DNA of 64,000 nt, taken from assembly GCA_002319075.1 (NCBI GenBank), contig NVQB01000001.1:5208001-5272000 (forward strand), written 5' to 3'. This document shows positions 1-64,000 of this stretch, piece after piece (the stretch's first letter is position 1; each line of letters starts with the position of its first letter). The notes below the pieces were generated by a model. The model was not told the DNA's origin and did no database searches. It worked only from the letters and a program-made list of their open reading frames with translations. The position numbers and the translations under genes were made by a program. This DNA is from Sphingobacteriaceae bacterium. Its GTDB lineage: Bacteria > Bacteroidota > Bacteroidia > B-17B0 > Aurantibacillaceae.

Positions 1-622
1 TTTGGTAAGTGATTATAGGAGAGGTTAAATGCTGTAAGCCTAGCCCATAAGAAAAGCGGTGCCTGGCATGATGAATATACTGAACAACAGAACCAAGGCT
101 CATGTCAACAAAATTCACATTCGTCCAGCTGAATTGTTCCCCGCTGCTAATAGATTTGTTGTAAGAAATTCCGTCGTATTGATTATCAAACGTCATTTTA
201 TCATAGTCAAATCCTACACGGCACCAACCTGCATTTGCTCCTAGTGTAATGATGAGCGAGCTATCTGGTTTTGCTAAAAAAATATATGAACCGCTGGCAT
301 AGATCTGTGTTGTACCATAACGCGCATCTCCAGCCCGGTCATTATTAAACATCAATCCTACGCCTATCATGTCTTTCTCAAACTGACGGGGTTTGATCCG
401 TTTTTCTCCGCTGATTCCGAAAGTATTATACGATACAGGAACAGCACTCCACTGACTCCTGTACACAGCTCCAACGCGGTAGTCACCATTAAACATGCCC
501 GTGTAACCCGGACTAAGATTTAAGAGAGAAGCGTTGAATTGTGAAAAGTGAATATCCTGACCATGGGCACTGCCAGCAAGAAGTACTAAAAAACCGAAAA
601 ATATATAGTGAACAAATCTCAA
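1..622 (-). CDS. PorP/SprF-family type IX secretion membrane protein, 3' part cut by window edge
   Basis: The reverse strand is open from a TTG at 622 to the window edge, giving about 207 residues with no stop. It begins with a hydrophobic signal peptide (FGFLVLLAGSAHGQ) followed by DIHFSQFNASLLNLSPGYTG. This N-terminus, with its HFSQF, NLSPGYTG and YRSQW motifs, is characteristic of PorP/SprF proteins, outer-membrane barrel partners of T9SS and gliding machinery. A stop codon lies immediately before the TTG and no ATG precedes the signal peptide, so TTG is the best start. The C-terminal half lies outside the window. PorP/SprF genes often sit beside a large adhesin gene, but nothing of that kind is visible here. 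The family call is confident; which paralog it is cannot be told. Confidence 0.85.
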   Translation of the reverse strand, partial: MRFVHYIFFGFLVLLAGSAHGQDIHFSQFNASLLNLSPGYTGMFNGDYRVGAVYRSQWSAVPVSYNTFGISGEKRIKPRQFEKDMIGVGLMFNNDRAGDARYGTTQIYASGSYIFLAKPDSSLIITLGANAGWCRVGFDYDKMTFDNQYDGISYNKSISSGEQFSWTNVNFVDMSLGSVVQYIHHARHRFSYGLGLQHLTSPIITYQ

Positions 623-636
623 TTAAGTGCTATAAA

Positions 637-644
637 CAAATATA
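637..644 (-). promoter_or_regulatory. Bacteroidota -7 box for the PorP/SprF-like gene
   Basis: On the minus strand this reads TATATTTG, an exact match to the Bacteroidota -7 consensus TAnnTTTG. It lies 15 nt upstream of the TTG start at 622, which supports that unusual start. No clear -33 element was identified. Confidence 0.5.
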
Positions 645-717
645 ACGAAATGTTCCGATTTAGAGCACTAACTGAAGAATACAAAATTTTAACCGCAATC
701 GTTAGCATTAAAATCCT

Positions 718-725
718 TAGATTTG
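718..725 (+). promoter_or_regulatory. Bacteroidota -7 box for the acyl-CoA dehydrogenase gene
   Basis: TAGATTTG matches TAnnTTTG exactly and ends 18 nt before the ATG at 744. It overlaps an upstream in-frame TTG at 723, which argues that translation starts at the ATG and not at that TTG. Confidence 0.55.
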
Positions 726-743
726 TGCCTTATTTTAAAAGAT

Positions 744-1928
744 ATGGCAACTGACAATTTTCAAGCACACGACTACTATTTAATGGACGAGCTTTTAAGC
801 GACGAACATAAATTAATTCGCGAAACAGCCCGTGCCTGGGTTAAAAAAGAAGTATCTCCAATTGTGGAAGGGGCTTGTCAAAAAGCTGAATTTCCAAAAC
901 AATGGATTAAGGGTTTGGCAGAAATCGGCGCCTTTGGCCCCTATATTCCAACAGAATATGGAGGAGCGGGTCTTGACCAGATTTCTTACGGTTTAATTAT
1001 GCAGGAACTGGAACGTGGCGACAGTGGCCTACGCTCTACTGCTTCAGTACAAAGTTCGCTTGTAATGTTTCCGATTTTCACTTATGGCAGCGAAGAACAA
1101 AAAAGAAAATACTTGCCGAAATTAGCATCTGGCGATATGATGGGTTGTTTTGGTTTAACAGAACCAGATCATGGAAGTAACCCCAATGGTATGATTACTA
1201 ATTTTAAAGATGCTGGAGATGGTAAACATGTAGTTCTTAACGGAGCGAAAATGTGGATCTCCAATTCGCCTTTTGCAGATATTGCAGTGGTTTGGGCTAA
1301 AGATGAAGCCGGCGATATTCGCGGAATAGTTGTTGAAAGAGGAATGAAAGGATTTACAACTCCCGAAACACATGGCAAATGGAGTCTTCGTGCCAGTGCA
1401 ACAGGTGAATTGGTTTTTGATAATGTGATGGTTCCAAAGGAAAATATTTTTCCAAATATTAAAGGATTAAAAGGTCCTTTAGGATGCTTGAACAGTGCGC
1501 GTTATGGAATTTCATGGGGAGTTATTGGAGCCGCAATGGATTGTTATGACAGTGCTTTACGTTACAGTAAAGAACGTATCCAATTTGGAAAACCAATTGG
1601 TGCTTTTCAGTTGACTCAAAAAAAATTAGCTGAAATGATAACTGAAATTACCAAAGCGCAATTATTAACATGGAGATTAGGTGTTTTAAAAAATGAACAC
1701 CGCGCTAGTCCTGCTCAAATAAGTATGGCTAAACGTAATAACGTGCACATGGCAATTACAATTGCACGTGAAGCACGTCAGATACATGGTGGCATGGGTA
1801 TAACGGGTGAATATCCAATTATGCGTCACATGATGAATTTAGAAAGTGTTATTACTTATGAAGGAACTCACGACATCCATTTATTAATTACAGGAATGGA
1901 CATTACTGGCTTTAATGCCTTCAGTTAA
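744..1928 (+). CDS. gcdH: Acyl-CoA dehydrogenase, glutaryl-CoA dehydrogenase type
   Basis: A 394-residue flavoprotein of the acyl-CoA dehydrogenase fold, expected to oxidise and decarboxylate glutaryl-CoA to crotonyl-CoA in lysine/tryptophan breakdown. The GFTTPETHGKWSLRAS region, the RQIHGGMGITGEYPIMRH segment and the C-terminal TYEGTHDIH motif are the ones I associate with glutaryl-CoA dehydrogenases. The Glu of TYEGT is the expected catalytic base. Length fits the family (about 390-400). The open frame extends upstream to a TTG at 723, but a -7 box overlaps that codon, so the ATG at 744 was chosen. It is transcribed alone and is followed by a strong terminator. A different short or branched acyl-CoA substrate cannot be excluded from sequence alone. 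Confidence 0.85.
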   Translation: MATDNFQAHDYYLMDELLSDEHKLIRETARAWVKKEVSPIVEGACQKAEFPKQWIKGLAEIGAFGPYIPTEYGGAGLDQISYGLIMQELERGDSGLRSTASVQSSLVMFPIFTYGSEEQKRKYLPKLASGDMMGCFGLTEPDHGSNPNGMITNFKDAGDGKHVVLNGAKMWISNSPFADIAVVWAKDEAGDIRGIVVERGMKGFTTPETHGKWSLRASATGELVFDNVMVPKENIFPNIKGLKGPLGCLNSARYGISWGVIGAAMDCYDSALRYSKERIQFGKPIGAFQLTQKKLAEMITEITKAQLLTWRLGVLKNEHRASPAQISMAKRNNVHMAITIAREARQIHGGMGITGEYPIMRHMMNLESVITYEGTHDIHLLITGMDITGFNAFS

Positions 1929-1950
1929 ATCTATTTTATACAAATTAAAA

Positions 1951-1986
1951 AAATCCCGGATTGAATTTCAGTCCGGGATTTTTTTT
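1951..1986. terminator. Rho-independent terminator after gcdH
   Basis: Perfect 10-bp stem (AAATCCCGGA at 1951-1960 with TCCGGGATTT at 1972-1981), an 11-nt loop and a run of T. The A-run on the other side would let it work on both strands. Confidence 0.85.
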
Positions 1987-2059
1987 AACCTGAAACTTCA
2001 AATAAGGACCTTAAAGCCTGCTAAGAATTACTGATCAAGGCTGCGATTGTAAAATTTGG

Positions 2060-2575
2060 CAGGATTGGCGCCCATCGGATGTAAAGGCCAGCAATAGCAC
2101 AAGCAATGTCAGTTCGAGCGTAGTCGAGAACAGTTCGAGCAGGATTAACATCCAGTGGATGTTAAAGCCAGCCTGTGCTCAGCCAATGTCAGTTCGAGCG
2201 TAGTCGAGAACAGTTCGAGCAGGATTAACATCCAGTGGATGTTAAGGCCAGCCTGTGCACAGCCAATGTCAGTTCGAGCGTAGTCGAGAACAGTTCGAGC
2301 AGGATTAACATCCAGTGGATGTTAAAGCCAGCCTGTGCACAGCCAATGTCAGTTCGAGCGTAGTCGAGAACAGTTCGAGCAGGATTAACATCCAGTGGAT
2401 GTTAAAGCCAGCCTGTGCGTAGTCGATGTCAGTTCGAGCTTAGCAGGATGTCAGTTCGAGCGTAGTCGAGAACAGTTCGAGCTTAGCAGGATGTCAGTTC
2501 GAGCAGGATTAACATCCAGTGGATGTTAAGGCCAGCCTGTGCACAGCCAATGTCAGTTCGAGCGTAGTCGAGAAC
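2060..2575. repeat. Tandem array of about 80-bp repeats
   Basis: A motif containing GTTCGAGCGTAGTCGAGAAC recurs with exact 80-bp spacing (its AGTTCGAGCG starts at 2111, 2191, 2271 and 2351). After that the array becomes irregular, with further copies near 2453 and 2553 and partial copies near 2431 and 2494. Between core copies lies a spacer containing AACATCCAGTGGATGTT, a 7-bp hairpin with a 3-nt loop, and GCCAGCCTGTGC. The left edge (2060-2107) is a diverged copy. The right edge stops within 1 nt of the stop codon of the small lipoprotein gene. No gene is seen inside. The same core occurs in reverse orientation at 61041-61662. Confidence 0.9.
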
Positions 2576-2914
2576 CTACTCGTAGAACCCTTCACCTTTA
2601 GCTCTCTTAATGTCGCCTCTATTTACTTTGCATTTAATTCGTCTACCAGATTTACAGGTGCATTCTGTACACGAATCAGGGGTTCTATCTGTAATAATTT
2701 CAATTTCGTAAATCTTAACACCTTTACCATCCATGTAGGCGATAACATTGTCTTTCAATCTCTCGTTATTCATATTTTTCTCCCATCTGTCAGCACAATA
2801 GGTTTCATCATAGTTGACCCATTTAAACCTGTAAGATTTAGTGCATCCAAAAAACACGGTAGAAACTACCAAAAGAAAGAAAATAGAGCGAAGTGAAAGT
2901 AAACGTTGAGTCAT
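2576..2914 (-). CDS. Small predicted lipoprotein of unknown function
   Basis: From the ATG at 2914 this is a 112-residue protein with an SPII signal (LLVVSTVFFGC), so it should be acylated on that Cys and sit in the envelope. The frame extends upstream to 2956, but the start at 2914 gives a normal signal peptide length. The mature part is small, charged and cysteine-containing (CTECTCKSGRRIKC), which suggests disulphides or metal binding; that is inference only. I recognise no family. The stop codon lies 1 nt from the edge of the 80-bp repeat array, so the C-terminus may have been shaped by repeat expansion. It runs on the same strand as the next two lipoprotein genes but is separated from them. 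Confidence 0.6.
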   Translation of the reverse strand: MTQRLLSLRSIFFLLVVSTVFFGCTKSYRFKWVNYDETYCADRWEKNMNNERLKDNVIAYMDGKGVKIYEIEIITDRTPDSCTECTCKSGRRIKCKVNRGDIKRAKGEGFYE

Positions 2915-3002
2915 AGATCTAAACATAAAACTAAATATAAAATTATAAAAAACCAAAATTCGAAAGGTCTTAATAATCTGTTATGCCTATTGCTATGGGA
3001 AT

Positions 3003-3944
3003 TTAATAGGCGAATACGCGAGTATTGGTTTTCCTTCTATAAGTCCAGCTGGCTTTCCAACCGTATGAACACGTATTTTCATCTGATACAAGACTTCCAG
3101 ATTCGTTTACAGCAAAAATGCATTTCATATCATATTCTTTGCCTTCCACTTGAAGTGTCTGCTCTCCTGCAGTGAGTGAGTTAATGCCACAATTACTTTT
3201 CCATACAAGTGCTGAATTAATCTCTGTTGTAAAATTATTACCGATACGATCCTGGCCCCAGTTGTCTAAATTGCTTTTGCCTTCCGACGATCCAAGTCCT
3301 TCTATTCTGCAGCTTGTTACCGATCCTGTATAGTTGTAGGTAAGACTGCGGTTCATATTAAATACAGCTGTATTATTGCCATCGTAAGTTACAACCAGGC
3401 CTTCAGTCATTTGTGTTTGAATCAAACTTGAAGCGGTTAACCCGTTCATCATTTCATACCAGGTATTACCGCTCAGATTCTTCATATATGCAGTGCCATC
3501 AAACTGAACAAGTTTACCATTAGATTGGATAACCTTATAAGACAGGAATTCTATTTTAAGCGAACACCCTTGATTTTTCCACTTAGTAGTTGGATAATCC
3601 GTAAGCGTTGCCACAATAGTCCCTGTTTTTTTTACGCCATTGCAGGTAGCTCCGAGGTAATGAAGTCTTATCACTCCATTGGCAACACTTAAAGTATCTA
3701 TTTCCGCTCCGCAAATTTGCGTCCTTACTGCCTGGTTTGTTGGCACTCCTCCCCTAAGTAGAGGTTGTTCTTTAATCGCAGTATTGAGATCTCTCGCTAC
3801 TTCATCACTTTGAGCCTGCACGCTTCTTACGTCTTCAGATCCTTGCCCGTTTTCATTTTTAAATGCCTTTTTCTTCTTACAGGAAACACTGCAAATAACC
3901 AGCGTAACAAGTACTACCCTAACAAAAACTCTTTCTAAATTCAT
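3003..3944 (-). CDS. Predicted lipoprotein, member of a local five-gene paralogous family
   Basis: A 313-residue protein with an SPII signal (LVTLVICSVSCKKKK), so a periplasmic or surface lipoprotein. The mature part is rich in Ser, Thr, Asn and Gly and beta-like. It shares a clear layout with the next gene upstream (4083-5054): an ICG..ID segment, a TCNG....TG.I motif, TKW...G, a Y.G.V segment, a GNNFTTEI...VW...CG segment and a C-terminal CSYGWKASW tail (CPYGWKLEW in the paralog). The same plan recurs in looser form in lipoproteins at 24376, 25563 and 40494. I recognise no named domain and assign no function. The pair looks like a tandem duplication, but a terminator separates the two. Confidence 0.75.
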   Translation of the reverse strand: MNLERVFVRVVLVTLVICSVSCKKKKAFKNENGQGSEDVRSVQAQSDEVARDLNTAIKEQPLLRGGVPTNQAVRTQICGAEIDTLSVANGVIRLHYLGATCNGVKKTGTIVATLTDYPTTKWKNQGCSLKIEFLSYKVIQSNGKLVQFDGTAYMKNLSGNTWYEMMNGLTASSLIQTQMTEGLVVTYDGNNTAVFNMNRSLTYNYTGSVTSCRIEGLGSSEGKSNLDNWGQDRIGNNFTTEINSALVWKSNCGINSLTAGEQTLQVEGKEYDMKCIFAVNESGSLVSDENTCSYGWKASWTYRRKTNTRVFAY

Positions 3945-4029
3945 TTATTGATTAAAACACTAATGTGATATAAAGATATGAAAAATATGCTTCCATTGCC
4001 GCTCTCATTGGTTTGCAAGGAGCTATTAA

Positions 4030-4061
4030 TAAAAAACCCGCCTGCTTTTCTTCAGGCGGGT
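4030..4061 (-). terminator. Terminator after the 4083-5054 lipoprotein gene
   Basis: 9-bp perfect stem (ACCCGCCTG at 4036-4044 with CAGGCGGGT at 4053-4061) followed on the minus strand by a U-run. Confidence 0.8.
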
Positions 4062-4082
4062 CTATATTAAAATTACTAAAGC

Positions 4083-5054
4083 TTAGTTGTAACCAAAAAC
4101 CTTAGACTGTGTAGCGGCGTTAGCAGTCCACTCCAATTTCCAGCCGTAAGGACAAGAATTGGCGCCTACAGTCTGAATGTTACCATTAGCATCAACCCCA
4201 TAAATAAATTTAAGGTTGTAGTTTTTTGTAACATCTGTTAAACTTACAGCACCTTGTAATACTGCTCCACCACAAGTTACATTCCAAACAATAGGGGTAG
4301 TTACCTGGCTGGTGAAAACATCTCCATTACGGGCTGTTCCATAATTTTCAAGATTAGTCAAAGATCCATTGCTACCAATTCCTTCCGCCTTAATTGTCAA
4401 TATACCATTTGGAAAAGTTCCCGGATAGGTATAAGTTATTTTTCTATTGATGTTGTAAACAGCGGTTTTTCCATCTTCAAACTTTACGTTCAAATTAGTT
4501 CCGGTTATTGAATTTACAAGAGAATAGTTCGTAACTAAAACAAGGTTAAGCCAGGTTCCACCCGATACGTTGGTAAGATTTTGTGTACCATTAAACATGA
4601 TGGAGCGCTGATCCGAAGCTCTTGTGATCTTGTAATTAACATAGTCAATTTTTATGATTGCTCCGGCCGTGCTCCATTTTGTGCCAGGTGCCCAGCTTAA
4701 AATAATCATACCAGTCCGGGTTCTATTATTACAGGTTATCCCATTGTATTTCAAAATGATAGTATCATGCTTAATTTTTACCGAGTCGATATCGTAACCG
4801 CAAATTCCAGTAATGCTTTGAGCTGACTGTCCCTTGCCCGCAATTCTTGGCGCACTGCTTAAGGCATCATTAGCTTCGCTCATCGACTGATCATTTTCAC
4901 TTGTAACTTCGCGGTTATCTGTTCCACTCTGGCCATCTGGGGTTTCAACAGCGGGTTCTTCTTTATCGGTTTCTTTCTTTTTACAAGCTGTAAAGGTCAG
5001 CGCTGCTGAAAAACTCAACAAGGCAAAACCATATAGGATTTTTTTTGACTTCAT
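4083..5054 (-). CDS. Predicted lipoprotein, paralog of the 3003-3944 product
   Basis: A 323-residue protein with SPII signal peptide (LSFSAALTFTACKKK) and an acidic, disordered stretch after the acylated Cys. The rest aligns by eye with the neighbouring paralog: ICGYDIDSVKI, then TCNNRTRTGMI, TKWSTAGAIIKIDYVNYKI, FNGTQNLTNVSGGTW, AVYNINRKITYTYPG, a GDVFTSQVTTPIVWNVTCGG segment and a CPYGWKLEW tail. This repeated order of motifs indicates a duplicated all-beta lipoprotein. No function is known to me. Its own terminator lies downstream, and the start at the first ATG gives a standard lipoprotein signal. Confidence 0.75.
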   Translation of the reverse strand: MKSKKILYGFALLSFSAALTFTACKKKETDKEEPAVETPDGQSGTDNREVTSENDQSMSEANDALSSAPRIAGKGQSAQSITGICGYDIDSVKIKHDTIILKYNGITCNNRTRTGMIILSWAPGTKWSTAGAIIKIDYVNYKITRASDQRSIMFNGTQNLTNVSGGTWLNLVLVTNYSLVNSITGTNLNVKFEDGKTAVYNINRKITYTYPGTFPNGILTIKAEGIGSNGSLTNLENYGTARNGDVFTSQVTTPIVWNVTCGGAVLQGAVSLTDVTKNYNLKFIYGVDANGNIQTVGANSCPYGWKLEWTANAATQSKVFGYN

Positions 5055-5131
5055 TTTTTATTTTGTTTAGATAGTTGTTATACGGTACTTTCAAAATAAA
5101 GGTACAAAAAAGGACGAATTTTACAAGAACC

Positions 5132-6514
5132 TTACCCGTTTATTAATCCTTTATGTGGGTCTGGCTTCAAGTACACCCATTCTAAAAACTTTAATTTGTT
5201 GTGATCAATTCTTTCTAATCTTCCCGGCTTTCCTTCGAGTTTAACGCAATACAATCCTTCTACCGGGTATCTGAAGCCAATTTCTTTAATACCCCCCATT
5301 CTGGGCTTTAAAACATAAATAACACCTTCAGCACTCTGTAATTGCTCACCTTGTATGGTATAAACTATTACATCATCAAATAAGAGGTATTTATTTGAAA
5401 TTAAAACACTTATAGTATCCTTGATAAAGCTGTTTTTCTCATTTACAGGGTGTAAATCCACTCGTCGGTTTAAATATTTCGTCAATAAATGCTCCTGAAA
5501 ATTTTCGCCACGTATTTTTATTCTCAGGTTCAGTAAAGGAACTTTAAAATCTTCATCATTGTTTTTTGTAATGTAGAATGGCAGAACAGGCTTAACCTTG
5601 AAGTACTTCATCTTGAATATCTTAAAGCGGCTAACCCGAAGTATTACTATCCAGAAAAGTAATCCGTCAGAAAGTAAGCCTTCCGCTAAATTCAAAATGG
5701 AAAACTTAAATCCGGCAATTGTAAAGTTGTTGCAGAAAGCTATAATAAGGGTTAAGAGATACCAGTAAAAAAGGCGGTATACGAGTCGCGGAGTAAAGTT
5801 GATTTTATGGTAATCAAAAAAGCTGGAGAAATTATTCGCATTGTTCAACATCTGCACCCAAAAGTTTATTCCTATAAGGTAAATGAGCAAAGAAAGAAAG
5901 GGAGTAAGAATTCCAAAAAAAGTATCTGTGAGAAAAAAATCAAAAAGTCCGTGTGAAAGAACAGCCAGTACAAAACCTGTGATGGTATTTAAAATAGGAT
6001 TTCCTTTATTAAACAAATTTGTGCGTAAAATACCGTAGATAATGATGGTGCTATTAATGATGTGCTCTAAGCCAGAATAAAAAGTTCGCGAGCTTATGAT
6101 TCGCAAACCGTGATTATAAAAATAATTGAAGTTTTCAACCAGCGAAAAGCCCAATGCGGTGATGCCTGCATAAATTAAAAAGTCGATAGGTTCGTTAATC
6201 TGCTTTCGTAACAACCTGAATACAATTGTGATACCAGCCAACTTTGAAAGCTCTTCGTTAAGTCCAATTCCCAGAATTGAAAAAAAAGCATCGTTAACGA
6301 ATAATCCCTTTTCTGTAAAATCAAGCTTATCAAGAATACTGTATACTTCAAGGCTCAGGTAAGGTGTGCAACCTCCTATAAATAAAGCTACAAGCATAGG
6401 AAAGATGCCTTCCTTCTCAAACACGTCAATCTGCCTGAAATAGTCGAGCCACATGGCTACGCTTACAAGGGCCGCAAAAGCAAGAAAAATAAGATATAGC
6501 GTACCAAATGGCAT
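5132..6514 (-). CDS. PrsW-family intramembrane protease with C-terminal extension
   Basis: The N-terminal half (residues 1-300 of 460) is a multi-pass membrane domain carrying the three PrsW signatures: EELSK at 87-91 (the EExxK motif), FSLVEN at 123-128 (FxxxE), and HGLFD at 188-192 (HxxxD). PrsW-type proteins are proposed intramembrane proteases; the Bacillus founder cleaves an anti-sigma factor. The C-terminal 150 residues are soluble and not recognised, with charged and beta-like sequence, and could be a regulatory or substrate-binding part. The gene stands alone. A candidate TAnnTTTG box lies at 6528-6535. The family call is firm; the substrate is unknown. Nearest regulatory candidates are the sigma/anti-sigma pair about 29 kb away, a link that is speculative. 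Confidence 0.8.
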   Translation of the reverse strand: MPFGTLYLIFLAFAALVSVAMWLDYFRQIDVFEKEGIFPMLVALFIGGCTPYLSLEVYSILDKLDFTEKGLFVNDAFFSILGIGLNEELSKLAGITIVFRLLRKQINEPIDFLIYAGITALGFSLVENFNYFYNHGLRIISSRTFYSGLEHIINSTIIIYGILRTNLFNKGNPILNTITGFVLAVLSHGLFDFFLTDTFFGILTPFLSLLIYLIGINFWVQMLNNANNFSSFFDYHKINFTPRLVYRLFYWYLLTLIIAFCNNFTIAGFKFSILNLAEGLLSDGLLFWIVILRVSRFKIFKMKYFKVKPVLPFYITKNNDEDFKVPLLNLRIKIRGENFQEHLLTKYLNRRVDLHPVNEKNSFIKDTISVLISNKYLLFDDVIVYTIQGEQLQSAEGVIYVLKPRMGGIKEIGFRYPVEGLYCVKLEGKPGRLERIDHNKLKFLEWVYLKPDPHKGLING

Positions 6515-6527
6515 ATAAATACAGAAT

Positions 6528-6535
6528 CAAAAATA
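6528..6535 (-). promoter_or_regulatory. Candidate -7 box for the PrsW-like gene
   Basis: Minus strand reads TATTTTTG, an exact TAnnTTTG match, 13 nt upstream of the ATG at 6514. Confidence 0.4.
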
Positions 6536-6650
6536 CAAATATCATTCCGGTGACAGATGAAAAGAATGTTATAGACATACTTCTTTGAAAAAAAAATCAC
6601 ATGCTTTTAAACCGGGATGTGAATTAGCATTAAATTCGCAGTGAAACTTT

Positions 6651-7046
6651 ATGAACGAACAAGAATATTTTATGGTCATTGATGACGATGAGCTGAACAG
6701 TCAGCTTTTCGAAATCATTATACGACACGTTTCACGAGAAGCCAAAGCTATTGGTTTTAATAGTGCAGAAGATGCGTTGGAATTTTTAGCGAAAGAATAC
6801 AAAGAAGGATATAAATCTACCGTACTATTTGTGGATGTAAATATGCCATTTTGTTCAGGTTGGGAGTTTCTCGAGCTCTATGACAAGCTGGATGAACATA
6901 TTAAAAAACAAGTCCGCGTTTACATGCTCTCCTCTTCCATCGATCAGAACGATCGTCGCAGAGCACTGGCAGATAAAAATGTAGCTGATTATCTTGAAAA
7001 ACCTTTGACTACAGATTTGATTAATTCGATTCGTTTGACCAAATAA
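6651..7046 (+). CDS. Stand-alone response regulator receiver protein
   Basis: A 131-residue single receiver domain with no output domain. The acidic pocket is VIDDDE at residues 9-14, the phosphorylation site is D62 in FVDVNMP, the conserved Ser/Thr switch is in MLSSS (92-96), and the conserved lysine is K117 in EKPLT. Such CheY-like proteins pass a phosphate or bind a partner. No histidine kinase gene is adjacent, so the partner is unknown. The start fits the family, with a short leader. It is divergent from the PrsW-like gene at 5132-6514, with 136 nt between them. Confidence 0.9.
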   Translation: MNEQEYFMVIDDDELNSQLFEIIIRHVSREAKAIGFNSAEDALEFLAKEYKEGYKSTVLFVDVNMPFCSGWEFLELYDKLDEHIKKQVRVYMLSSSIDQNDRRRALADKNVADYLEKPLTTDLINSIRLTK

Positions 7047-7372
7047 ATTTACAAATAGAAACTTTGAATGTAAAATTTAGCGGCTGTCAGCAAACCAGTA
7101 CAGTGATTTTATACCTTAACCTACGAATAGTGGCACATGTCCCGCAGGAGCACTATATACAATACTTGTAGATCCAGGTAGAAGCCGGACTATACACTAG
7201 TGCCGATATCCGCACTTCCTGAATACTAAACTATTAAATTTGATTGATTTGATTTGATATTTGGACCGAAAATCAAATTGAGATAGAGATTTGACTATAT
7301 TAATTAAATCTCTATTTTTATTTAAAGTTGATTAGCTAACAAATTATATTTTAACACCGCTAATACTTTATC
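7047..7372. other. Non-coding stretch between response regulator and T9SS cargo gene
   Basis: About 325 nt with no credible gene. It contains direct TTGATT/TGATTT runs near 7238-7262 and one clear inverted repeat (ATAGAGATTT at 7283-7292 with AAATCTCTAT at 7306-7315, 13-nt loop) followed by a short T-rich tract. This could be a weak terminator for the response regulator gene or a regulatory hairpin in the leader of the next gene. No tRNA-like fold was seen. Confidence 0.5.
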
Positions 7373-9385
7373 ATGAAAGTAACGTTTAAAAGAGGAAACC
7401 ATTTTTTAAGAATAAAGAACAGATGTTTCATAACACTTCTTCTTTTAATCTCTATTTCTAGTTTCGCCCAATTGGAAACCAGCCAATGGCATTTTTCAAA
7501 TCTTACGGCTCTTAATTTCAATAACAATCCTCCGACACCTGCCACCAGTAGTATGAATCCTTCCCAACGCTGTGCCGCGTCGGTCGCAGATAGTGCGGGA
7601 AACTTGCTATTCTATACCAATGGAGTAAAGATCTGGAATAAAAATCATGTAACAATGACAAACGGCGCAACTGTCGGGCCGAGTTCCAACATCGCAGCTA
7701 GTCAGGCAGCACTGATTTTTCCAAAGTCAGGTAAAAAGTACTATGTCGTCATGTCTCAATACCCATTTTTAAACCAGCCCGGAGGACCAAAACCTGTCAC
7801 CTATTGCATAGTAGACATGGCTGCTGCAAACGGTTTAGGATCTGTGATCCAGAGTTCAGATACAATTAGCCAACCAAACGTGCGCATGATTACAAAACTT
7901 GCTGGTACTAAGCATTGCAATGGAACGGATTATTGGCTATTGGCTCATGAAACGTCTACACTTTTAGGAAGTCAAAATTTTCATGCGTACCAGGTAACAC
8001 CTGATTCGATATATAGCACACCTATTATTTCGGCTATTGGTTCGATGCAGGTAGATGAATATAATCATGTCAATCAAACCTATCCCGGACTTGGGATTCT
8101 GAAATTTTCCCCGAATGGAAAGAAAGTCTGCTCCACGTTTCCCAACCGAACGGTTGAACTTTTTGATTTTGACAATGCGACCGGGCAACTTTCAAATGTT
8201 CTCCAGTTAGAAAGTATAAATTCTCCTACTTTAATTAACAATTTTACTGGACCCAGCGCCTACGGAATTGAGTTTTCTCCCGATGGGAGCAAGCTTTATG
8301 TGAGTTACCTGAACGAACATCCTTCTATTTGTCAGTATGATCTGTCGGCAGGCTCAGCTACCGCGATCATTGCGTCCAAAACTATTATTGCGGCAGATAC
8401 ATTTTCTTATCAAAATAGCGCACAACCAAAAGTCAAAGCGCTTCAACTTGCCCTGGATGGTAAAATATATCTTGCAGAGCCAACGCTAAACTCAATAGGG
8501 CTTATTGCTAATCCAAACGCTCTGGGTACAGCCTGTAATTATTCTCCTCATGCTATAGCTTTAGGTACTCTTAACGCGTCAAGCAACCCACCTGGTTTAT
8601 GCATTTCTGGCATGGGCCTTCCTTGTTTCATTAGTAGTTATTTTGAACAAAAACCTGCTTTTACCCAGGCAAGTAGTTCCGTGCAATGTGGTGTTGCTAC
8701 TTTTTCAGCGCCTGTATTAAGCGCAATTGCAGGCTATTCTGTGTATTCTTACCACTGGAATTTTGGAGATCCTTCTTCAGGAGCTTCAAATACTTCCGGT
8801 CTTAGCAATCCGGCTCACCTGTTTTCGGCTAACGGCACTTTTACAGTCAAATTAGTTTTAAACTATAAGTGTGGCGCTGATACACTTAAACAAATGGTAA
8901 CGGTTAGTGGCTTACCGAGTTTATCCCTCACTACAAAATCAAAAATATGTTTAGGAGAGAATGCGCTTTTAAATTTTTCGGGTGCTTCAAGTTATAGTTT
9001 AAATGGAAGCGTTACACAGGCAAGCATGAGTGTGCAACCAACCCTAACCACTACCTATACTTTGAGCGGAACTTCGGCCAGTAGCGGATGCCAGAGTTCA
9101 AAAGTGTTTACTTTAACGGTTTCGCCTTGCACTGGTCTCGAAAGGAATATGGTGGAAGAAATGGGAGTGATGGTTTATCCGAATCCCAGCGATGGGATCT
9201 ATAAAATACAGGTAACGCAAAATACAACTATCAAAATTGTAGACCTCTCCGGAAGATTAGTTTATAACACACAACTATCTCCCGGTTCGTATACACTTGA
9301 TTTATGCAAATCCTTAAATGGCTTGTATGTTTTAGAGGCACAAAATGAGTATGGCCTGCGAAAAATTAAGTTAGTAAAACAATAG
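7373..9385 (+). CDS. Secreted protein with PKD-like domain and T9SS sorting tail
   Basis: A 670-residue exported protein. Residues 1-32 form a signal peptide ending SSFAQ. Residues 33-420 look like a repeated beta-propeller-type region (for example LKFSPNGKKV and IEFSPDGSKL). Residues about 440-510 contain a PKD-like domain (YHWNFGDPSSG, then LVLNY). The last 75 residues are a type A T9SS sorting domain: VYPNPSDGIYKI, IVDLSGRLVY, LNGLYVL and a basic KLVKQ end. It should cross the outer membrane by T9SS and be attached or released at the surface. The start was kept at the first ATG, although the N-terminus is a little long and charged. The specific role is unknown. Confidence 0.85.
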   Translation: MKVTFKRGNHFLRIKNRCFITLLLLISISSFAQLETSQWHFSNLTALNFNNNPPTPATSSMNPSQRCAASVADSAGNLLFYTNGVKIWNKNHVTMTNGATVGPSSNIAASQAALIFPKSGKKYYVVMSQYPFLNQPGGPKPVTYCIVDMAAANGLGSVIQSSDTISQPNVRMITKLAGTKHCNGTDYWLLAHETSTLLGSQNFHAYQVTPDSIYSTPIISAIGSMQVDEYNHVNQTYPGLGILKFSPNGKKVCSTFPNRTVELFDFDNATGQLSNVLQLESINSPTLINNFTGPSAYGIEFSPDGSKLYVSYLNEHPSICQYDLSAGSATAIIASKTIIAADTFSYQNSAQPKVKALQLALDGKIYLAEPTLNSIGLIANPNALGTACNYSPHAIALGTLNASSNPPGLCISGMGLPCFISSYFEQKPAFTQASSSVQCGVATFSAPVLSAIAGYSVYSYHWNFGDPSSGASNTSGLSNPAHLFSANGTFTVKLVLNYKCGADTLKQMVTVSGLPSLSLTTKSKICLGENALLNFSGASSYSLNGSVTQASMSVQPTLTTTYTLSGTSASSGCQSSKVFTLTVSPCTGLERNMVEEMGVMVYPNPSDGIYKIQVTQNTTIKIVDLSGRLVYNTQLSPGSYTLDLCKSLNGLYVLEAQNEYGLRKIKLVKQ

Positions 9386-9401
9386 ACCGTTTTAAACTAA
9401 T

Positions 9402-9441
9402 AAAAAAAGCCCTTCCCGATAAAATCAGGAAGGGCTTTTTT
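9402..9441. terminator. Bidirectional terminator between the T9SS cargo gene and rplI
   Basis: Stem GCCCTTCC (9409-9416) with GGAAGGGC (9428-9435), extended by flanking A and T runs on both sides. It lies between two converging genes and can serve both. Confidence 0.85.
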
Positions 9442-9457
9442 AAATGGGAATCTAAAA

Positions 9458-9904
9458 TTATTCAGCTACAACTTCAAAACTTACAGTAGCCGCAACTTCT
9501 TTGTACAAACGTACTTTTGCAGAATAGGTACCTAATTGTTTGATTGTGTCTTCAGTAATCTCGATGTTTTTACGTTCAATGTTGTAACCAGCTTTTGTTA
9601 AAGCATCAGCTATCTGGATGGTGGTAACAGAACCGAAAATTTTACCATTTTCGCCTGCTTTTGCACCAACTTTAATGCTTACACCAGATAATTTCTCGGC
9701 GTTTGCACTTGCTTCTTTACGTAATTTATCTTCTTTAAACGCACGTTGTTTTAAGATTTCAGCGTGCATTTTTTTAGCGCTTTCGGTAGCTAATGTAGCC
9801 ATACCTTTAGGTAATAAAAAGTTACGACCGTAACCGTTTGCAACGGTAACTTTATCGTCTTTGTAACCTAAACCTTTAATATCTTGTTTTAAAATAACTT
9901 CCAT
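9458..9904 (-). CDS. rplI: Ribosomal protein bL9
   Basis: A 148-residue bL9 of the large ribosomal subunit. The N-terminal domain starts MEVILKQDIKGLGYKDD and holds GYGRNFLLPKGMA, followed by the long connecting helix and the C-terminal RNA-binding domain (GKIFGSVTTIQIADAL). Length is typical (about 147-150). It is the last gene of the rpsF-rpsR-rplI operon, 23 nt after rpsR, and ends at a shared bidirectional terminator. The ATG start gives the standard N-terminus. Confidence 0.97.
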   Translation of the reverse strand: MEVILKQDIKGLGYKDDKVTVANGYGRNFLLPKGMATLATESAKKMHAEILKQRAFKEDKLRKEASANAEKLSGVSIKVGAKAGENGKIFGSVTTIQIADALTKAGYNIERKNIEITEDTIKQLGTYSAKVRLYKEVAATVSFEVVAE

Positions 9905-9927
9905 TGTGTTTTCCTCCTTACTGATTA

Positions 9928-10194
9928 TTATTTCATTAAATCGGCCACGTATGGCATTAATGATAAGTGACGGGCACGTTTTACAGCTTGTGCCACTTTA
10001 CGCTGAAATTTTAAAGAAGTTCCTGTTAAACGACGTGGTAACAATTTACCTTGTTCGTTTACAAATTTCAATAAAAAATCAGGGTCTTTGTAATCAATAT
10101 ATTTAATTCCGCTTTTTTTGAAGCGGCAATACTTTTTCTTTTTAGCCTCTGCTGTTGGAGGGTTCAGATATCTGATATCTTTTGGTGCTGCCAT
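9928..10194 (-). CDS. rpsR: Ribosomal protein bS18
   Basis: An 88-residue bS18 of the small subunit. It has the family core [20 protein letters not shown], then [20 protein letters not shown] and [13 protein letters not shown]. Only one cysteine (YCRF) remains from the N-terminal region. It pairs with bS6 on the platform of the 30S subunit, which fits its position 28 nt after rpsF. Standard length and start. Confidence 0.97.
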
Positions 10195-10222
10195 TTTTGT
10201 TTCTAATTAATTTATTAAACCA

Positions 10223-10594
10223 TTAAGAAGTTGCGGTTTCTTTTTTCTTAACCTTACCATCAGCAACTAAACCTTTGCGTTTATCAGCATAAGCTACAGC
10301 GTGCTTGTCTAAAGCTACAGTTAAGAAACGAAGAATACGTTCATCACGTTTGAAACTTAATTCAAGTGCGTTGATGATGTCTTGTCCTTCTCCTGCATAC
10401 TCCAGTAAGTGGTAGAAACCAGTTGTTTTCTTTTGAATAGGGTAAGCCAGTTTTTTCAGGCCCCAGTTCTCTTCATTCACGATCTTGCCTCCCAGATCAG
10501 TGATGGTTTTTTTAAATTTTTTTGCGGCCTCCTTTGCCTGATCATCAGACAAAACGGGAGTTAAAATGAAGACCGTCTCATAGCGTTTTTCCAT
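10223..10594 (-). CDS. rpsF: Ribosomal protein bS6
   Basis: A 123-residue bS6 beginning [19 protein letters not shown], with the [20 protein letters not shown] strand and FYHLLEYAG typical of the family. The C-terminus is a short lysine-rich tail ([10 protein letters not shown]). It is the first gene of the rpsF-rpsR-rplI operon and has a good promoter directly upstream. bS6 binds bS18 and in some bacteria its own mRNA leader; no such leader motif was verified here. Confidence 0.97.
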
Positions 10595-10616
10595 TGTTTA
10601 TTTTTAAATAGGGGTG

Positions 10617-10650
10617 CAAATATAGTCAATTTATTTAATTGCACCAAAAA
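10617..10650 (-). promoter_or_regulatory. Promoter of the rpsF-rpsR-rplI operon
   Basis: Minus strand has TATATTTG (10617-10624), an exact -7 box, preceded by TTTTTG (10645-10650) with 20 nt between. This agrees with the Bacteroidota TTTG / TAnnTTTG promoter layout. The -7 box ends 22 nt before the rpsF ATG. Confidence 0.7.
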
Positions 10651-10846
10651 GAGAGGGTTTTTCGAAGATATTTTATTGACAATCAGTAACATTATCCAAA
10701 TTCCTCTTAAGAATTCAAGACGCAAGATACAAGAAACACTATTGGTAAACGATAAATGCTCGTAGTTCTTGGTTCTTGAATCTTCCCTCTTTGCTTCTCG
10801 GTTCCAATCAATAATATCTATATTTATGCAAAATTCAGTTTCCTGT

Positions 10847-13800
10847 ATGACTACTTTTTCAATCCTTTTAACTATTAGAAAATCGTTCCTTTGCATTCTA
10901 AGTTTACTCAGCTTCTCAGTAATTGCGCAAACCGAATATCTAGATTACCGCTCTGCTACCAATCCCCTCTATTGGAAAAACCGTAAACCTTTTGAAGGCT
11001 ACTGGCAACAGGATGTTCACTATAACATTAAAGCTGAGATCAACGATAGCACTGATATTCTTACAGGTACAGAAGAATTAATTTACTGGAACAACTCCCC
11101 CTACTCTATTTCTTACGTGTATTTTCATTTGTATAGTAATGCACAAACCAAAGATTCTTACGCTGCCGATCTTTACAAAAACAACAACTACAATTTAAAA
11201 TTTGGGAAATACCGTTCACAAAATCTGGGTACTCAAGTAGAAAGCGTGCAGGGCGCGAATCGCCAGGAGCTAAAATACGAATTAGACAATACAATATTAA
11301 AGGTCTACCTGCCAAAGGTGGTCAATCCCGGAGAGTCTATCACACTCAATTTAAATTTTAAAACCTATTTCGACAAAGAAGCCATTCGTAATCGTATGAA
11401 GCTTTTTAATTCGTTTGGAAAAAAACACTACGATGTAGTGCACTGGTATCCGCGCGTTACAGTGATTGACCGAAAATTTGGGTGGACAACTGATCAACAT
11501 ATGGACCATGAGTTTTATGGCGATTTTGGTTCTTATCATGTAGAACTGACGATGCCGAACATCTACATTGGGGACGGCACAGGCACTATGATCAATGAAA
11601 AAGAAGTTTTACCCGATACACTTCGCAAAAAACTGGATATCTCTAATTTCCTGCAAAAACCTTTTAACTCTCCTCCCTCCACTATTATAAAACGAGACGG
11701 AACAAAAAAGACCTGGAAATTTTCCGCCATCAATGTCCACGATTTCGCATTCACTGCCGATCCCAATTACCGTATTGGAGAAGTAAACTGGGAAGGTGTA
11801 AGGTGTATAGCAATGGTACAGGAACCTCATGCCGCGGGTTGGCACAATGCAGCGCAGTATACCGCTAAAGTAATTGAAGTAAATTCTTATAACATCGGAC
11901 CTTATCATCATCCGAAAATGATCATTGCTGATGCGCAGGACGGGATGGAATATCCCATGCTAACGCTCTGTGGAGGCTTTGATCCCGATTACAGAACTTT
12001 ATTGATTCATGAGATGACGCATAACTGGTTTCAAGGTATGGTTGGAACAAACGAAACCTACCGTGCATATATGGATGAAGGGTTTACGCAATTTTACACC
12101 GCAGATACTTATCAATTTATAGATGGTCCTTTATCCATAGAACCAAAATCAAAAAGCGGTTATATAGAGCGTTTCACCGAGCCGGTGAGGATTGTGGATG
12201 ATCAAATTTACACTCCTTATTTTAATGCGGTAGTTACAAAAAATGAAGAAGTTATTTTAAATACACACGGTGACGATTTTAATGGTGGCATTCGGCACGG
12301 CGGCGGATATAGTCAATCCTACACAAAAACTGCAGCCATGTTAAAAAATCTGGAGTACGTTTTAGGGCGCGCGCTATTCGATAAAGCCATGCAGGCCTAT
12401 TTTAAACAATGGAAATTCGCCCATCCTTATCCGGAGGATTTTAGAAATTCAATTATTCAATATACAGGAGTGGATCTTAACTGGTTCTTTGACCAATGGC
12501 TTGAGACGAGCAAAACAATCGATTATAAAATTGGAAGAATTAAACATAAAAAAAATGATGTTTATGAAATCACCTTCAAACGTAAAGGCACAATGCAAAT
12601 GCCCATTGATTTTGTAGTAATTGATATGAATGATTCGGCTCGTCATTATTACATTCCTAACACCTGGTTTCAAAAACCAACCGGCGCCACTACCCTGCCC
12701 CGCTGGATTGGCTGGGGACCAAAACTTAAACCAACCTACACAGCAACACTAAACATAGGTGCAAAAATTAAAAATGTAGTGATAGATCCTTCCTACCGTT
12801 TAGCAGACGTCGACATGACAAATAATTCGAAACATGGACGTGTGAGTTTAAGGTTCGATTCTAAAGTATACAATCCACCTAACTGGAAACGTTACGATAT
12901 GCGTGTCAGGCCGGGGGTTTGGTACAATGGTTTTGACGGGGTAAAACTTGGTGCAGTGTTGAGTGGGGATTATTTAAACACAAGACACATTTTTGAATTC
13001 GGTTTATTTTTTAGCACAGGTCTTGGCCAGGCATACATTGATGAAACGGTGGTGGATGGAAAACCAGTTAAAAACAAATACAATACCATTTCGTTTTGGT
13101 TGGATTACAAAACATCGATAAACCGCTATATTAAAAAAACCAATTTTTATTTGCAGGCAAAATCACTGGATGGTCTAGACGGCGGAACCATTGGTTTTGA
13201 GCGAAAAAGCAACAATGAAAGAACACGCTTTTATACCCATTTGAAGGCCATGTGGCGTGACCAACCGCAGGACATGGTTTATCTGATTAATCGCAACGAA
13301 TGGGGGTATCAAAAACTTAACAGTGCCATTCATTTAGGTATGGAACATGTTTACCGTTATAAAAAAGGTCTGGGAAATATTACATTAAATCTTCGTTCCT
13401 CTGCCTTTACAAACGATTACGATTTTTCGGCTGCAACACTTACCATGATTAATAAAACTGACCTGGGTCGTATTAATATAAATACACGCATTTTCGCTCA
13501 GGCTGGATTTGGGAGTAAGTTGCCTTCAGAATCTATGTTATTTGTAGCAGGTGCGAATAATGAAGATCTGATGAATAATAAATATACCCGTGCAATGGGA
13601 ATCATTCCTCCAGACTGGGGTGGATATGGTGCCACAACAAATCACTTTAATGCAGGTGGTGGACTTAATTTAAGAGGCTACTCGGGCTATTTGCTGGCAC
13701 AAAAAAATGCAGATGGTTCTTTAAGTTACAATTATAAGGGCACATCAGGTGTTTCAGCCAGTGCGGAGATAGAGTTTGGAGAGTTGTTTAAAGCTTTTAA

Positions 13801-14080
13801 CCCAAGATTTCTTAAAAACACTCTTAAATTTCAACCTTATATTTTTGGCGACGCGGGTTCTATAAACACCAATGCACCCGGCACAGCAAACACCATGAGT
13901 ACTATTATGGCCGATGCCGGTGTGGGTACAACGCTAAGCATTGTTCGTTGGGGTAATCTTTATGGCATTAAACCTTTAACTATCCGATTTGACGTTCCGT
14001 TTTTTGTAAGCCGTTTACCTTTTGCTGAAACAGATTACCTTCAGTTTAGGTGGATGCTTGGCATTAACAAAACGTTTTAA
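10847..14080 (+). CDS. M1-family metallopeptidase with probable C-terminal outer-membrane barrel
   Basis: From the ATG at 10847 this is 1077 residues with a signal peptide (ILSLLSFSVIAQ). Residues 30-600 are an M1 aminopeptidase-type region: zinc motif HEMTH at 388-392 and the third ligand E411 in MDEGF, matching HExxH-x18-E. The usual M1 C-terminal helical domain is replaced, from about 665 to the end, by alternating aromatic/hydrophobic strands (for example RVRPGVWYNGFDGVKLG and FGLFFSTGLG) ending in an aromatic residue (GINKTF), which looks like a beta-barrel. An in-frame ATG at 10826 and an earlier codon at 10769 exist, but the chosen start gives the most normal signal peptide. Barrel topology is inferred from sequence pattern only. 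Confidence 0.8.
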   Translation: MTTFSILLTIRKSFLCILSLLSFSVIAQTEYLDYRSATNPLYWKNRKPFEGYWQQDVHYNIKAEINDSTDILTGTEELIYWNNSPYSISYVYFHLYSNAQTKDSYAADLYKNNNYNLKFGKYRSQNLGTQVESVQGANRQELKYELDNTILKVYLPKVVNPGESITLNLNFKTYFDKEAIRNRMKLFNSFGKKHYDVVHWYPRVTVIDRKFGWTTDQHMDHEFYGDFGSYHVELTMPNIYIGDGTGTMINEKEVLPDTLRKKLDISNFLQKPFNSPPSTIIKRDGTKKTWKFSAINVHDFAFTADPNYRIGEVNWEGVRCIAMVQEPHAAGWHNAAQYTAKVIEVNSYNIGPYHHPKMIIADAQDGMEYPMLTLCGGFDPDYRTLLIHEMTHNWFQGMVGTNETYRAYMDEGFTQFYTADTYQFIDGPLSIEPKSKSGYIERFTEPVRIVDDQIYTPYFNAVVTKNEEVILNTHGDDFNGGIRHGGGYSQSYTKTAAMLKNLEYVLGRALFDKAMQAYFKQWKFAHPYPEDFRNSIIQYTGVDLNWFFDQWLETSKTIDYKIGRIKHKKNDVYEITFKRKGTMQMPIDFVVIDMNDSARHYYIPNTWFQKPTGATTLPRWIGWGPKLKPTYTATLNIGAKIKNVVIDPSYRLADVDMTNNSKHGRVSLRFDSKVYNPPNWKRYDMRVRPGVWYNGFDGVKLGAVLSGDYLNTRHIFEFGLFFSTGLGQAYIDETVVDGKPVKNKYNTISFWLDYKTSINRYIKKTNFYLQAKSLDGLDGGTIGFERKSNNERTRFYTHLKAMWRDQPQDMVYLINRNEWGYQKLNSAIHLGMEHVYRYKKGLGNITLNLRSSAFTNDYDFSAATLTMINKTDLGRININTRIFAQAGFGSKLPSESMLFVAGANNEDLMNNKYTRAMGIIPPDWGGYGATTNHFNAGGGLNLRGYSGYLLAQKNADGSLSYNYKGTSGVSASAEIEFGELFKAFNPRFLKNTLKFQPYIFGDAGSINTNAPGTANTMSTIMADAGVGTTLSIVRWGNLYGIKPLTIRFDVPFFVSRLPFAETDYLQFRWMLGINKTF

Positions 14081-14174
14081 GATCCAGAATTAAAGCTGCA
14101 ATTAAATTAAAAAAAAACAAATGGTAAAAAATGTTTAAACCACCTTTGTCAAGATAATTACTTCCATTAATTTT

Positions 14175-14182
14175 TAACTTTG
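14175..14182 (+). promoter_or_regulatory. -7 box for the DUF2911 gene
   Basis: TAACTTTG matches TAnnTTTG exactly, 30 nt before the ATG at 14213. A TTTG lies at 14145-14148, slightly farther upstream than the usual spacing. Confidence 0.5.
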
Positions 14183-14212
14183 GCCACTTTAAAAATCTAA
14201 TTCAAAATTCAT

Positions 14213-15070
14213 ATGTTACAAAAATTAAAAAGCTTTTCGGCCGCAGTTGTTATTTCTGCAATTGCCAGTTCATCATTGAACGCACAACAGGTATTAAAGG
14301 TGCCTGCGCCAAGTCCTTTGCAAACAGTAAAACAAGCTTTTGCTCTATCTGATGTTTCGGTTGAGTATTCCCGTCCTGGTGCTAAAGGCCGTGTTATTTT
14401 CGGAGATGTGGTTCCATTCGGAAAAGTATGGCGTACCGGTGCTAACGGTTCTACAAAGATCACTTTCGGCGAAGACGTTAAAGTTCAAGGAAATGCAGTA
14501 CCTGCAGGAACCTATGCGCTTTATACAGTTCCTAATAAAGACAGCTGGGAAATTATTATTTATAAAGATCTTACTTTAGGTGGTGATGTTTCTAATTATA
14601 AAAAAGAAAATGATCTGGTTCACTTTACTGTTCCAACAAAATCATTAAATGATAAAGTAGAAAATTTCACTATCAATTTTACGGATATTGCTTCTAGCAC
14701 AATGAACATTGAATTAAGCTGGGAAAAAACCCGCGTAGTTGTGAGCGTTGTTGCCGACATTGATGCCAAAATTATGAAAACAATTGACGCTTCTGTTGTT
14801 AACGACGGACGTCCTTATTTCCAGGCTGCAAGTTACTACTATGATAACGATAAAGATCTTGTAAAAGCTTCTGAGTGGGTTGATAAAGCTATAGCAGCTA
14901 ATCCAAAAGCTTTCTGGATTGTTCTTCTTAAAGCAAAAATTCAGGCTAAACAAAAAGATTCAAAGGGTGCAATTGCAAGCGCTGAAACGGTTATCACTTT
15001 AGCTACTGAAGCTAAAAATGACGACTATGTTACAATGGCAAAAAAAATAATTGCTGAGAACAAAAAATAA
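14213..15070 (+). CDS. Exported DUF2911 protein
   Basis: A 285-residue protein with a signal peptide ending SSLNAQ. Residues about 30-175 match the DUF2911 family by eye: VEYSRPGAKGR, the FGKVWRTGANGSTKI segment, PAGTYALYTVP and a FTINFTDI strand. The C-terminal third (YYYDNDKDLVKASEWVDKAI, then AFWIVLLKAKI) resembles a pair of TPR-like helices, as in many Bacteroidota members. The biochemical function of DUF2911 is not known to me. It is monocistronic, with its own -7 box and a strong terminator. Confidence 0.85.
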   Translation: MLQKLKSFSAAVVISAIASSSLNAQQVLKVPAPSPLQTVKQAFALSDVSVEYSRPGAKGRVIFGDVVPFGKVWRTGANGSTKITFGEDVKVQGNAVPAGTYALYTVPNKDSWEIIIYKDLTLGGDVSNYKKENDLVHFTVPTKSLNDKVENFTINFTDIASSTMNIELSWEKTRVVVSVVADIDAKIMKTIDASVVNDGRPYFQAASYYYDNDKDLVKASEWVDKAIAANPKAFWIVLLKAKIQAKQKDSKGAIASAETVITLATEAKNDDYVTMAKKIIAENKK

Positions 15071-15086
15071 TTTTTTACAAAAATTA

Positions 15087-15126
15087 AAAGTCCCGTCCCG
15101 ATAGTTATCCGGACGGGACTTTTTAG
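15087..15126. terminator. Terminator after the DUF2911 gene, containing a CCCGATAG-type palindrome
   Basis: A 12-bp stem (AAAGTCCCGTCC at 15087-15098 with GGACGGGACTTT at 15111-15122) followed by T residues. The top of the hairpin reads CCCGATAGTTATCCGG (15097-15112), a relative of the dispersed palindrome found four more times in the next 7 kb. Confidence 0.8.
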
Positions 15127-15153
15127 TTTTAAGCAGTGTACAAGTAAAGTGAC

Positions 15154-16203
15154 TTAATTAACCTTTAGTAATTCTATTTCAAAAATCATATCTGTTTTAG
15201 GAGGCATTCTCCCCCCACCATTTTCACCAAAACCAATAGTGTAAGGAACATATAAAAGCGCTTTTCCACCTGGTTTCATAAGCTGCAAGGCCTCTGTCCA
15301 GCCCGGAATAACACCATTAAGTCTGAAAGTTGCTGGTTCTTTGCCAATGTTTCCGTCAAACTCTTTGCCATCAGTAAATGTACCTCTGTAATAAACAGTC
15401 ACTTCATCTGTTGCTTTAGGAGAAAGGCCCGAACCTTCCTTTTCCATAACGTATTTTAAACCAGATGCAGTTGTTTTGCCTGTTTCAAATCTTTTTAAGG
15501 CCGAAGCATTTGCAATAACCCTCGCCTCTTCATCTGCTTTTGCTCTGGCGGCGGCCTTTTGTGGCGCCTTTGCTTTTTCAGCTTCAAATACTTTTGCAGC
15601 GTCAAAAGATTCTGCATCGTTACCTTTTCTTAAGATAAGGACGCTTTTCATAACATCATTGGCCTCAATTTTATTAACTACATCCTGGCCCAAAATTACA
15701 TGCCCAAAAACAGTGTGCTTGTTATTCAGATAATTTGTTTCTACATGTGTAATAAAAAACTGTGAGCCATTTGTATTTGCGCCATGATTAGCCATGCTTA
15801 AAACGCCCGGCCCTGTATGTTGCAAACTAGGATCAAATTCATCGGGGAATTCATAGCCGGGATCGCCTGAACCGTTACCGTTTGGACAACCACCCTGAAT
15901 CATAAAATTAGGCATAACACGATGAAATAACATTCCATCGTAATATGGCTGACCTTCGGGTTTCACTTTATTTTTTATGCTGCCTTCTGCCAAACCAACA
16001 AAATTAGCTACGGTCATAGGCGTTTTTTTTGACTCGAGAAAAAGGTAGATATTTCCTTTATTCGTTTCAATCTTCGCGTAGATGCCATCTTCCTGTTTTG
16101 CCAGAAGTTCAAGATCTTCTTTCGTTGGCTTTCCTTTTTTTTGTGCCTCTACTCCGCAGCTGAAAAAGGATAAAACAGATATCCATAAAATTAGTTTCTT
16201 CAT
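15154..16203 (-). CDS. Exported cyclophilin-FKBP fusion peptidyl-prolyl isomerase (copy 1)
   Basis: A 349-residue protein with an N-terminal signal peptide (LSFFSCGVEAQ); a Cys in it could allow lipidation. Residues about 40-195 form a cyclophilin domain with [13 protein letters not shown] and NGSQFFIT. Residues about 235-349 form an FKBP domain with VTVYYRGTF, GKEFDGN, VIPGWTEALQLM and a PPKTDMIFEIELL end. The linker is Ala/Lys/Glu-rich and probably helical. Both domain types catalyse proline isomerisation, so this is a two-headed periplasmic folding catalyst. It is the last of three related genes on this strand, separated from its neighbour by a terminator. Confidence 0.88.
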   Translation of the reverse strand: MKKLILWISVLSFFSCGVEAQKKGKPTKEDLELLAKQEDGIYAKIETNKGNIYLFLESKKTPMTVANFVGLAEGSIKNKVKPEGQPYYDGMLFHRVMPNFMIQGGCPNGNGSGDPGYEFPDEFDPSLQHTGPGVLSMANHGANTNGSQFFITHVETNYLNNKHTVFGHVILGQDVVNKIEANDVMKSVLILRKGNDAESFDAAKVFEAEKAKAPQKAAARAKADEEARVIANASALKRFETGKTTASGLKYVMEKEGSGLSPKATDEVTVYYRGTFTDGKEFDGNIGKEPATFRLNGVIPGWTEALQLMKPGGKALLYVPYTIGFGENGGGRMPPKTDMIFEIELLKVN

Positions 16204-16260
16204 TTAATGATTTATTTTTTCTAAGATACTTACTTAAAAATTAGAACGAAAAAAGTTCAT

Positions 16261-16292
16261 AAAAAAAGCCTTCCCAACTAAAGGGAAGGCTT
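16261..16292 (-). terminator. Terminator between the first two cyclophilin-FKBP genes
   Basis: 10-bp perfect stem (AAGCCTTCCC at 16266-16275 with GGGAAGGCTT at 16283-16292) followed on the minus strand by a U-run. It ends transcripts from the 16313-17446 gene before the downstream paralog. Confidence 0.8.
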
Positions 16293-16312
16293 AAATTTTA
16301 TTACATATCAGT

Positions 16313-17446
16313 TTAGTTAACTTTTAAAACTTCAACATCAAATACTAACCAGGAGTTTCCCGGAATAACAGGAGGTTGTCCTCTCTCACCATAGCCAATA
16401 TTTGGCGGAATAATGAGTTTGGCTTTACCACCTTGTTTCAACAACATAATGCCTTCTTCCATACCAGGAATCAATCTTGGTGAAACTCCCAACGACACTT
16501 CCAACGGTTTCCCTTCTCCGTCATACGATGACCAGAATTTAGTACCATCAATTAAAGTTCCGGTGCAATGAAGTACAACTTTATCCGCTTGTTTAATAGC
16601 TGCACCTTCTCCTGTTTTTTCAATCATTGTTCTTAGTCCTGAAGCAGTTACCTGAGCTGAAGAGTATTTTTCATTTAAAATCTTTGTTGCTTCTGCAGCA
16701 GCGCCGGCTTGTTTTGCTTTTGCAGCTTCTTCTTCAGCTTTTATTCTGGCAGCTGCCTTAGCAGGAGCCGCAGCTCTTTCTGTCTCAAACACTTTAGCGG
16801 CATCGAAAGCTTCTGCTTCTTTACCTTTACGTAAAATAGTTACGTGTTTAATAGTTTGATCAACATTTGGCATATCGCCTCCGTTTTTAGGGGCTGTTGC
16901 AATAGAATCTACAACTTCTATTCCCTTTACAATATGTCCGAAAATAGTATAACTGTATGGCAAGCCATAATCTGCATGCATTAAGAAAAACTGACTACCA
17001 TTAGTATTAGGTCCACGGTTTGCCATTGCCATAACTCCACGTTTGTAACCATTTTTTGCAAGTTCAGAATTTGGTAAAAACTCGTCTTCAAACGAATATC
17101 CCGGATCTCCACCGCCAGTGCCCATTGGATCTCCACCCTGTATCATAAACCCTGGTATAACACGGTGAAATTTTATGCCATCATAATACGGAACACCTGC
17201 ACCTTTTGCTGAATTTTTTATCGTTCCTTCTGAAAGACCTACAAAGTTTGCAACAGTCATAGGCACTTGCTTAAATTCCAGTTGTGTATAGATATCGCCT
17301 CTGGTCGTTTCAAGTTTTGCATAAATACCGTCAGCCTGTTTCGCTAAAAACTCCTTATCTGCTTTACTTAGTTTTGCTTTCTTCTGTGCTTCTGCACTGA
17401 AAGTCAGAACAGATAAGGCAGAGATCATTAAAAATAATTTTTTCAT
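16313..17446 (-). CDS. Exported cyclophilin-FKBP fusion peptidyl-prolyl isomerase (copy 2)
   Basis: A 377-residue protein with a clean signal peptide (MISALSVLTFSAEAQ). The cyclophilin part has FHRVIPGFMIQGG and NGSQFFLMH, and the active-site phenylalanine and arginine motifs look intact. The linker is an Ala/Lys/Glu coiled stretch (AAAKAAARIKAEEEAAK-like). The C-terminal FKBP part (VVLHCTGTL, LIPGMEEGIMLLKQGG, PGNSWLVFDVEVL) is more diverged: a YRG/YTG core residue is replaced by HCTG. It is the most different of the three copies. Likely a periplasmic folding helper. Confidence 0.88.
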   Translation of the reverse strand: MKKLFLMISALSVLTFSAEAQKKAKLSKADKEFLAKQADGIYAKLETTRGDIYTQLEFKQVPMTVANFVGLSEGTIKNSAKGAGVPYYDGIKFHRVIPGFMIQGGDPMGTGGGDPGYSFEDEFLPNSELAKNGYKRGVMAMANRGPNTNGSQFFLMHADYGLPYSYTIFGHIVKGIEVVDSIATAPKNGGDMPNVDQTIKHVTILRKGKEAEAFDAAKVFETERAAAPAKAAARIKAEEEAAKAKQAGAAAEATKILNEKYSSAQVTASGLRTMIEKTGEGAAIKQADKVVLHCTGTLIDGTKFWSSYDGEGKPLEVSLGVSPRLIPGMEEGIMLLKQGGKAKLIIPPNIGYGERGQPPVIPGNSWLVFDVEVLKVN

Positions 17447-17534
17447 GTATGAGATTTTATGTTTTTTATATTCTAAGATACTTAAAATTATATTTTACTT
17501 TCTTCTTGCTCTAAAAAATTATAGTTTTTTAAGC

Positions 17535-18503
17535 TTAGCTTACTTTTAAAAGTTCTACTTCAAAAATTAAATCACTTTTTGGAGGAATAACTCCCGGATA
17601 ACCATTGGCTCCGTAACCAAGTGCATAAGGAATATAAAAAACGGCTTTTCCTCCTGGCTTCATTAATTGCAGACCTTCTGTCCATCCTGGAATAACCTGG
17701 GTAAGTCCAAATGAAATGGGTTGACCTCCAATATTTCCATCAAACTCGATTCCATTTGTAAACATGCCTCTGTAAAAAACACTCACATTATTACTGGCTT
17801 TAGGAGAATCGCCCGTTCCTTCTTTTTCAATGATATATTTTAATCCAGAAGATGTTGTTTTAGCACTTTCAAAACGTTTTAAAGCTGCGGCATTTGCTTC
17901 TGCCATTTCAGCAGCTTCTTTTTTTGCTTTTGCTTCTGCCTTTGCGCCAACATTTCCCTTTTCAAATTCAAATACTTTTTCAGCGTCAAAAGCTTCCGCG
18001 TCTGCGCCTTTTCTAAGAATAACAATTTTATTCAAAGCGTCGTTGCCTGCTATTTTATTTACAATGTCTTGCCCCTCTACAACATGACCAAAAACTGTGT
18101 GTTTTCCATCTAACCAGGAAGTCTCAACGTGTGTAATAAAAAATTGTGAACCATTTGTACCGGGACCCGCATTAGCCATGCTTAAAATACCTGGGCCAGT
18201 ATGTTTTAAAGTAGAATCAAACTCATCCGGAAAATTGTATCCTGGACCACCTGTACCGGTACCTGAAGGACACCCACCCTGGATCATAAAGTTAGGAATC
18301 ACACGGTGAAATTTTAATCCATCGTAGTAAGGTTGCCCCTCTGCTTTTGATTTATTTTTAATTTTCCCCTCTGCTAAACCAACGAAGTTTGCTACAGTCA
18401 TGGGAGTTTTTTTGTATTCTAATACAGTGTAGATATCGCCTTTGCTTGTTTCAAATTTGGCGTAAATTCCATCAGCTTGTTTATCTAAAAATTCTTTATC
18501 CAT
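17535..18503 (-). CDS. Cyclophilin-FKBP fusion peptidyl-prolyl isomerase lacking a signal peptide (copy 3)
   Basis: A 322-residue protein with the same cyclophilin plus FKBP architecture: [21 protein letters not shown], then [21 protein letters not shown] and a [13 protein letters not shown] end. It starts [14 protein letters not shown], which aligns with the mature start of copy 2 (ADKEFLAKQADGIY). The signal peptide present in both sister genes is therefore absent, and the product should stay in the cytoplasm. No in-frame upstream start supplies a signal. A palindromic element (18530-18545) sits 27 nt upstream, where the lost part would have been. The alternative is that this copy was always cytoplasmic. 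Confidence 0.85.
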
Positions 18504-18529
18504 TATTTTATTTTTTAAATCATGAAGGC

Positions 18530-18545
18530 CCCGATAGGTATCGGG
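18530..18545. repeat. Dispersed palindrome, copy in leader of cyclophilin-FKBP copy 3
   Basis: CCCGATAGGTATCGGG, a near-perfect palindrome. It is part of a longer element (about 18522-18559) that also occurs upstream of groL: an ATGAAG-type left arm, the palindrome, GGAT, then TTCTGCTTCA on the right. Confidence 0.7.
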
Positions 18546-18640
18546 ATGTTCTGCTTCATCATAGTTCGTTCTTATTTCTGAACCTGGTTATGCTCCAGAA
18601 GTTAAATTGTTTTGATCTGATTAACTGATACTCTTTGTTT

Positions 18641-19606
18641 CTAGTGTCCTGGTTCAGCCATTTGAGGCATTTGTTGTGGAGCAGGTGCTGGTTTAAAATC
18701 GAACAGTTCAATTTCAAACACTACCGCAGCATAAGGAGGAATACCTTGATTGCTACGAGGATCCCATTGACTTCCGCGAGCACCCCAAGCTATAGAAGAA
18801 GGAATGATCATAGTAGCCTTACCACCTTTTTTCATTAATTGCATACCTTCTGTCCAACCCGGAATAACTTCCGTCAAGTTAAGATCAACGGGAGTACCTC
18901 GTTGTACAGAACTATCAAAAATTTGCCCGTTAAGAAATTTACCGGTGTAGTGCACATTTACCATATCGGTAGCTTTAGGACTAGCTCCTGTACCTTTTTT
19001 TGTTTCAATATAAATTAAACCAGAAGGTAATGCTTTGGTTGTAACTTTATTGTCAGCAAGGTATTTATCCAGCATTGGTTTTTCGTTAGCTTCCATTTCC
19101 TTAAGCATGGTTTCTACTTCAGCTTGTTGTTTTTTAGCATTTTCTTCCACCTCTTTTGCTGAACGGATTTCTTTAATTTTAAAAGAACCTTTTAAGAAAT
19201 CACCTTTATTAAATCCTTTTGGTAATTCATTTTGACCATTTGTTTTCAGGAAAAATGAATCTGCCGAAATAATAAAAGAAGCACTATCTCCTTTTGCCAT
19301 CATCATCATACCATCTTCAAAACTTCCCACGAATGAAGATTTTTTCATTGTAAAATTAACCGTACCGGTACCATCCTGACTTACTGACTTAGACTCGACG
19401 ATCACCGAGTCATTTTTTTCTTTTGCGATTACATAAGTAATAACAATACCATCACCCATTTCAACTTTTTTACCAGCTTCATCGTGGTTGTAAAATTTGT
19501 AGTGTAAACCATTTTCGGCTTTTGTATAGCCATCGAATTTTGAATCGGAACAAGCGCCAAAAACTAATGCGATGGCTGCAGTTGCAAGTAATGTAACTTT
19601 TTTCAT
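18641..19606 (-). CDS. FKBP-type peptidyl-prolyl isomerase lipoprotein, two FKBP-like domains
   Basis: A 321-residue lipoprotein (signal TAAIALVFGAC). The N-terminal third (residues about 25-150) resembles a degenerate FKBP domain (GDGIVITYVI, then GSFEDGMMMMAKGDSASFII). A charged helical linker follows. Residues about 205-310 are a well-conserved FKBP domain: [38 protein letters not shown], then IPPYAAVVFEIELFDF. It should act in the periplasm on exported proteins. Its ATG follows directly after the stop codon of the upstream gene (TAA at 19607-19609, ATG at 19604-19606), so the two are probably translationally coupled. Confidence 0.9.
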   Translation of the reverse strand: MKKVTLLATAAIALVFGACSDSKFDGYTKAENGLHYKFYNHDEAGKKVEMGDGIVITYVIAKEKNDSVIVESKSVSQDGTGTVNFTMKKSSFVGSFEDGMMMMAKGDSASFIISADSFFLKTNGQNELPKGFNKGDFLKGSFKIKEIRSAKEVEENAKKQQAEVETMLKEMEANEKPMLDKYLADNKVTTKALPSGLIYIETKKGTGASPKATDMVNVHYTGKFLNGQIFDSSVQRGTPVDLNLTEVIPGWTEGMQLMKKGGKATMIIPSSIAWGARGSQWDPRSNQGIPPYAAVVFEIELFDFKPAPAPQQMPQMAEPGH

Positions 19607-20551
19607 TTATCTTTTTTTACGTTTTAATTTTTTTGTCCCGATAGCCATCGGGACCGGTTTTGTTTTGAGTGTAGATTCGCTTGTTTTTAAACTAATTAAT
19701 TTAATTTCATACACTAATGGGGTAAACGGTGGCACAGTTGCATTACTACTTCCATCTACTCCAAAAGCAAGGCGTGAAGGTAAGATTATTTTTGCATTCT
19801 CACCCAATTTTAGCCTGCTGATAACATAATTTAAGCCAGGCAATAATTGGTCCGGCGTTCCGTAAATAAATTCAAAATCAGCACCCGATTTTTCAAGAAA
19901 ACGCCCATTTAAAAATTCACCTTTATAGCTTATGGTAACTATATCTCCCTCTTTTGGAATAAGGTCTCCCGAACCCGGGCCATGTTCTATCCAATAAAAA
20001 CCCAGTGGATCTTGTGCGGCCAGCTTCTCTTCTTCTGTGCCATAATAGCGTTTAATTTTCTCTTCTTCTTTCTTTAATAAATCGTACTGGATTTTAACAA
20101 ATTCCGATTTTTCGTAAACACGTTTCACTTTAAAGTTCACGCAGACCACTGAATCCTTCTGGCAAAAATAAGGGATAGCCGAACTTTTAAACTGCTGTTG
20201 AAAAAAATCTTTTGTTTTTACAAGAACACATCCACTATCCAGGTCTGTACATTTGGACATATAATTTTTAAAGAAATTATTCTCGGCAGAATCATTCTTA
20301 ATGTAGTATTTATCGTTAAGATTATTGTAACTATCCCAGAACACAGAATCTGCCTGATTTTTAAAGGTAGCGGCCACCCATGCAACTTTACCCGGCTTGT
20401 AAATAGAACTATCCAGGTCAAAGGCCAGCAATTTGTAATAATAGCCAGCGGGATGGTATGAAAATCCAGGGGAAGAGTGTTTCTTTTCATGACAAGCAAA
20501 ACAAGTCACTATAAACACAAAAGAAAAAAAAAGAATAATGTTATTTTTCAC
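19607..20551 (-). CDS. FKBP-type peptidyl-prolyl isomerase lipoprotein
   Basis: A 314-residue lipoprotein (FVFIVTCFAC at the lipobox). The first 190 residues are unrecognised, with a charged helical linker (YDLLKKEEEKIKRYYG). Residues about 195-300 form the FKBP domain: VTISYKGEFLNGRFLE, LLPGLNYVISRLKLGENAKI and PPFTPLVYEIKLI. It resembles gliding-associated FKBP lipoproteins in layout, but I would not assign a Gld name. The C-terminal tail (KPVPMAIGTKKLKRKKR) is encoded across a copy of the dispersed palindrome. It abuts the next FKBP gene. Confidence 0.85.
   Translation of the reverse strand: MKNNIILFFSFVFIVTCFACHEKKHSSPGFSYHPAGYYYKLLAFDLDSSIYKPGKVAWVAATFKNQADSVFWDSYNNLNDKYYIKNDSAENNFFKNYMSKCTDLDSGCVLVKTKDFFQQQFKSSAIPYFCQKDSVVCVNFKVKRVYEKSEFVKIQYDLLKKEEEKIKRYYGTEEEKLAAQDPLGFYWIEHGPGSGDLIPKEGDIVTISYKGEFLNGRFLEKSGADFEFIYGTPDQLLPGLNYVISRLKLGENAKIILPSRLAFGVDGSSNATVPPFTPLVYEIKLISLKTSESTLKTKPVPMAIGTKKLKRKKR
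19637..19652. repeat. Dispersed palindrome inside the FKBP lipoprotein coding region
   Basis: CCCGATAGCCATCGGG lies within the last codons of the 19607-20551 gene, where it encodes part of the VPMAIGT tail. The frame is kept. This is the only copy in coding DNA. Confidence 0.7.
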
Positions 20552-20581
20552 TTACCTGGATAAAGCGCAAATATACTCATC

Positions 20582-20615
20582 AAAAAAAAAGCTCCTTCTT
20601 CATGAAGGAGCTTTT
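20582..20615 (-). terminator. Terminator of the groS-groL transcript
   Basis: 12-bp perfect stem (AAAAGCTCCTTC at 20587-20598 with GAAGGAGCTTTT at 20604-20615) and a U-run on the minus strand, 119 nt after the groL stop. Confidence 0.85.
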
Positions 20616-20706
20616 CTAATTTAATTTTCAAGAGTTATTAAGTTTAATGATATAATCCGATGATCATCGTCGCACTAATATCTGGCATCTCTAACCCTTT
20701 TTACGT

Positions 20707-20722
20707 CCCGATAGCTACCGGG
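20707..20722. repeat. Dispersed palindrome in the groL 3' region
   Basis: CCCGATAGCTACCGGG, one mismatch from the perfect palindrome, 11 nt beyond the groL stop codon and before the terminator. Confidence 0.65.
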
Positions 20723-20733
20723 AAAGAGCTTGA

Positions 20734-22386
<1,653 letters not shown>

Positions 22387-22397
22387 TTATGAAGTGC

Positions 22398-22413
22398 CCC
22401 GATAGCTATCGGG
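22398..22413. repeat. Dispersed palindrome in the groL leader
   Basis: CCCGATAGCTATCGGG, a perfect 16-bp palindrome, 26 nt before the groL ATG. It is embedded in a longer element (about 22388-22427) with an outer TGAAG / CTTCA pairing. The same longer element is found in front of the 17535-18503 isomerase gene. Confidence 0.75.
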
Positions 22414-22515
22414 ATATTCTGCTTCACTGTGTTTGTTTCTTGTTTTAAGTTTATTGTTTCTATTCAGTAATGATTACTGGTGTTACCCGGCAATCTGGAA
22501 GTAAAAACCAGGAAT

Positions 22516-22800
22516 TTAAACGATCGCGTAAATGTCGCTTTCTTTCATGATAAGGTAATCTTTACCATCAACGCTTAATTCTGTTCCAGCATACTTTCCA
22601 TAAAGCACTGTATCGCCAACCTTTACAGTCATTGGTTCCTCAGGTTTACCGTTACCTACAGCAATAACTTTGCCGCGCATTGGTTTTTCTTTTGCAGTGT
22701 CAGGAATAATAATTCCTCCTGATGTTTTTGTTTCAGCCGCCGCAGGTTCAACCAGAACTCTATCTGCCAAAGGCTTTACATTTACATTTGATTTTGCCAT
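22516..22800 (-). CDS. groS: Co-chaperonin GroES
   Basis: A 94-residue GroES lid of the GroEL chamber. It starts [19 protein letters not shown] and has the mobile-loop region [17 protein letters not shown], then [23 protein letters not shown] and a [14 protein letters not shown] end. The frame extends 11 codons upstream, but the ATG at 22800 gives the standard N-terminus. It leads the groS-groL pair. A perfect palindrome lies 86 nt upstream. Confidence 0.97.
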
Positions 22801-22885
22801 ATTTTTTTGATTTAATAAATTGTGAATTTCCACTGGTTTTTACATTAATTATGCCAACGTGAATATAACCTGATATTTGGTCAGA

Positions 22886-22897
22886 TTTTCATGAAAA
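22886..22897. promoter_or_regulatory. Perfect 12-bp palindrome upstream of groS
   Basis: TTTTCATGAAAA, self-complementary, 86 nt upstream of the groS start. No CIRCE-type operator (TTAGCACTC...) is seen. It could be an operator, but AT-rich 12-mers of this kind occur by chance. Confidence 0.25.
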
Positions 22898-22996
22898 ACT
22901 CTAAAATTGTTATAAAATGACAGTCGCGAGTGACAGGGTGACACCAGTGCGACAGGTAAGAGTTGTAAGTGATAAGCCTAAAACAAAATGAAAAAA

Positions 22997-24226
22997 TTAT
23001 TTTATCCTTACACCATCCTGGTAACCTACAACAAAGCCATCGAAACCTTTGCTTATGATTTGTTCTCTTTCTTTAAAAGCGTCTTGTTTAGAAGTAAAAC
23101 TGCCATAAAGAACTTTATACATTCCATTTTCTTCTGTGATCTTTACTTTACCAAGCGCTCTAAAATCTCTTTTTGATGGTTCTTTGGAAAATGCACCCAA
23201 TTGAATTTTGTATACCAACCCAGTCTCAGAAGCATTTGCAGCAGCGTCCTCAGCTTTTTCTTTTTCTTTCTTTCTTGATTTTTTTGTACCGCTTTCCGTT
23301 TCAGTTTTATCATCACCGCTAAGTGCAGTAGCGGTTTGTTGCGTATTATCAGTTACCCTTGGCGTATTTGCAGCCGCTACGGAAGATTGTCCTGAATAAC
23401 TCAAAGGATTTATACTCCTGTTGATGGAGTCGATTTCATTTGCATTTTCATCAAGTGATTTAGCCAGAATCAAAACTCTCGACGCTACCTGCAGATCGTT
23501 CTCAGCTTTCTTTCTATCATTATTTGCTTTATCAATAGCTGCCGTTTTCTCATTTTCATCTTTCAGGCCTTCTGCTTTTGCTAAGGCTTCAGCAGATTCA
23601 GCTAATTTTAATTCTGCTTTTTTCTTTTCTCTCTCTCCTACCTCATACGCATCTTTTGAATCTTTCTTTAGTTGTAATACTTGTTGTTTTAGAAGTTCCG
23701 GATTTTTAGTGCTTATTTCGGCAGCATTAATTGTAGTAGTTAAAAGTGAAGGCGCTGTTTTGGGCGTCAATGTATAGAATTCTTCTGTTGAAACCGACGC
23801 CGCAGAAGACGCAGAGTCTTTAAAGGCAACCATTACAGGTTCCATTTCTATTTCTCTCTTGTCATCATTTTCAACGTAAAAATATTTTTGTACGAAGCTT
23901 TTTTTACCGGGCATCACTCCTGAAATCAACTTCATGCTGATAGTGAATTCAGATTCCACAGGAGCCATAACCCAAATAATTTTCACCACATTGTCTTCAA
24001 AAGTAAAAGAACCTGATTTAACATCTACCTCTTTCATAACGATGCCCCTGGGAATTTCCATCTGGTATTTCGCGAAATTAGTATGAGAACCTTTATTAAT
24101 TTTTACCTCAAAAGTAATATCTGAATTAAGAGGAATGGCTTTGGGCAAATTTGTCTGCATAGTAATCTGACCTTTCAAAAAAGAAAACATTGCTGTCAAA
24201 CAAAAAATTACCAAAATACGCTTCAT
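22997..24226 (-). CDS. Exported SPOR-domain protein with coiled-coil middle
   Basis: From the ATG at 24226 a 409-residue protein with signal peptide (CLTAMFSFLKGQ). Residues about 20-140 look like a beta-sandwich (FEVKINKGSHTNFAKYQMEI, VKIIWVMAP). Residues about 180-260 are a long Glu/Lys/Ala coiled coil, then a low-complexity charged stretch (KKSRKKEKEKAED). The last 75 residues are an SPOR-type domain (YKIQLGAFSKEP, then YKVLYGSFTSKQDAFKER). SPOR domains bind denuded septal peptidoglycan, so a cell-wall or division-linked role is likely. The frame extends to 24244, but the chosen start gives a cleaner signal peptide. Confidence 0.8.
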   Translation of the reverse strand: MKRILVIFCLTAMFSFLKGQITMQTNLPKAIPLNSDITFEVKINKGSHTNFAKYQMEIPRGIVMKEVDVKSGSFTFEDNVVKIIWVMAPVESEFTISMKLISGVMPGKKSFVQKYFYVENDDKREIEMEPVMVAFKDSASSAASVSTEEFYTLTPKTAPSLLTTTINAAEISTKNPELLKQQVLQLKKDSKDAYEVGEREKKKAELKLAESAEALAKAEGLKDENEKTAAIDKANNDRKKAENDLQVASRVLILAKSLDENANEIDSINRSINPLSYSGQSSVAAANTPRVTDNTQQTATALSGDDKTETESGTKKSRKKEKEKAEDAAANASETGLVYKIQLGAFSKEPSKRDFRALGKVKITEENGMYKVLYGSFTSKQDAFKEREQIISKGFDGFVVGYQDGVRIK

Positions 24227-24320
24227 AATGTTGATTTTATGCAAATATATCTATTTCGGCCACCAGGTCAAAGGAAGGAGTAGAATATTACTAACCAACA
24301 CATCTTAAAAACATATCCAT

Positions 24321-24355
24321 AAAAAAAAGGCTGCTCTTTAAAGAACAGCCTTTTT
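24321..24355 (-). terminator. Terminator after the 24376-25473 lipoprotein gene
   Basis: Stem GGCTGcTCTTT with AAAGAaCAGCC (24329-24350, one mismatch) plus a U-run on the minus strand. Confidence 0.75.
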
Positions 24356-24375
24356 AAAAAAGTATTAAAGTTTAT

Positions 24376-25473
24376 TTATTTCATAAAGTTAACACGGTAA
24401 GAAATTCCTTTGATAAGAACTTCTCCCACATTATCGCATGCCGCTTGCAATTGAGGTTGCCCTTCATTGCCATAATAAATTTGACGAGGATAAAAATTTT
24501 GAGCTGGTGTTCCAATAGAAAAGGATGCAACACCCGCTTTAAATGGATGATGTTCGTCGCCACGCTGCGTTACAGATCCTGTAGGAGTAAATGCTACACC
24601 AGATACTTGATCAGGTGAACACTGAAAATCTCTTACTAATGGAGTCTCAGGATGAATTGACATCGAGAAAGGAACATTTGCAACAATAGAAGGTGTTGCT
24701 TCAGCATTAATTTGAGGCACTTTACCTTTAACATCTCCATCATATTTTAATACAGCTAAAGACCATTGAACAGCTGCTTGTTTGCTAACTGCAAAAACTT
24801 TTGGATCGCTTGTATTAGCTAGAGTTTTATGTAACTCTCCTTCCCACTCCATATTTTTATTAGGATCTGAAGGGTGAGTAAATTTTAAGTGACCAGCAAA
24901 TCTCCATGTTAAATTTGTAGTGCCCGTACTGTAGTTAGGACTTGAAAGTGTATTATACATGTAGGCAGGAACAGTATCTAAACCGTAGTTATTAACTTCC
25001 CAGCCATTAATGAAATAGCTTTTGAAGATAATTCTACCTTGCCATTCGTAGTTACGTGAATATCTAACATTCTTATTATTTTTTGGAGTTTTTTGAGGCA
25101 CATACATGAAAATAGATCCGTCACGAACATTTCCATCTAAACACTTTGTAGTATTAAAACCTATAACTAACTGATCGTGTTCTGTAAGAACTCCGTTTAC
25201 AGGAATCATAATGGCTTGTGTATCTCTAACCGCAGTAACGGTTTGACTGGTACCAGGATATTGACTGTAAAATGTTTTACCATCATAATTGTTTTCTGCG
25301 AGATAACTACACATCATGTCAATGTCAGTAACAACATAGTTCATCCAGGAAGCATAAACAGCGCTTTCTGTCTCAACATCTGCTTCAGGTTCTACATTTT
25401 TTTTCGGATTACAACCAAGTACAAAAGCGGTTGTTAAAGCTAAAGCTGAAAACCCTAGGGTAATTCTTTTCAT
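24376..25473 (-). CDS. Predicted lipoprotein, paralog of the adjacent 25563-26558 product
   Basis: A 365-residue lipoprotein (ALALTTAFVLGC) from the ATG at 25473; two earlier in-frame starts would lengthen the signal needlessly. It aligns with its upstream neighbour along its length: VVTDIDMMCSYLAE, VIGFNTTKC then RDGSIFMY, LTWRFAGHL, NMEWEGELHKTL, PLVRDFQC, FYPRQIYYGNEG and the C-terminal CDNVGEVLIKG. It is all-beta in character and of unknown function. The RDG/RTG motif after a Cys and the closing Cys-rich strand recall the lipoproteins at 3003, 4083 and 40494. It lies downstream of its sister and ends at a terminator. Confidence 0.75.
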   Translation of the reverse strand: MKRITLGFSALALTTAFVLGCNPKKNVEPEADVETESAVYASWMNYVVTDIDMMCSYLAENNYDGKTFYSQYPGTSQTVTAVRDTQAIMIPVNGVLTEHDQLVIGFNTTKCLDGNVRDGSIFMYVPQKTPKNNKNVRYSRNYEWQGRIIFKSYFINGWEVNNYGLDTVPAYMYNTLSSPNYSTGTTNLTWRFAGHLKFTHPSDPNKNMEWEGELHKTLANTSDPKVFAVSKQAAVQWSLAVLKYDGDVKGKVPQINAEATPSIVANVPFSMSIHPETPLVRDFQCSPDQVSGVAFTPTGSVTQRGDEHHPFKAGVASFSIGTPAQNFYPRQIYYGNEGQPQLQAACDNVGEVLIKGISYRVNFMK

Positions 25474-25562
25474 CGTCATATATTTTTTAGAAATATTTGT
25501 TTGCAATTTAGTACTATTATTTTAATCTAACAAAAAATGTTAGGGAATTTATTATCAGTTCC

Positions 25563-26558
25563 TTATTGAAAATTCACACTGTAAGAATTCCCTTTAATTA
25601 ACACTTCTCCAGAGTTGTCACACTGAGCCGGTAAACCAGGATTACCCTCATTTCCGTAATAAATCTGGCGTGGATATTTGTCACCTGTTTTAAAAGTAGC
25701 CACACCACTTTTTACCGGATGAAATTCTTTGTTCCATGTTCTAAAAGGCTGAACCGATTCTACCCCACCAATAACATCCGCGAAACAAGAAAAATCTCTC
25801 ACAAGTGGTTTTTCAGAATTAATTTCAAGTGTATACGGAACGTCTGTAGAAGTTAATCCGGTAACAGATCCGCGGTACTCGACTACTCCTTTCGACCAGT
25901 TAATTGGCTGTTGAGTTGATGTATGAAATACAGAATTGTCCGTTGAGTTTTTTAATGTTTTGATCAACTTACCCTCCCACAGAATATTTTTTGAAGCATC
26001 GGTAGGATGTTCTAACAATAAACTTCCTTCAATACGCCAGCTGAGCGTGGTTTTTGAAGGATCGTAAGAAGGTTTTGTCAAGTTATTATAGATCTGAAAT
26101 GTTTTACCTGCGGGTATGCTAACGGCCCAGCCGTTTACGTAATAATGATCTAAAATCACATTTCCACGAAATTCATAATCCCGGTAATATTTGGCGTTAG
26201 GATTCGTATGTGGATTGTACATAAAAATAGTGCCGTCTCTTAATACACCATCTCTGCACTTACCACTGTTGTATCCCACAGTCACCTGGTCTGTAACTAA
26301 ATTTCGGTCCACATCAATACCAACCGGATTTTCTCCCGGCGCAAGATTGTAAAAATCCGGATCAAGATCTGCTTCGGCCACAAAGGCGCAGATCATATCT
26401 ATATCTGTAGCGACAAAATTTGCAAAAGAGACATCAACCGAGCTTTGTACTTCGGAGTCTGCCACCGGTGCCGCCGGGTGCCTGGCTTTCGGACACGCCA
26501 TTAAAAAGGGAGCAAGGGCAATGGTTAACAGGCCTAATTTAATTTGGGTAGATTTCAT
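25563..26558 (-). CDS. Predicted lipoprotein, paralog of the 24376-25473 product
   Basis: A 331-residue lipoprotein (TIALAPFLMACPK). Shared features with the downstream copy are FVATDIDMICAFVAE, VGYNSGKCRDGVLRDGTIFMY, LSWRIEGSLL, ILWEGKLIKTL, PLVRDFSC, KYPRQIYYGNEG and CDNSGEVLIKG. The pair is a clear tandem duplication with about 90 nt between, so they are probably co-transcribed. The family is not one I can name. Surface or periplasmic location is expected from the lipobox. Confidence 0.75.
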   Translation of the reverse strand: MKSTQIKLGLLTIALAPFLMACPKARHPAAPVADSEVQSSVDVSFANFVATDIDMICAFVAEADLDPDFYNLAPGENPVGIDVDRNLVTDQVTVGYNSGKCRDGVLRDGTIFMYNPHTNPNAKYYRDYEFRGNVILDHYYVNGWAVSIPAGKTFQIYNNLTKPSYDPSKTTLSWRIEGSLLLEHPTDASKNILWEGKLIKTLKNSTDNSVFHTSTQQPINWSKGVVEYRGSVTGLTSTDVPYTLEINSEKPLVRDFSCFADVIGGVESVQPFRTWNKEFHPVKSGVATFKTGDKYPRQIYYGNEGNPGLPAQCDNSGEVLIKGNSYSVNFQ

Positions 26559-26685
26559 AGTTGGTAAGATTAAAGGTTGTAAGTTGACTTCATCAAGGAT
26601 TGTACCAAAACTTGTTAAAAATAAATTGGAAAGAAAAACACTAAATAAAAATTAAATGGTGAACTTTAAACTCTTTACTAATGAA

Positions 26686-27516
26686 ATGCTTGTTTTTCCA
26701 AATTGCAAAATAAATCTCGGTTTACATGTTGTGAACAAACGTACTGATGGTTTTCATAATATTGAAACTGTTTTTTATCCTGTGAGTTGGTGTGATGGGC
26801 TTGAAGTACTCGAAAACAAAGAGTCACAGGAAGGATTTATCTTTACTGAAAGTGGCATTCCAATTGCCGGTGATCCTTCACAAAATCTGATCTACAAAGC
26901 CTGGGAAATCATTAAAACAGAAAAAAAACTACCGGCGCTAAAAGTTCACTTACATAAAAATATTCCCATGGGTGCGGGTCTTGGCGGGGGAAGTTCGGAC
27001 GCGGCCTACTTTATTAATTTACTGAACGATCAATGCGATTTGAATTATACGGAGGAAGAAAAAACAGGCATTGCTTCGCAACTCGGCAGCGACTGCGCCT
27101 TCTTTATCAAGAATACGCCTCTTTTTGCAAAAGGCAAGGGAAATGAATTTTCTGAAATAAAAGTAGACCTCTCGGAGTATTTTATTTTTTTGGTGTACCC
27201 AAATGTTCACAGTAATACTAAGGAAGCCTACGATGGACTGATACCAAAACATCCGGATAATGATCTGGGTACTATTTTAGCCTCTCCTTTAAAAGAATGG
27301 AAGGAAAAACTCGTAAATGATTTTGAAGGTTCGATCTTTAAAAAATATCCTGAGGTAAAAGTCTTAAAAGAAAGCATGTATGCCGCTGGAGCGCTCTATG
27401 CCAGTATGAGTGGCAGTGGGAGCGCTGTATTTGGCATTTTCGAAAAAGAACCCATCATCCATTTTCCAGAGCACTTTAGTACTTATTTACAAAAACCTTT
27501 AAAGAAAATTTTGTAA
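26686..27516 (+). CDS. ispE: 4-diphosphocytidyl-2-C-methyl-D-erythritol kinase
   Basis: A 276-residue GHMP kinase of the non-mevalonate (MEP) isoprenoid pathway. It phosphorylates CDP-methylerythritol. It starts MLVFPNCKINLGLHVVNKR, which is the typical family N-terminus, with RTDGFHNIETVFYPV, the ATP-binding PMGAGLGGGSSDAA at 94-107 and the C-terminal SMSGSGSAVFGIF. An upstream ATG at 26656 adds ten residues with no family match, so the ATG at 26686 is preferred. It is divergent from the lipoprotein genes and not in an operon with other isoprenoid genes here. Confidence 0.95.
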   Translation: MLVFPNCKINLGLHVVNKRTDGFHNIETVFYPVSWCDGLEVLENKESQEGFIFTESGIPIAGDPSQNLIYKAWEIIKTEKKLPALKVHLHKNIPMGAGLGGGSSDAAYFINLLNDQCDLNYTEEEKTGIASQLGSDCAFFIKNTPLFAKGKGNEFSEIKVDLSEYFIFLVYPNVHSNTKEAYDGLIPKHPDNDLGTILASPLKEWKEKLVNDFEGSIFKKYPEVKVLKESMYAAGALYASMSGSGSAVFGIFEKEPIIHFPEHFSTYLQKPLKKIL

Positions 27517-27582
27517 GTCCTGAAAATATTTTTTTCTTTGCGCACCTGAATGTTCGGTTCTTCTCAAATAAAGACTAAGTAT

Positions 27583-27631
27583 AAATGCCTCTAAGGCATT
27601 ATAATTCTATTTTAGAGCTACGGTCTCTAAA
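27583..27631 (+). promoter_or_regulatory. Two tandem hairpins in the leader of the aspartate kinase gene
   Basis: AATGCC/GGCATT (27584-27589 with 27595-27600) and TTTAGAG/CTCTAAA (27611-27617 with 27625-27631, 7-nt loop) lie 52-100 nt before the ATG at 27683. The second is not followed by a strong U-run. They could be an attenuator-like leader or the remains of an intergenic repeat. No lysine riboswitch core was recognised. Confidence 0.35.
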
Positions 27632-27682
27632 CCCATTCAAATTTTTCTTATTAATCAGTATTAAAAATCAATTCAACAGAAT

Positions 27683-29002
27683 ATGTTTCTTGTATTAAAA
27701 TTTGGTGGCACAAGTGTTGGTTCAGCGCAACGCATGAAAGACCTTGTTAGCCTTACCGTTAACGACACTCCTAAAATAGTGGTGTTAAGTGCTATGAGCG
27801 GCACTACAAATGCTCTTGTAGAAATTTGTGATGCTTTGTACGCTAAAGACTTGAGTAAAGCTACCTCACTGATTGCAACCCTCAAAGCCAAGTATCAAAA
27901 AGAAATTTCTGAGCTCTATAAAAAACCAGGAAGTAGTGAGAAAGCGCAGCAACTAATAACAAATCATTTTAATCATGTCGAGTCCTTCACCCTGGATATG
28001 TTTACGGCAAACGAAGAAAAGGCCATTCTTGCACAAGGTGAATTGTTAAGCACTGCCATGTATCACTATTATCTGGAGGAAATTGGTGTAGCTTCTGCCC
28101 TGCTCCCAGCCCTGAATTTCATGAAGATTGATGCCAATGATGAACCCGATATGGCGTACATCGAAAAATTCATTTTAGAAGAAATAAAAAAATTCCCTGG
28201 TCAGAAATTATTTATTACGCAGGGTTATATCTGTCGTAATGTTTTTGGAGAGATCGATAATTTAAAACGTGGAGGTAGTGATTACACTGCATCTATTATT
28301 GGTGCTGCGATTAGAAGTCCTGAGGTACAAATATGGACAGATATTGACGGTATGCATAACAACGATCCGCGTATTGTTGATAAAACACGTCCAATACAGG
28401 AACTTAGTTTTGACGAAGCCGCAGAGCTTGCGTACTTCGGAGCAAAAATTTTGCACCCTACCTGCATCTTACCCGCTAAAAAAAGAAATATCCCGGTGCG
28501 CTTAAAAAACACCATGCAGCCTGAAGCCGTTGGTACACTAATTGCCAATATTTCCACAAGCGAGGGAATAAAAGCAGTAGCAGCAAAAGATGGTATTACG
28601 GCCATTACCATTAAGAGTGACCGCATGCTTTTAGCCCACGGTTTTTTAAGAGCAGTCTTCGAAATTTTTGAGCGTTACAAAACGCCCATAGATATGATTT
28701 GTACCAGTGAAGTAGCCGTTTCTCTTACGATCGACAACAACAAATATCTGGCTGATATTACCAAAGAATTAAAAGAAATAGCACAGGTTGAAATCGATGA
28801 AAATCAAACCATCATTTGTATTGTAGGGCAATTGCCCAAGGATAAATCGGGTTACGCGTACAGAGTTCTTGAATCTATTAAAGACATTCCTTTGCGTATG
28901 GTTTCTTATGGTGGTAGCTCCAATAATATTTCTGTTTTGGTAAATGGAAACTTAAAAAAAGATGCCCTTCAGGCTTTAAACAACGGATTATTCAATTACT
29001 AA
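27683..29002 (+). CDS. Aspartate kinase
   Basis: A 439-residue aspartokinase, the first step from aspartate to lysine, threonine and methionine. The kinase core has KFGGTSVG at 6-13, VVLSAMSGTTNAL, the ATP/aspartate site NLKRGGSDYTASIIGAA and WTDIDGMHNNDPR. The C-terminal part carries two ACT-like regions (AITIKSDRML, VSLTIDNN, then MVSYGGSSNNISVLV), so feedback inhibition by an end product is likely. It precedes lysA by 10 nt, so lysine or diaminopimelate supply is the probable dedicated role. Two leader hairpins may regulate it. Confidence 0.95.
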   Translation: MFLVLKFGGTSVGSAQRMKDLVSLTVNDTPKIVVLSAMSGTTNALVEICDALYAKDLSKATSLIATLKAKYQKEISELYKKPGSSEKAQQLITNHFNHVESFTLDMFTANEEKAILAQGELLSTAMYHYYLEEIGVASALLPALNFMKIDANDEPDMAYIEKFILEEIKKFPGQKLFITQGYICRNVFGEIDNLKRGGSDYTASIIGAAIRSPEVQIWTDIDGMHNNDPRIVDKTRPIQELSFDEAAELAYFGAKILHPTCILPAKKRNIPVRLKNTMQPEAVGTLIANISTSEGIKAVAAKDGITAITIKSDRMLLAHGFLRAVFEIFERYKTPIDMICTSEVAVSLTIDNNKYLADITKELKEIAQVEIDENQTIICIVGQLPKDKSGYAYRVLESIKDIPLRMVSYGGSSNNISVLVNGNLKKDALQALNNGLFNY

Positions 29003-29012
29003 AGACTTAAAC

Positions 29013-30170
29013 ATGTTTTCTAAAAATCTTACAGACCATTTCAATTCCCTTGAAACGCCTTTTTACTATTACGATACAGACTTACTTCAAAAGACACTGG
29101 AAGCCATAAAAAAGGCTGCGCCTGAAGACTATCATATTCACTACGCGCTAAAGGCTAATGCTCACCCCACACTTCTAGAACCTATCAGAAATGCAGGTTT
29201 CGGTGCTGATTGTGTAAGTGGCAATGAAGTAAAACGGGCTATTGAATCAGGATTTGATCCTAAAAAAATTGTCTTTGCCGGTGTTGGAAAAAGTGACAAG
29301 GAAATAAATTATGCGCTCGATCATGCTATCTATTGTTTTAATGTGGAGAGTGTGCACGAACTACAGATTTTAAACGAGCTTTCGAAAAAGAAAAATGTAA
29401 AAGCCAATATCGCGCTACGCATTAACCCCAATGTAGATGCCCATACACATAAGTATATCACTACCGGATTAGAAGAAAATAAATTTGGCATTAATCCTTA
29501 CGAATTTGAATCGGTTTTAGCTGAGCTTAAAAAACTGGAGAACATTCATTTTATTGGGCTGCATTTTCACATTGGTTCACAGATCCAGGATATGACACCG
29601 TTTAAAAATCTTTGCCTTCGCGTAAATGAAATAAATAAATGGTTTATCCAGAAAGGATTTTCGCCGGCGATTATTAATTTGGGTGGCGGGCTTGGAATAA
29701 ATTACCAGGAACCTGAAACACATGCCATCGTTGACTTTAACACTTATTTCAGCGTATTCAAGCAATTTCTTGAATTACTCCCACATCAAGAAATACATTT
29801 TGAGTTAGGCCGTTGCATTATAGCTCAGTGTGGAAGTTTGATCAGCCGTGTGCTCTATATTAAAAATGGCATCAATACAAATTTTGCAATTTTAGATGCC
29901 GGCATGACGGAATTAATTCGTCCTGCCCTCTACCAGGCTTATCACAAAATTGAAAATATAAGTAAAGCGAATTCTGCTGCTGATAAAAAATACGACGTAG
30001 TGGGTCCTATTTGCGAAAGCAGTGATTGTTTTGGAAAAGCAGTTGTTTTACCGGAAACGCAACGTGGCGATTTAATAGCTATAAGAAGTGCCGGGGCGTA
30101 CGGAGAAGTAATGAGTAATCATTACAACCTCAGAGATGCGGTACAATCCTTTTTTGATACAGCTAGTTAA
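29013..30170 (+). CDS. lysA: Diaminopimelate decarboxylase
   Basis: A 385-residue PLP enzyme of fold type III that converts meso-diaminopimelate to lysine. It shows the PLP lysine in HYALKANAHP, the GADCVSGNEV segment, the GLHFHIGSQI motif, NLGGGLGINY, then PICESSDCFGK and RSAGAYGEVMSNHYN. It is second in the operon with aspartate kinase (10-nt gap), so the first and last steps of lysine synthesis are co-expressed. Its end overlaps the convergent potassium channel gene by 8 nt. Confidence 0.95.
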   Translation: MFSKNLTDHFNSLETPFYYYDTDLLQKTLEAIKKAAPEDYHIHYALKANAHPTLLEPIRNAGFGADCVSGNEVKRAIESGFDPKKIVFAGVGKSDKEINYALDHAIYCFNVESVHELQILNELSKKKNVKANIALRINPNVDAHTHKYITTGLEENKFGINPYEFESVLAELKKLENIHFIGLHFHIGSQIQDMTPFKNLCLRVNEINKWFIQKGFSPAIINLGGGLGINYQEPETHAIVDFNTYFSVFKQFLELLPHQEIHFELGRCIIAQCGSLISRVLYIKNGINTNFAILDAGMTELIRPALYQAYHKIENISKANSAADKKYDVVGPICESSDCFGKAVVLPETQRGDLIAIRSAGAYGEVMSNHYNLRDAVQSFFDTAS

Positions 30171-31107
30171 GAATATCGAATAGATGAATGTCTGTTACTG
30201 AAACTTTTAATGCACCTCTTTTTGTAACTTCTGGAGTTAAGGGCTTAAATTTTGCGTTTTCCACAAGGTCTTGAACTTTGTAAGAATTTCTCGAATTTAC
30301 AGTTTGAGAATAGGTATCGTTAATGGCTTTTATCAGAATAATAAACTCAGCATCTCTTGTTTCCAAATCCATTTTAGACAGTCCGTAAAGCGGACTGTCT
30401 TCAGTTATATGATGCACTATGGTCCAACTCATAGCCATAAAATTTACACGACTGATCTCAAGTTTTAGAGCCACGAATTCTCTTTTATTCAGTTCAGGGT
30501 GAATGTATGTAAAGGTTATAGCTGCTTCTGTTTCGATGAGTTCATATTGTTTTTTATTAGTGATTCGCAGCATTAATGCGGTGGAATCTTTATAGGGGGA
30601 TATTAAAACATTCTTGCTGTACAAAACATGTGCTTTAGGCCTGGAAAATCTTCCATAAAGCACGCCGGTGGCAAGGGCGAAACTAAGTAACCCTAGCAAA
30701 GACTCTACCGCCGCTGCAATACTGGCTCCGTTACCAATTGGATAAATGTGGCCGTAGCCCAGTGTGGTAATAGTTTGCGCACTAAAGAAAAACAGTCCCA
30801 TAAATTTTTGAAACTCCGAGGCTGCGTCAACGTCAAGTCCACCAAAGTGGGAGGCTCCTACCCAATAATAAATGCCTGCAAAAATTAAGTTGATTACAAT
30901 GTAACTCGATATGATAATCATGATCAATTTAAACAACGATGCAGAGATCAACGAATGGTAAATATCTGTATTGTTGATCCAGCCAAGGCCAATCCTTTTT
31001 ACATTCACGCCTCCATCTTTATTCAGGAAACGAACGGGTTTTTTATAATTTTTTGTCCCAAAGCCAAGTTCTAACTCGTCTTTAGGTTTATTTTTTAAAA
31101 TTGCCAT
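30163..31107 (-). CDS. Inward-rectifier (KirBac-type) potassium channel
   Basis: A 314-residue channel with two membrane helices (about 57-80 and 128-152), a pore helix and the selectivity filter TLGYG at 115-119 in the segment SAQTITTLGYGHIYP. After the inner helix comes RFSRPKAHVLYS, and the C-terminal half (160-300) is the beta-rich cytoplasmic Kir domain (RITNKKQYELIETEAAITF, then SWTIVHHITEDSPLYG). The family canonical TVGYG is varied to TLGYG. It forms a tail-to-tail overlap of 8 nt with lysA. Its physiological trigger is unknown. Confidence 0.92.
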   Translation of the reverse strand: MAILKNKPKDELELGFGTKNYKKPVRFLNKDGGVNVKRIGLGWINNTDIYHSLISASLFKLIMIIISSYIVINLIFAGIYYWVGASHFGGLDVDAASEFQKFMGLFFFSAQTITTLGYGHIYPIGNGASIAAAVESLLGLLSFALATGVLYGRFSRPKAHVLYSKNVLISPYKDSTALMLRITNKKQYELIETEAAITFTYIHPELNKREFVALKLEISRVNFMAMSWTIVHHITEDSPLYGLSKMDLETRDAEFIILIKAINDTYSQTVNSRNSYKVQDLVENAKFKPLTPEVTKRGALKVSVTDIHLFDILN

Positions 31108-31170
31108 TAATGTAAATTTACTGAGTAATTTTGATAAACTAAGCCTGCATAAATATAGCTTTCTCTTACA

Positions 31171-31689
31171 ATGTTCAAATATACATTTTGCACTTTTTTA
31201 AATTTGATTATTTCTTCTAAGGGTAGAATGATTTTTTTTACCGCTTTACTTTTCCTGCCTTCACTTTATCCGGCTCAAAATTTTAGCGGTACTTATAAAA
31301 TAGACCAGCTGTTAAAACGCATAGATAATCCAGACACTTTTTATGTGGTAAATTTTTGGGCGACCTGGTGTAAACCTTGTGTAGAGGAACTTCCGGCATT
31401 TGATTCTTTACAGACATTAAAAAATAAGTCTCTTAAAATACTCCTTGTAAGCCTTGACTTTAGCGAAGAGCTCGATAAAAAAGTAAAACCTTTTCTTAAA
31501 AAACACAAGATACAGTCGGAGTGCGTTTTGCTGGACGAGGTAAATGGGAATGATTTTATTAATAAAATTTCAGCTTCCTGGAGCGGGGCTATACCTGCAA
31601 CACTCTTTAAAAAAGGAAATGAGAAAGATTTTGTGGAAGCAAAACTAAAGCTTTCGCAATTGCAATCACATATTAAGGAACTTGAGTAA
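31171..31689 (+). CDS. Exported TlpA-like thioredoxin-fold protein
   Basis: A 172-residue thioredoxin-fold protein with an N-terminal hydrophobic export region (FFTALLFLPSLYPAQ). The active-site motif is WCKPC at 66-70 in NFWATWCKPCVEELPAF, and the cis-proline is in GAIPATLF. TlpA/ResA-type proteins reduce periplasmic disulphides, often for cytochrome maturation. An in-frame Met at 31228 would give a tighter signal peptide and may be the real start; the first ATG is kept. No partner genes are adjacent, so its target is unknown. Confidence 0.85.
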   Translation: MFKYTFCTFLNLIISSKGRMIFFTALLFLPSLYPAQNFSGTYKIDQLLKRIDNPDTFYVVNFWATWCKPCVEELPAFDSLQTLKNKSLKILLVSLDFSEELDKKVKPFLKKHKIQSECVLLDEVNGNDFINKISASWSGAIPATLFKKGNEKDFVEAKLKLSQLQSHIKELE

Positions 31690-31941
31690 CTCTGGATTTC
31701 TGGCATTTGCAAACTCTGTTCGGGGTATGCAGTGCTAAGACGGATCAGGCTCAGAAGGAGTGGTTTAAATTCACCAGCTTTATACCAGCTCCCTGGTTCC
31801 TTGCGCAATACTCCCTACTTACCCCGTACATATCCCGTCTTTTAGTACGAAACACATCCGTTCACTCAGCTTCCCATACACCTTCCCTCAGAGGTCAAGG
31901 CACTCTTACTCATTCGTCAAATTTTTCATTCAATTTCCAGC

Positions 31942-31949
31942 TATCTTTG
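31942..31949 (+). promoter_or_regulatory. -7 box three nucleotides before the ATG of the next gene
   Basis: TATCTTTG matches TAnnTTTG exactly and ends 3 nt before the ATG at 31953. If this is the real promoter, the mRNA would be essentially leaderless. It decides the start of the following gene. Confidence 0.5.
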
Positions 31950-31952
31950 TAT

Positions 31953-32546
31953 ATGGCATTTCAGGTCGGTGATATAAAACTCTCAGGTACTGTAAATGGT
32001 ATTTCTTTCTACAAAAGCGTCTTTGGCTGGCTGGTCAGGGCCAAGGGAGGGCCAAGTCGCAAACAATTCAAAACCTCACCGGTATTTGTCCGATCAAGAG
32101 AGAACAGCGAGGAATTCACAGCTTGTGCACGGGCTGCTGCTGCTCTGCGCCGCCTGGTAATTGTACACACTGCTCATAAAGACAAAAGCCTTTACCACCG
32201 ACTCATGAAGTTGATGCGCCTGCTCGCAGATAACGATCAGGTCTCTCTTCGTGGAAAGCGCGATCCAATGAAGGGCATGCAGACAATCGAAGCCCAGGCA
32301 CTTTTAAAGGAATTCAAAATAAGCGAAAATCTTTGCCTGTATGATCTTCTGCTCATAAAAGGGCTGATTAAAAAATCTCATGATGAAGTGAAGGCATGCA
32401 AGACACCTGCTATCCCGTCAGCAGTTATTAAACGAAGACGAACCAAAAAGCTATCGCCTTTTTATCCTCTTCACAAAGCTCTGCCGCCACATTTATCTTT
32501 AAGTCAGAGCCAGAAACAAATACAGGTTAACACCGCTTTCGGTTAA
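31953..32546 (+). CDS. Conserved Bacteroidota protein of unknown function
   Basis: A 197-residue basic protein beginning MAFQVGDIKLSGTVNGISFY, followed by YKSVFGWLVRAKGGPSRKQF, SPVFVRSRENSEEFTACA and RAAAALRRLV. I recognise this layout (a GTVNGISFYK-type strand, then KGG and an RTREN/RSREN motif) from a Bacteroidota-specific family of small hypothetical proteins that occurs in many copies per genome; its function is not known to me. The frame extends upstream to 31707, but the upstream part is low quality and a -7 box abuts the ATG at 31953. The basic C-terminus (KRRRTKKL) may bind nucleic acid; that is inference. Confidence 0.6.
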   Translation: MAFQVGDIKLSGTVNGISFYKSVFGWLVRAKGGPSRKQFKTSPVFVRSRENSEEFTACARAAAALRRLVIVHTAHKDKSLYHRLMKLMRLLADNDQVSLRGKRDPMKGMQTIEAQALLKEFKISENLCLYDLLLIKGLIKKSHDEVKACKTPAIPSAVIKRRRTKKLSPFYPLHKALPPHLSLSQSQKQIQVNTAFG

Positions 32547-32663
32547 AGGCGCAGATAGAAAGCTATTTATAGGTTTAGCACCTGCAATCAAACTTTATTT
32601 TCTTCCCCACAGCTTTTGAGCATGATCTCATGATCCGTCACGACTCACTATATAGGCGCTGTT

Positions 32664-32699
32664 AAAAAAAAATCCCTCCTGCAACTAATCAGAAGGGAT
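32664..32699 (-). terminator. Terminator after the 32793-33932 lipoprotein gene
   Basis: 10-bp stem with one wobble pair (ATCCCTCCTG at 32672-32681 with CAGAAGGGAT at 32690-32699) and a U-run on the minus strand. The rest of 32547-32792 shows no gene. Confidence 0.7.
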
Positions 32700-32792
32700 A
32701 CTTGGTTAAACCAGTTAACCGAGGACACAACTATGACCCTTTTGAGTCAACTAACTGGGTGCTTATACGCAACAGTTTTAAAAAGGTTCGCC

Positions 32793-33932
32793 TTATTTGT
32801 AGGAAACAGCAACTTTTGCGTTACCATCTTTAAGGTTAATTTCTGTTGTACCATTTTTTACAATACAATTAAACTTCACTTTTAAACTTTTGGTGTGCTC
32901 ACCCTTCTCATTCAGGTTGTATTCTGCAACTTCTGTTATATCGAAGTTGCTTGACTGGGGTTGAATGAGGTTTTTAGAACTATAAACTTTACCGTTTGGA
33001 TCAGTCACTAAAATTGTAACAGAAGATGGTATACGGGTATTTATTATAGGAGAAAATTCAGTTCGGAAATTTGCATCACAAACAGAACCATTTGTAGCAT
33101 GAATCTGGTAACGGTATATGCAGGAATCACCTGTAGATAAATCTGTAAGATTTAGTGTTACAAGATTAGTAGTATTAAATACAAATAATTTTTCTGGAGA
33201 GGGTCTTGTATCTATTCCGCCATTTGAGAAACTCCATGTTGACTGAAGATTTTTAAACATCGCATCTACCGGTAGATAAAAAAACTGGTATTTAAATTCG
33301 TTTGAACTGATTTTTGTTGCTGTTATACCGGTTTGAAGTTTGTTACCTATTCTGAAAACATTCGTTAAACTCTGAGTGCAGGTACCACTAGCATCATCAT
33401 AATTTAGAGTTACCGAATAGGTTTTACCAACATCTAATGTTGCCGAATAAGTAGCATGTAGGGTTCCACTGCCAATGCGCGTTGTAGTGTTAGTTCCATC
33501 TGTACAGGACCATTTATATGCAGCTGAACTATTTATTTTAGCTGCTTTAAATGTTAGAACCTGAGTGGTACCATCAATAATTAAATCATTATACAGAAGT
33601 TTTCCCTTTACCAAAGTGCTATCCACTTTCATTGGATTATACACTGTAGTTTCTTGTGTTTCGTTAAAAAGAATGGTGACCTGGTAACCAGAACTATTTT
33701 GTCTGGCGAGGTTTGCCTTGTAAACATACACATGATCTGAATCCTGAAAATAGCTGGAGGTATTCATATAATAGTCGTCATCGCCTGCTGCTATATTAAA
33801 AGGCTGACCGTCCATTGTACAGTTCACGTAAAAATGCGGATCGTTTATTTCAGGTTCCGGCAAATCCTTTTGTTTTTTGCAGGAAGCAACAAACAAAAGA
33901 AAAAGTACCGAAAGGCTAATAATTTTTTTCAT
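32793..33932 (-). CDS. Predicted lipoprotein with Ig/PKD-like regions, downstream of the sigma operon
   Basis: A 379-residue lipoprotein (SVLFLLFVASCKKQK) from the ATG at 33932. An earlier in-frame start at 33956 would overlap the upstream gene. The N-terminal part (FYVNCTMDGQPFNI) and a middle region with KWSCTDGTNTT and HATYSATLDVGKTYSVTLNY look like beta-sandwich/PKD-type domains. It begins 4 nt after the stop of the anti-sigma/barrel gene, so it is probably the third gene of a sigma factor operon. It may be a surface target or part of a sensing complex; that is inference. Confidence 0.75.
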   Translation of the reverse strand: MKKIISLSVLFLLFVASCKKQKDLPEPEINDPHFYVNCTMDGQPFNIAAGDDDYYMNTSSYFQDSDHVYVYKANLARQNSSGYQVTILFNETQETTVYNPMKVDSTLVKGKLLYNDLIIDGTTQVLTFKAAKINSSAAYKWSCTDGTNTTTRIGSGTLHATYSATLDVGKTYSVTLNYDDASGTCTQSLTNVFRIGNKLQTGITATKISSNEFKYQFFYLPVDAMFKNLQSTWSFSNGGIDTRPSPEKLFVFNTTNLVTLNLTDLSTGDSCIYRYQIHATNGSVCDANFRTEFSPIINTRIPSSVTILVTDPNGKVYSSKNLIQPQSSNFDITEVAEYNLNEKGEHTKSLKVKFNCIVKNGTTEINLKDGNAKVAVSYK

Positions 33933-33936
33933 CTTT

Positions 33937-35481
33937 TTATTTATCAAAAATCGCATAAGTTAAGCCAACACGAATGCCCATGGGGACTTCGCTTGTTTTA
34001 ACCTGATCAGTATTCTTAAACATATCGCTTACCCCGTAGTTAAATTCCAGATTTAAACCAACCCGTTTTACTAACTGGGTTTTGTAATTGGCAGTTAACA
34101 TGATGTTCATTGTGTTTGTACCTTTATAGATCCCTTTGGTTTGTGTATCTGAAGGCCCAACAGTTCTAACCTCATTATCTAAAGTATAATATTTAGAAAC
34201 AGTATTGGTTGCTCCGATAAGGTAAGCGGCATTCACACCAAGGCCTATACTGTTTTTACGATTGATCATGTAATTAAATTTCAAAGGAACGGCTAAATAA
34301 TATAATTCGTTACTGGTAACACGTGTATAAATAAGGTTAGAACCGAAACCATATTCTTTAGCGGCTACTAAATAAAACGGTTGTTTAATATTAGCAATAT
34401 TGTAGGCTTGCAGACCAATACTCACATTAAATTTATTCGACAAATAACGTCCGTAATTAAGTCCTGCATACCAGTTCATTCCATCTCCATCCTTACCTTT
34501 TGCAGCGTTCCAGCCCAAAAGATAATTTGCTCCGAATTCAATATCCAGGTAATGGGTTTTAGCATTTTTCTTTTTGTAGTACTCATCATCATATCTGTTA
34601 AGATAGACAAAGGGGCCGGAATTTATCTCCTGGTCACTCACTTCAAAAGGCAGAGTTGAATATACCGCACTCAGCTGATCTGCATTCACCACTTGATTTA
34701 AGTCAGAAGCTGAAGGGGCTGCGGAAGCTGGTATAACATAGGAGTTATCTGCTTCGGATCTGCTATTCTCAGAAGTAATTTCTGGGAGCTCAGTGCTGGC
34801 AGATTTATTCGAAGCTTCAAAATTAGTAGCTTCCTTCGCATTGGCGGGTTCAACAGCCATTATATTTTCAGAACGTTCAGCTAATTTTTCTTGTCTTTCA
34901 CCATTTTGATTCTCTGCTTTTGATTTTTCTTCTTTAGAAGTAGTTGTAGAGAGAGGTAAATTACTTTCTTTTATTTTTAAAGCAGTCTCTTGATTTGTAG
35001 AAGTGTTCTTTTCTTTCGAAATAGCAGCCATGTGGGTCTTTTCAGCAGCACTTTTCACTACAACCGCTTTAGTTATCTCGCTGGTATTTTGTGAGGCGTT
35101 ATTGGCTATTGTATTAGTAGATTCATCATTTTGTTTTTTATCGTCAAGTGAAGTCGTCTTTAGTTTTGAAGAACTTACGGTGATTTTATTTTCGTTGTTA
35201 CTTGTAGCGATATCTGCTTTTGCAACAACCGCAAGTTCTTTTGCGGTTTGAGTAGTTCCTTTAACGGAGTCGAAATAATTATAGGTCATAAGACCGGCTG
35301 TACCTATAGCAAGCACCAACACTACAGGAAGGTATAACTGTTTTATTTTTAAAGCACGGGTGGTATTACGTTCTGCATCTAACAAAGCACTGGTTTTTTC
35401 CCAATTGCTCTCATCAAACGGGTAACTCTCCCCTTCCGCCTTTCGTCTAATTATACTATCAAATTCTTCTTCGAAACTCAT
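33937..35481 (-). CDS. Anti-sigma-like protein joined to a C-terminal outer-membrane beta-barrel
   Basis: A 514-residue protein. Residues 1-46 are a short acidic cytoplasmic segment (EEEFDSIIRRKAEGESYPFDE) of the kind found in Bacteroidota anti-sigma proteins. Residues 50-66 form a single transmembrane helix (LPVVLVLAIGTAGLM). Residues 67-300 are a Ser/Thr/Lys/Glu/Asn-rich disordered linker. Residues 311-514 look like an outer-membrane barrel (LDIEFGANYLLGW, then KFNVSIGLQAYNI, LAVPLKFNYMINRKNSIGLG and a GIRVGLTYAIF end). It begins 5 nt after the sigma factor gene. A protein with this order would bridge both membranes. The barrel assignment is by strand pattern, not by search. Confidence 0.75.
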   Translation of the reverse strand: MSFEEEFDSIIRRKAEGESYPFDESNWEKTSALLDAERNTTRALKIKQLYLPVVLVLAIGTAGLMTYNYFDSVKGTTQTAKELAVVAKADIATSNNENKITVSSSKLKTTSLDDKKQNDESTNTIANNASQNTSEITKAVVVKSAAEKTHMAAISKEKNTSTNQETALKIKESNLPLSTTTSKEEKSKAENQNGERQEKLAERSENIMAVEPANAKEATNFEASNKSASTELPEITSENSRSEADNSYVIPASAAPSASDLNQVVNADQLSAVYSTLPFEVSDQEINSGPFVYLNRYDDEYYKKKNAKTHYLDIEFGANYLLGWNAAKGKDGDGMNWYAGLNYGRYLSNKFNVSIGLQAYNIANIKQPFYLVAAKEYGFGSNLIYTRVTSNELYYLAVPLKFNYMINRKNSIGLGVNAAYLIGATNTVSKYYTLDNEVRTVGPSDTQTKGIYKGTNTMNIMLTANYKTQLVKRVGLNLEFNYGVSDMFKNTDQVKTSEVPMGIRVGLTYAIFDK

Positions 35482-35486
35482 CTTTC

Positions 35487-36038
35487 TTATATTCTGGTTA
35501 ATACACTATTTTCTATATATTCTTTTAATTTTTGTCGGGCGGCATTCAAATGCCATTTAGATGTACCCACACTAATACTCAATAACTCACCAATCTCCTT
35601 GTGCGAATATCCGTCGATGGCAAAAAGGTTAAACACTTTTTTTGTTGCTTCCGGTAATAAATTGATTTGCGTGAGAAGTTGATTATAGTTGATACGGCTC
35701 AGAGCTTCATTAACATCTGAAAAGTCGGCACTGTCATAATATTCTTCCACGTAGGTAACTTTCTCTCTCTCCCTTTTATTTTTGCGGTACTCATCAATTA
35801 AAGTGTTTACCATAACCCTGCGAATCCAGGCCTTAAAAGGAATCTCGGGCTTGTAGGTGCCCAAATTTTTTAAAATTTTGAGGAAACCCATGTTTAATGA
35901 TTCTGAAGCGGTATCCTTATCTTTAGAATAACGCATACAAATACTCATTAAATAACTATAGGTCACTTTATACAATTCATACTCAGCCTTGCGGTCCTGC
36001 TTAATGCACAATGCAATCAGTTGAGGCTGAATATTCAT
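35487..36038 (-). CDS. ECF-type sigma-70 factor
   Basis: A 183-residue extracytoplasmic-function sigma factor. The sigma-2 region has YSYLMSICMRYSKDKDTASE and the FKAWIRRVMVNTLIDEYRK segment that binds core enzyme and the -10 element. The sigma-4 region at about 120-175 has LPEATKKVFNLFAIDGYSHKEIG, with the helix-turn-helix SVGTSKWHLNAARQKL. It is the first gene of an operon with an anti-sigma/barrel protein and a lipoprotein. It is probably released by a signal sensed through that barrel protein. Confidence 0.92.
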   Translation of the reverse strand: MNIQPQLIALCIKQDRKAEYELYKVTYSYLMSICMRYSKDKDTASESLNMGFLKILKNLGTYKPEIPFKAWIRRVMVNTLIDEYRKNKREREKVTYVEEYYDSADFSDVNEALSRINYNQLLTQINLLPEATKKVFNLFAIDGYSHKEIGELLSISVGTSKWHLNAARQKLKEYIENSVLTRI

Positions 36039-36208
36039 AATTAATAACGGTCTTAATAACTTATACGAATAAAGATAAGCAAAAGTTGGGTAAATAAATA
36101 TATCTACCTTGCTGAAATTCAGTTTTTTAACTAAATCTGTTTAATCTTCAGAAATTTAAAGGCAAAGAAAGGTCAACAGAAAATGCGTAAACTTTATTAT
36201 AGAATTAA

Positions 36209-37261
36209 CTATTCTTTCAAAAACTTCTTCACTTCATTTATAATTTTAACAAAGTAGAACCCCTGCGGTAGCGCGGTGACATCAAGTTGATTGGCGTTTT
36301 TAAAATTCATAACCTCTTTTCCTGTAAGGTCGTAGATTTTTATCTCCGAAATGTTATTCTCCAACTCAATGTTCAGGATGTCAGCAACCGGATTGGGGAA
36401 GATTTTCAGCCGATTAAATTTATTGTATTCATTTAATCCTACCAGGTTTTCACAGGCATTCGCCCAAACATTTTCAGTAATTGTTTTTGTACTCACGCAT
36501 CCGTTCGGACCAGTTCCCTGAATTTGAAAGCTGTACGTAATGCTACCTGTGGTTGTTATTACAGGACTCATATAGTTATTGCCGGTGTTTGTGTTATTCC
36601 AGGTATAAGTGTTGGCTCCCTGAGCAGTGAGCTGAATAGCCTGATTTACACAAAGAGAGGCCTGGTCGGCGCCTGCGGTTAAGTTTGGAGATGGGTTTAC
36701 ATTTAAAGCAACAGAAGCAGTATTTGGACAACCACCACTACTCGTTCCTTTTACGCTGTAGGTTGACGTAGCTCCCGGACTAACAGCAATGCTCGCTGTT
36801 GTAGCGTTGGTATTCCACACATAGGTGCTTGCGCCGCTTACAGTTATAGTAGCGGTTTGTCCTGAACAAATAACTGTATTACTTGTGGCTAATGACAGAG
36901 TTGGTTGTGGTAAACTGTTTATTTGGAGAGTCTGACTTGTAATGCAGCCACTGGTATTATCCATTACCTGTAAAGTCCAGACTCCGGCGGTATAGGCAAT
37001 AGAAGATGCTGTGTATTCAGGGATTGTAACACCTGGCTGACCGGGAGCCAAAATTGTAAAGGAAACCGGGCCTCCCGCCATGGGAAATGTAGCTGCGTTT
37101 TGAATATTCATTTGAGTACCGCAAAAGCCATTTACTGCTAATGTAACACTACTCGTAGCAACTTGAAACGTTGGAGAATTACTCGCATCGCATTGGGCCT
37201 TTAATTTAGCTGCAATTAAAAATGCTACTAAGAAAACAACAAGTTTGATGGGTGTGATCAT
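36209..37261 (-). CDS. Secreted protein with Ig-like repeats and T9SS sorting tail
   Basis: A 350-residue exported protein from the ATG at 37261 (signal VVFLVAFLIAAKLKAQ). An in-frame start at 37285 is possible. The middle holds repeated Ig-like segments with conserved strands (for example SGASTYVWNTNATTASIAVS and SLCVNQAIQLTAQGANTYTW). The last 70 residues are a T9SS type A sorting domain: KIFPNPVADILNIEL, IKIYDLTGKEVM and LPQGFYFVKI. It should be a surface-exposed T9SS cargo with an adhesive or structural role. It has no tight operon partner. Confidence 0.85.
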   Translation of the reverse strand: MITPIKLVVFLVAFLIAAKLKAQCDASNSPTFQVATSSVTLAVNGFCGTQMNIQNAATFPMAGGPVSFTILAPGQPGVTIPEYTASSIAYTAGVWTLQVMDNTSGCITSQTLQINSLPQPTLSLATSNTVICSGQTATITVSGASTYVWNTNATTASIAVSPGATSTYSVKGTSSGGCPNTASVALNVNPSPNLTAGADQASLCVNQAIQLTAQGANTYTWNNTNTGNNYMSPVITTTGSITYSFQIQGTGPNGCVSTKTITENVWANACENLVGLNEYNKFNRLKIFPNPVADILNIELENNISEIKIYDLTGKEVMNFKNANQLDVTALPQGFYFVKIINEVKKFLKE

Positions 37262-37377
37262 GGGAGATTTTTTTAGGGTTAGCAAAATGGGGTTCGGTTA
37301 ATTAACCATTAAGTGGGTTAATTATATGGCACTTCCATTTCCAATTGAACAATTACAGTGCCAGAATATTATAGCAT

Positions 37378-37410
37378 AAAAAAAACCACGATGTAGTATG
37401 CATCGTGGTT
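37378..37410 (-). terminator. Terminator after accD
   Basis: 10-bp perfect stem (AACCACGATG at 37384-37393 with CATCGTGGTT at 37401-37410) with a U-run on the minus strand. Confidence 0.85.
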
Positions 37411-37434
37411 GATTATATCTTTAAAAAAAAATAG

Positions 37435-38280
37435 TTAGTTCTTGAACATTCTAAGCAATTGTCCCAACTTTTCTTTCAGCTCGGTACGAGGAATGATCTT
37501 ATCTAAGAACCCGTGTTCTAAAACAAATTCAGCTGTTTGAAACCCTTTCGGAAGATCTTTACCAATCGTTTCTTTTACAACACGCGGACCAGCAAATCCG
37601 ATTAAAGAAGCAGGTTCAGCAATGTTTAAATCGCCTAACATGGCGTAACTTGCGGTAACGCCGCCCGTTGTTGGATCGGTTAATAAAGAAATGTACGGAA
37701 TTTTATGTTGAGCCAACTGGCTCAATTTAGCCGAGGTTTTAGCCATCTGCATCAAAGAGAAAGCAGCCTCCATCATACGGGCCCCTCCACTTTTCGAAAT
37801 AATTAATAAGGGTGTTTTAGTCTGGATACAAAAATCAATGGCTCTTGAAATTTTTTCTCCAACCACACTTCCCATACTCCCACCGATAAAACTAAAGTCC
37901 ATACAACAGATCACAAGATCATATCCATTTACTTTGCCATAAGCGCTGCGGAGAGCATCTTTCAGATTTGTTTTGCGAATGGTATCCGTTAAACGATCGG
38001 TGTATTTTTTAGTGTCAGTAAAATCGAGAGGATCACCACTCACAAGATTTTCGTGTAATTCGGTAAATTGGTTGTTATCGAAAATAACCTCGAAATATTC
38101 TTTACTTCCAATTTTTTCGTGGTATCCACATTCTGAACAAACGTATTTATTCGCGGTGTGATCCTGAACAGTATGAATTTTTTTGCAGGAAGGACATTTG
38201 TACCACAATCCTTCTGGTGTTTCTTTCTTCTCTTTTGTAGAAGTTGTGATACCTTCCTTTAATCTTTTAAACCAACCCAT
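37435..38280 (-). CDS. accD: Acetyl-CoA carboxylase carboxyltransferase subunit beta
   Basis: A 281-residue carboxyltransferase beta subunit that, with AccA, transfers CO2 from carboxybiotin to acetyl-CoA to make malonyl-CoA for fatty acid synthesis. The N-terminal zinc ribbon has C29, C32, C48 and C51 (YKCPSCKK and VCSECGYH). The crotonase-like core has [34 protein letters not shown] and [16 protein letters not shown], then [12 protein letters not shown]. Full length and standard start. It stands alone, not beside accA. Confidence 0.96.
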
Positions 38281-38372
38281 TTTAAATTTCCAGTTATTAG
38301 TTTTTGGTTCTTAGTTTTTTATTTTTCCGGTTCATTAAAAATCAACGAGAAAAAATTACTATTCAATTGTGC

Positions 38373-39428
38373 TTATGCGATGGTAATAGTTTTATCCAAA
38401 TACACATCCTGAATAGCGTTTAATAATGCAACACCCTCTTGTACCGGTTTTTGAAATGCTTTTCTACCGCTGATCAATCCTTGTCCACCTGCACGTTTAT
38501 TAATTACAGCAGTTGTAACTGCTTCTGCAAGATCGCTTGCGCCTTTGCTTTCTCCACCACTGTTGATCAAGCCCATACGCCCCATGTAACAATTTGCTAC
38601 CTGGTAACGTGCCAGGTCAATAGGATGATCTGTAGTTAATTCAGAATATACCTTTGCATGCGTTTTACCAAAGTTAACAGCAGTGTATCCACCATTTTTA
38701 TCGGATAGTTTTTGTTTAATAATGTCAGCCTGGATAGTAACCCCTAAATGATTCGCCTGTGAAGACAAGTCGGCCGCTGTGTGATAATCTACACCATCTT
38801 TTTTGAAAGCATTGTTACGGGTATAGCACCATAAAACCGTAGCCATACCTAATTCATGTGCACGTTCGAAGGCCTGCGCTACTTCAACGATCTGACGTCC
38901 TGATTCAGGAGATCCAAAATAGATAGTTGCACCCACTGCCACAGCTCCCATGTTCCAGGCCTCTTCAACAGAACCAAACATAATCTGATCGAATTTGTTA
39001 GGGTACGAAATAAATTCGTTATGATTAATTTTTACAATAAACGGAATTTTGTGAGCGTATTTTCTGGCTACTGATCCTAGAACGCCATAAGTAGATGCTA
39101 CAGCATTGCAACCGCCTTCAATTGCTAATTTGATAATATTTTCACTGTCAAAATATCTTGGATTTGGAGCAAAACTTGCCCCTGCACTATGCTCAATACC
39201 TTGATCAACCGGTAAAATACTCATGTACCCTGTACCAGAAAGGCGCCCGGTATTGTATAACTGACTAAGACTTCTTAAAACTTGTGGATTGCGGTTTGAT
39301 GGCGCAAACGTTCTGTCTATAAAGTCATTTCCCGGTAAATGGATCAGATCTTTTGATATGGTTTTGCAAGTATGATTTAATAGAGAGTCGGCATTTGCGC
39401 CTAATAATTCTGAAATTTTGGATGACAT
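38373..39428 (-). CDS. Class I fructose-bisphosphate aldolase (DhnA/FbaB type)
   Basis: A 351-residue Schiff-base aldolase of the DhnA/FbaB branch that cleaves fructose-1,6-bisphosphate in glycolysis and gluconeogenesis. Motifs include [56 protein letters not shown] and [15 protein letters not shown], whose glycine-rich phosphate-binding site and lysine are expected features of this family. An upstream in-frame codon at 39479 lies within a terminator and the -7 box overlaps that extension, so the ATG at 39428 is the start. Confidence 0.93.
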
Positions 39429-39450
39429 ATTTTTGCTTTTAAAAGGGAGA

Positions 39451-39458
39451 CAAATATA
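39451..39458 (-). promoter_or_regulatory. -7 box for the class I aldolase gene
   Basis: Minus strand reads TATATTTG, an exact TAnnTTTG match, 22 nt upstream of the ATG at 39428. It lies directly after the U-run of the preceding terminator. Confidence 0.55.
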
Positions 39459-39460
39459 AT

Positions 39461-39497
39461 AAAAAAACCCCGTCCACACTCAAAAGGGGACAGGGTT
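39461..39497 (-). terminator. Terminator of the Sia-like operon
   Basis: 10-bp stem with one wobble (AACCCCGTCC at 39466-39475 with GGACAGGGTT at 39488-39497) and a U-run on the minus strand, 21 nt after the siaC-like stop. Confidence 0.8.
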
Positions 39498-39517
39498 TTA
39501 TAGTGATTTATTAAAAA

Positions 39518-39898
39518 TTATTCGTTAACCATAATCATTTTAAAAGGCACATTAATAATTGCCTGATAATCTTCACCTGCCTCTAACATATCCTCATCAT
39601 CTTCTTCGTAGTGCCAGTTAATAGTAACTGCACTTCCACCTTTATTAATTCCTTCAAGTTTCTTGAAAACATCAAGAATACATTTTGAAGAAGAAGTATT
39701 AAAATATTCTAACTGAACATTTACAGTGGTAGCAGGCTTTGCAGCGCTTGCATACTTATCCAGTGCATCTACTAAAGGTTTATAAAATTCAATAGAATTT
39801 TCTGGAATTGAACGCCCTTTTACTTCAAGTACCCCACCATTCAAGTCAAAGTTTATGCTTGGTGTTTTCGGTGTGCCTTCAATAGAATATTTTTCCAT
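39518..39898 (-). CDS. siaC: SiaC-family (DUF1987) regulatory phosphoprotein
   Basis: A 126-residue DUF1987/SiaC protein. Family features are TPSINFDLNGGVLEVKGRS, PENSIEFYKPL and LEYFNTSSSKCILDVF. The Thr in YFNTSS is residue 68, the same position I recall for the phosphorylated Thr68 of Pseudomonas SiaC, so the phosphorylation switch looks intact. In Pseudomonas, SiaC is phosphorylated by SiaB and dephosphorylated by SiaA, and the unmodified form activates the diguanylate cyclase SiaD. No SiaD-like gene is seen in the window, so the output partner here is unknown. It is the last gene of the operon. Confidence 0.88.
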   Translation of the reverse strand: MEKYSIEGTPKTPSINFDLNGGVLEVKGRSIPENSIEFYKPLVDALDKYASAAKPATTVNVQLEYFNTSSSKCILDVFKKLEGINKGGSAVTINWHYEEDDEDMLEAGEDYQAIINVPFKMIMVNE

Positions 39899-39909
39899 AA
39901 TTGTAATTT

Positions 39910-40458
39910 TTAATTTTGTTGATTTGATACTTTTATATTAAGTGTAAAGAAAGAAACTTTATTGTCAATTTCCAAAAAATTGTAATCTAATTTTTCACCG
40001 GTTTTTCTGGCGATATCTATCATTCCTAAACCTCCGCCGCCTTTCATCGACATTTCTCCGTTATTTAAAATACGCTTGTAATATTCTTTTAGTTCTTCTT
40101 TATTGAGGCCATTTACTTCATCCAATCTGGCTCTTAAACCATTGATGTTTTCGTTTAAAATGTAGTTGCCGGTAATGATCGAATATTTATTGTCAATTTT
40201 ACCAATGGTAAAAATTGCTGACCTGATTTTTTCTGAATCAACTTCTGTAATTTCATCGAGGTGATGATATAAATTTTGCAGGCATTCTACTAAAACATTG
40301 TAAACCTTTTTTTTCATTTTAGGTTCTTCCTGCATATTATCCATTTTATTCTCCATTATTTGAAGAATAGACGTCAATAAGTCGGATGTAATTTCTCCTT
40401 TAAATGAAAGCAAAATATTATTTCGCTCCATTTTATCGTATATATCGAAAACGTCCAC
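39910..40458 (-). CDS. siaB: SiaB-family protein kinase
   Basis: A 182-residue GHKL-like kinase of the SiaB type. The predicted N-box is in VLVECLQNLYHHLDE and the ATP lid/G-box is GGGGLGMIDIARKTGE near the C-terminus. Family knowledge says such kinases phosphorylate the SiaC protein on a threonine, and the SiaC-like gene follows 11 nt downstream. The proteins are cytoplasmic and short, with no sensor domain. It is separated from the upstream lipoprotein gene by about 35 nt, so it is probably co-transcribed with it and with the phosphatase. Confidence 0.85.
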   Translation of the reverse strand: MDVFDIYDKMERNNILLSFKGEITSDLLTSILQIMENKMDNMQEEPKMKKKVYNVLVECLQNLYHHLDEITEVDSEKIRSAIFTIGKIDNKYSIITGNYILNENINGLRARLDEVNGLNKEELKEYYKRILNNGEMSMKGGGGLGMIDIARKTGEKLDYNFLEIDNKVSFFTLNIKVSNQQN

Positions 40459-40493
40459 TATGGAATAATTTGTTTTAATTTGCTGTAAATATA

Positions 40494-41336
40494 TTATTTT
40501 AATTTAAATGCTACAGTATTTTCTTTAACGGTAAAAGTTGCTTCATCATCACAAGTGCCATTTCCAAAGTCTATTGTTCTTGTCTTAAAGCCTTCGGGAG
40601 TCAGCTCCATTAGGCCTTTATCAATATACCGGCATGTTTTATGTTTTAACAGGCTTTCTTGTTGTGAAACACTTGTTGAAAAGTTTGTGCCCTGACGGTT
40701 TGTGCCGAAAGCATCGCCAAACACGTGAATTACTGCACCGTCGGCGTTGGAATCGCCGTTTGGATAGATTACAAAAGTTCTGTTGAAGGAGTACTTAATA
40801 GTCGCCGTGCCGCTGGTACAACGTCCATTGATTAATGTAACATTGAAAGAGGGTGAAGATGTATTCATTTCCAAAGTCGTTAGAACCAGGCTATCGCAGG
40901 TGTAACTGATATTTTCAGATGTGTAGTTAACAAGTTTAACAATGATTTTTGAATCCTTTTTTACCTTTCCGTTTAAACGGATAGTGAGTTTTCCTGTTCT
41001 CGTTTTACCGTCGGGCATTATCATTCCGCATGTTGTGCCTGATGTGTTAAGTGAATAAACCACGTTTGGCGAGAAAGTACTGGTATCGCCACTTACATAA
41101 GAAAGTGTATCGCAGGTAAAAACGGTAGGGGTTGTAGCGGCTCCTGTGCCATTTGTGGCCTGGAGACTTTGATAAATTGCCGGCACGATGCTCAGAAATT
41201 CCTGGTCGATAATGGCGTAATCTACAACAGACTGCGTTTCGTTATCCACTTCCTGATTTTCCTTTTTACTGCAATTTGTAAATAGTACCGTACATAATCC
41301 TGCTAAAACCAGGGAGATTTGAAATGTTTTTGTCAT
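40494..41336 (-). CDS. Predicted lipoprotein embedded in the Sia-like operon
   Basis: A 280-residue lipoprotein (SLVLAGLCTVLFTNCSKK) from the ATG at 41336; a GTG at 41345 is an alternative start. It has TCDTLSYVSG, a Cys plus RTG motif (DGKTRTGKLTIRLNG), a VKLVNYTSENI strand, GTNRQGTNFSTSVS and a closing GNGTCDDEATFTV strand. This order resembles the lipoproteins at 3003, 4083, 24376 and 25563. It lies between the phosphatase gene and the kinase gene on the same strand. It may be an envelope ligand or partner of the propeller sensor; that is inference from position. Confidence 0.7.
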   Translation of the reverse strand: MTKTFQISLVLAGLCTVLFTNCSKKENQEVDNETQSVVDYAIIDQEFLSIVPAIYQSLQATNGTGAATTPTVFTCDTLSYVSGDTSTFSPNVVYSLNTSGTTCGMIMPDGKTRTGKLTIRLNGKVKKDSKIIVKLVNYTSENISYTCDSLVLTTLEMNTSSPSFNVTLINGRCTSGTATIKYSFNRTFVIYPNGDSNADGAVIHVFGDAFGTNRQGTNFSTSVSQQESLLKHKTCRYIDKGLMELTPEGFKTRTIDFGNGTCDDEATFTVKENTVAFKLK

Positions 41337-41395
41337 CAAAGTCACTTTATAGCACTGTGGGTAAAGGCTGTTGTGGGCAAATATAAGGATTTAAA

Positions 41396-44300
41396 TTAAA
41401 TCTCAATGCCCACAATAAGAACGTCATCTACCTGTTCGTGGTTCAAACGCCAGTCTTCGAAATGTTTTTGAAGTTCAGATCTTTGTTCTTCAGCACTTTT
41501 TAAATGGATGCTGGCTAATAATTCGTGGAAACGTTTTACCATAAATTTTTTGCCTTTTTCTCCACCAAACTGATCGGCGTAGCCATCAGAAAACATATAA
41601 GCCATGGAAGCTTTTGCGGCGCTGACCGGATGCGTGGTAAAAGTTCTATTAACGTCGTACTGTGCTCCTCCAATAGGATATTTATTTCCATCCAGTTTTG
41701 AAAGTTCACCGTCTTTATTAACCATCACTAAGGGACGGTTAGCTCCGGCCCACTTGATTTCGTTGGATTTCTCGCTGATGGTAATAATGGACACGTCCAT
41801 TCCGTCATTGGTACTAATTTCGTTGTGCCCCTGGCGGAGTGCTTCCTGAACGCCTTTGTGAAGGTTGTTCAATATTTCTCCGGGTTCTGTAACCCCTCTC
41901 TCTAAAACAATCTGGCGAAGAAGGTTATGTCCGATCATACTCATAAATGCTCCGGGAACTCCATGACCTGTGCAATCCACTACAGCGAATATTTTAATGC
42001 CGTTTTCTTCAGCGAACCAATAAAAGTCGCCACTTACAATATCCTTGGGCTGATAAAGGATAAATACTTTTTTGAGCTTTTTATAAATTGTTTCTTTGGA
42101 AGGAAGAATAGCCTCCTGGATACGCTTAGCATAAGTTATACTACCCATAATATCGCGGTTCTTTTCTTCGAGTTCTTTAGTACGTTCGGCCACTTTATTT
42201 TCGAGTACCTTATTCTTAAGTTTGATTGCGCGGGTTCTATATTGTGTATAGAAGTATATTAGTGCAATGCCAAGGATACTAATAATGGCGTAGAAGGCTT
42301 TTGTTTTCCAGAAAGGAGGTACAACGGTGATACGAATTTCAAAAGCTTTATCATTCCAGGTACCGTCGTTGTTGGATGCTTTTACTTTAAAGGTGTACTC
42401 TCCACCCGGAAGTTCTGTGTAAGACACATAACGCACGGTAGTGGGTGCTGACCACTCTTTATCATACCCTTCGAGTTTATATTTGAATTTATTTTTACCG
42501 GGATCACTGTAATCCATGGCCACCAACTCAAACTGAAAATAATTATCGTGCCAATCGAGATTTAATTGTTTGGTGTAGGTAATCAGGGAATCCATAACAA
42601 CATCATTGCCCCCTCTTTTGTAGCCTATTACATAGGCTTCCGGGGCATGCAAATTGTCTTTTATAGAAGAGGGCCTGAAAGCATTAAATCCCTTAGCTCC
42701 ACCAAAATACATCATCCCCGACTCTGAAACAAAGGCTGCTCCGCTATTGTATTCTGTGTTAACCAGACCGTCTTTAATACTGTAATTTTTAAACGTAATT
42801 TCTTTTTCAGATTGCAGGGGATTAAACCTGATCAAGCCTGCGTTTGAACTCATCCAAAAATTATCCACACTATCTTTTAAGATGGAATACAAATAAGTAT
42901 TTGCCAATCCATCTTTAGAATAAAAATTATAAAAGGTATTGTTGTTTAATAGTTTACTTAATCCTGTAGAAGTCGCGGCCCAAATGTTTCCAGCTTTGTC
43001 TTCATTGATTCCAAGTACCAGATTCGAAGCGATTTCTCCAGCTTTGCCTTTGTTTGAAAAGGTATTTAATACTTTTAATTTTCCATTTTTATCAAAGCCT
43101 TCTAATTTGATAAGGCCTTTTTCAGAAGACCCTAACCAAACATGTCCTTTAGAATCTTTAAAAATTGTATTTATGCTGATTGCCGGTAATCCATCTTTTT
43201 CTTTAAAGCTTGTAACTTCAAAACTAGTTAAATCTACTTTATATAAACCATCAGAAACCGTTCCGGCATAAATTGCACCATTATCAATTTTTAAACTTAC
43301 AACAGTGCCGCCAACATCATCGCTTAAAAAATTCTGAGACTTATTAGAAGTAATGTCGTAGCGAATTAAGCCATTGCCCCATGTGCCCAACCAATAAACA
43401 TTTGCAGATTCTTTTGCAATGCTTAAGATGGTATAATCCGGTATTCCCTTAGTATGGGGGATATTTGTACCCGTTTCAAGATTTAACTGATGAAAGGTTT
43501 TTACGCCACCCAACATTACGGATCCTGCTTTATCTTCTGCAAATGCGTAAATATTACTAAAGTCGGTTTCGTAATTGTAAGTGGAGTTTGGAAATTTCTG
43601 AGAACGGAAAAAAGAAATATTTACTCCGCCAAGATCGGTTCCAATCCAGAAATTATTTTCGCGGTCACTAAAAATGCAATTGATGGGATTAGAATTTAAA
43701 GACAGAGGGCCTTCTTGTTTTGTGTAGTAATCAACTTTCTCATTAAGAAGATTATAAACCAGAACTCCCCAGGCCGTAGCAGCAAAGATTTTATTATCGC
43801 GAATAACGAAATCTTTGATATAATTGGAAGCTTCGTTTGGTTTGGTAAAAGAAATTTTTGATTCAATTTCGAACTGACCATCGACTTTATAAATACCAAA
43901 ACCGTAAGTGCCGACATAAAGTTTGCCGCCGTAACTATCAATGTGTGTGATAGATTCAAGGTTAGTAACGTTTACTTCCAAATAATCCGGCACGATAAAA
44001 TTAATTCTGTCAATTTTAGTATTCGTATTGTTAAGTCTCCACAAACCTTTGCCCATAGTTCCGACATAGAGAAGGCCACCCACATTTTCAACGCATGTAA
44101 CATTGGTATTTTCACTTGTCAGAAATTTTTGCTTAACTTTTTTAGTTATGAAATCAAGCAGGAATAACCCTTTTTCGGTACCGATAAGAGCAGCTGTTTC
44201 ATCTACTTTATAGATGACGTTAATGCGAGCGTTTAAATGGCCATCGATTTTGTCAAGCAAAGTAAATTTTTCAGTAGTAGGATCAAAAAGATTTAAGCCT

Positions 44301-44605
44301 TCGCGGGTGCCAACCAAAATAATATTTGGTCTTACTGATTTTAAAGCGGTAACATCTGAACACGAGAGTGAGCCGGGATTTGAAGGATCGTTTTTAAAAA
44401 CTTTAATCTGGTAGCCGTCGTATTTATTTAAACCATCCTGGGTTCCAAACCACATAAAACCGAGGTCGTCCTGGATAATGGTTTTAACGAGGTTCGTACT
44501 CAATCCATCCTCGCTGGTGATGTGCTTAAATCTTAATTGCTGGGCAATAGAAGAATTAAGAAGAGTTAACAGCGTTACTAAAAAAACAGGTTTAAGCATC
44601 TTCAT
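41396..44605 (-). CDS. Propeller-sensor SpoIIE-family phosphatase (SiaA-like)
   Basis: A 1069-residue transmembrane protein. A signal peptide is followed by a large periplasmic region of two-component-type propeller repeats (FKHITSEDGLSTN, MWFGTQDGLNKYDG, VWLGSSEKGLIKL) and a Y_Y_Y-type domain (DKEWSAPTTVRYVSYTELPGGEY). A transmembrane helix (AFYAIISILGIALIYFY) lies at about 770-800. After a coiled coil (ENKVAERTKELEEKNRD) comes a SpoIIE/PP2C phosphatase domain, with VSGDFYW, DCTGHGVPGAFMS and MFSDGYADQFGG carrying the metal-binding Asp residues. It replaces the histidine kinase of hybrid two-component sensors with a phosphatase. It heads an operon with a lipoprotein, SiaB- and SiaC-like genes. 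Confidence 0.88.
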   Translation of the reverse strand: MKMLKPVFLVTLLTLLNSSIAQQLRFKHITSEDGLSTNLVKTIIQDDLGFMWFGTQDGLNKYDGYQIKVFKNDPSNPGSLSCSDVTALKSVRPNIILVGTREGLNLFDPTTEKFTLLDKIDGHLNARINVIYKVDETAALIGTEKGLFLLDFITKKVKQKFLTSENTNVTCVENVGGLLYVGTMGKGLWRLNNTNTKIDRINFIVPDYLEVNVTNLESITHIDSYGGKLYVGTYGFGIYKVDGQFEIESKISFTKPNEASNYIKDFVIRDNKIFAATAWGVLVYNLLNEKVDYYTKQEGPLSLNSNPINCIFSDRENNFWIGTDLGGVNISFFRSQKFPNSTYNYETDFSNIYAFAEDKAGSVMLGGVKTFHQLNLETGTNIPHTKGIPDYTILSIAKESANVYWLGTWGNGLIRYDITSNKSQNFLSDDVGGTVVSLKIDNGAIYAGTVSDGLYKVDLTSFEVTSFKEKDGLPAISINTIFKDSKGHVWLGSSEKGLIKLEGFDKNGKLKVLNTFSNKGKAGEIASNLVLGINEDKAGNIWAATSTGLSKLLNNNTFYNFYSKDGLANTYLYSILKDSVDNFWMSSNAGLIRFNPLQSEKEITFKNYSIKDGLVNTEYNSGAAFVSESGMMYFGGAKGFNAFRPSSIKDNLHAPEAYVIGYKRGGNDVVMDSLITYTKQLNLDWHDNYFQFELVAMDYSDPGKNKFKYKLEGYDKEWSAPTTVRYVSYTELPGGEYTFKVKASNNDGTWNDKAFEIRITVVPPFWKTKAFYAIISILGIALIYFYTQYRTRAIKLKNKVLENKVAERTKELEEKNRDIMGSITYAKRIQEAILPSKETIYKKLKKVFILYQPKDIVSGDFYWFAEENGIKIFAVVDCTGHGVPGAFMSMIGHNLLRQIVLERGVTEPGEILNNLHKGVQEALRQGHNEISTNDGMDVSIITISEKSNEIKWAGANRPLVMVNKDGELSKLDGNKYPIGGAQYDVNRTFTTHPVSAAKASMAYMFSDGYADQFGGEKGKKFMVKRFHELLASIHLKSAEEQRSELQKHFEDWRLNHEQVDDVLIVGIEI

Positions 44606-44762
44606 AACAGGACGACTAAGTTAATTATAATTTAAACATCACAAAAAAGTATATTTGTCGAAATAAAAAAGTTGAACGCTTTGATGTGTTTGGTCGCAGT
44701 AAAGTCACGGTTCGTCTAATTACAAGGTAAAAATTACAAAACTTAAATTAAAAATTTACAGG

Positions 44763-45941
44763 ATGCCAAAAGTGCTTCGTATTATAAACCGTTTTAACCT
44801 GGGTGGTATCAGTTACAATGTATCTTATCTCAGTAAATTTTTACCGGCAAATTACGAAACACTTCTGATTGGAGGTCCGGAGGAAGAAGGGGAAGAAAGC
44901 TCTTTGTATATTCCCGAATCATTGGGATTAGAACCAAAAATTATCGAGGAATTGCGCCGAAGCATAAATCCTTTGGGCGATTATTTTGCCTACCGGAGAA
45001 TTAAAAAAATCATTAAAGAATTTAAACCTGACATTGTACATACACATGCGAGCAAAGCCGGAGCCATTGGTCGTTTAGCCGCTTCGCACTGTAAAGTTCC
45101 TATCTTAATACATACCTTTCATGGTCACGTTTTTCATGGCTACTTTGGAAGTTTTAAAACAAGAATTTTTAAAAGTATTGAACGTTACCTGGCAAAAAAA
45201 AGTACTGCTATTGTAGCCATCAGCAATGCGCAGAAAAAAGAGCTGACTGAAATTCACGCGATTTGTGCCCCTGAAAAAATGCAGGTTATTCCTTTGGGAT
45301 TTGATTTAAATCGTTTTAGGGAAAAGCAATCTGAAAAGAGAACTATTTTTCGTGAAAAATATCACTTAAACGAAGACGATATTGCTATAGGCATTATTGG
45401 GCGCCTTGCTCCTATCAAGAATCATTACTTATTTATTGACGCCATAGAACATCTTTCTAAAAACTCTCAACGAAAAATTGTGGCCTTTATAATAGGTGAT
45501 GGAGAAACAAAACAAGAATTAATCGCTTATATCAAACAAAAACAACTCCCTTATTCGCTTCAAGCGGACGACAAGCAACTCTTTCAATTCACAAGTTGGA
45601 TCAAGCAGGTGGATGGCGCTTTAGCCGGGCTAGACTTAGTTTGCCTGACTTCTAAAAACGAAGGTACTCCTGTGAGTCTGATCGAGGCCCAGGCAGCATC
45701 GAAATATATTATCACTACAAATGTGGGCGGCATACAAGACATTCTGCATCCCGATTGTGGGCTTTTATCAGAGGCAGACGATGCCAATGCTTACAAAAAA
45801 AATCTACTTTATGCCGTAGATAATTTTGAGGAAGTAAATAAAAAAGCGGGAATAGCGAGCGCGGAAGTTATCCGCAAATTCAGCTATACCCGCTTGTGTA
45901 AAGACATGGATGATCTTTACAAAAAATTACTTCCTAGTTAA
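44763..45941 (+). CDS. GT4-type glycosyltransferase
   Basis: A 392-residue GT-B fold glycosyltransferase of family 4. The N-terminal domain has RIINRFNLGGISYNVSYLS and IVHTHASKAGAIGR, then HTFHGHVFHG. The C-terminal domain has GIIGRLAPIKNHYLFI, FIIGDGE and the EX7E-type SKNEGTPVSLIEAQA motif that binds the nucleotide sugar. It probably adds a sugar to a surface polysaccharide, lipid or glycoprotein; the substrate cannot be read. There are no other polysaccharide genes nearby. It overlaps the convergent sppA gene by 8 nt at its end. Confidence 0.9.
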   Translation: MPKVLRIINRFNLGGISYNVSYLSKFLPANYETLLIGGPEEEGEESSLYIPESLGLEPKIIEELRRSINPLGDYFAYRRIKKIIKEFKPDIVHTHASKAGAIGRLAASHCKVPILIHTFHGHVFHGYFGSFKTRIFKSIERYLAKKSTAIVAISNAQKKELTEIHAICAPEKMQVIPLGFDLNRFREKQSEKRTIFREKYHLNEDDIAIGIIGRLAPIKNHYLFIDAIEHLSKNSQRKIVAFIIGDGETKQELIAYIKQKQLPYSLQADDKQLFQFTSWIKQVDGALAGLDLVCLTSKNEGTPVSLIEAQAASKYIITTNVGGIQDILHPDCGLLSEADDANAYKKNLLYAVDNFEEVNKKAGIASAEVIRKFSYTRLCKDMDDLYKKLLPS

Positions 45942-47700
45942 TTTCCAATTCGAAGGGAAGTCTTGCCTGAACGCCTTCTAATTTAATAACGTTTTGTAAC
46001 TGTTTAAAGTACTTATAAACCGGACCAAGATTTGTTTTTATCATTTTGGTTTCCATTTCACTTTCTTTTTTTCCAAAGAAATCATCGAAAGGATTTTTTT
46101 GTTTTGGCAACTCAAGCACTTTATATTCTTTTACTTTTGCTTTTGAAGCGGCATACGCGATCGCATCATTTAAACCACCAAGTTCGTCTACCAATTTAAT
46201 TTTAATTGCATCTGCCCCTGTCCATACCCTTCCCTGCCCTATGCTATCCACTTCAGCCTGCGTAATGCCGCGACCTTCAGCAACACGTTTTGTAAACGTA
46301 TCGTAAACTCTTTCTACCGAACTCTGAATATAATCGTATTCTTTGCCTGACACCGCGCGAAGTCCTGTGCCCATATCGCTGTGTTTATTTGTATTTACAG
46401 TATCGATTGTTATACCTAATTTATTCTCCAGCATTTTATTCAGGTTAGGAATAATTCCAAATACACCAATAGATCCTGTTATAGTATTAGGTTGTGCAAA
46501 AATTCTATCAGCTGCGCAACTAATATAGTAGCCTCCACTTGCGGCAAGATTGCCCATGCTCACCACCATTGGTTTTACTTTTTTAGACAATAAAACTTCT
46601 CTCCATATCACGTCGCTTGCCAGTGCGCTTCCGCCCGGTGAATTTACTCTTAACACGATGGCTTTGATCTTATCATCGAGACGTGCTTCGCGGATGGCTT
46701 TTGCCAAGCGGTCGCTTCCAATCTCATCATCATTGCCATCGCCACTGCCAATATTACCATTGGCGTAGATCACAGCAATTTTATCCCCTTTTACTTTTGT
46801 TTCTGTTTTCTCTTCATATTTTTCAAAATCTAAAAACTTAAGCTTTTCAGTGTCTTTCATGTTGATTGTTTTCTTCAATGCAGAAACAACTTCGTCTTCG
46901 TAAGCTAACTGATCTATGAATTTACCAACAGCATCTTCCGGAAATTTAATTTCCAAAGTATTAGCCATCCTGTTTAATTCGTCTATGCTTATTTTACGGT
47001 CTTTTGAAATCGAGCTCAACATTGTATTCCAAATGCTGTTTAAAAAAATTTCCGACTGGTAACGGTTAGCCTGGCTCATTTTATCCAGCAAAAAAGGTTC
47101 TACAGCACTTTTAAATCTGCCGTGTCTGAACACCTGCATTTCAATATCTAATTTTTCGAAGCTATGTTTGAAGAACATGAGGCTTGCGCCTAATCCTTTC
47201 CAATCCATACTTCCCTGAGGATTTAAAAACACTTTAGTAGAAACAGATGCCAGGAAATACTCTTGTTGCGAATAACTTTCAGAATAGGCATAAATAAATT
47301 TTCCCGATTTTTTAAATGCTTCGAGGGCATTTCTTACTTCAAGTACTGTTGCAGAACCTGCGCGCATATTTTTTACGTATAAATAAATACCCTTAATGTT
47401 TTTATCAGACGCTGCTGCTTCAATTGTTTTGATCATGGTATTTAAGGCAAGACCTCCGCCTCCGCCAAACTCACTCATACCGCCAAAATCTTTAAAAGGA
47501 TTTTGTTTTTCACGTTCTGCTATCTCGCCATCGAGCACAAGTTTTAAAATAGAGTTGGTCTTGGTTTCAGTTACTTCGTCTTTATCTTTAGAATCAGTAA
47601 AACTTGACTTAACTGCCGCTATGGTTATAAAAATGGCGAGAACTGTGGCAATCACAATCCCTAAAATTGATCCGAAAAATGCTCCGAAAAACTGTTTCAT
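45934..47700 (-). CDS. sppA: Signal peptide peptidase SppA, long (67K) type
   Basis: A 588-residue membrane-bound serine protease that degrades cleaved signal peptides. It has an N-terminal transmembrane helix (residues 8-30). The first half contains the GRFKSAVEPF motif with K197 as the likely general base, and the second half contains LAASGGYYIS with S388 as the likely nucleophile, giving the Ser/Lys dyad of the long bacterial SppA. Both halves have the SppA fold (YSESYSQQEYFLAS, and VNSPGGSALASD). Length fits the family. It is convergent with the glycosyltransferase gene. Confidence 0.92.
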   Translation of the reverse strand: MKQFFGAFFGSILGIVIATVLAIFITIAAVKSSFTDSKDKDEVTETKTNSILKLVLDGEIAEREKQNPFKDFGGMSEFGGGGGLALNTMIKTIEAAASDKNIKGIYLYVKNMRAGSATVLEVRNALEAFKKSGKFIYAYSESYSQQEYFLASVSTKVFLNPQGSMDWKGLGASLMFFKHSFEKLDIEMQVFRHGRFKSAVEPFLLDKMSQANRYQSEIFLNSIWNTMLSSISKDRKISIDELNRMANTLEIKFPEDAVGKFIDQLAYEDEVVSALKKTINMKDTEKLKFLDFEKYEEKTETKVKGDKIAVIYANGNIGSGDGNDDEIGSDRLAKAIREARLDDKIKAIVLRVNSPGGSALASDVIWREVLLSKKVKPMVVSMGNLAASGGYYISCAADRIFAQPNTITGSIGVFGIIPNLNKMLENKLGITIDTVNTNKHSDMGTGLRAVSGKEYDYIQSSVERVYDTFTKRVAEGRGITQAEVDSIGQGRVWTGADAIKIKLVDELGGLNDAIAYAASKAKVKEYKVLELPKQKNPFDDFFGKKESEMETKMIKTNLGPVYKYFKQLQNVIKLEGVQARLPFELEIN

Positions 47701-47809
47701 AATGTTGTTGTTTCTTAATTTGTAAAAAGTGTACCCCTTATCGCTGCAAGAAAAGGTTAGTTCATAGTTTATTCTTTATTAGTAATTATCAGCCATACGG
47801 GCTAATGTT

Positions 47810-47817
47810 TATATTTG
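47810..47817 (+). promoter_or_regulatory. -7 box for folK
   Basis: TATATTTG is an exact TAnnTTTG match, 49 nt before the folK ATG at 47867. Confidence 0.5.
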
Positions 47818-47866
47818 TAACGGTTGTAAAATTAAAAATATAAATGATTGTTTTTGGAAAGATAGT

Positions 47867-48358
47867 ATGAATGTGGTTTTTTTAGGTTTAGGCGGAAACA
47901 TTGGCAACCGTATGGAAAATCTCGTGAATGCAAGAGAAGCCTTAAGTAAAAAATGCGGCACAATTGTTAAAGTTTCTGGCGTATATGAAACCGAAGCCTG
48001 GGGCTCGAATTCTAAAAACAATTATCTTAACCAGGTGGTGAAAATGGAAACTTCACTTACGGTTCAGGAATTACTTGAGAGAATTCTTAGTGTAGAATCA
48101 GAATTAGGACGCGTTCGCACGGAGAAACAAAACTCCGACAGAACGATGGATATAGATATACTCTTCTATAATTCAGAAATTATCAATCTTGATCATCTTC
48201 ATATACCGCATCCACGCCTGCATTTGCGCAAATTCGTTTTAATTCCCTTATGTGATATTGAAGCCGACTATATTCATCCATTACTTAAAAAAACGCTGAT
48301 AGAACTTTTGAAAAATTGCGAGGATAAGCTCAAAGTAAGTGCTGTAGGTTCCGTTTAA
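47867..48358 (+). CDS. folK: Dihydropterin pyrophosphokinase (HPPK)
   Basis: A 163-residue HPPK of folate synthesis, which transfers pyrophosphate from ATP to hydroxymethyl-dihydropterin. It shows the family motifs VFLGLGGNIGNR, VSGVYETEAWG, NYLNQVVKMET and the signature RTMDIDILFYN, followed by IPHPRLHLRKFVLIPL. Length is typical for a single-domain HPPK. It is monocistronic between sppA and an OmpA-type gene, with a terminator directly after it. Confidence 0.96.
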   Translation: MNVVFLGLGGNIGNRMENLVNAREALSKKCGTIVKVSGVYETEAWGSNSKNNYLNQVVKMETSLTVQELLERILSVESELGRVRTEKQNSDRTMDIDILFYNSEIINLDHLHIPHPRLHLRKFVLIPLCDIEADYIHPLLKKTLIELLKNCEDKLKVSAVGSV

Positions 48359-48385
48359 GCTTTTTTTACCCGGGTTTAAAAACTT

Positions 48386-48411
48386 CTATGCAAGCATAGC
48401 TTTTTTTTTTG
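48386..48411 (+). terminator. Terminator after folK
   Basis: A short hairpin (CTATG, 4-nt loop CAAG, CATAG, at 48386-48399) followed by C and ten T residues. Confidence 0.65.
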
Positions 48412-48427
48412 AAAACTTGATAAAAGA

Positions 48428-48435
48428 TAATTTTG
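48428..48435 (+). promoter_or_regulatory. -7 box for the OmpA-type gene
   Basis: TAATTTTG matches TAnnTTTG, 39 nt before the ATG at 48475. It overlaps an in-frame TTG at 48433, so translation must start downstream, at the ATG. Confidence 0.55.
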
Positions 48436-48474
48436 GCCAAACAAGCTAAAACTTATACATTTAGCACATTCGTA

Positions 48475-50430
48475 ATGAAAAAAATCTACTTATTACTTCT
48501 CACCGTTTGTTCTAGTTTAATTTCCAATAGTCAGATAACCCTGGTTGGACATACGCTGCTAAATAATTCAGCAGTAAAACAAGTGCAAATCAGTGTAAAA
48601 ACTGAGGGAGTAATCACCAAGACTCTGAATACACAATCAAAATCGGATTTTAAACTAGAGCTCGACTACGGAAAGATATACGATATCTATTTTCAAAATC
48701 CCAGGAGTCCGGTAATGTACATGCGGGTGGTTGCGAATACGATTCCGGTAGAAAAGTACGAGTACAGGATGGGTTACGAGCTCAACATTCCTTTTGTATA
48801 CAAGACAGATGAAGATGTAGATACCACTGTATTTAAAAACCCGTTCTTCCGGGTTATTTTTAATGGCAGTAAAAAAATGGTGGATGACACTGCCTACAAC
48901 ACCGCTTTTGCGAAAACGGTAATTGTAAAACCGTCAAAAAGAAATGATCCTGCAGTGGTGTCATCCGGTAATAACGACAGTGTTAAAATAACCCCTGTTA
49001 AGTCTGTTGAGGTGCAGGCAATTGTTGCCGGAAAAGTTATTCTTAATTGCAATCCACAATTAACGGTCAAAAACAAGCCCATTTCCCTTTACAATAAAAG
49101 CGGTGAACTGGTTAAATCAACTTATACCAATCGTTTCGGAGCTTTTTCTTTTTCGGGAATAGCAGCCATGGATGTCTCTAAAATTGTTATGGATATTAAG
49201 GATATTTCTGCTGATAATTCTTTATACCTGGTAACCTCTAAGAATGCCTCGGTGGCCATTTCGAAACCAATGGATGGATATTGTGAATGGAAAATTAAAA
49301 CTACGGAACTTATAAAATTAGTAGACAATCACTTTACAAGTAATATTGGAGGAAAACTTATATCCTCTAAACCAAAGGAAAAAAAGTTCTATGCAAAAAA
49401 AGAAGTTTACCTTTTGAATGAATACAATACTATTATAAGAAAGACGACAACCAATTTATTCGGGACATTTGTATTTGAAGATATTCGTCCTGATCATCGT
49501 TATTTTATTGGTATTGACGCCAGCAATATTGCCGGTGAAAAAGTAGATCTTTTAAGCAAGGAAGATAATTTTATTGGGACGCTCGATAGCCTGGCTGGTG
49601 GGAAGCGCGGGTTGAAAATTATGAGTAATTATAATACTGCCTTCAACGACCTTTCGGTGGGTGACGATGAAATGAAAATGGACGTAAAGGCGACTATTTA
49701 CGGTGACAATGTAAACACGCCCATTGGGAAGCTAAAAATCATTTTATTGAATGATAAATATGAGGTGATCGACAGTACTGTAACGGACGATTTTGGAACT
49801 TTTAAATTTAAGTACCTTCCCTTCTTAAAACGTTTTTATTTAAGTGCCGAAAATACCGACAACATTCTGGACGTATTTAAGGACATAATTATTTACAGCA
49901 ACGACGATAACCTTATTAAAATAATGACCCATCAGAAAGGTTCCAAATTCTCTTACAAGCCCGTTAATGCAGAGCTATCGAGCATGCGTGACCTGGAACT
50001 GGAAGATCCTTGGCTGGAATTTGTGGATGCAAAAAAACCAGGAACCGGTCAAAAAAGAAGTTTAACCGAAGCACCAAAATCAATTGTAGAAAACATTTTG
50101 TTTGAAACCGGAAAATATAGTATTACACCGCAGTCAAAGGAAATTCTTGATAAAATTATCCTGGTTTTAAATAGCAACAAACAACTTAAACTGGAAGTGG
50201 GCGCTCATACGGATAGCAAAGGGAATGAGGCATCTAATTTGCAACTTAGCCGATTGCGGGCAAAAACAGTTCAGGATTATATTACAAAATCGGGAATTGA
50301 TATAAAACGTATTATTTCAAAAGGCTATGGAGAAACAAAACTCCTTAACAATTGCAAAGATAACCAACCTTGCAGTGAGCTGGAACATGCACAAAACAGA
50401 AGAATAGAATTTAAAATACTTGGAGAATAA
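48475..50430 (+). CDS. OmpA-family protein with carboxypeptidase-regulatory-like repeats
   Basis: From the ATG at 48475, a 651-residue exported protein (signal LLLLTVCSSLISNSQ). Several carboxypeptidase-regulatory-like beta domains can be seen as repeats of the form 'I...L.D.....I..T.TD.FG.F.F' (for example SGELVKSTYTNRFGAFSFSG, TIIRKTTTNLFGTFVFEDI and VIDSTVTDDFGTFKFKYL). The last 120 residues are an OmpA-like peptidoglycan-binding domain: VENILFETGKYSITPQS, VGAHTDSKGNEASNLQLS and NRRIEFKI. It should anchor an envelope structure to the cell wall. It is directly followed by gldC, which suggests a motility or T9SS link. Confidence 0.85.
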   Translation: MKKIYLLLLTVCSSLISNSQITLVGHTLLNNSAVKQVQISVKTEGVITKTLNTQSKSDFKLELDYGKIYDIYFQNPRSPVMYMRVVANTIPVEKYEYRMGYELNIPFVYKTDEDVDTTVFKNPFFRVIFNGSKKMVDDTAYNTAFAKTVIVKPSKRNDPAVVSSGNNDSVKITPVKSVEVQAIVAGKVILNCNPQLTVKNKPISLYNKSGELVKSTYTNRFGAFSFSGIAAMDVSKIVMDIKDISADNSLYLVTSKNASVAISKPMDGYCEWKIKTTELIKLVDNHFTSNIGGKLISSKPKEKKFYAKKEVYLLNEYNTIIRKTTTNLFGTFVFEDIRPDHRYFIGIDASNIAGEKVDLLSKEDNFIGTLDSLAGGKRGLKIMSNYNTAFNDLSVGDDEMKMDVKATIYGDNVNTPIGKLKIILLNDKYEVIDSTVTDDFGTFKFKYLPFLKRFYLSAENTDNILDVFKDIIIYSNDDNLIKIMTHQKGSKFSYKPVNAELSSMRDLELEDPWLEFVDAKKPGTGQKRSLTEAPKSIVENILFETGKYSITPQSKEILDKIILVLNSNKQLKLEVGAHTDSKGNEASNLQLSRLRAKTVQDYITKSGIDIKRIISKGYGETKLLNNCKDNQPCSELEHAQNRRIEFKILGE

Positions 50431-50431
50431 A

Positions 50432-50755
50432 ATGAAGACTACTGAAATTAACTTTACGGTTACTGTTGATGAAAATAATTTACCACACTCAATTAAATGG
50501 AGTGCTCCCGACACGGGAGAAGCAAGCGAGTGTAATAGCTTAATGATTGCTTTGTGGGATAAAAAAGAAAATAACACCCTGAGAATAGATCTTTGGACTA
50601 AGGACATGATGGTAGATGAAATGAAAAAATTCTTTCATCAAAATGTTATGACACTTACAGACACTTATGTGCGTGCTACGGGCGATGACGCTACGGCAAA
50701 AAAAGTAAAACAATTTTTTGGTGAGATTGGTAAAGACATCGGGGTATTAAAATAA
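50432..50755 (+). CDS. gldC: Gliding motility protein GldC
   Basis: A 107-residue protein matching GldC from gliding Bacteroidota: INFTVTVDENNLPHSIKWSA, then EASECNSLMIALWDKKEN, LRIDLWTKDMMVDEMKKFF and HQNVMTLTDTY. GldC was found in genetic studies of flavobacterial gliding; its biochemical role is unclear. The ATG at 50432 lies 1 nt after the stop of the OmpA-type gene, so the two are co-transcribed. An in-frame start 4 codons upstream overlaps that gene and is less likely. Confidence 0.92.
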   Translation: MKTTEINFTVTVDENNLPHSIKWSAPDTGEASECNSLMIALWDKKENNTLRIDLWTKDMMVDEMKKFFHQNVMTLTDTYVRATGDDATAKKVKQFFGEIGKDIGVLK

Positions 50756-50768
50756 GCCCTACTCTTTT

Positions 50769-51311
50769 TTAAACTTCCTTTGAATTTTCGAAGAAACTGA
50801 AGTTTACATTGCCATAATTTCTAAGCTTTGTAAAACCCTGCAGACCTTCCAGTTTGGTTCTTTGACCGTGCTCGATGATCAGCATACCATTTTCTTTTAA
50901 CAAACCACGTTCAAAAACGAGTTTGTGAATGTTTGGAATTTCAGGAAGATCGTAAGGCGGATCGGCAAAAATCAAATCAAATTTCGAGGTAGAATTCTTT
51001 AGAAAATCAAACACGTCATTTTTAAGGGCGTTGATATTAAAATTCAGTTCTTTACTTGTTGCCCTTAAAAAACCGGCACATTTAAAATGTTTATCTACTG
51101 CTACAATCTCTTTAGCTCCGCGGGAAGCAAATTCTAAAGAAATATGTCCAGTACCGCTAAACAAATCAAGCACCGTTAGCTCTTCGAAATCAACCTTATT
51201 TGTCAGAATATTGAAGAGTCCCTCTTTTGCGAAATCGGTAGTAGGTCGCACCGGTAGATCTTTGGCTACTTTAATAACTTTGCCTTTGTGGGTGCCTCCT
51301 ATAATTCGCAT
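50769..51311 (-). CDS. rsmD: 16S rRNA guanine-N2-methyltransferase RsmD
   Basis: A 180-residue SAM-dependent methyltransferase that modifies G966 of 16S rRNA. It starts MRIIGGTHKGKVIKV, with RPTTDFAKEGLFNIL, the SAM-binding LDLFSGTGHISLEFASRGA and the catalytic DPPY motif (IFADPPYDLP). Length is typical. It overlaps the end of the DUF3822 gene by 13 nt on the same strand, so the two are translationally coupled. Confidence 0.95.
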   Translation of the reverse strand: MRIIGGTHKGKVIKVAKDLPVRPTTDFAKEGLFNILTNKVDFEELTVLDLFSGTGHISLEFASRGAKEIVAVDKHFKCAGFLRATSKELNFNINALKNDVFDFLKNSTSKFDLIFADPPYDLPEIPNIHKLVFERGLLKENGMLIIEHGQRTKLEGLQGFTKLRNYGNVNFSFFENSKEV

Positions 51312-52156
51312 AAATGTTGATTTAGTAAAGTAAAATAATAATGTTGAGGCATTGAAGCTAGTTCTCCGTTTAATTTCACAGAAGCGTCACTTACACAAAA
51401 CTCGACCTGCCTGATGTATTTTTTCAAGCTTTGTATAACAGAGTCGTTGGCATTTCTTTCTGCGGCAACCGACAGTCTTACGTGAAGCGGATTTAAATTA
51501 AACTGCTCCATCATAAATAAAACATAATAGAGTATATCTTCATTATTCTCGAAGGCAAACACGTTATAAAATAAGACTTCTGTTTTGTCTTTGGCGGCGA
51601 GCTCTATAAAGCCATCGCCAATATTCAGATATAAATTGGCATTTTTTAAAGAATGCTGGCTAAAAAACAAGGACATGCTTACAGCGCCCTGGTGTCTTAA
51701 CGAAGCATTCGGAAAAGTCTTTTCAAAATAATTCAGCAGATCGGATTCAACAGTAAAACAAAAATTAATGTTTTTAACCGAGTGTTTTAATGAGCGCTTT
51801 ACAAGTTCAACACCGGTCGCAAAATGCAAGATCGGTTTAATATCTTCCACTTGTGAAAAAGCCTCAGGAAGCATTGTAAAATCTGTATTGAGAAAACTAA
51901 CATTTACTCTTTCGAATTTTTTCTGATGCAGCAAATAATTGTTGACGAGAAAAGAAATTTTATCGGTCAGATCAAACGTAGTATTTGCCAGGTGCGTAAT
52001 TTCGACATGGCATAATTCTATTACATTTTTAAAATTCTGAGTAGAGATGGCATATACAAAAGAAGCGGGACCTATCAGGATGGATAGGCTTAACACTTCA
52101 CCATTTGCCGGTTTTTCGCTGTAATAGTGCTTTGTTATATATGCCTCGCTGGTCAT
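51299..52156 (-). CDS. DUF3822-family protein
   Basis: A 285-residue cytoplasmic protein from the ATG at 52156, which begins MTSEAYITKHYY. An in-frame codon at 52174 is possible, but a -7 box lies between. Recognisable pieces are LSILIGPASFVYAIST, FATGVELVKRSLKHS, then GAVSMSLFFSQHSL, YLNIGDGFIELAA and PHHYYF-type ending (MPQHYYFTLLNQ). It resembles the ASKHA-like DUF3822 proteins that sit just before rsmD in Bacteroidota. Function is unknown. The 13-nt overlap with rsmD suggests a linked role in rRNA or ribosome maturation; that is inference. Confidence 0.75.
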   Translation of the reverse strand: MTSEAYITKHYYSEKPANGEVLSLSILIGPASFVYAISTQNFKNVIELCHVEITHLANTTFDLTDKISFLVNNYLLHQKKFERVNVSFLNTDFTMLPEAFSQVEDIKPILHFATGVELVKRSLKHSVKNINFCFTVESDLLNYFEKTFPNASLRHQGAVSMSLFFSQHSLKNANLYLNIGDGFIELAAKDKTEVLFYNVFAFENNEDILYYVLFMMEQFNLNPLHVRLSVAAERNANDSVIQSLKKYIRQVEFCVSDASVKLNGELASMPQHYYFTLLNQHLCEL

Positions 52157-52162
52157 AAGAAA

Positions 52163-52170
52163 CAAAGCTA
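52163..52170 (-). promoter_or_regulatory. -7 box 6 nt before the DUF3822 start
   Basis: Minus strand reads TAGCTTTG, an exact TAnnTTTG match, ending 6 nt before the ATG at 52156. This implies a very short or leaderless mRNA and decides the start. Confidence 0.5.
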
Positions 52171-52275
52171 ACACATTCTTAAATTAAAAAACAATTTATT
52201 TAAGAAATCGCTGTATTAAGATGATTTGTTCTTTTATTTTTTTCGGTCACGACCTTTATACTGCTTAATTCTGAC

Positions 52276-52283
52276 TATTTTTG
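52276..52283 (+). promoter_or_regulatory. -7 box 9 nt before the SF1 helicase start
   Basis: TATTTTTG matches TAnnTTTG exactly and includes an in-frame TTG (52281). The ATG at 52293 is 9 nt farther on and is therefore the likely start. Confidence 0.5.
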
Positions 52284-52292
52284 AAAAGACAA

Positions 52293-53717
52293 ATGCTTAG
52301 AAAAGACCCTGTTCAGGATTTTAAAAACCTTATTCCCACTTACCTGCCATTTTCGCCAAATGGAGATCAGTTGGAGGCTATTGATAAGATCTCTGATTTT
52401 ATTTTTAACCGTGACGACCGGAGTGTTTTTATTTTAAAGGGATATGCCGGTACCGGAAAGACCAATCTCATTTCAGCATTTACAAAAGCTTTACCCGTTA
52501 TAAAATGGCGCAGTGTGCTGCTTGCTCCCACCGGGCGGGCGGCAAAAGTATTGAGTGCCTATTCGCAAAGGCAGGCACAAACTATACATAAAAAAATATT
52601 CAGGAAACAGATGGATGCTAATGGCAGTGTTTTGTTTTCTTTGGCTGATAACCTTCACCGCAACACGCTTTTTATAGTGGATGAAGCTTCGATGATAAGT
52701 GCCGATTCGGGAGGAGAAAGTCTTTTTAATAGTTTACTTGAAAATCTTTTCGAATACATTTACAGTGGAGATAATTGTAAACTGATTCTTATTGGAGATA
52801 CAGCGCAGTTGCCACCCGTAGGGAGTAATGAAAGTCCGGCTCTGAATCGCGAGTATCTTAAAAATGCTTTTTACCTGAACATTCATTTTTTTGAGTTGAA
52901 AGAAGTGGCCCGTCAAAGGTTGGAAAGCGGCATCTTATTGAATGCTACCAATTTGCGTACAACTATAGACGCAGAACAATTCGAAGTGCCGAAACTACAG
53001 TGTACCTCTGATGTGGTACGACTTTCGGGAGAAGACCTGGAGGATACACTTAATTCGTGCCTTTCGAATTACGGGGAAGAGAATGTGGTTATTATTACAA
53101 GGAGTAACAAAAGGGCCAATTTATTTAATCAGAGTTTCAGGAATCGTATAAAATTGTATGAGGAAGATCTGGTGGCTGGCGATAAAATCATGATCGTTAA
53201 AAACAATTATTTTTGGTTACCCGAAAATAATGGGGAGGCTGGTTTTATTGCTAACGGAGATATGGCGGAGATCACAAGAATTATAAATCGCGAAGAACTA
53301 TACGGTTTTCACTTTTGTGAATGTGTTATAAAATTTGTGGACTATCCTAATTTGGCTGAGCAACAGGTTAAACTTCTGACCGACAGTTTATACACCGATA
53401 ATCCAGCCTTACTACCTGAAGATCAACGCAGATTGTATGAAGCTGTTTTAGAAGATGTGAGTGATGAGCCAATAAAAGGAGTTAGAATGTCTTACTTAAA
53501 AAAGAGTCCTTATTATAATGCTCTTCAGGTAAAATTCAGTTATGCAATAACCTGCCATAAATCACAAGGCGGACAATGGCCTGTTGTATTTATAGATCAA
53601 GGATTTTTAAAAGATGAGAATGTTGACCATGGATTTACAAGATGGCTTTACACAGCCATAACAAGGGCTACAGAGAGAATCTACCTCATAAATTTCAATG
53701 AACATTTTTTTTCATAA
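52293..53717 (+). CDS. SF1B (RecD2/Dda-like) DNA helicase
   Basis: A 474-residue superfamily 1B helicase without the large N-terminal extension of RecD2. It has Walker A GYAGTGKT at about 50-57, the Ia motif LLAPTGRAAKVLS, Walker B FIVDEASM, motif III LIGDTAQLPPVG and the C-terminal motif V/VI TCHKSQGGQW then WLYTAITRATERIYL. Such helicases unwind DNA 5' to 3' in repair or replication restart. The RecD2 name cannot be given with certainty; it could also be called a Dda- or Pif1-like helicase. It is divergent from the DUF3822-rsmD pair and monocistronic. Confidence 0.88.
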   Translation: MLRKDPVQDFKNLIPTYLPFSPNGDQLEAIDKISDFIFNRDDRSVFILKGYAGTGKTNLISAFTKALPVIKWRSVLLAPTGRAAKVLSAYSQRQAQTIHKKIFRKQMDANGSVLFSLADNLHRNTLFIVDEASMISADSGGESLFNSLLENLFEYIYSGDNCKLILIGDTAQLPPVGSNESPALNREYLKNAFYLNIHFFELKEVARQRLESGILLNATNLRTTIDAEQFEVPKLQCTSDVVRLSGEDLEDTLNSCLSNYGEENVVIITRSNKRANLFNQSFRNRIKLYEEDLVAGDKIMIVKNNYFWLPENNGEAGFIANGDMAEITRIINREELYGFHFCECVIKFVDYPNLAEQQVKLLTDSLYTDNPALLPEDQRRLYEAVLEDVSDEPIKGVRMSYLKKSPYYNALQVKFSYAITCHKSQGGQWPVVFIDQGFLKDENVDHGFTRWLYTAITRATERIYLINFNEHFFS

Positions 53718-53819
53718 AGCATTAATTATTAACTCTTTAATGTTTATTAATAAATCAATTTATTTTTTAGTCTGCCTCTAAAACCTTATTTTTGCTGGAT
53801 GCGGACCGTATTTTAATAG

Positions 53820-54785
53820 ATGGAAAGACTTTTTATTTTATTCTTATTTTCATTATTCTGTTATGCTTCTGAGGCTCAAAGCTTTATGCGTCCTAACGAG
53901 TGGAAGAAATATAAACGGGAACTTTTTATTTCTGCCGGCACTTCTAATTTCTTAGGAGACCTTGGCGGGCAGAAAGGAAATGGTAAAGATTATAGTCCGG
54001 CCGATTTAAATTTCAGTCAAAGCCGCACAGCCTTTTCTGTAGGCGCGAGGTATAAATTAAAACGTTCGGTGAATGTGGTTGGTAAATTCAGTTATCTGAA
54101 TGTAAAAGGTGATGACGCTAAAACCGACAATCCAGTTAGAAATAACCGGAACTTAAATTTTAAATCGAATATTTTTGAATTATCCGGCCGACTTGAGTTT
54201 GGTTATCAAAGTACAAAAAGAGGGAGCAGTCGTTACGGGGTTCGCAGAAATTACGGGCGTATGAAAAACATTACCCATAATCTTTATGGTTTTGCCGGTC
54301 TGGGTGCATTTTATTTTAATCCAAAAGGAAGAACCGCTGATGGAGAATGGGTAGAATTAAGACCTCTGGGTACGGAAGGTCAGGGGCTTCCAGGGGGACC
54401 GAAACAATACTCTAATTTCAGCATGAATATTTTGGCTGGAGCATATTATAAACTAACGCTGAATAAAGTCTGGTCGTTCGGGATTGAATTTTGTTACCGT
54501 AAAACCTTTACTGATTATATTGACGATGTTGGCGGGCGTTATTACGACCGCGCAGCATTAGAAGCCAAGAACAGTTTAACGGCAGAGATGGCCGATCCGA
54601 GTAAGGGAAGACTTCTTCCTCCTGGTGAAGACAATCCTTTTTATACAGCTACGGAACCCAATGCTGACGGATCGGGTGCTCAGCGTGGCGATACTCAGAA
54701 AGACACATACATGAGTCTTGAGTTAACTGTGGGCTACACCTTTAAGAAAGCCCGTAAATCTGCTCGTTTAAGAAGTAAATTCTAA
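53820..54785 (+). CDS. Outer-membrane beta-barrel protein, PorG/DUF6089-like
   Basis: A 321-residue outer-membrane protein with signal peptide (FLFSLFCYASEAQ). It is rich in amphipathic strands: ELFISAGTSNFLGDLGGQKG, FSVGARYKLKRSVNVVGKFS, NIFELSGRLEFGYQST and a closing LELTVGYTFKKARK. The GTSNFLGDLGG motif is of the kind found in DUF6089 proteins, the family that includes PorG of the T9SS. It is longer than usual, with a hydrophilic insertion near residues 240-290 (PSKGRLLPPGEDNPF). A PorG role is possible but not certain. Confidence 0.72.
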   Translation: MERLFILFLFSLFCYASEAQSFMRPNEWKKYKRELFISAGTSNFLGDLGGQKGNGKDYSPADLNFSQSRTAFSVGARYKLKRSVNVVGKFSYLNVKGDDAKTDNPVRNNRNLNFKSNIFELSGRLEFGYQSTKRGSSRYGVRRNYGRMKNITHNLYGFAGLGAFYFNPKGRTADGEWVELRPLGTEGQGLPGGPKQYSNFSMNILAGAYYKLTLNKVWSFGIEFCYRKTFTDYIDDVGGRYYDRAALEAKNSLTAEMADPSKGRLLPPGEDNPFYTATEPNADGSGAQRGDTQKDTYMSLELTVGYTFKKARKSARLRSKF

Positions 54786-54869
54786 TTTATTCGGAAGACT
54801 CTTTAGTAGGTTCTCCATTTTTTTGATGCGGTTTTGCGCTGGCTATTTCCGGTAACTTTAAATCCTAAA

Positions 54870-54968
54870 ATGTCCGAAAAAAACACCAGTCTGCAATGCA
54901 TGTGTTTGCAGGATGATGACGAATATGAAATCCAGGCAGGCTTTGTTTCTAAAGAATTCTACAGATGA
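54870..54968 (+). CDS. Possible small protein (32 residues)
   Basis: A short open frame in the 263-nt gap after the barrel gene, starting ATG at 54870 and ending TGA at 54966-54968. The product would begin MSEKNTSLQCMCLQDDDEYE. A TAACTTTA box (54853-54860) is close to the -7 consensus. There is no family match that I know. It may be chance; the rest of the gap (54786-54869) shows nothing. Confidence 0.2.
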   Translation: MSEKNTSLQCMCLQDDDEYEIQAGFVSKEFYR

Positions 54969-54997
54969 ATACAGTTTAACATGAGACTTGATGGCAT

Positions 54998-55034
54998 AAA
55001 AAAACCTCAGACAGATGTGTCTGAGGTTTTTTAT
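54998..55034 (-). terminator. Terminator after rplY
   Basis: 11-bp perfect stem (AACCTCAGACA at 55003-55013 with TGTCTGAGGTT at 55018-55028), with a U-run on the minus strand. Confidence 0.85.
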
Positions 55035-55048
55035 TAAGTTTATTTAAA

Positions 55049-55678
55049 TTATTTCTTAGCCGGAGCAGCTTTTGCAGCTGCAGCAGGAGCTGCAGATTTA
55101 GCTGGAGCAGCTTTAGCAGGCTCTTCCACTACCACGTTACGAGTTGTATCAACACTAACGATAGAAATATTTTTTGGATGCAATAAAGTGATGCCATCAA
55201 TATTGATGTCACCGGCAGAGATAGATTTTCCGATAGCCAGTTTTTCGATGCTTAAGTCGATATACTCTGGTAATTTAGAGATAAGACCTCTTACTTTTAA
55301 CTTACGCAATTTCAAAGTTAATTTACCACCCGCTTTCACACCTTCAGATGTTCCGCTTGTTTTAACTGGTAAATGAACTGTTACAGGTTTGTCTTCGTTA
55401 ACCTGTAAAAAGTCAGCATGAATTAATTTGTCGTTAATTCTGTGGTATTGTGCTTCCTGAAGAATTGTTTTGTAAGTTTTTCCACCTACTTCAACATTTA
55501 CGAGATTTGTTTCAGGAGTAAAGATAATATCTTTAAAATGACGGATATCGGCGCTAAAGTGAATTTGCTCACCTGCTCCATAAATTACACATGGAACTAA
55601 ACCTTTAAGTCTTAATGCTGCCGCATCTACTTTCCCTACGTTCGCTCTTGGCGAACCGCTCAATGATACTGTTTTCAT
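55049..55678 (-). CDS. rplY: Ribosomal protein bL25 (CTC type)
   Basis: A 209-residue bL25 of the CTC type, which binds 5S rRNA. The N-terminal L25 domain begins MKTVSLSGSPRANVGKVDAA and has GLVPCVIYGAGEQIHF, then YRINDKLIHADFLQV. The C-terminal TL5 domain has LRKLKVRGLISKLPEYIDL and GKSISAGDINIDGI. It ends in an Ala/Lys/Pro-rich disordered tail (APAKSAAPAAAAKAAPAKK). It follows prs by about 75 nt, a common gene order. Confidence 0.95.
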   Translation of the reverse strand: MKTVSLSGSPRANVGKVDAAALRLKGLVPCVIYGAGEQIHFSADIRHFKDIIFTPETNLVNVEVGGKTYKTILQEAQYHRINDKLIHADFLQVNEDKPVTVHLPVKTSGTSEGVKAGGKLTLKLRKLKVRGLISKLPEYIDLSIEKLAIGKSISAGDINIDGITLLHPKNISIVSVDTTRNVVVEEPAKAAPAKSAAPAAAAKAAPAKK

Positions 55679-55754
55679 TTTGTTTTTTTTTTGTTTGTTT
55701 TTAAATTGTAAAATGGAATTACGCCGAAGGCTTCATTGCATTTTTGTTTGTTTG

Positions 55755-56687
55755 TTATAAAATAAAATTGCTACTTATTGATTCGTAATTATGGACGCTG
55801 TTAATCACTTTTGCGAATAATGGCGCTACACTTAATACTTTAATTTTAGAACTTTCATGTGATAAAGGAATAGTGTCGGTTACGATCAACTCCTGCAGAC
55901 TTGATTTCTCGATGTTCTCGTAAGCTTTACCAGATAAAACCGGGTGTGTGCAAATGGCTCTAACACTTAATGCACCGCGATCCAACATCATTTCAGCTGC
56001 TTTACAAAGTGTTCCACCTGTATCAACCAGGTCGTCTACTAAAATAATATTTCTGCCTTCAATTTCACCAATGGCGGTCATGCTTTCTACCACATTGGCT
56101 TTTGCGCGTTGCTTGTAACAAATTACCATTTCCGCTTTTAAATGTTTGGCGTATCCGTTGGCACGTTTACTTCCACCCATATCTGGAGCTGCGATGGTAA
56201 GGTTATCGAGTTTTAATGATTCTATGTAAGGTAAAAAGATAGTGGAGGCATAAAGGTGATCTACAGGCACGTTAAAGAAACCCTGGATCTGATCAGCATG
56301 AAGGTCCATAGTCATAACTCTGGTTGCTCCGGCTACAGCCAGCATATCGGCCACTAATTTAGCGCCAATAGCCACACGTGGTTTATCTTTACGATCCTGG
56401 CGTGCGTATCCAAAATAGGGAAGCACGGCTACAATATGCCTGGCACTTGCGCGCTTTGCTGCATCTATGAGCAAAAGCATTTCCATTAAATTGTCTGCCG
56501 GGGGCATTGTACTTTGAATTACAAAAACACTTTGGCCACGGATACTTTCTTCGTATGAAGCCTGTAATTCTCCGTCACTAAAGCGATAATGCTCAACTTT
56601 GCCTAAAGGCTGACCATAAGCATTAGCTATTTTTGCAGCTAAGGCTTCGGTGGCAATTCCTGAAAATAATTTTACCTGTGATTCCAT
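55755..56687 (-). CDS. prs: Ribose-phosphate pyrophosphokinase
   Basis: A 310-residue PRPP synthase, making the precursor of nucleotides, histidine and tryptophan. It shows LFSGIATEALAAKIA, the FSDGELQASYEESIRG segment, the ATP-binding PYFGYARQDRKDKPR, MTMDLHADQIQGFF and the PRPP-binding loop LVDDLVDTGGT. Length is typical. It is the first gene of a prs-rplY transcript with a TAnnTTTG box just upstream. Confidence 0.97.
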   Translation of the reverse strand: MESQVKLFSGIATEALAAKIANAYGQPLGKVEHYRFSDGELQASYEESIRGQSVFVIQSTMPPADNLMEMLLLIDAAKRASARHIVAVLPYFGYARQDRKDKPRVAIGAKLVADMLAVAGATRVMTMDLHADQIQGFFNVPVDHLYASTIFLPYIESLKLDNLTIAAPDMGGSKRANGYAKHLKAEMVICYKQRAKANVVESMTAIGEIEGRNIILVDDLVDTGGTLCKAAEMMLDRGALSVRAICTHPVLSGKAYENIEKSSLQELIVTDTIPLSHESSKIKVLSVAPLFAKVINSVHNYESISSNFIL

Positions 56688-56701
56688 TTTTTTAAGGATG
56701 G

Positions 56702-56709
56702 CAAATATA
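56702..56709 (-). promoter_or_regulatory. -7 box for prs-rplY
   Basis: Minus strand reads TATATTTG, an exact TAnnTTTG match, 14 nt before the prs ATG at 56687. No clear -33 element. Confidence 0.5.
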
Positions 56710-56919
56710 GGGATTTTTTGTGGTTTTACGGCTAAAGAGGCTAAAAAAAGACTTTCTTTTTAAAAAATCCATAAACTCAAACCTTTATTACAGAGATAAC
56801 ATTCTATTAACCTAAACCGGTGAGTGTTATATTTTGGCTTTTAATAACAAATGGGTCAATCTAAATTCTATTTATGACCGTAAATGCATACAAATAACCA
56901 AAACTTAAAACCAAATATT

Positions 56920-57489
56920 ATGAAAATCATCAAAACACTTGCATTAGTAGCTTTCGCTTCTTTATTATCTGTAAACAGCTTAAGCGCACAAAGTATGTCA
57001 GGAGAAAAAACAGTAGAAGTTGGTGGTGCAGCCATGTACCCTTCTAAAAACATTATTGAAAACGCTGTTAACTCTAAAGATCACACCACTTTAGTAGCTG
57101 CCGTTAAAGCTGCAGGTTTAGTTGAAACTTTACAAGGTGCAGGTCCTTTTACTGTGTTTGCTCCAACTAACGCAGCTTTCGATAAATTACCAAAAGGTAC
57201 AGTAGAAACTTTGGTTAAGCCTGAAAACAAAACTATGCTTACAAACATTTTAACTTACCATGTAGTTTCAGGTAAATTAGATTCGAAAGCTTTATCAGAA
57301 ATGATTAAAAAAGGAAACGGGAAAGCAGAACTTAAAACCGTTAACGGTGATATGCTTACTGTATCTATGAAAGGAAACAAAGTTGTTTTAACGGATGCAA
57401 AGGGCGGAATGTCTACTGTAACTATTAAAGACGTTTACCAAAGTAATGGTGTTATTCATGTAATAGACACAGTTGTAATGCCGAAATAA
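56920..57489 (+). CDS. Secreted fasciclin (FAS1) domain protein
   Basis: A 189-residue protein from the ATG at 56920 with signal peptide (LLSVNSLSAQ). An in-frame start 12 codons upstream is unlikely. Residues about 45-189 form one FAS1 domain: ENAVNSKDHTTLVAAVKAAG, the conserved GPFTVFAPTNAAFDKLP, LTNILTYHVVSGKL and the closing NGVIHVIDTVVMPK. FAS1 domains mediate cell adhesion in many organisms, but the bacterial role is open. It is monocistronic. Confidence 0.93.
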   Translation: MKIIKTLALVAFASLLSVNSLSAQSMSGEKTVEVGGAAMYPSKNIIENAVNSKDHTTLVAAVKAAGLVETLQGAGPFTVFAPTNAAFDKLPKGTVETLVKPENKTMLTNILTYHVVSGKLDSKALSEMIKKGNGKAELKTVNGDMLTVSMKGNKVVLTDAKGGMSTVTIKDVYQSNGVIHVIDTVVMPK

Positions 57490-57511
57490 GTAGTGGCATG
57501 ACATACTAAAT

Positions 57512-57546
57512 AAAAACCCCTGGTAATTTCCAGGGGTTTTTTATTT
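57512..57546. terminator. Bidirectional terminator between the fasciclin gene and the disordered-protein gene
   Basis: 9-bp core stem (AACCCCTGG at 57515-57523 with CCAGGGGTT at 57530-57538) with A and T runs on both sides. Confidence 0.85.
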
Positions 57547-57561
57547 ATAAGGTTTTGGTTT

Positions 57562-58419
57562 TTACCAGGAATTTCTGTCTCTCACATTTGGACGTTGGTG
57601 ATTAGTATCTGTTTCGCCGTATTGATCTGTTTGACTTTTTCTGTTGCCTGTTTTTCCTGAATATTTTTCGTGATCGCCGTAAGACGATGATTGTCCATAA
57701 GAAGGATAACTTTCGTAATACCCATAATTTCCTTTGCTACGGTCGGCATCTTCCCTACCCCAGCTATAACGGTCATCTTCGCGCGAACGGTTATTTTCTC
57801 TGTCATAATCGTTATCGTGACGGTAAGTGTAACCACGTTCATCGCGACGGGAATAATTTTCTGAAGGATCGTAATTGCGTTCGCCGTAAGACGTTGTATA
57901 ATCGCTGGCATTGCGGCCATTGTAGCCTTCGTTGTCCGAGTCACGGTTCTCGTTATAACTTCCATTATTCGTATTTCGGTTATTACGGGAAGAATATTCT
58001 GATTGTGAACGGTAAGAATTATCGTAATTGTTACGGGAAGTTTCGGGTTCACGATCCTGTGGCCATTGGCGTGAGTTATTCATAGTGTAACGGTCGTTGT
58101 AGGATTGTGAACCGGAATCGTAGCGCCCCGAGCGGTCGTAATTATTTTCTGAGCCGTAACCACCGCTACTTCTGAATGTGTAAGAATCATTATCGCGGCG
58201 GGTATCGCTGTTGTATGAATTCCTATTGGAATTATCGCCGCCAAAATTACTGGATCCATATCCATAACGGCGGTTATCTTCCGGGAAACCATCATTATAA
58301 TTATTTTGGTTTGTGGAACGGTTGTAATCGTTATAATTTGATTCACGATTACTTGTGTTTTGCCTGTGATCGGAGTTATCGTTATTACGATTACCACGGT
58401 AAGTGTTTTGTGATTTCAT
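57562..58419 (-). CDS. Intrinsically disordered N/Y/S/R/D/G-rich protein
   Basis: A 285-residue protein made almost wholly of Asn, Tyr, Ser, Arg, Asp and Gly, with hardly any hydrophobic residues and no signal peptide. Pieces such as SRNNRNTNNGSYNENRDSD and YTYRHDNDYDRENNRSRED alternate basic and acidic residues with regularly spaced tyrosines. Such composition is typical of low-complexity, phase-separating or prion-like proteins. I do not recognise a family. Codon use looks normal for this genome and the frame is open over its whole length between a start ATG and a terminator, so a real gene is likely. It stands alone, convergent with the fasciclin gene. Confidence 0.7.
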   Translation of the reverse strand: MKSQNTYRGNRNNDNSDHRQNTSNRESNYNDYNRSTNQNNYNDGFPEDNRRYGYGSSNFGGDNSNRNSYNSDTRRDNDSYTFRSSGGYGSENNYDRSGRYDSGSQSYNDRYTMNNSRQWPQDREPETSRNNYDNSYRSQSEYSSRNNRNTNNGSYNENRDSDNEGYNGRNASDYTTSYGERNYDPSENYSRRDERGYTYRHDNDYDRENNRSREDDRYSWGREDADRSKGNYGYYESYPSYGQSSSYGDHEKYSGKTGNRKSQTDQYGETDTNHQRPNVRDRNSW

Positions 58420-58779
58420 GATTTAAGTTTTAAAACGTTAGATAAAAGACCATGAAAAGCCAATGCCAGCCTAGAAAGTTGTCACAGCGCGATAATTGGA
58501 GAAAAAATTACGCATCCGAAATCTTTCGTCAACAAGTTAATAAGATATTCCTAAGACTTCTGACTACCTGGTTGGCACATTTTTGAGGGAATTGCTGCTG
58601 AAAGTTTTCGGGTAAAATTTCAAGCTGCTTAAGACAATCTTCGATTACAGGCACACTCTTGAATTATACTATTTCCTCCTTTAACCGTCTGAAAACCAGT
58701 TTTAACAACATATTACTATAAAATATAGCAAATAATAACTATAAATTATAACTAACTTCACAAAACTAAATTCCAGGAA
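58420..58779. other. Non-coding region upstream of imuA
   Basis: About 360 nt with no gene. The last 100 nt are very AT-rich and hold two small inverted repeats, CTATAAAATATAG (58716-58728) and TATAAATTATA (58740-58750), near where an operator for imuA would be expected. They could be repressor sites, but AT-rich DNA makes such repeats common. The first 260 nt show nothing recognisable. Confidence 0.4.
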
Positions 58780-59532
58780 ATGAAACGCGCGGTTGATCAG
58801 TCGGTAATAGAATCTTTGCAAAAACAGATTTTGAATTTGCAAGGCCATAGGCAACAAAGCGACGAGCCCTTACAAAAAAGTGGGTTGGGACTTCTTGAAT
58901 CGGCTTTCCCAAATAAAGTATTTCCGAGAGCAGCTATACATGAACTTATTAGTTATAATTCGGAAGATGCTGCTTGTACCAGTGGTTTTCTGGCCATCAT
59001 TTTAAGTCAGTTGATGCAAACAGGAGGTTCGTGTTTATGGATAAGCACAGTACCGCGTCGCAGCATCTTCCCTCCAGCTTTAAAATCTTTTGGTGTTGAC
59101 CCTGAAAGGATTTTATTTGTTGACGCTAAAAGACCTAAAGACACCTTGTGGGCACTAGAAGAAGCGCTAAAATGCAATGCCTTACCTGTTGTGGTTGGCG
59201 AACTCAATGAACTGAGCTTTAATGACTCTCGTCGCTTACAATTGGCTGTAGAACGCAGTCAGGTGACAGGCTTTATTCATCGCTTCAGGCCTAAATCGGT
59301 AAATGCAGTTGCTTGTGTATCGCGTTGGAAAATTACCGCCCTTGCCAGCTGGTTACCCGACAGTCCAGGCATTGGCTTTCCCCGATGGAATATAGAATTA
59401 TTAAAAGTAAAAAACGGTACACCTCACCAATGGCAGGTGCAATGGAGCGATAAAGGACTTGAATATTTACAACCTTCAGGCGACAAACAAACTTTCTTCG
59501 CTACCAATAATGACAACAGGAATACGGGTTAA
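58780..59532 (+). CDS. imuA: ImuA-family mutasome protein
   Basis: A 250-residue RecA-like ImuA protein, expected to help recruit the error-prone polymerases in damage-induced mutagenesis. It has the family pieces LLESAFPNKVFPRAAIHELI, SGFLAIILSQLMQTGGSCLWIS, ALEEALKCNALPVVVGEL and RRLQLAVERSQVTGF. No classical Walker A motif is visible, as in other ImuA proteins. Its TAA overlaps the imuB ATG by 1 nt (59532), so imuA and imuB are coupled. Confidence 0.87.
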   Translation: MKRAVDQSVIESLQKQILNLQGHRQQSDEPLQKSGLGLLESAFPNKVFPRAAIHELISYNSEDAACTSGFLAIILSQLMQTGGSCLWISTVPRRSIFPPALKSFGVDPERILFVDAKRPKDTLWALEEALKCNALPVVVGELNELSFNDSRRLQLAVERSQVTGFIHRFRPKSVNAVACVSRWKITALASWLPDSPGIGFPRWNIELLKVKNGTPHQWQVQWSDKGLEYLQPSGDKQTFFATNNDNRNTG

Positions 59533-61028
59533 TGGCACAGCGCATTGTAATTATATGGTTTCCGCATTTGATGACAGATTGGTTGCTGCGACGCAAGCCT
59601 CAACTAAAGACAGAAACTTTTGCGCTTGCATTGCTTGAACGTAACCGGCGAGTGATTAAGGCTGTGAATAAAAACGCCCAGGAAAGAGGTATTTATACAG
59701 AAATGGTAGTAGCAGATTGTAAAGCCCTGGTACCTGAATTACAGGTATACGATTATGATCCTGATCAACCTTTAAAACTTCTATCGGCTCTTGCTGAATG
59801 GTGCATACGTTTTACTCCTGTTGTATCGCTAGAGTTACCAGATAGTTTGATACTTGATGCAGATGGGTGTACACATTTATGGGGTGGCGAAACCGAGTAT
59901 ATAAATGATATATACAAACGTTTTTCTGACTTTGGTTATACAACACGTATAAGCATTGCTGATACTATTGGCAGCGCATGGGCCGTTTGCCGTTTTGAAC
60001 AAACTGCACTGGCAGTTAAACCCAATGATCAGGTAAAGGCTATAGAAGACTTGCCACCCGCAGCTCTGCGACTTGAAACCGCTACGCTAGATAAACTGGC
60101 AAAACTTGGTTTTCTTACAATTAAAAGTTTTATGAATATGCCTCGTGCCGCTTTGCGCAGAAGGTTCGGGCAAAATTTACTGAAGCGATTGGATCAGGCT
60201 CTTGGCGCAGAAATGGAGTTGATAAACCCTATTCAACCTATAAGTCCTTACCAGGAACGTTTACCAAGTTTAGAGCCTATTTGTACCGCAGCAGGAATTG
60301 AAATTGCTTTAAAAAATTTACTGGAAACTTTGTGCCTTCGTTTGAACCGTGAAAGCAAAGGACTTAGAATAGCTGAGCTAAAATGCTACCGTATAGATGG
60401 AACTATTCAATCAATAGGAATAGGCACCAATAGGCCTTCGCGCAATGTCATGCATCTCTTTAAATTGTTTGAGATCCGGATTTCTGAAATACAGCCTGAT
60501 CTGGGTATTGAATTATTTGTACTTGAAGCGGGCATAGTAGAAGAGTTGTTAAGTTCACAGGATGCTCTCTGGTCGGTAAGCAATTCCAATGAATCGTCTA
60601 TAGCTGAGCTTCTGGACAGGCTGGAAGGAAAAACCGGCGCGGGGTCTATACATCGCTATTTACCGGCAGAACATTACTGGCCCGAATATTCAATAAAACA
60701 AGCCTGTTCTTTAGTTGAAGAACCAACAACTGCCTGGAGAACAGATTTGCCGAGACCTCTGCACCTTCTTTCAGTACCTGAACAAATAGAAGTCAGTGTT
60801 CCTATACCCGATTATCCGCCTTTACTTTTTATTTATAAAGGATTGCGTCATACTGTAAAAAAAGCGGATGGTCCGGAAAGGATAGAACAGGAATGGTGGA
60901 CACAAACAGGAGCGTACAGAGATTATTATTGTGTGGAAGATGAGAAGGGCGCCAGGTATTGGGTGTTTCGTTCGGGCGATTATAGAAGTGAGAGTGTTAA
61001 ATGGTTTTTACACGGTTTTTTTTCGTGA
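59532..61028 (+). CDS. imuB: ImuB, inactive Y-family polymerase homologue
   Basis: A 498-residue Y-family polymerase-like protein. The N-terminus (IVIIWFPHLMTDWLLRRK) lacks the catalytic Asp of active Y-family enzymes, and the usual SxDE motif is replaced by LDADGCTHLWGG, as in ImuB. It should act as the hub of the mutasome, linking ImuA, the sliding clamp and DnaE2. The C-terminal part has RPLHLLSVPEQIEV and an EWWTQTGAYRDYYCVED segment. It starts on the ATG that overlaps the imuA stop codon. It is separated from dnaE2 by a 620-bp repeat array instead of the usual short gap. Confidence 0.9.
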   Translation: MAQRIVIIWFPHLMTDWLLRRKPQLKTETFALALLERNRRVIKAVNKNAQERGIYTEMVVADCKALVPELQVYDYDPDQPLKLLSALAEWCIRFTPVVSLELPDSLILDADGCTHLWGGETEYINDIYKRFSDFGYTTRISIADTIGSAWAVCRFEQTALAVKPNDQVKAIEDLPPAALRLETATLDKLAKLGFLTIKSFMNMPRAALRRRFGQNLLKRLDQALGAEMELINPIQPISPYQERLPSLEPICTAAGIEIALKNLLETLCLRLNRESKGLRIAELKCYRIDGTIQSIGIGTNRPSRNVMHLFKLFEIRISEIQPDLGIELFVLEAGIVEELLSSQDALWSVSNSNESSIAELLDRLEGKTGAGSIHRYLPAEHYWPEYSIKQACSLVEEPTTAWRTDLPRPLHLLSVPEQIEVSVPIPDYPPLLFIYKGLRHTVKKADGPERIEQEWWTQTGAYRDYYCVEDEKGARYWVFRSGDYRSESVKWFLHGFFS

Positions 61029-61040
61029 TGGCCCCCCTAG

Positions 61041-61662
61041 GGTATGCTGGAACTGTTCTCGACTACGCTCGAACTGACATGCGGATGTTTCGAACTGTTC
61101 TCGACTACGCTCGAACTGACATTCTCGGGTATGCTGGAACTGTTCTCGACTACGCTCGAACTGACATGTCGGGTATGCTGGAACTGTTCTCGACTACGCT
61201 CGAACTGACATGTGGATGTTTCGAACTGTTCTCGACTACGCTCGAACTGACATGCTCGGGTATGCTGGAACTGTTCTCGACTACGCTCGAACTGACATTC
61301 TCGGCTATGCTCGAACTGACATTCTCGGGTATGCTGGAACTGTTCTCGACTACGCTCGAACTGACATGTCGGGTATGCTGGAACTGTTCTCGACTACGCT
61401 CGAACTGACATTCTCGGATATGCTGGAACTGTTCTCGACTACGCTCGAACTGACATGTCGGGTATGCTCGAACTGACATGTGGATGTTTCGAACTGTTCT
61501 CGACTACGCTCGAACTGACATTCTCGGGTATGCTGGAACTGACATGCTCGGGTATGCTGGAACTGTTCTCGACTACGCTCGAACTGACATTTTCGACTAC
61601 GCTCGAACTGACATTTTCGACTATGCTCGAACTTACATGCTCGGCTATGCTGGAACTGACAT
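61041..61662. repeat. Degenerate tandem repeat array between imuB and dnaE2
   Basis: Eleven copies of the core GTTCTCGACTACGCTCGAAC, each followed by TGACA, at about 42-70-bp spacing, plus partial copies near 61303, 61464 and 61597-61633. The spacers alternate between a TCGGGTATGCTGGA type and a GGATGTTTC type. The core is the reverse complement of the core in the array at 2060-2575. It contains TCGA-CTACGC-TCGA, which could form a small hairpin. No ordinary gene lies inside, although several frames happen to be open on both strands. Confidence 0.9.
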
Positions 61663-61695
61663 CGCATTACTCAGGGAGACGTCAGAAAAATAAAT

Positions 61696-64000
61696 ATGAA
61701 ATACACGGAACTACAAATAACAAGCAATTTTAGTTTTTTACGAGGCGGTTCGCATCCTGAAGAACTTGTGAATCATGCTTTAGAACTGGGTTATACGGAA
61801 ATTGCTATTACTGATCATAATACACTAGCGGGCGTGGTAAGAGCTTATAGCGCCAGCAAAGAAAAACCGATTCGCATTATTCCGGCATGCAGATTAAATT
61901 TATTGGATGGACCTTCTCTTTTGGCTTATCCTACAAACAAGGAAGCTTATGCCCGTCTTTCGGGTTTATTAACCGAAGGAAACAGACGTGCAGAAAAAGG
62001 TGAATGTTACTTACGTAAAGCCGATGTTTACCGTTATGCGGAGGGTATAAAATTTATCGTGATTCCTCCGTCTTCCTTGACAGCTTCTTTTGCTATTGAG
62101 CCGGAATTTATTTCTGCATTAAAGGACTATAAAAAAGAACTTGGCGCTGATCTTTATTTAGGAGCCATACGATCTTACCAGGCTAATGATGCAAAAAAGA
62201 TCTTTTGTCTTGCCGAATTAGCCAAGCTCTACTCTACTCCTCTGGTAGCAATGAATGATGTGCATTACCATATGCATGAGCGGCGGGAGCTCCAGGACAT
62301 TCTTACCTGCGTTCGCGAAAAATGTACTATTTACGATGCCGGTTATCGTCTACATCAAAATGCAGAGCGTTATTTAAAATCACAAGAAGAAATGCTGCGC
62401 TTATTTGCGCACTATCCTGAAGCTATTGAGAATACGCAGAAGATTGCAAAGGCCTGCACGTTTTGCCTGAGTGAATTAAAATATACTTATCCTAAAGGAC
62501 TTACCAATGAAGGACGCACACACCAGGAAGAACTCGCCTATCATACATGGATAGGTGCTCATAAAATGTTTGGTGAAACTCTTCCTGAAAAGATCAAACA
62601 GAATATTGAATTTGAACTTGCTTTTATTCAAAGAAAAGATCTTGCTTATTATTTTCTGACCGTGTTTGATTATGTGTGTGAAGCCCGGCGTCGTGATATA
62701 TTGTGCCAGGGCCGAGGTTCAGCGGCCAACTCAACTGTCTGTTATTGCCTTGGCATTACTTCTGTAAATCCTACCAAGCACAGATTATTGTTTAGCAGGT
62801 TTATGAGTGATGCGCGTAACGAGCCTCCCGATATAGATGTAGATTTTGAGCACAACCGACGGGAAGAAATCATACAATATATTTACGAAAAATATGGCCG
62901 GGATCACGCCGCCATTGTAGCCACTGTTACGCAAGTGCATTACAAAGGTGCTATACGTGATGTTGGCAAGGCTATGGGACTTTCGCTTGATGCAATCAAC
63001 ACACTCTCCTCATCCGGCTGGGAATTAACGGAAGAATGGCTGGAAGGGAAACAAACAACTTCATCGGGATTCAGTGCAAAAGATCCACACCTGCTTAAAG
63101 TATTAGATCTCACAAATCAATACAAAGGATTTCCACGCCAGTTAGGACAACATACAGGCGGTTTTGTGTTAACTGAAAACAAAATATCTGATCTGTGTCC
63201 AGTACTAAATGCCCGTATGGAAAACAGAACAAACATAGAATGGAACAAAGATGACATAGAAGATCTTGGCATTTTAAAAGTAGATGTTCTGGCCCTTGGT
63301 ATGCTCTCCTGCATACGCATCTGCTTTGATCTGATTAAACTGCATTACAATCTTGATTACACACTGGCAAGTGTACCGCAGGATGATCCATTGGTGTATG
63401 ATATGATTTGCAAAGCCGATACTATTGGTGTGTTTCAAATTGAAAGTCGTGCGCAGATGAGTATGTCGCCGCGTTTAAAAGCCAGGGAATTTTACGATCT
63501 TGTTATTCAGATTGCTATTGTGCGTCCCGGCCCTATTCAGGGCGGGGCCGTAAATCCTTACATACGCAGGCGTAATGGGGAGGAACTTGTTGAATATCCT
63601 AACGATGAATTGAAAGAAGTTTTAAAAAGAACACTTGGTGTAGTTTTATTCCAGGAGCAAGCTATGGAAGTAGCCATTGTTGCCGCGGGGTTTACACCCA
63701 CGGAAGCAGATCAGCTACGCCGCAGCATGGCCTCTTTTAAAGCAGATGGTAAAGTTGGATTGTTTGAAACGAAACTTCTGAAAGGCATGATGGCAAAAGG
63801 ATATACGGAAGAGTATTCGCGGGGAATTTTTAAACAACTCAAAGGCTTTAGCGGTTATGGATTTCCAGAGAGTCATTCTGCCAGCTTTGCGCTACTCGCT
63901 TATGTTTCTGCCTGGTTAAAATTCCATTACCCCGATGTGTTTGCTGCCGGATTACTGAATAGTCAGCCTATGGGATTTTATCAACCCGCACAGATTATCT
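61696..64000 (+). CDS. dnaE2: Error-prone DNA polymerase DnaE2 (ImuC), 5' part
   Basis: An open frame from the ATG at 61696 to the window edge (768 residues), continuing outside. It starts with the PHP domain: LQITSNFSFLRGGSHPEELV, then IAITDHNTLAGV. Further on are the DnaE-type polymerase motifs: GRGSAANSTVCYCLG, the catalytic triad in PPDIDVDFEH (D379, D381, D383), PGPIQGGAVNPYI and FQEQAMEVA. It is the error-prone homologue that works with ImuA and ImuB in translesion synthesis. No frameshift was found on checking the codon phase at its ends. The C-terminus and stop are beyond the window. Confidence 0.95.
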   Translation, partial: MKYTELQITSNFSFLRGGSHPEELVNHALELGYTEIAITDHNTLAGVVRAYSASKEKPIRIIPACRLNLLDGPSLLAYPTNKEAYARLSGLLTEGNRRAEKGECYLRKADVYRYAEGIKFIVIPPSSLTASFAIEPEFISALKDYKKELGADLYLGAIRSYQANDAKKIFCLAELAKLYSTPLVAMNDVHYHMHERRELQDILTCVREKCTIYDAGYRLHQNAERYLKSQEEMLRLFAHYPEAIENTQKIAKACTFCLSELKYTYPKGLTNEGRTHQEELAYHTWIGAHKMFGETLPEKIKQNIEFELAFIQRKDLAYYFLTVFDYVCEARRRDILCQGRGSAANSTVCYCLGITSVNPTKHRLLFSRFMSDARNEPPDIDVDFEHNRREEIIQYIYEKYGRDHAAIVATVTQVHYKGAIRDVGKAMGLSLDAINTLSSSGWELTEEWLEGKQTTSSGFSAKDPHLLKVLDLTNQYKGFPRQLGQHTGGFVLTENKISDLCPVLNARMENRTNIEWNKDDIEDLGILKVDVLALGMLSCIRICFDLIKLHYNLDYTLASVPQDDPLVYDMICKADTIGVFQIESRAQMSMSPRLKAREFYDLVIQIAIVRPGPIQGGAVNPYIRRRNGEELVEYPNDELKEVLKRTLGVVLFQEQAMEVAIVAAGFTPTEADQLRRSMASFKADGKVGLFETKLLKGMMAKGYTEEYSRGIFKQLKGFSGYGFPESHSASFALLAYVSAWLKFHYPDVFAAGLLNSQPMGFYQPAQII

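Follow-up and report, generated by a model that had tools for sequence, protein, structure and literature searches.

Members of the Dma family, described as occurring solely in Bacteroidota, combine an anti-sigma domain, a transmembrane (TM) helix, a disordered tether and a β-barrel in a single chain, and are encoded beside ECF21 sigma factors (PMC13088901). In Bacteroides thetaiotaomicron Dma1 and Dma2 pair with the sigma factors Das1 and Das2 and represent a working class of anti-sigma factor; Dma2 lies in a three-gene operon, and its authors hypothesise that it senses surface glycans (PMC13088901). A similar layout was reported for Phocaeicola vulgatus, where the anti-sigma factor M0N98_03760 is unusually large and, by prediction, crosses the periplasm to end in a C-terminal outer-membrane barrel. 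Loss of this protein frees its sigma factor, the gene of which is induced by an envelope-acting toxin, and the response to the toxin overlaps the response to an inhibitor of BamA (PMC9308784). The P. vulgatus pair, M0N98_03761/03760, was likened in the same report to EcfO/Reo of B. fragilis (PMC9308784). The sequence-only reading from which this analysis started had set the locus described here against classical systems, in which the anti-sigma protein and the outer-membrane sensor are separate proteins, a contrast that overlooks the published fused class (PMC13088901, PMC9308784).

The locus lies in a window (the whole stretch of DNA analysed) of 64,000 nucleotides. On the minus strand a gene for a 183-residue ECF sigma factor (35487..36038), containing sigma regions 2 and 4 (Pfam Sigma70_r2 and r4_2, NCBIfam), is followed after 5 nt by the gene for a 514-residue protein (33937..35481), confirming the gene order first proposed. 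The third gene on this strand (32793..33932) encodes a lipoprotein of 379 residues, defined by family census and alignment, in which the lipobox cysteine, Cys18, precedes two lysines. Upstream of the sigma gene an ECF-type promoter-like element, CCAAC-N17-CGTA, occupies 36064..36089 of the same strand (CCAACTTTTGCTTATCTTTATTCGTA) and ends ∼26 nt before the sigma start. At the other end of the three-gene run a hairpin scan located a terminator-like hairpin followed by T8 (32672..32699, minus strand), a site that is weak on its own evidence because the region contains two such sites where shuffled sequence would give 2.3. The explanation that best accounts for the locus as a whole, and which we consider probable, is a three-gene operon for sigma factor, anti-sigma/barrel protein and lipoprotein, forming a self-contained member of the Dma class. 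Farther along, 2.8 kb past the anti-sigma gene, the window encodes a protein that by eye resembles a potassium channel (30163-31107); related proteins of 312-329 residues lie ∼2.3 kb beyond that gene in loci L004, L005, L006 and L243.

The 514-residue protein is assigned to the Dma class on homology and layout, with the B. thetaiotaomicron proteins compared through their published description. It resembles Dma1 and Dma2 in its adjoining ECF sigma factor, short N-terminal domain, one TM helix, long disordered tether and C-terminal barrel. In contrast, the third gene at the Dma2 locus encodes a DUF4943 protein, whereas that of the window encodes a lipoprotein whose family includes members with PKD domains. 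The window module also occurs in another lineage (its relatives are labelled Bacteroidia, Bacteroidetes or Sphingobacteriaceae), and its clade has a promoter-like element, CCAAC-N17-CGTA, of its own. Dma1 is said to have been described in a PNAS paper of 2024.

The domain order of the 514-residue protein, derived from its ORF, a TM scan, alignment, AlphaFold, Foldseek and VIA, is predicted to be a cytoplasmic segment (residues 1-45), a TM helix (∼46-64), a disordered region (73-305) and an eight-stranded barrel (310-513). The single TM helix called by the sequence-only reading was recovered, although its position shifts from 50-66 to the best 19-residue window, 46-64. An AlphaFold model built on seven sequences contains helices at 3-15 and 24-72, with pLDDT values of ∼59-69 within the first 40 residues, and falls below 50 over residues 57-305, in agreement with the ∼235 disordered residues expected at the outset. 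The C-terminal region, initially described as barrel-like, is modelled over residues 310-513 as an eight-stranded barrel of the OmpA/NspA type, with pLDDT values of 73-95 for most ten-residue blocks and 61 for one. This domain (residues 310-514; 33940..34554, minus strand) retrieved the OmpA barrel as the first-ranked Foldseek match (E 3.9e-8), while VIA aligned 154 residues with NspA (Z 17.4, rmsd 3.0) and gave Z ∼16 for OmpA and OprF. The likeness to these barrels is one of fold: identity is ∼10%, and the barrel in the window differs from them in following a tether and an inner-membrane anchor along the chain. Hydropathy alternates along the strands of the family alignment (2.11 vs 1.04 ± 0.27), a value reached by none of 2000 shuffles. 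The Pfam family OMP_b-brl_2 scores 22.7 bits against the window protein, below its 27-bit cut-off, and is above the cut-off in the distant members of loci L118 and L119. Tether and strand statistics were drawn from 36 uncut members with barrel E values up to 1e-20, among which the tether measures 129-280 residues (median 218). Together the alignments and the model suggest that one polypeptide is laid out to run from the cytoplasm through the inner membrane and periplasm to a barrel in the outer membrane.

The putative anti-sigma domain (residues 1-45; 35347..35481, minus strand) was delimited by alignments and a profile-profile match. The acidic 46-residue start proposed earlier holds as a cytoplasmic start, at 45 residues, but its acidity is only mild, with 11 acidic and 7 basic residues; the segment contains no Cys or His. 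Trp27 is invariant in an alignment of 34 sequences, and Phe7, Phe22, Trp27 and Asp35 are all conserved in an alignment of 14. In profile-profile comparison the window-type domain matched the corresponding Bacteroidales domains with P 95% (E 3.8e-8), compared with P ≤3.7% for 20 column-shuffled controls and P 0.1% for seven usable controls from the control family f19. The domains of four NigD-linked loci matched the Bacteroidales profile with P 96%, while their direct match to the window-type domain is weak (P 49%, E 1.7e-4). These comparisons indicate homology between the short cytoplasmic domain and its counterparts in Bacteroidales relatives, and also the four NigD-linked domains, to which the relation is clear through intermediates and weak in direct comparison. 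EcfO/Reo and M0N98_03761/03760 share with the window system an unusually large anti-sigma protein, predicted to span the periplasm and to end in an outer-membrane barrel (PMC9308784); they differ in that their linked lipoproteins are NigD genes, and the kinship of the window domain to theirs is clear only through intermediates.

The criterion for a class I domain (ASDI) is a length of at least 50 residues, with HxxxCxxC in the zinc type, and the window protein falls outside it because ∼45 residues, without Cys or His, precede the TM helix. ASDIs average ∼101 residues (PMC7406223). Class II, CnrY-type domains, in which two helices wrap sigma regions 2 and 4, are likewise short and cytoplasmic and are carried on one TM helix (PMC4598750, PMC7406223); in the window domain two helices are predicted, with pLDDT values of only 59-69. 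A PDB sequence search with the 45-residue profile returned eight matches, all with E 0.62 or worse and none beyond chance, and the whole-protein profile returned only two chance matches (E ∼0.03). To our knowledge, CnrY carries no fused barrel.

The genome that contains the window encodes two more copies of the 514-residue protein (26% and 25% identity), each beside its own sigma factor. Matches to the protein occur in 28 of the 61 genomes of the family and, at E 0.001 with a profile, in 61 of the 87 genomes of the order, some by one end only. A search of the phylum, in which at most three candidates were scored per genome, yielded matches at E 1e-6 or better in at least 46 of 392 genomes, mostly by one end outside the window's own genome. 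The pairing first seen in the window recurs: a sigma ORF adjoins the protein in 36 of 38 loci. Of the remaining two, L010 is a weak match in which the protein is missing, and L035 lies at a contig end. Window-type loci were picked by their match to the 514-residue protein, so that their uniformity partly reflects selection. The Bacteroidales-like set was picked by the sigma factor, mostly as top matches, and in that order 73 of 79 genomes matched the sigma profile at E 1e-16. Three loci (L006, L011 and L242) are copies of one place, and two weak-match loci (L080 and L084) are without a sigma/protein pair.

The neighbours of these sigma factors were compared after 203 sigma-neighbour pairs had been cut to 146 on identity of the first 120 residues, leaving 129 complete pairs for the TM census. 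Loci L114, L118 and L121 are absent from this census since an overlap filter removed their sigma ORFs, which are nevertheless present (E 3.1e-60, 1.5e-38 and 8.1e-42, respectively). Exactly one TM helix, starting at residues 25-110, was found in 33 of the 36 complete neighbours from the sigma-drawn Bacteroidales-like loci, the exceptions being one protein with a second hydrophobic stretch and those of L220 and L221. The corresponding counts are 34/34 for window-type loci, 34/37 for other loci and 0/22 for the control family f19, and a single-TM neighbour beside this sigma clade is thus more than chance. The control (G110 family, loci L134-L163) had been considered as Bacteroidaceae, an assignment rejected on account of its distant sigma factors and of the genes beside them, which encode either three-TM proteins or short proteins that look zinc-finger-like by eye. 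In a tree of sigma factors, from which proteins shorter than 150 or longer than 260 residues were left out, the window sigma factor belongs to one clade of 118 (support 0.77) together with the sigma factors of NigD-linked loci; the 25 controls fall apart from this clade, in the company of two of the other loci. Four of eight NigD loci carry a sigma factor with a single-TM protein of 409-425 residues, and all four of these proteins pass a barrel cut-off. A search of 61 genomes for the published Dma2 locus through DUF4943 gave none; the sole match was the control, Bacteroides ihuae.

Elsewhere in Bacteroidota the sequences suggest that the same parts occur as one protein, as separate proteins or joined to the sigma factor. 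In six split loci (L116, L124, L127, L128, L129 and L132) the sigma gene is followed by genes for a single-TM protein of 238-273 residues and then for a separate protein of 353-532 residues, which mostly has a signal-peptide-like start and a barrel-like end. In L220 (357-1604) and L221 (2604-3827) the sigma factor is fused to a domain and TM helix (∼410 residues), and a barrel-ended protein is encoded separately downstream; in both loci the anti-sigma domain behind the sigma part was recognised by eye, with HMM support in L221 only (E 2.4e-4). Loci L065-L068 encode forms of 208-217 residues, too short for an eight-stranded barrel of the window type. No description of these splits was found in a search of a limited literature library. 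Two further arrangements were observed. In L077 (519-3369) one sigma gene precedes tandem single-TM proteins of 415 and 459 residues with similar C-terminal ends. Locus L072 (2808-5174) encodes a 788-residue single-TM protein with an FGE-sulfatase domain (E 2e-45), upstream of which a 192-residue ORF matches the sigma profile weakly with filters off (E 2.2e-6).

The two remaining components of the module, the lipoprotein and the promoter-like element, are likewise conserved. A lipoprotein gene of the same family, encoding 367-408 residues, lies directly downstream of the anti-sigma gene in 30 of 30 loci, representing 29 distinct places. The lipobox cysteine is kept in all 30 distinct sequences, which comprise that of the window and 29 from the 30 loci. 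Surface lipoproteins carry an acidic export signal (PMC5080379); in this family the cysteine is followed mostly by lysines in place of such a signal, so that the lipoprotein probably faces the periplasm. Several homologues contain PKD domains (PKD_4 in relatives), of which the window copy retains only a trace.

The element upstream of the sigma gene is highly conserved in window-type loci, where it reads TACCCAACTTTT-N4-TATCTTTATTCGTAT. Of 37 such loci, 29 have CCAAC-N17-CGTA ahead of the sigma gene, compared with a mean of 0.03 and a maximum of 1 in resampled controls, and none of the other groups shows the CGTA form (0/35, 0/48 and 0/26). Among the eight loci without it, four are near contig ends, L075 reads CGTG, and in L008, L009 and L038 the equivalent position, ∼-52 relative to the sigma start, is taken by CCAAC-N17-TGTA or -TGTT. 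L008, which contains a second TGTA site further upstream, and L009 are the paralogous modules of the window's own genome. The paralogue-type loci L259 and L261 likewise show TGTA or TGTT for CGTA at this distance. In the 5.65-Mb genome the strict form of the element has a single match, at 36064-36089 before its own operon. The pattern CCAAC-N17-CGTA occurs at 18 sites, seven of which, including that of the operon, have an ORF start codon within 200 nt downstream; as the reversed control has 50 sites, a wide regulon was rejected. When 40 genomes of the genus were scanned, 102 sites matched the strict form and 53 the control (summed by hand), so that many of these matches are due to chance. These counts are consistent with a sigma factor that may positively autoregulate a small regulon. 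In some genomes of the genus (L246, L249 and L250) a second CCAAC-type element follows the lipoprotein gene, ∼3.1 kb past the sigma promoter, and precedes differing genes.

The operon of sigma factor, Dma-type protein and lipoprotein is likely to work by holding the sigma factor and releasing it upon an outer-membrane trigger. Residues 1-45 would retain the sigma factor at the inner membrane, and the outer membrane would accommodate the C-terminal barrel. A barrel that is lost or fails to assemble, or the status of a ligand or of the lipoprotein at the outer membrane, would expose the tether to periplasmic cleavage, followed by intramembrane cleavage by an RseP-type protease; an RseP-family protease is encoded in the same genome (180.3 bits against a cut-off of 147.55 bits). 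The freed sigma factor would then transcribe its own operon from CCAAC-N17-CGTA, yielding more sensor and lipoprotein, the latter being the main candidate output. Coupling of an outer-membrane event to an ECF sigma factor is shared with FecR/TonB-dependent signalling. That pathway, however, uses separate proteins, whereas the 514-residue protein has no FecR or TonB-receptor domain in Pfam and its barrel has eight strands.

A disordered chain extends by ∼0.36 nm per residue, and the periplasm is roughly 20-25 nm wide. Even the shortest tether, of 129 residues, would thus have a contour of ∼46 nm. As the tether comprises 129-280 residues and is predicted to be disordered in the window protein, tension or direct allostery across the periplasm is unlikely, and with it the proposal in the sequence-only reading that the signal passes straight from the outer membrane to the sigma factor; release by proteolysis or failure of barrel assembly therefore fits better.

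The same length argument lends some credence to a reading, to be held only tentatively, in which the barrel gauges its own assembly. No ligand would be involved; a lag in BAM or chaperones would leave the barrel unfolded, triggering cleavage and release of the sigma factor. The eight-stranded barrel is small and has no plug or TonB-type domain (Pfam, AlphaFold), and the P. vulgatus pair answers an envelope toxin whose effects overlap those of BamA inhibition (PMC9308784), both consistent with such a gauge; the authors of the Dma2 study, however, favour the hypothesis of surface glycan sensing (PMC13088901). It is also conceivable, though unlikely, that the tether is always cut, the barrel and the membrane-anchored anti-sigma portion then acting as two proteins, neither of which would span both membranes. 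The occurrence of the parts as separate genes in other Bacteroidota (the six split loci, L220 and L221) agrees with constitutive processing. Against it, the fused form is kept in window-type loci, albeit picked by the fused protein, with tethers never shorter than 129 residues (n=36), and the exported protein of the split systems is only weakly homologous to the window barrel (P 2.1%, score 23.0 vs ≤15.5 in 10 shuffles). Finally, it is very improbable that the 514-residue protein has no regulatory effect on the sigma factor and only shares its transcript, being a common outer-membrane protein whose signal anchor is unusual, since, although AlphaFold gave no binding model for sigma and anti-sigma as one read-through chain (a poor model, with block pLDDT values of 35-68 for sigma and below 40 for the domain, from locus L002 with TAA read as Gln and an alignment containing two stray residues), the cytoplasmic domain is conserved across the sampled groups, single-TM neighbours accompany the window sigma clade and not the control sigma factors, and repression by the same class has been published (PMC13088901, PMC9308784).

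The fused design itself is already known from the published Dma class. New are its occurrence beyond the Bacteroides studied so far, its combination with a lipoprotein and a promoter-like element in one module, and the variants in which the parts are split or fused. It may be, although we would not yet lean on the idea, that the three genes make up an insulated module which amplifies itself and mainly produces more of its own parts: as the only strict promoter in the genome lies before this operon, the sigma factor would yield further sensor and a dedicated lipoprotein that may act on the barrel or the tether. The paralogous modules L008 and L009 keep CCAAC-N17 at ∼-52 with TGTA or TGTT, so that one cell may maintain several private lines from the outer membrane to a sigma factor in parallel. 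The conserved promoter-like element together with the dedicated lipoprotein renders the mechanism testable. The fused, split and sigma-attached forms across Bacteroidota offer a natural series for learning how such a line transmits. Only 6% of Bacteroidetes ECF sigma factors are reported to have a class I anti-sigma gene nearby, other modes of control being suspected (PMC7406223). The single-TM, often barrel-ended neighbours of this sigma clade, in the window family and the Bacteroidales-like order, would fill part of that anti-sigma gap.
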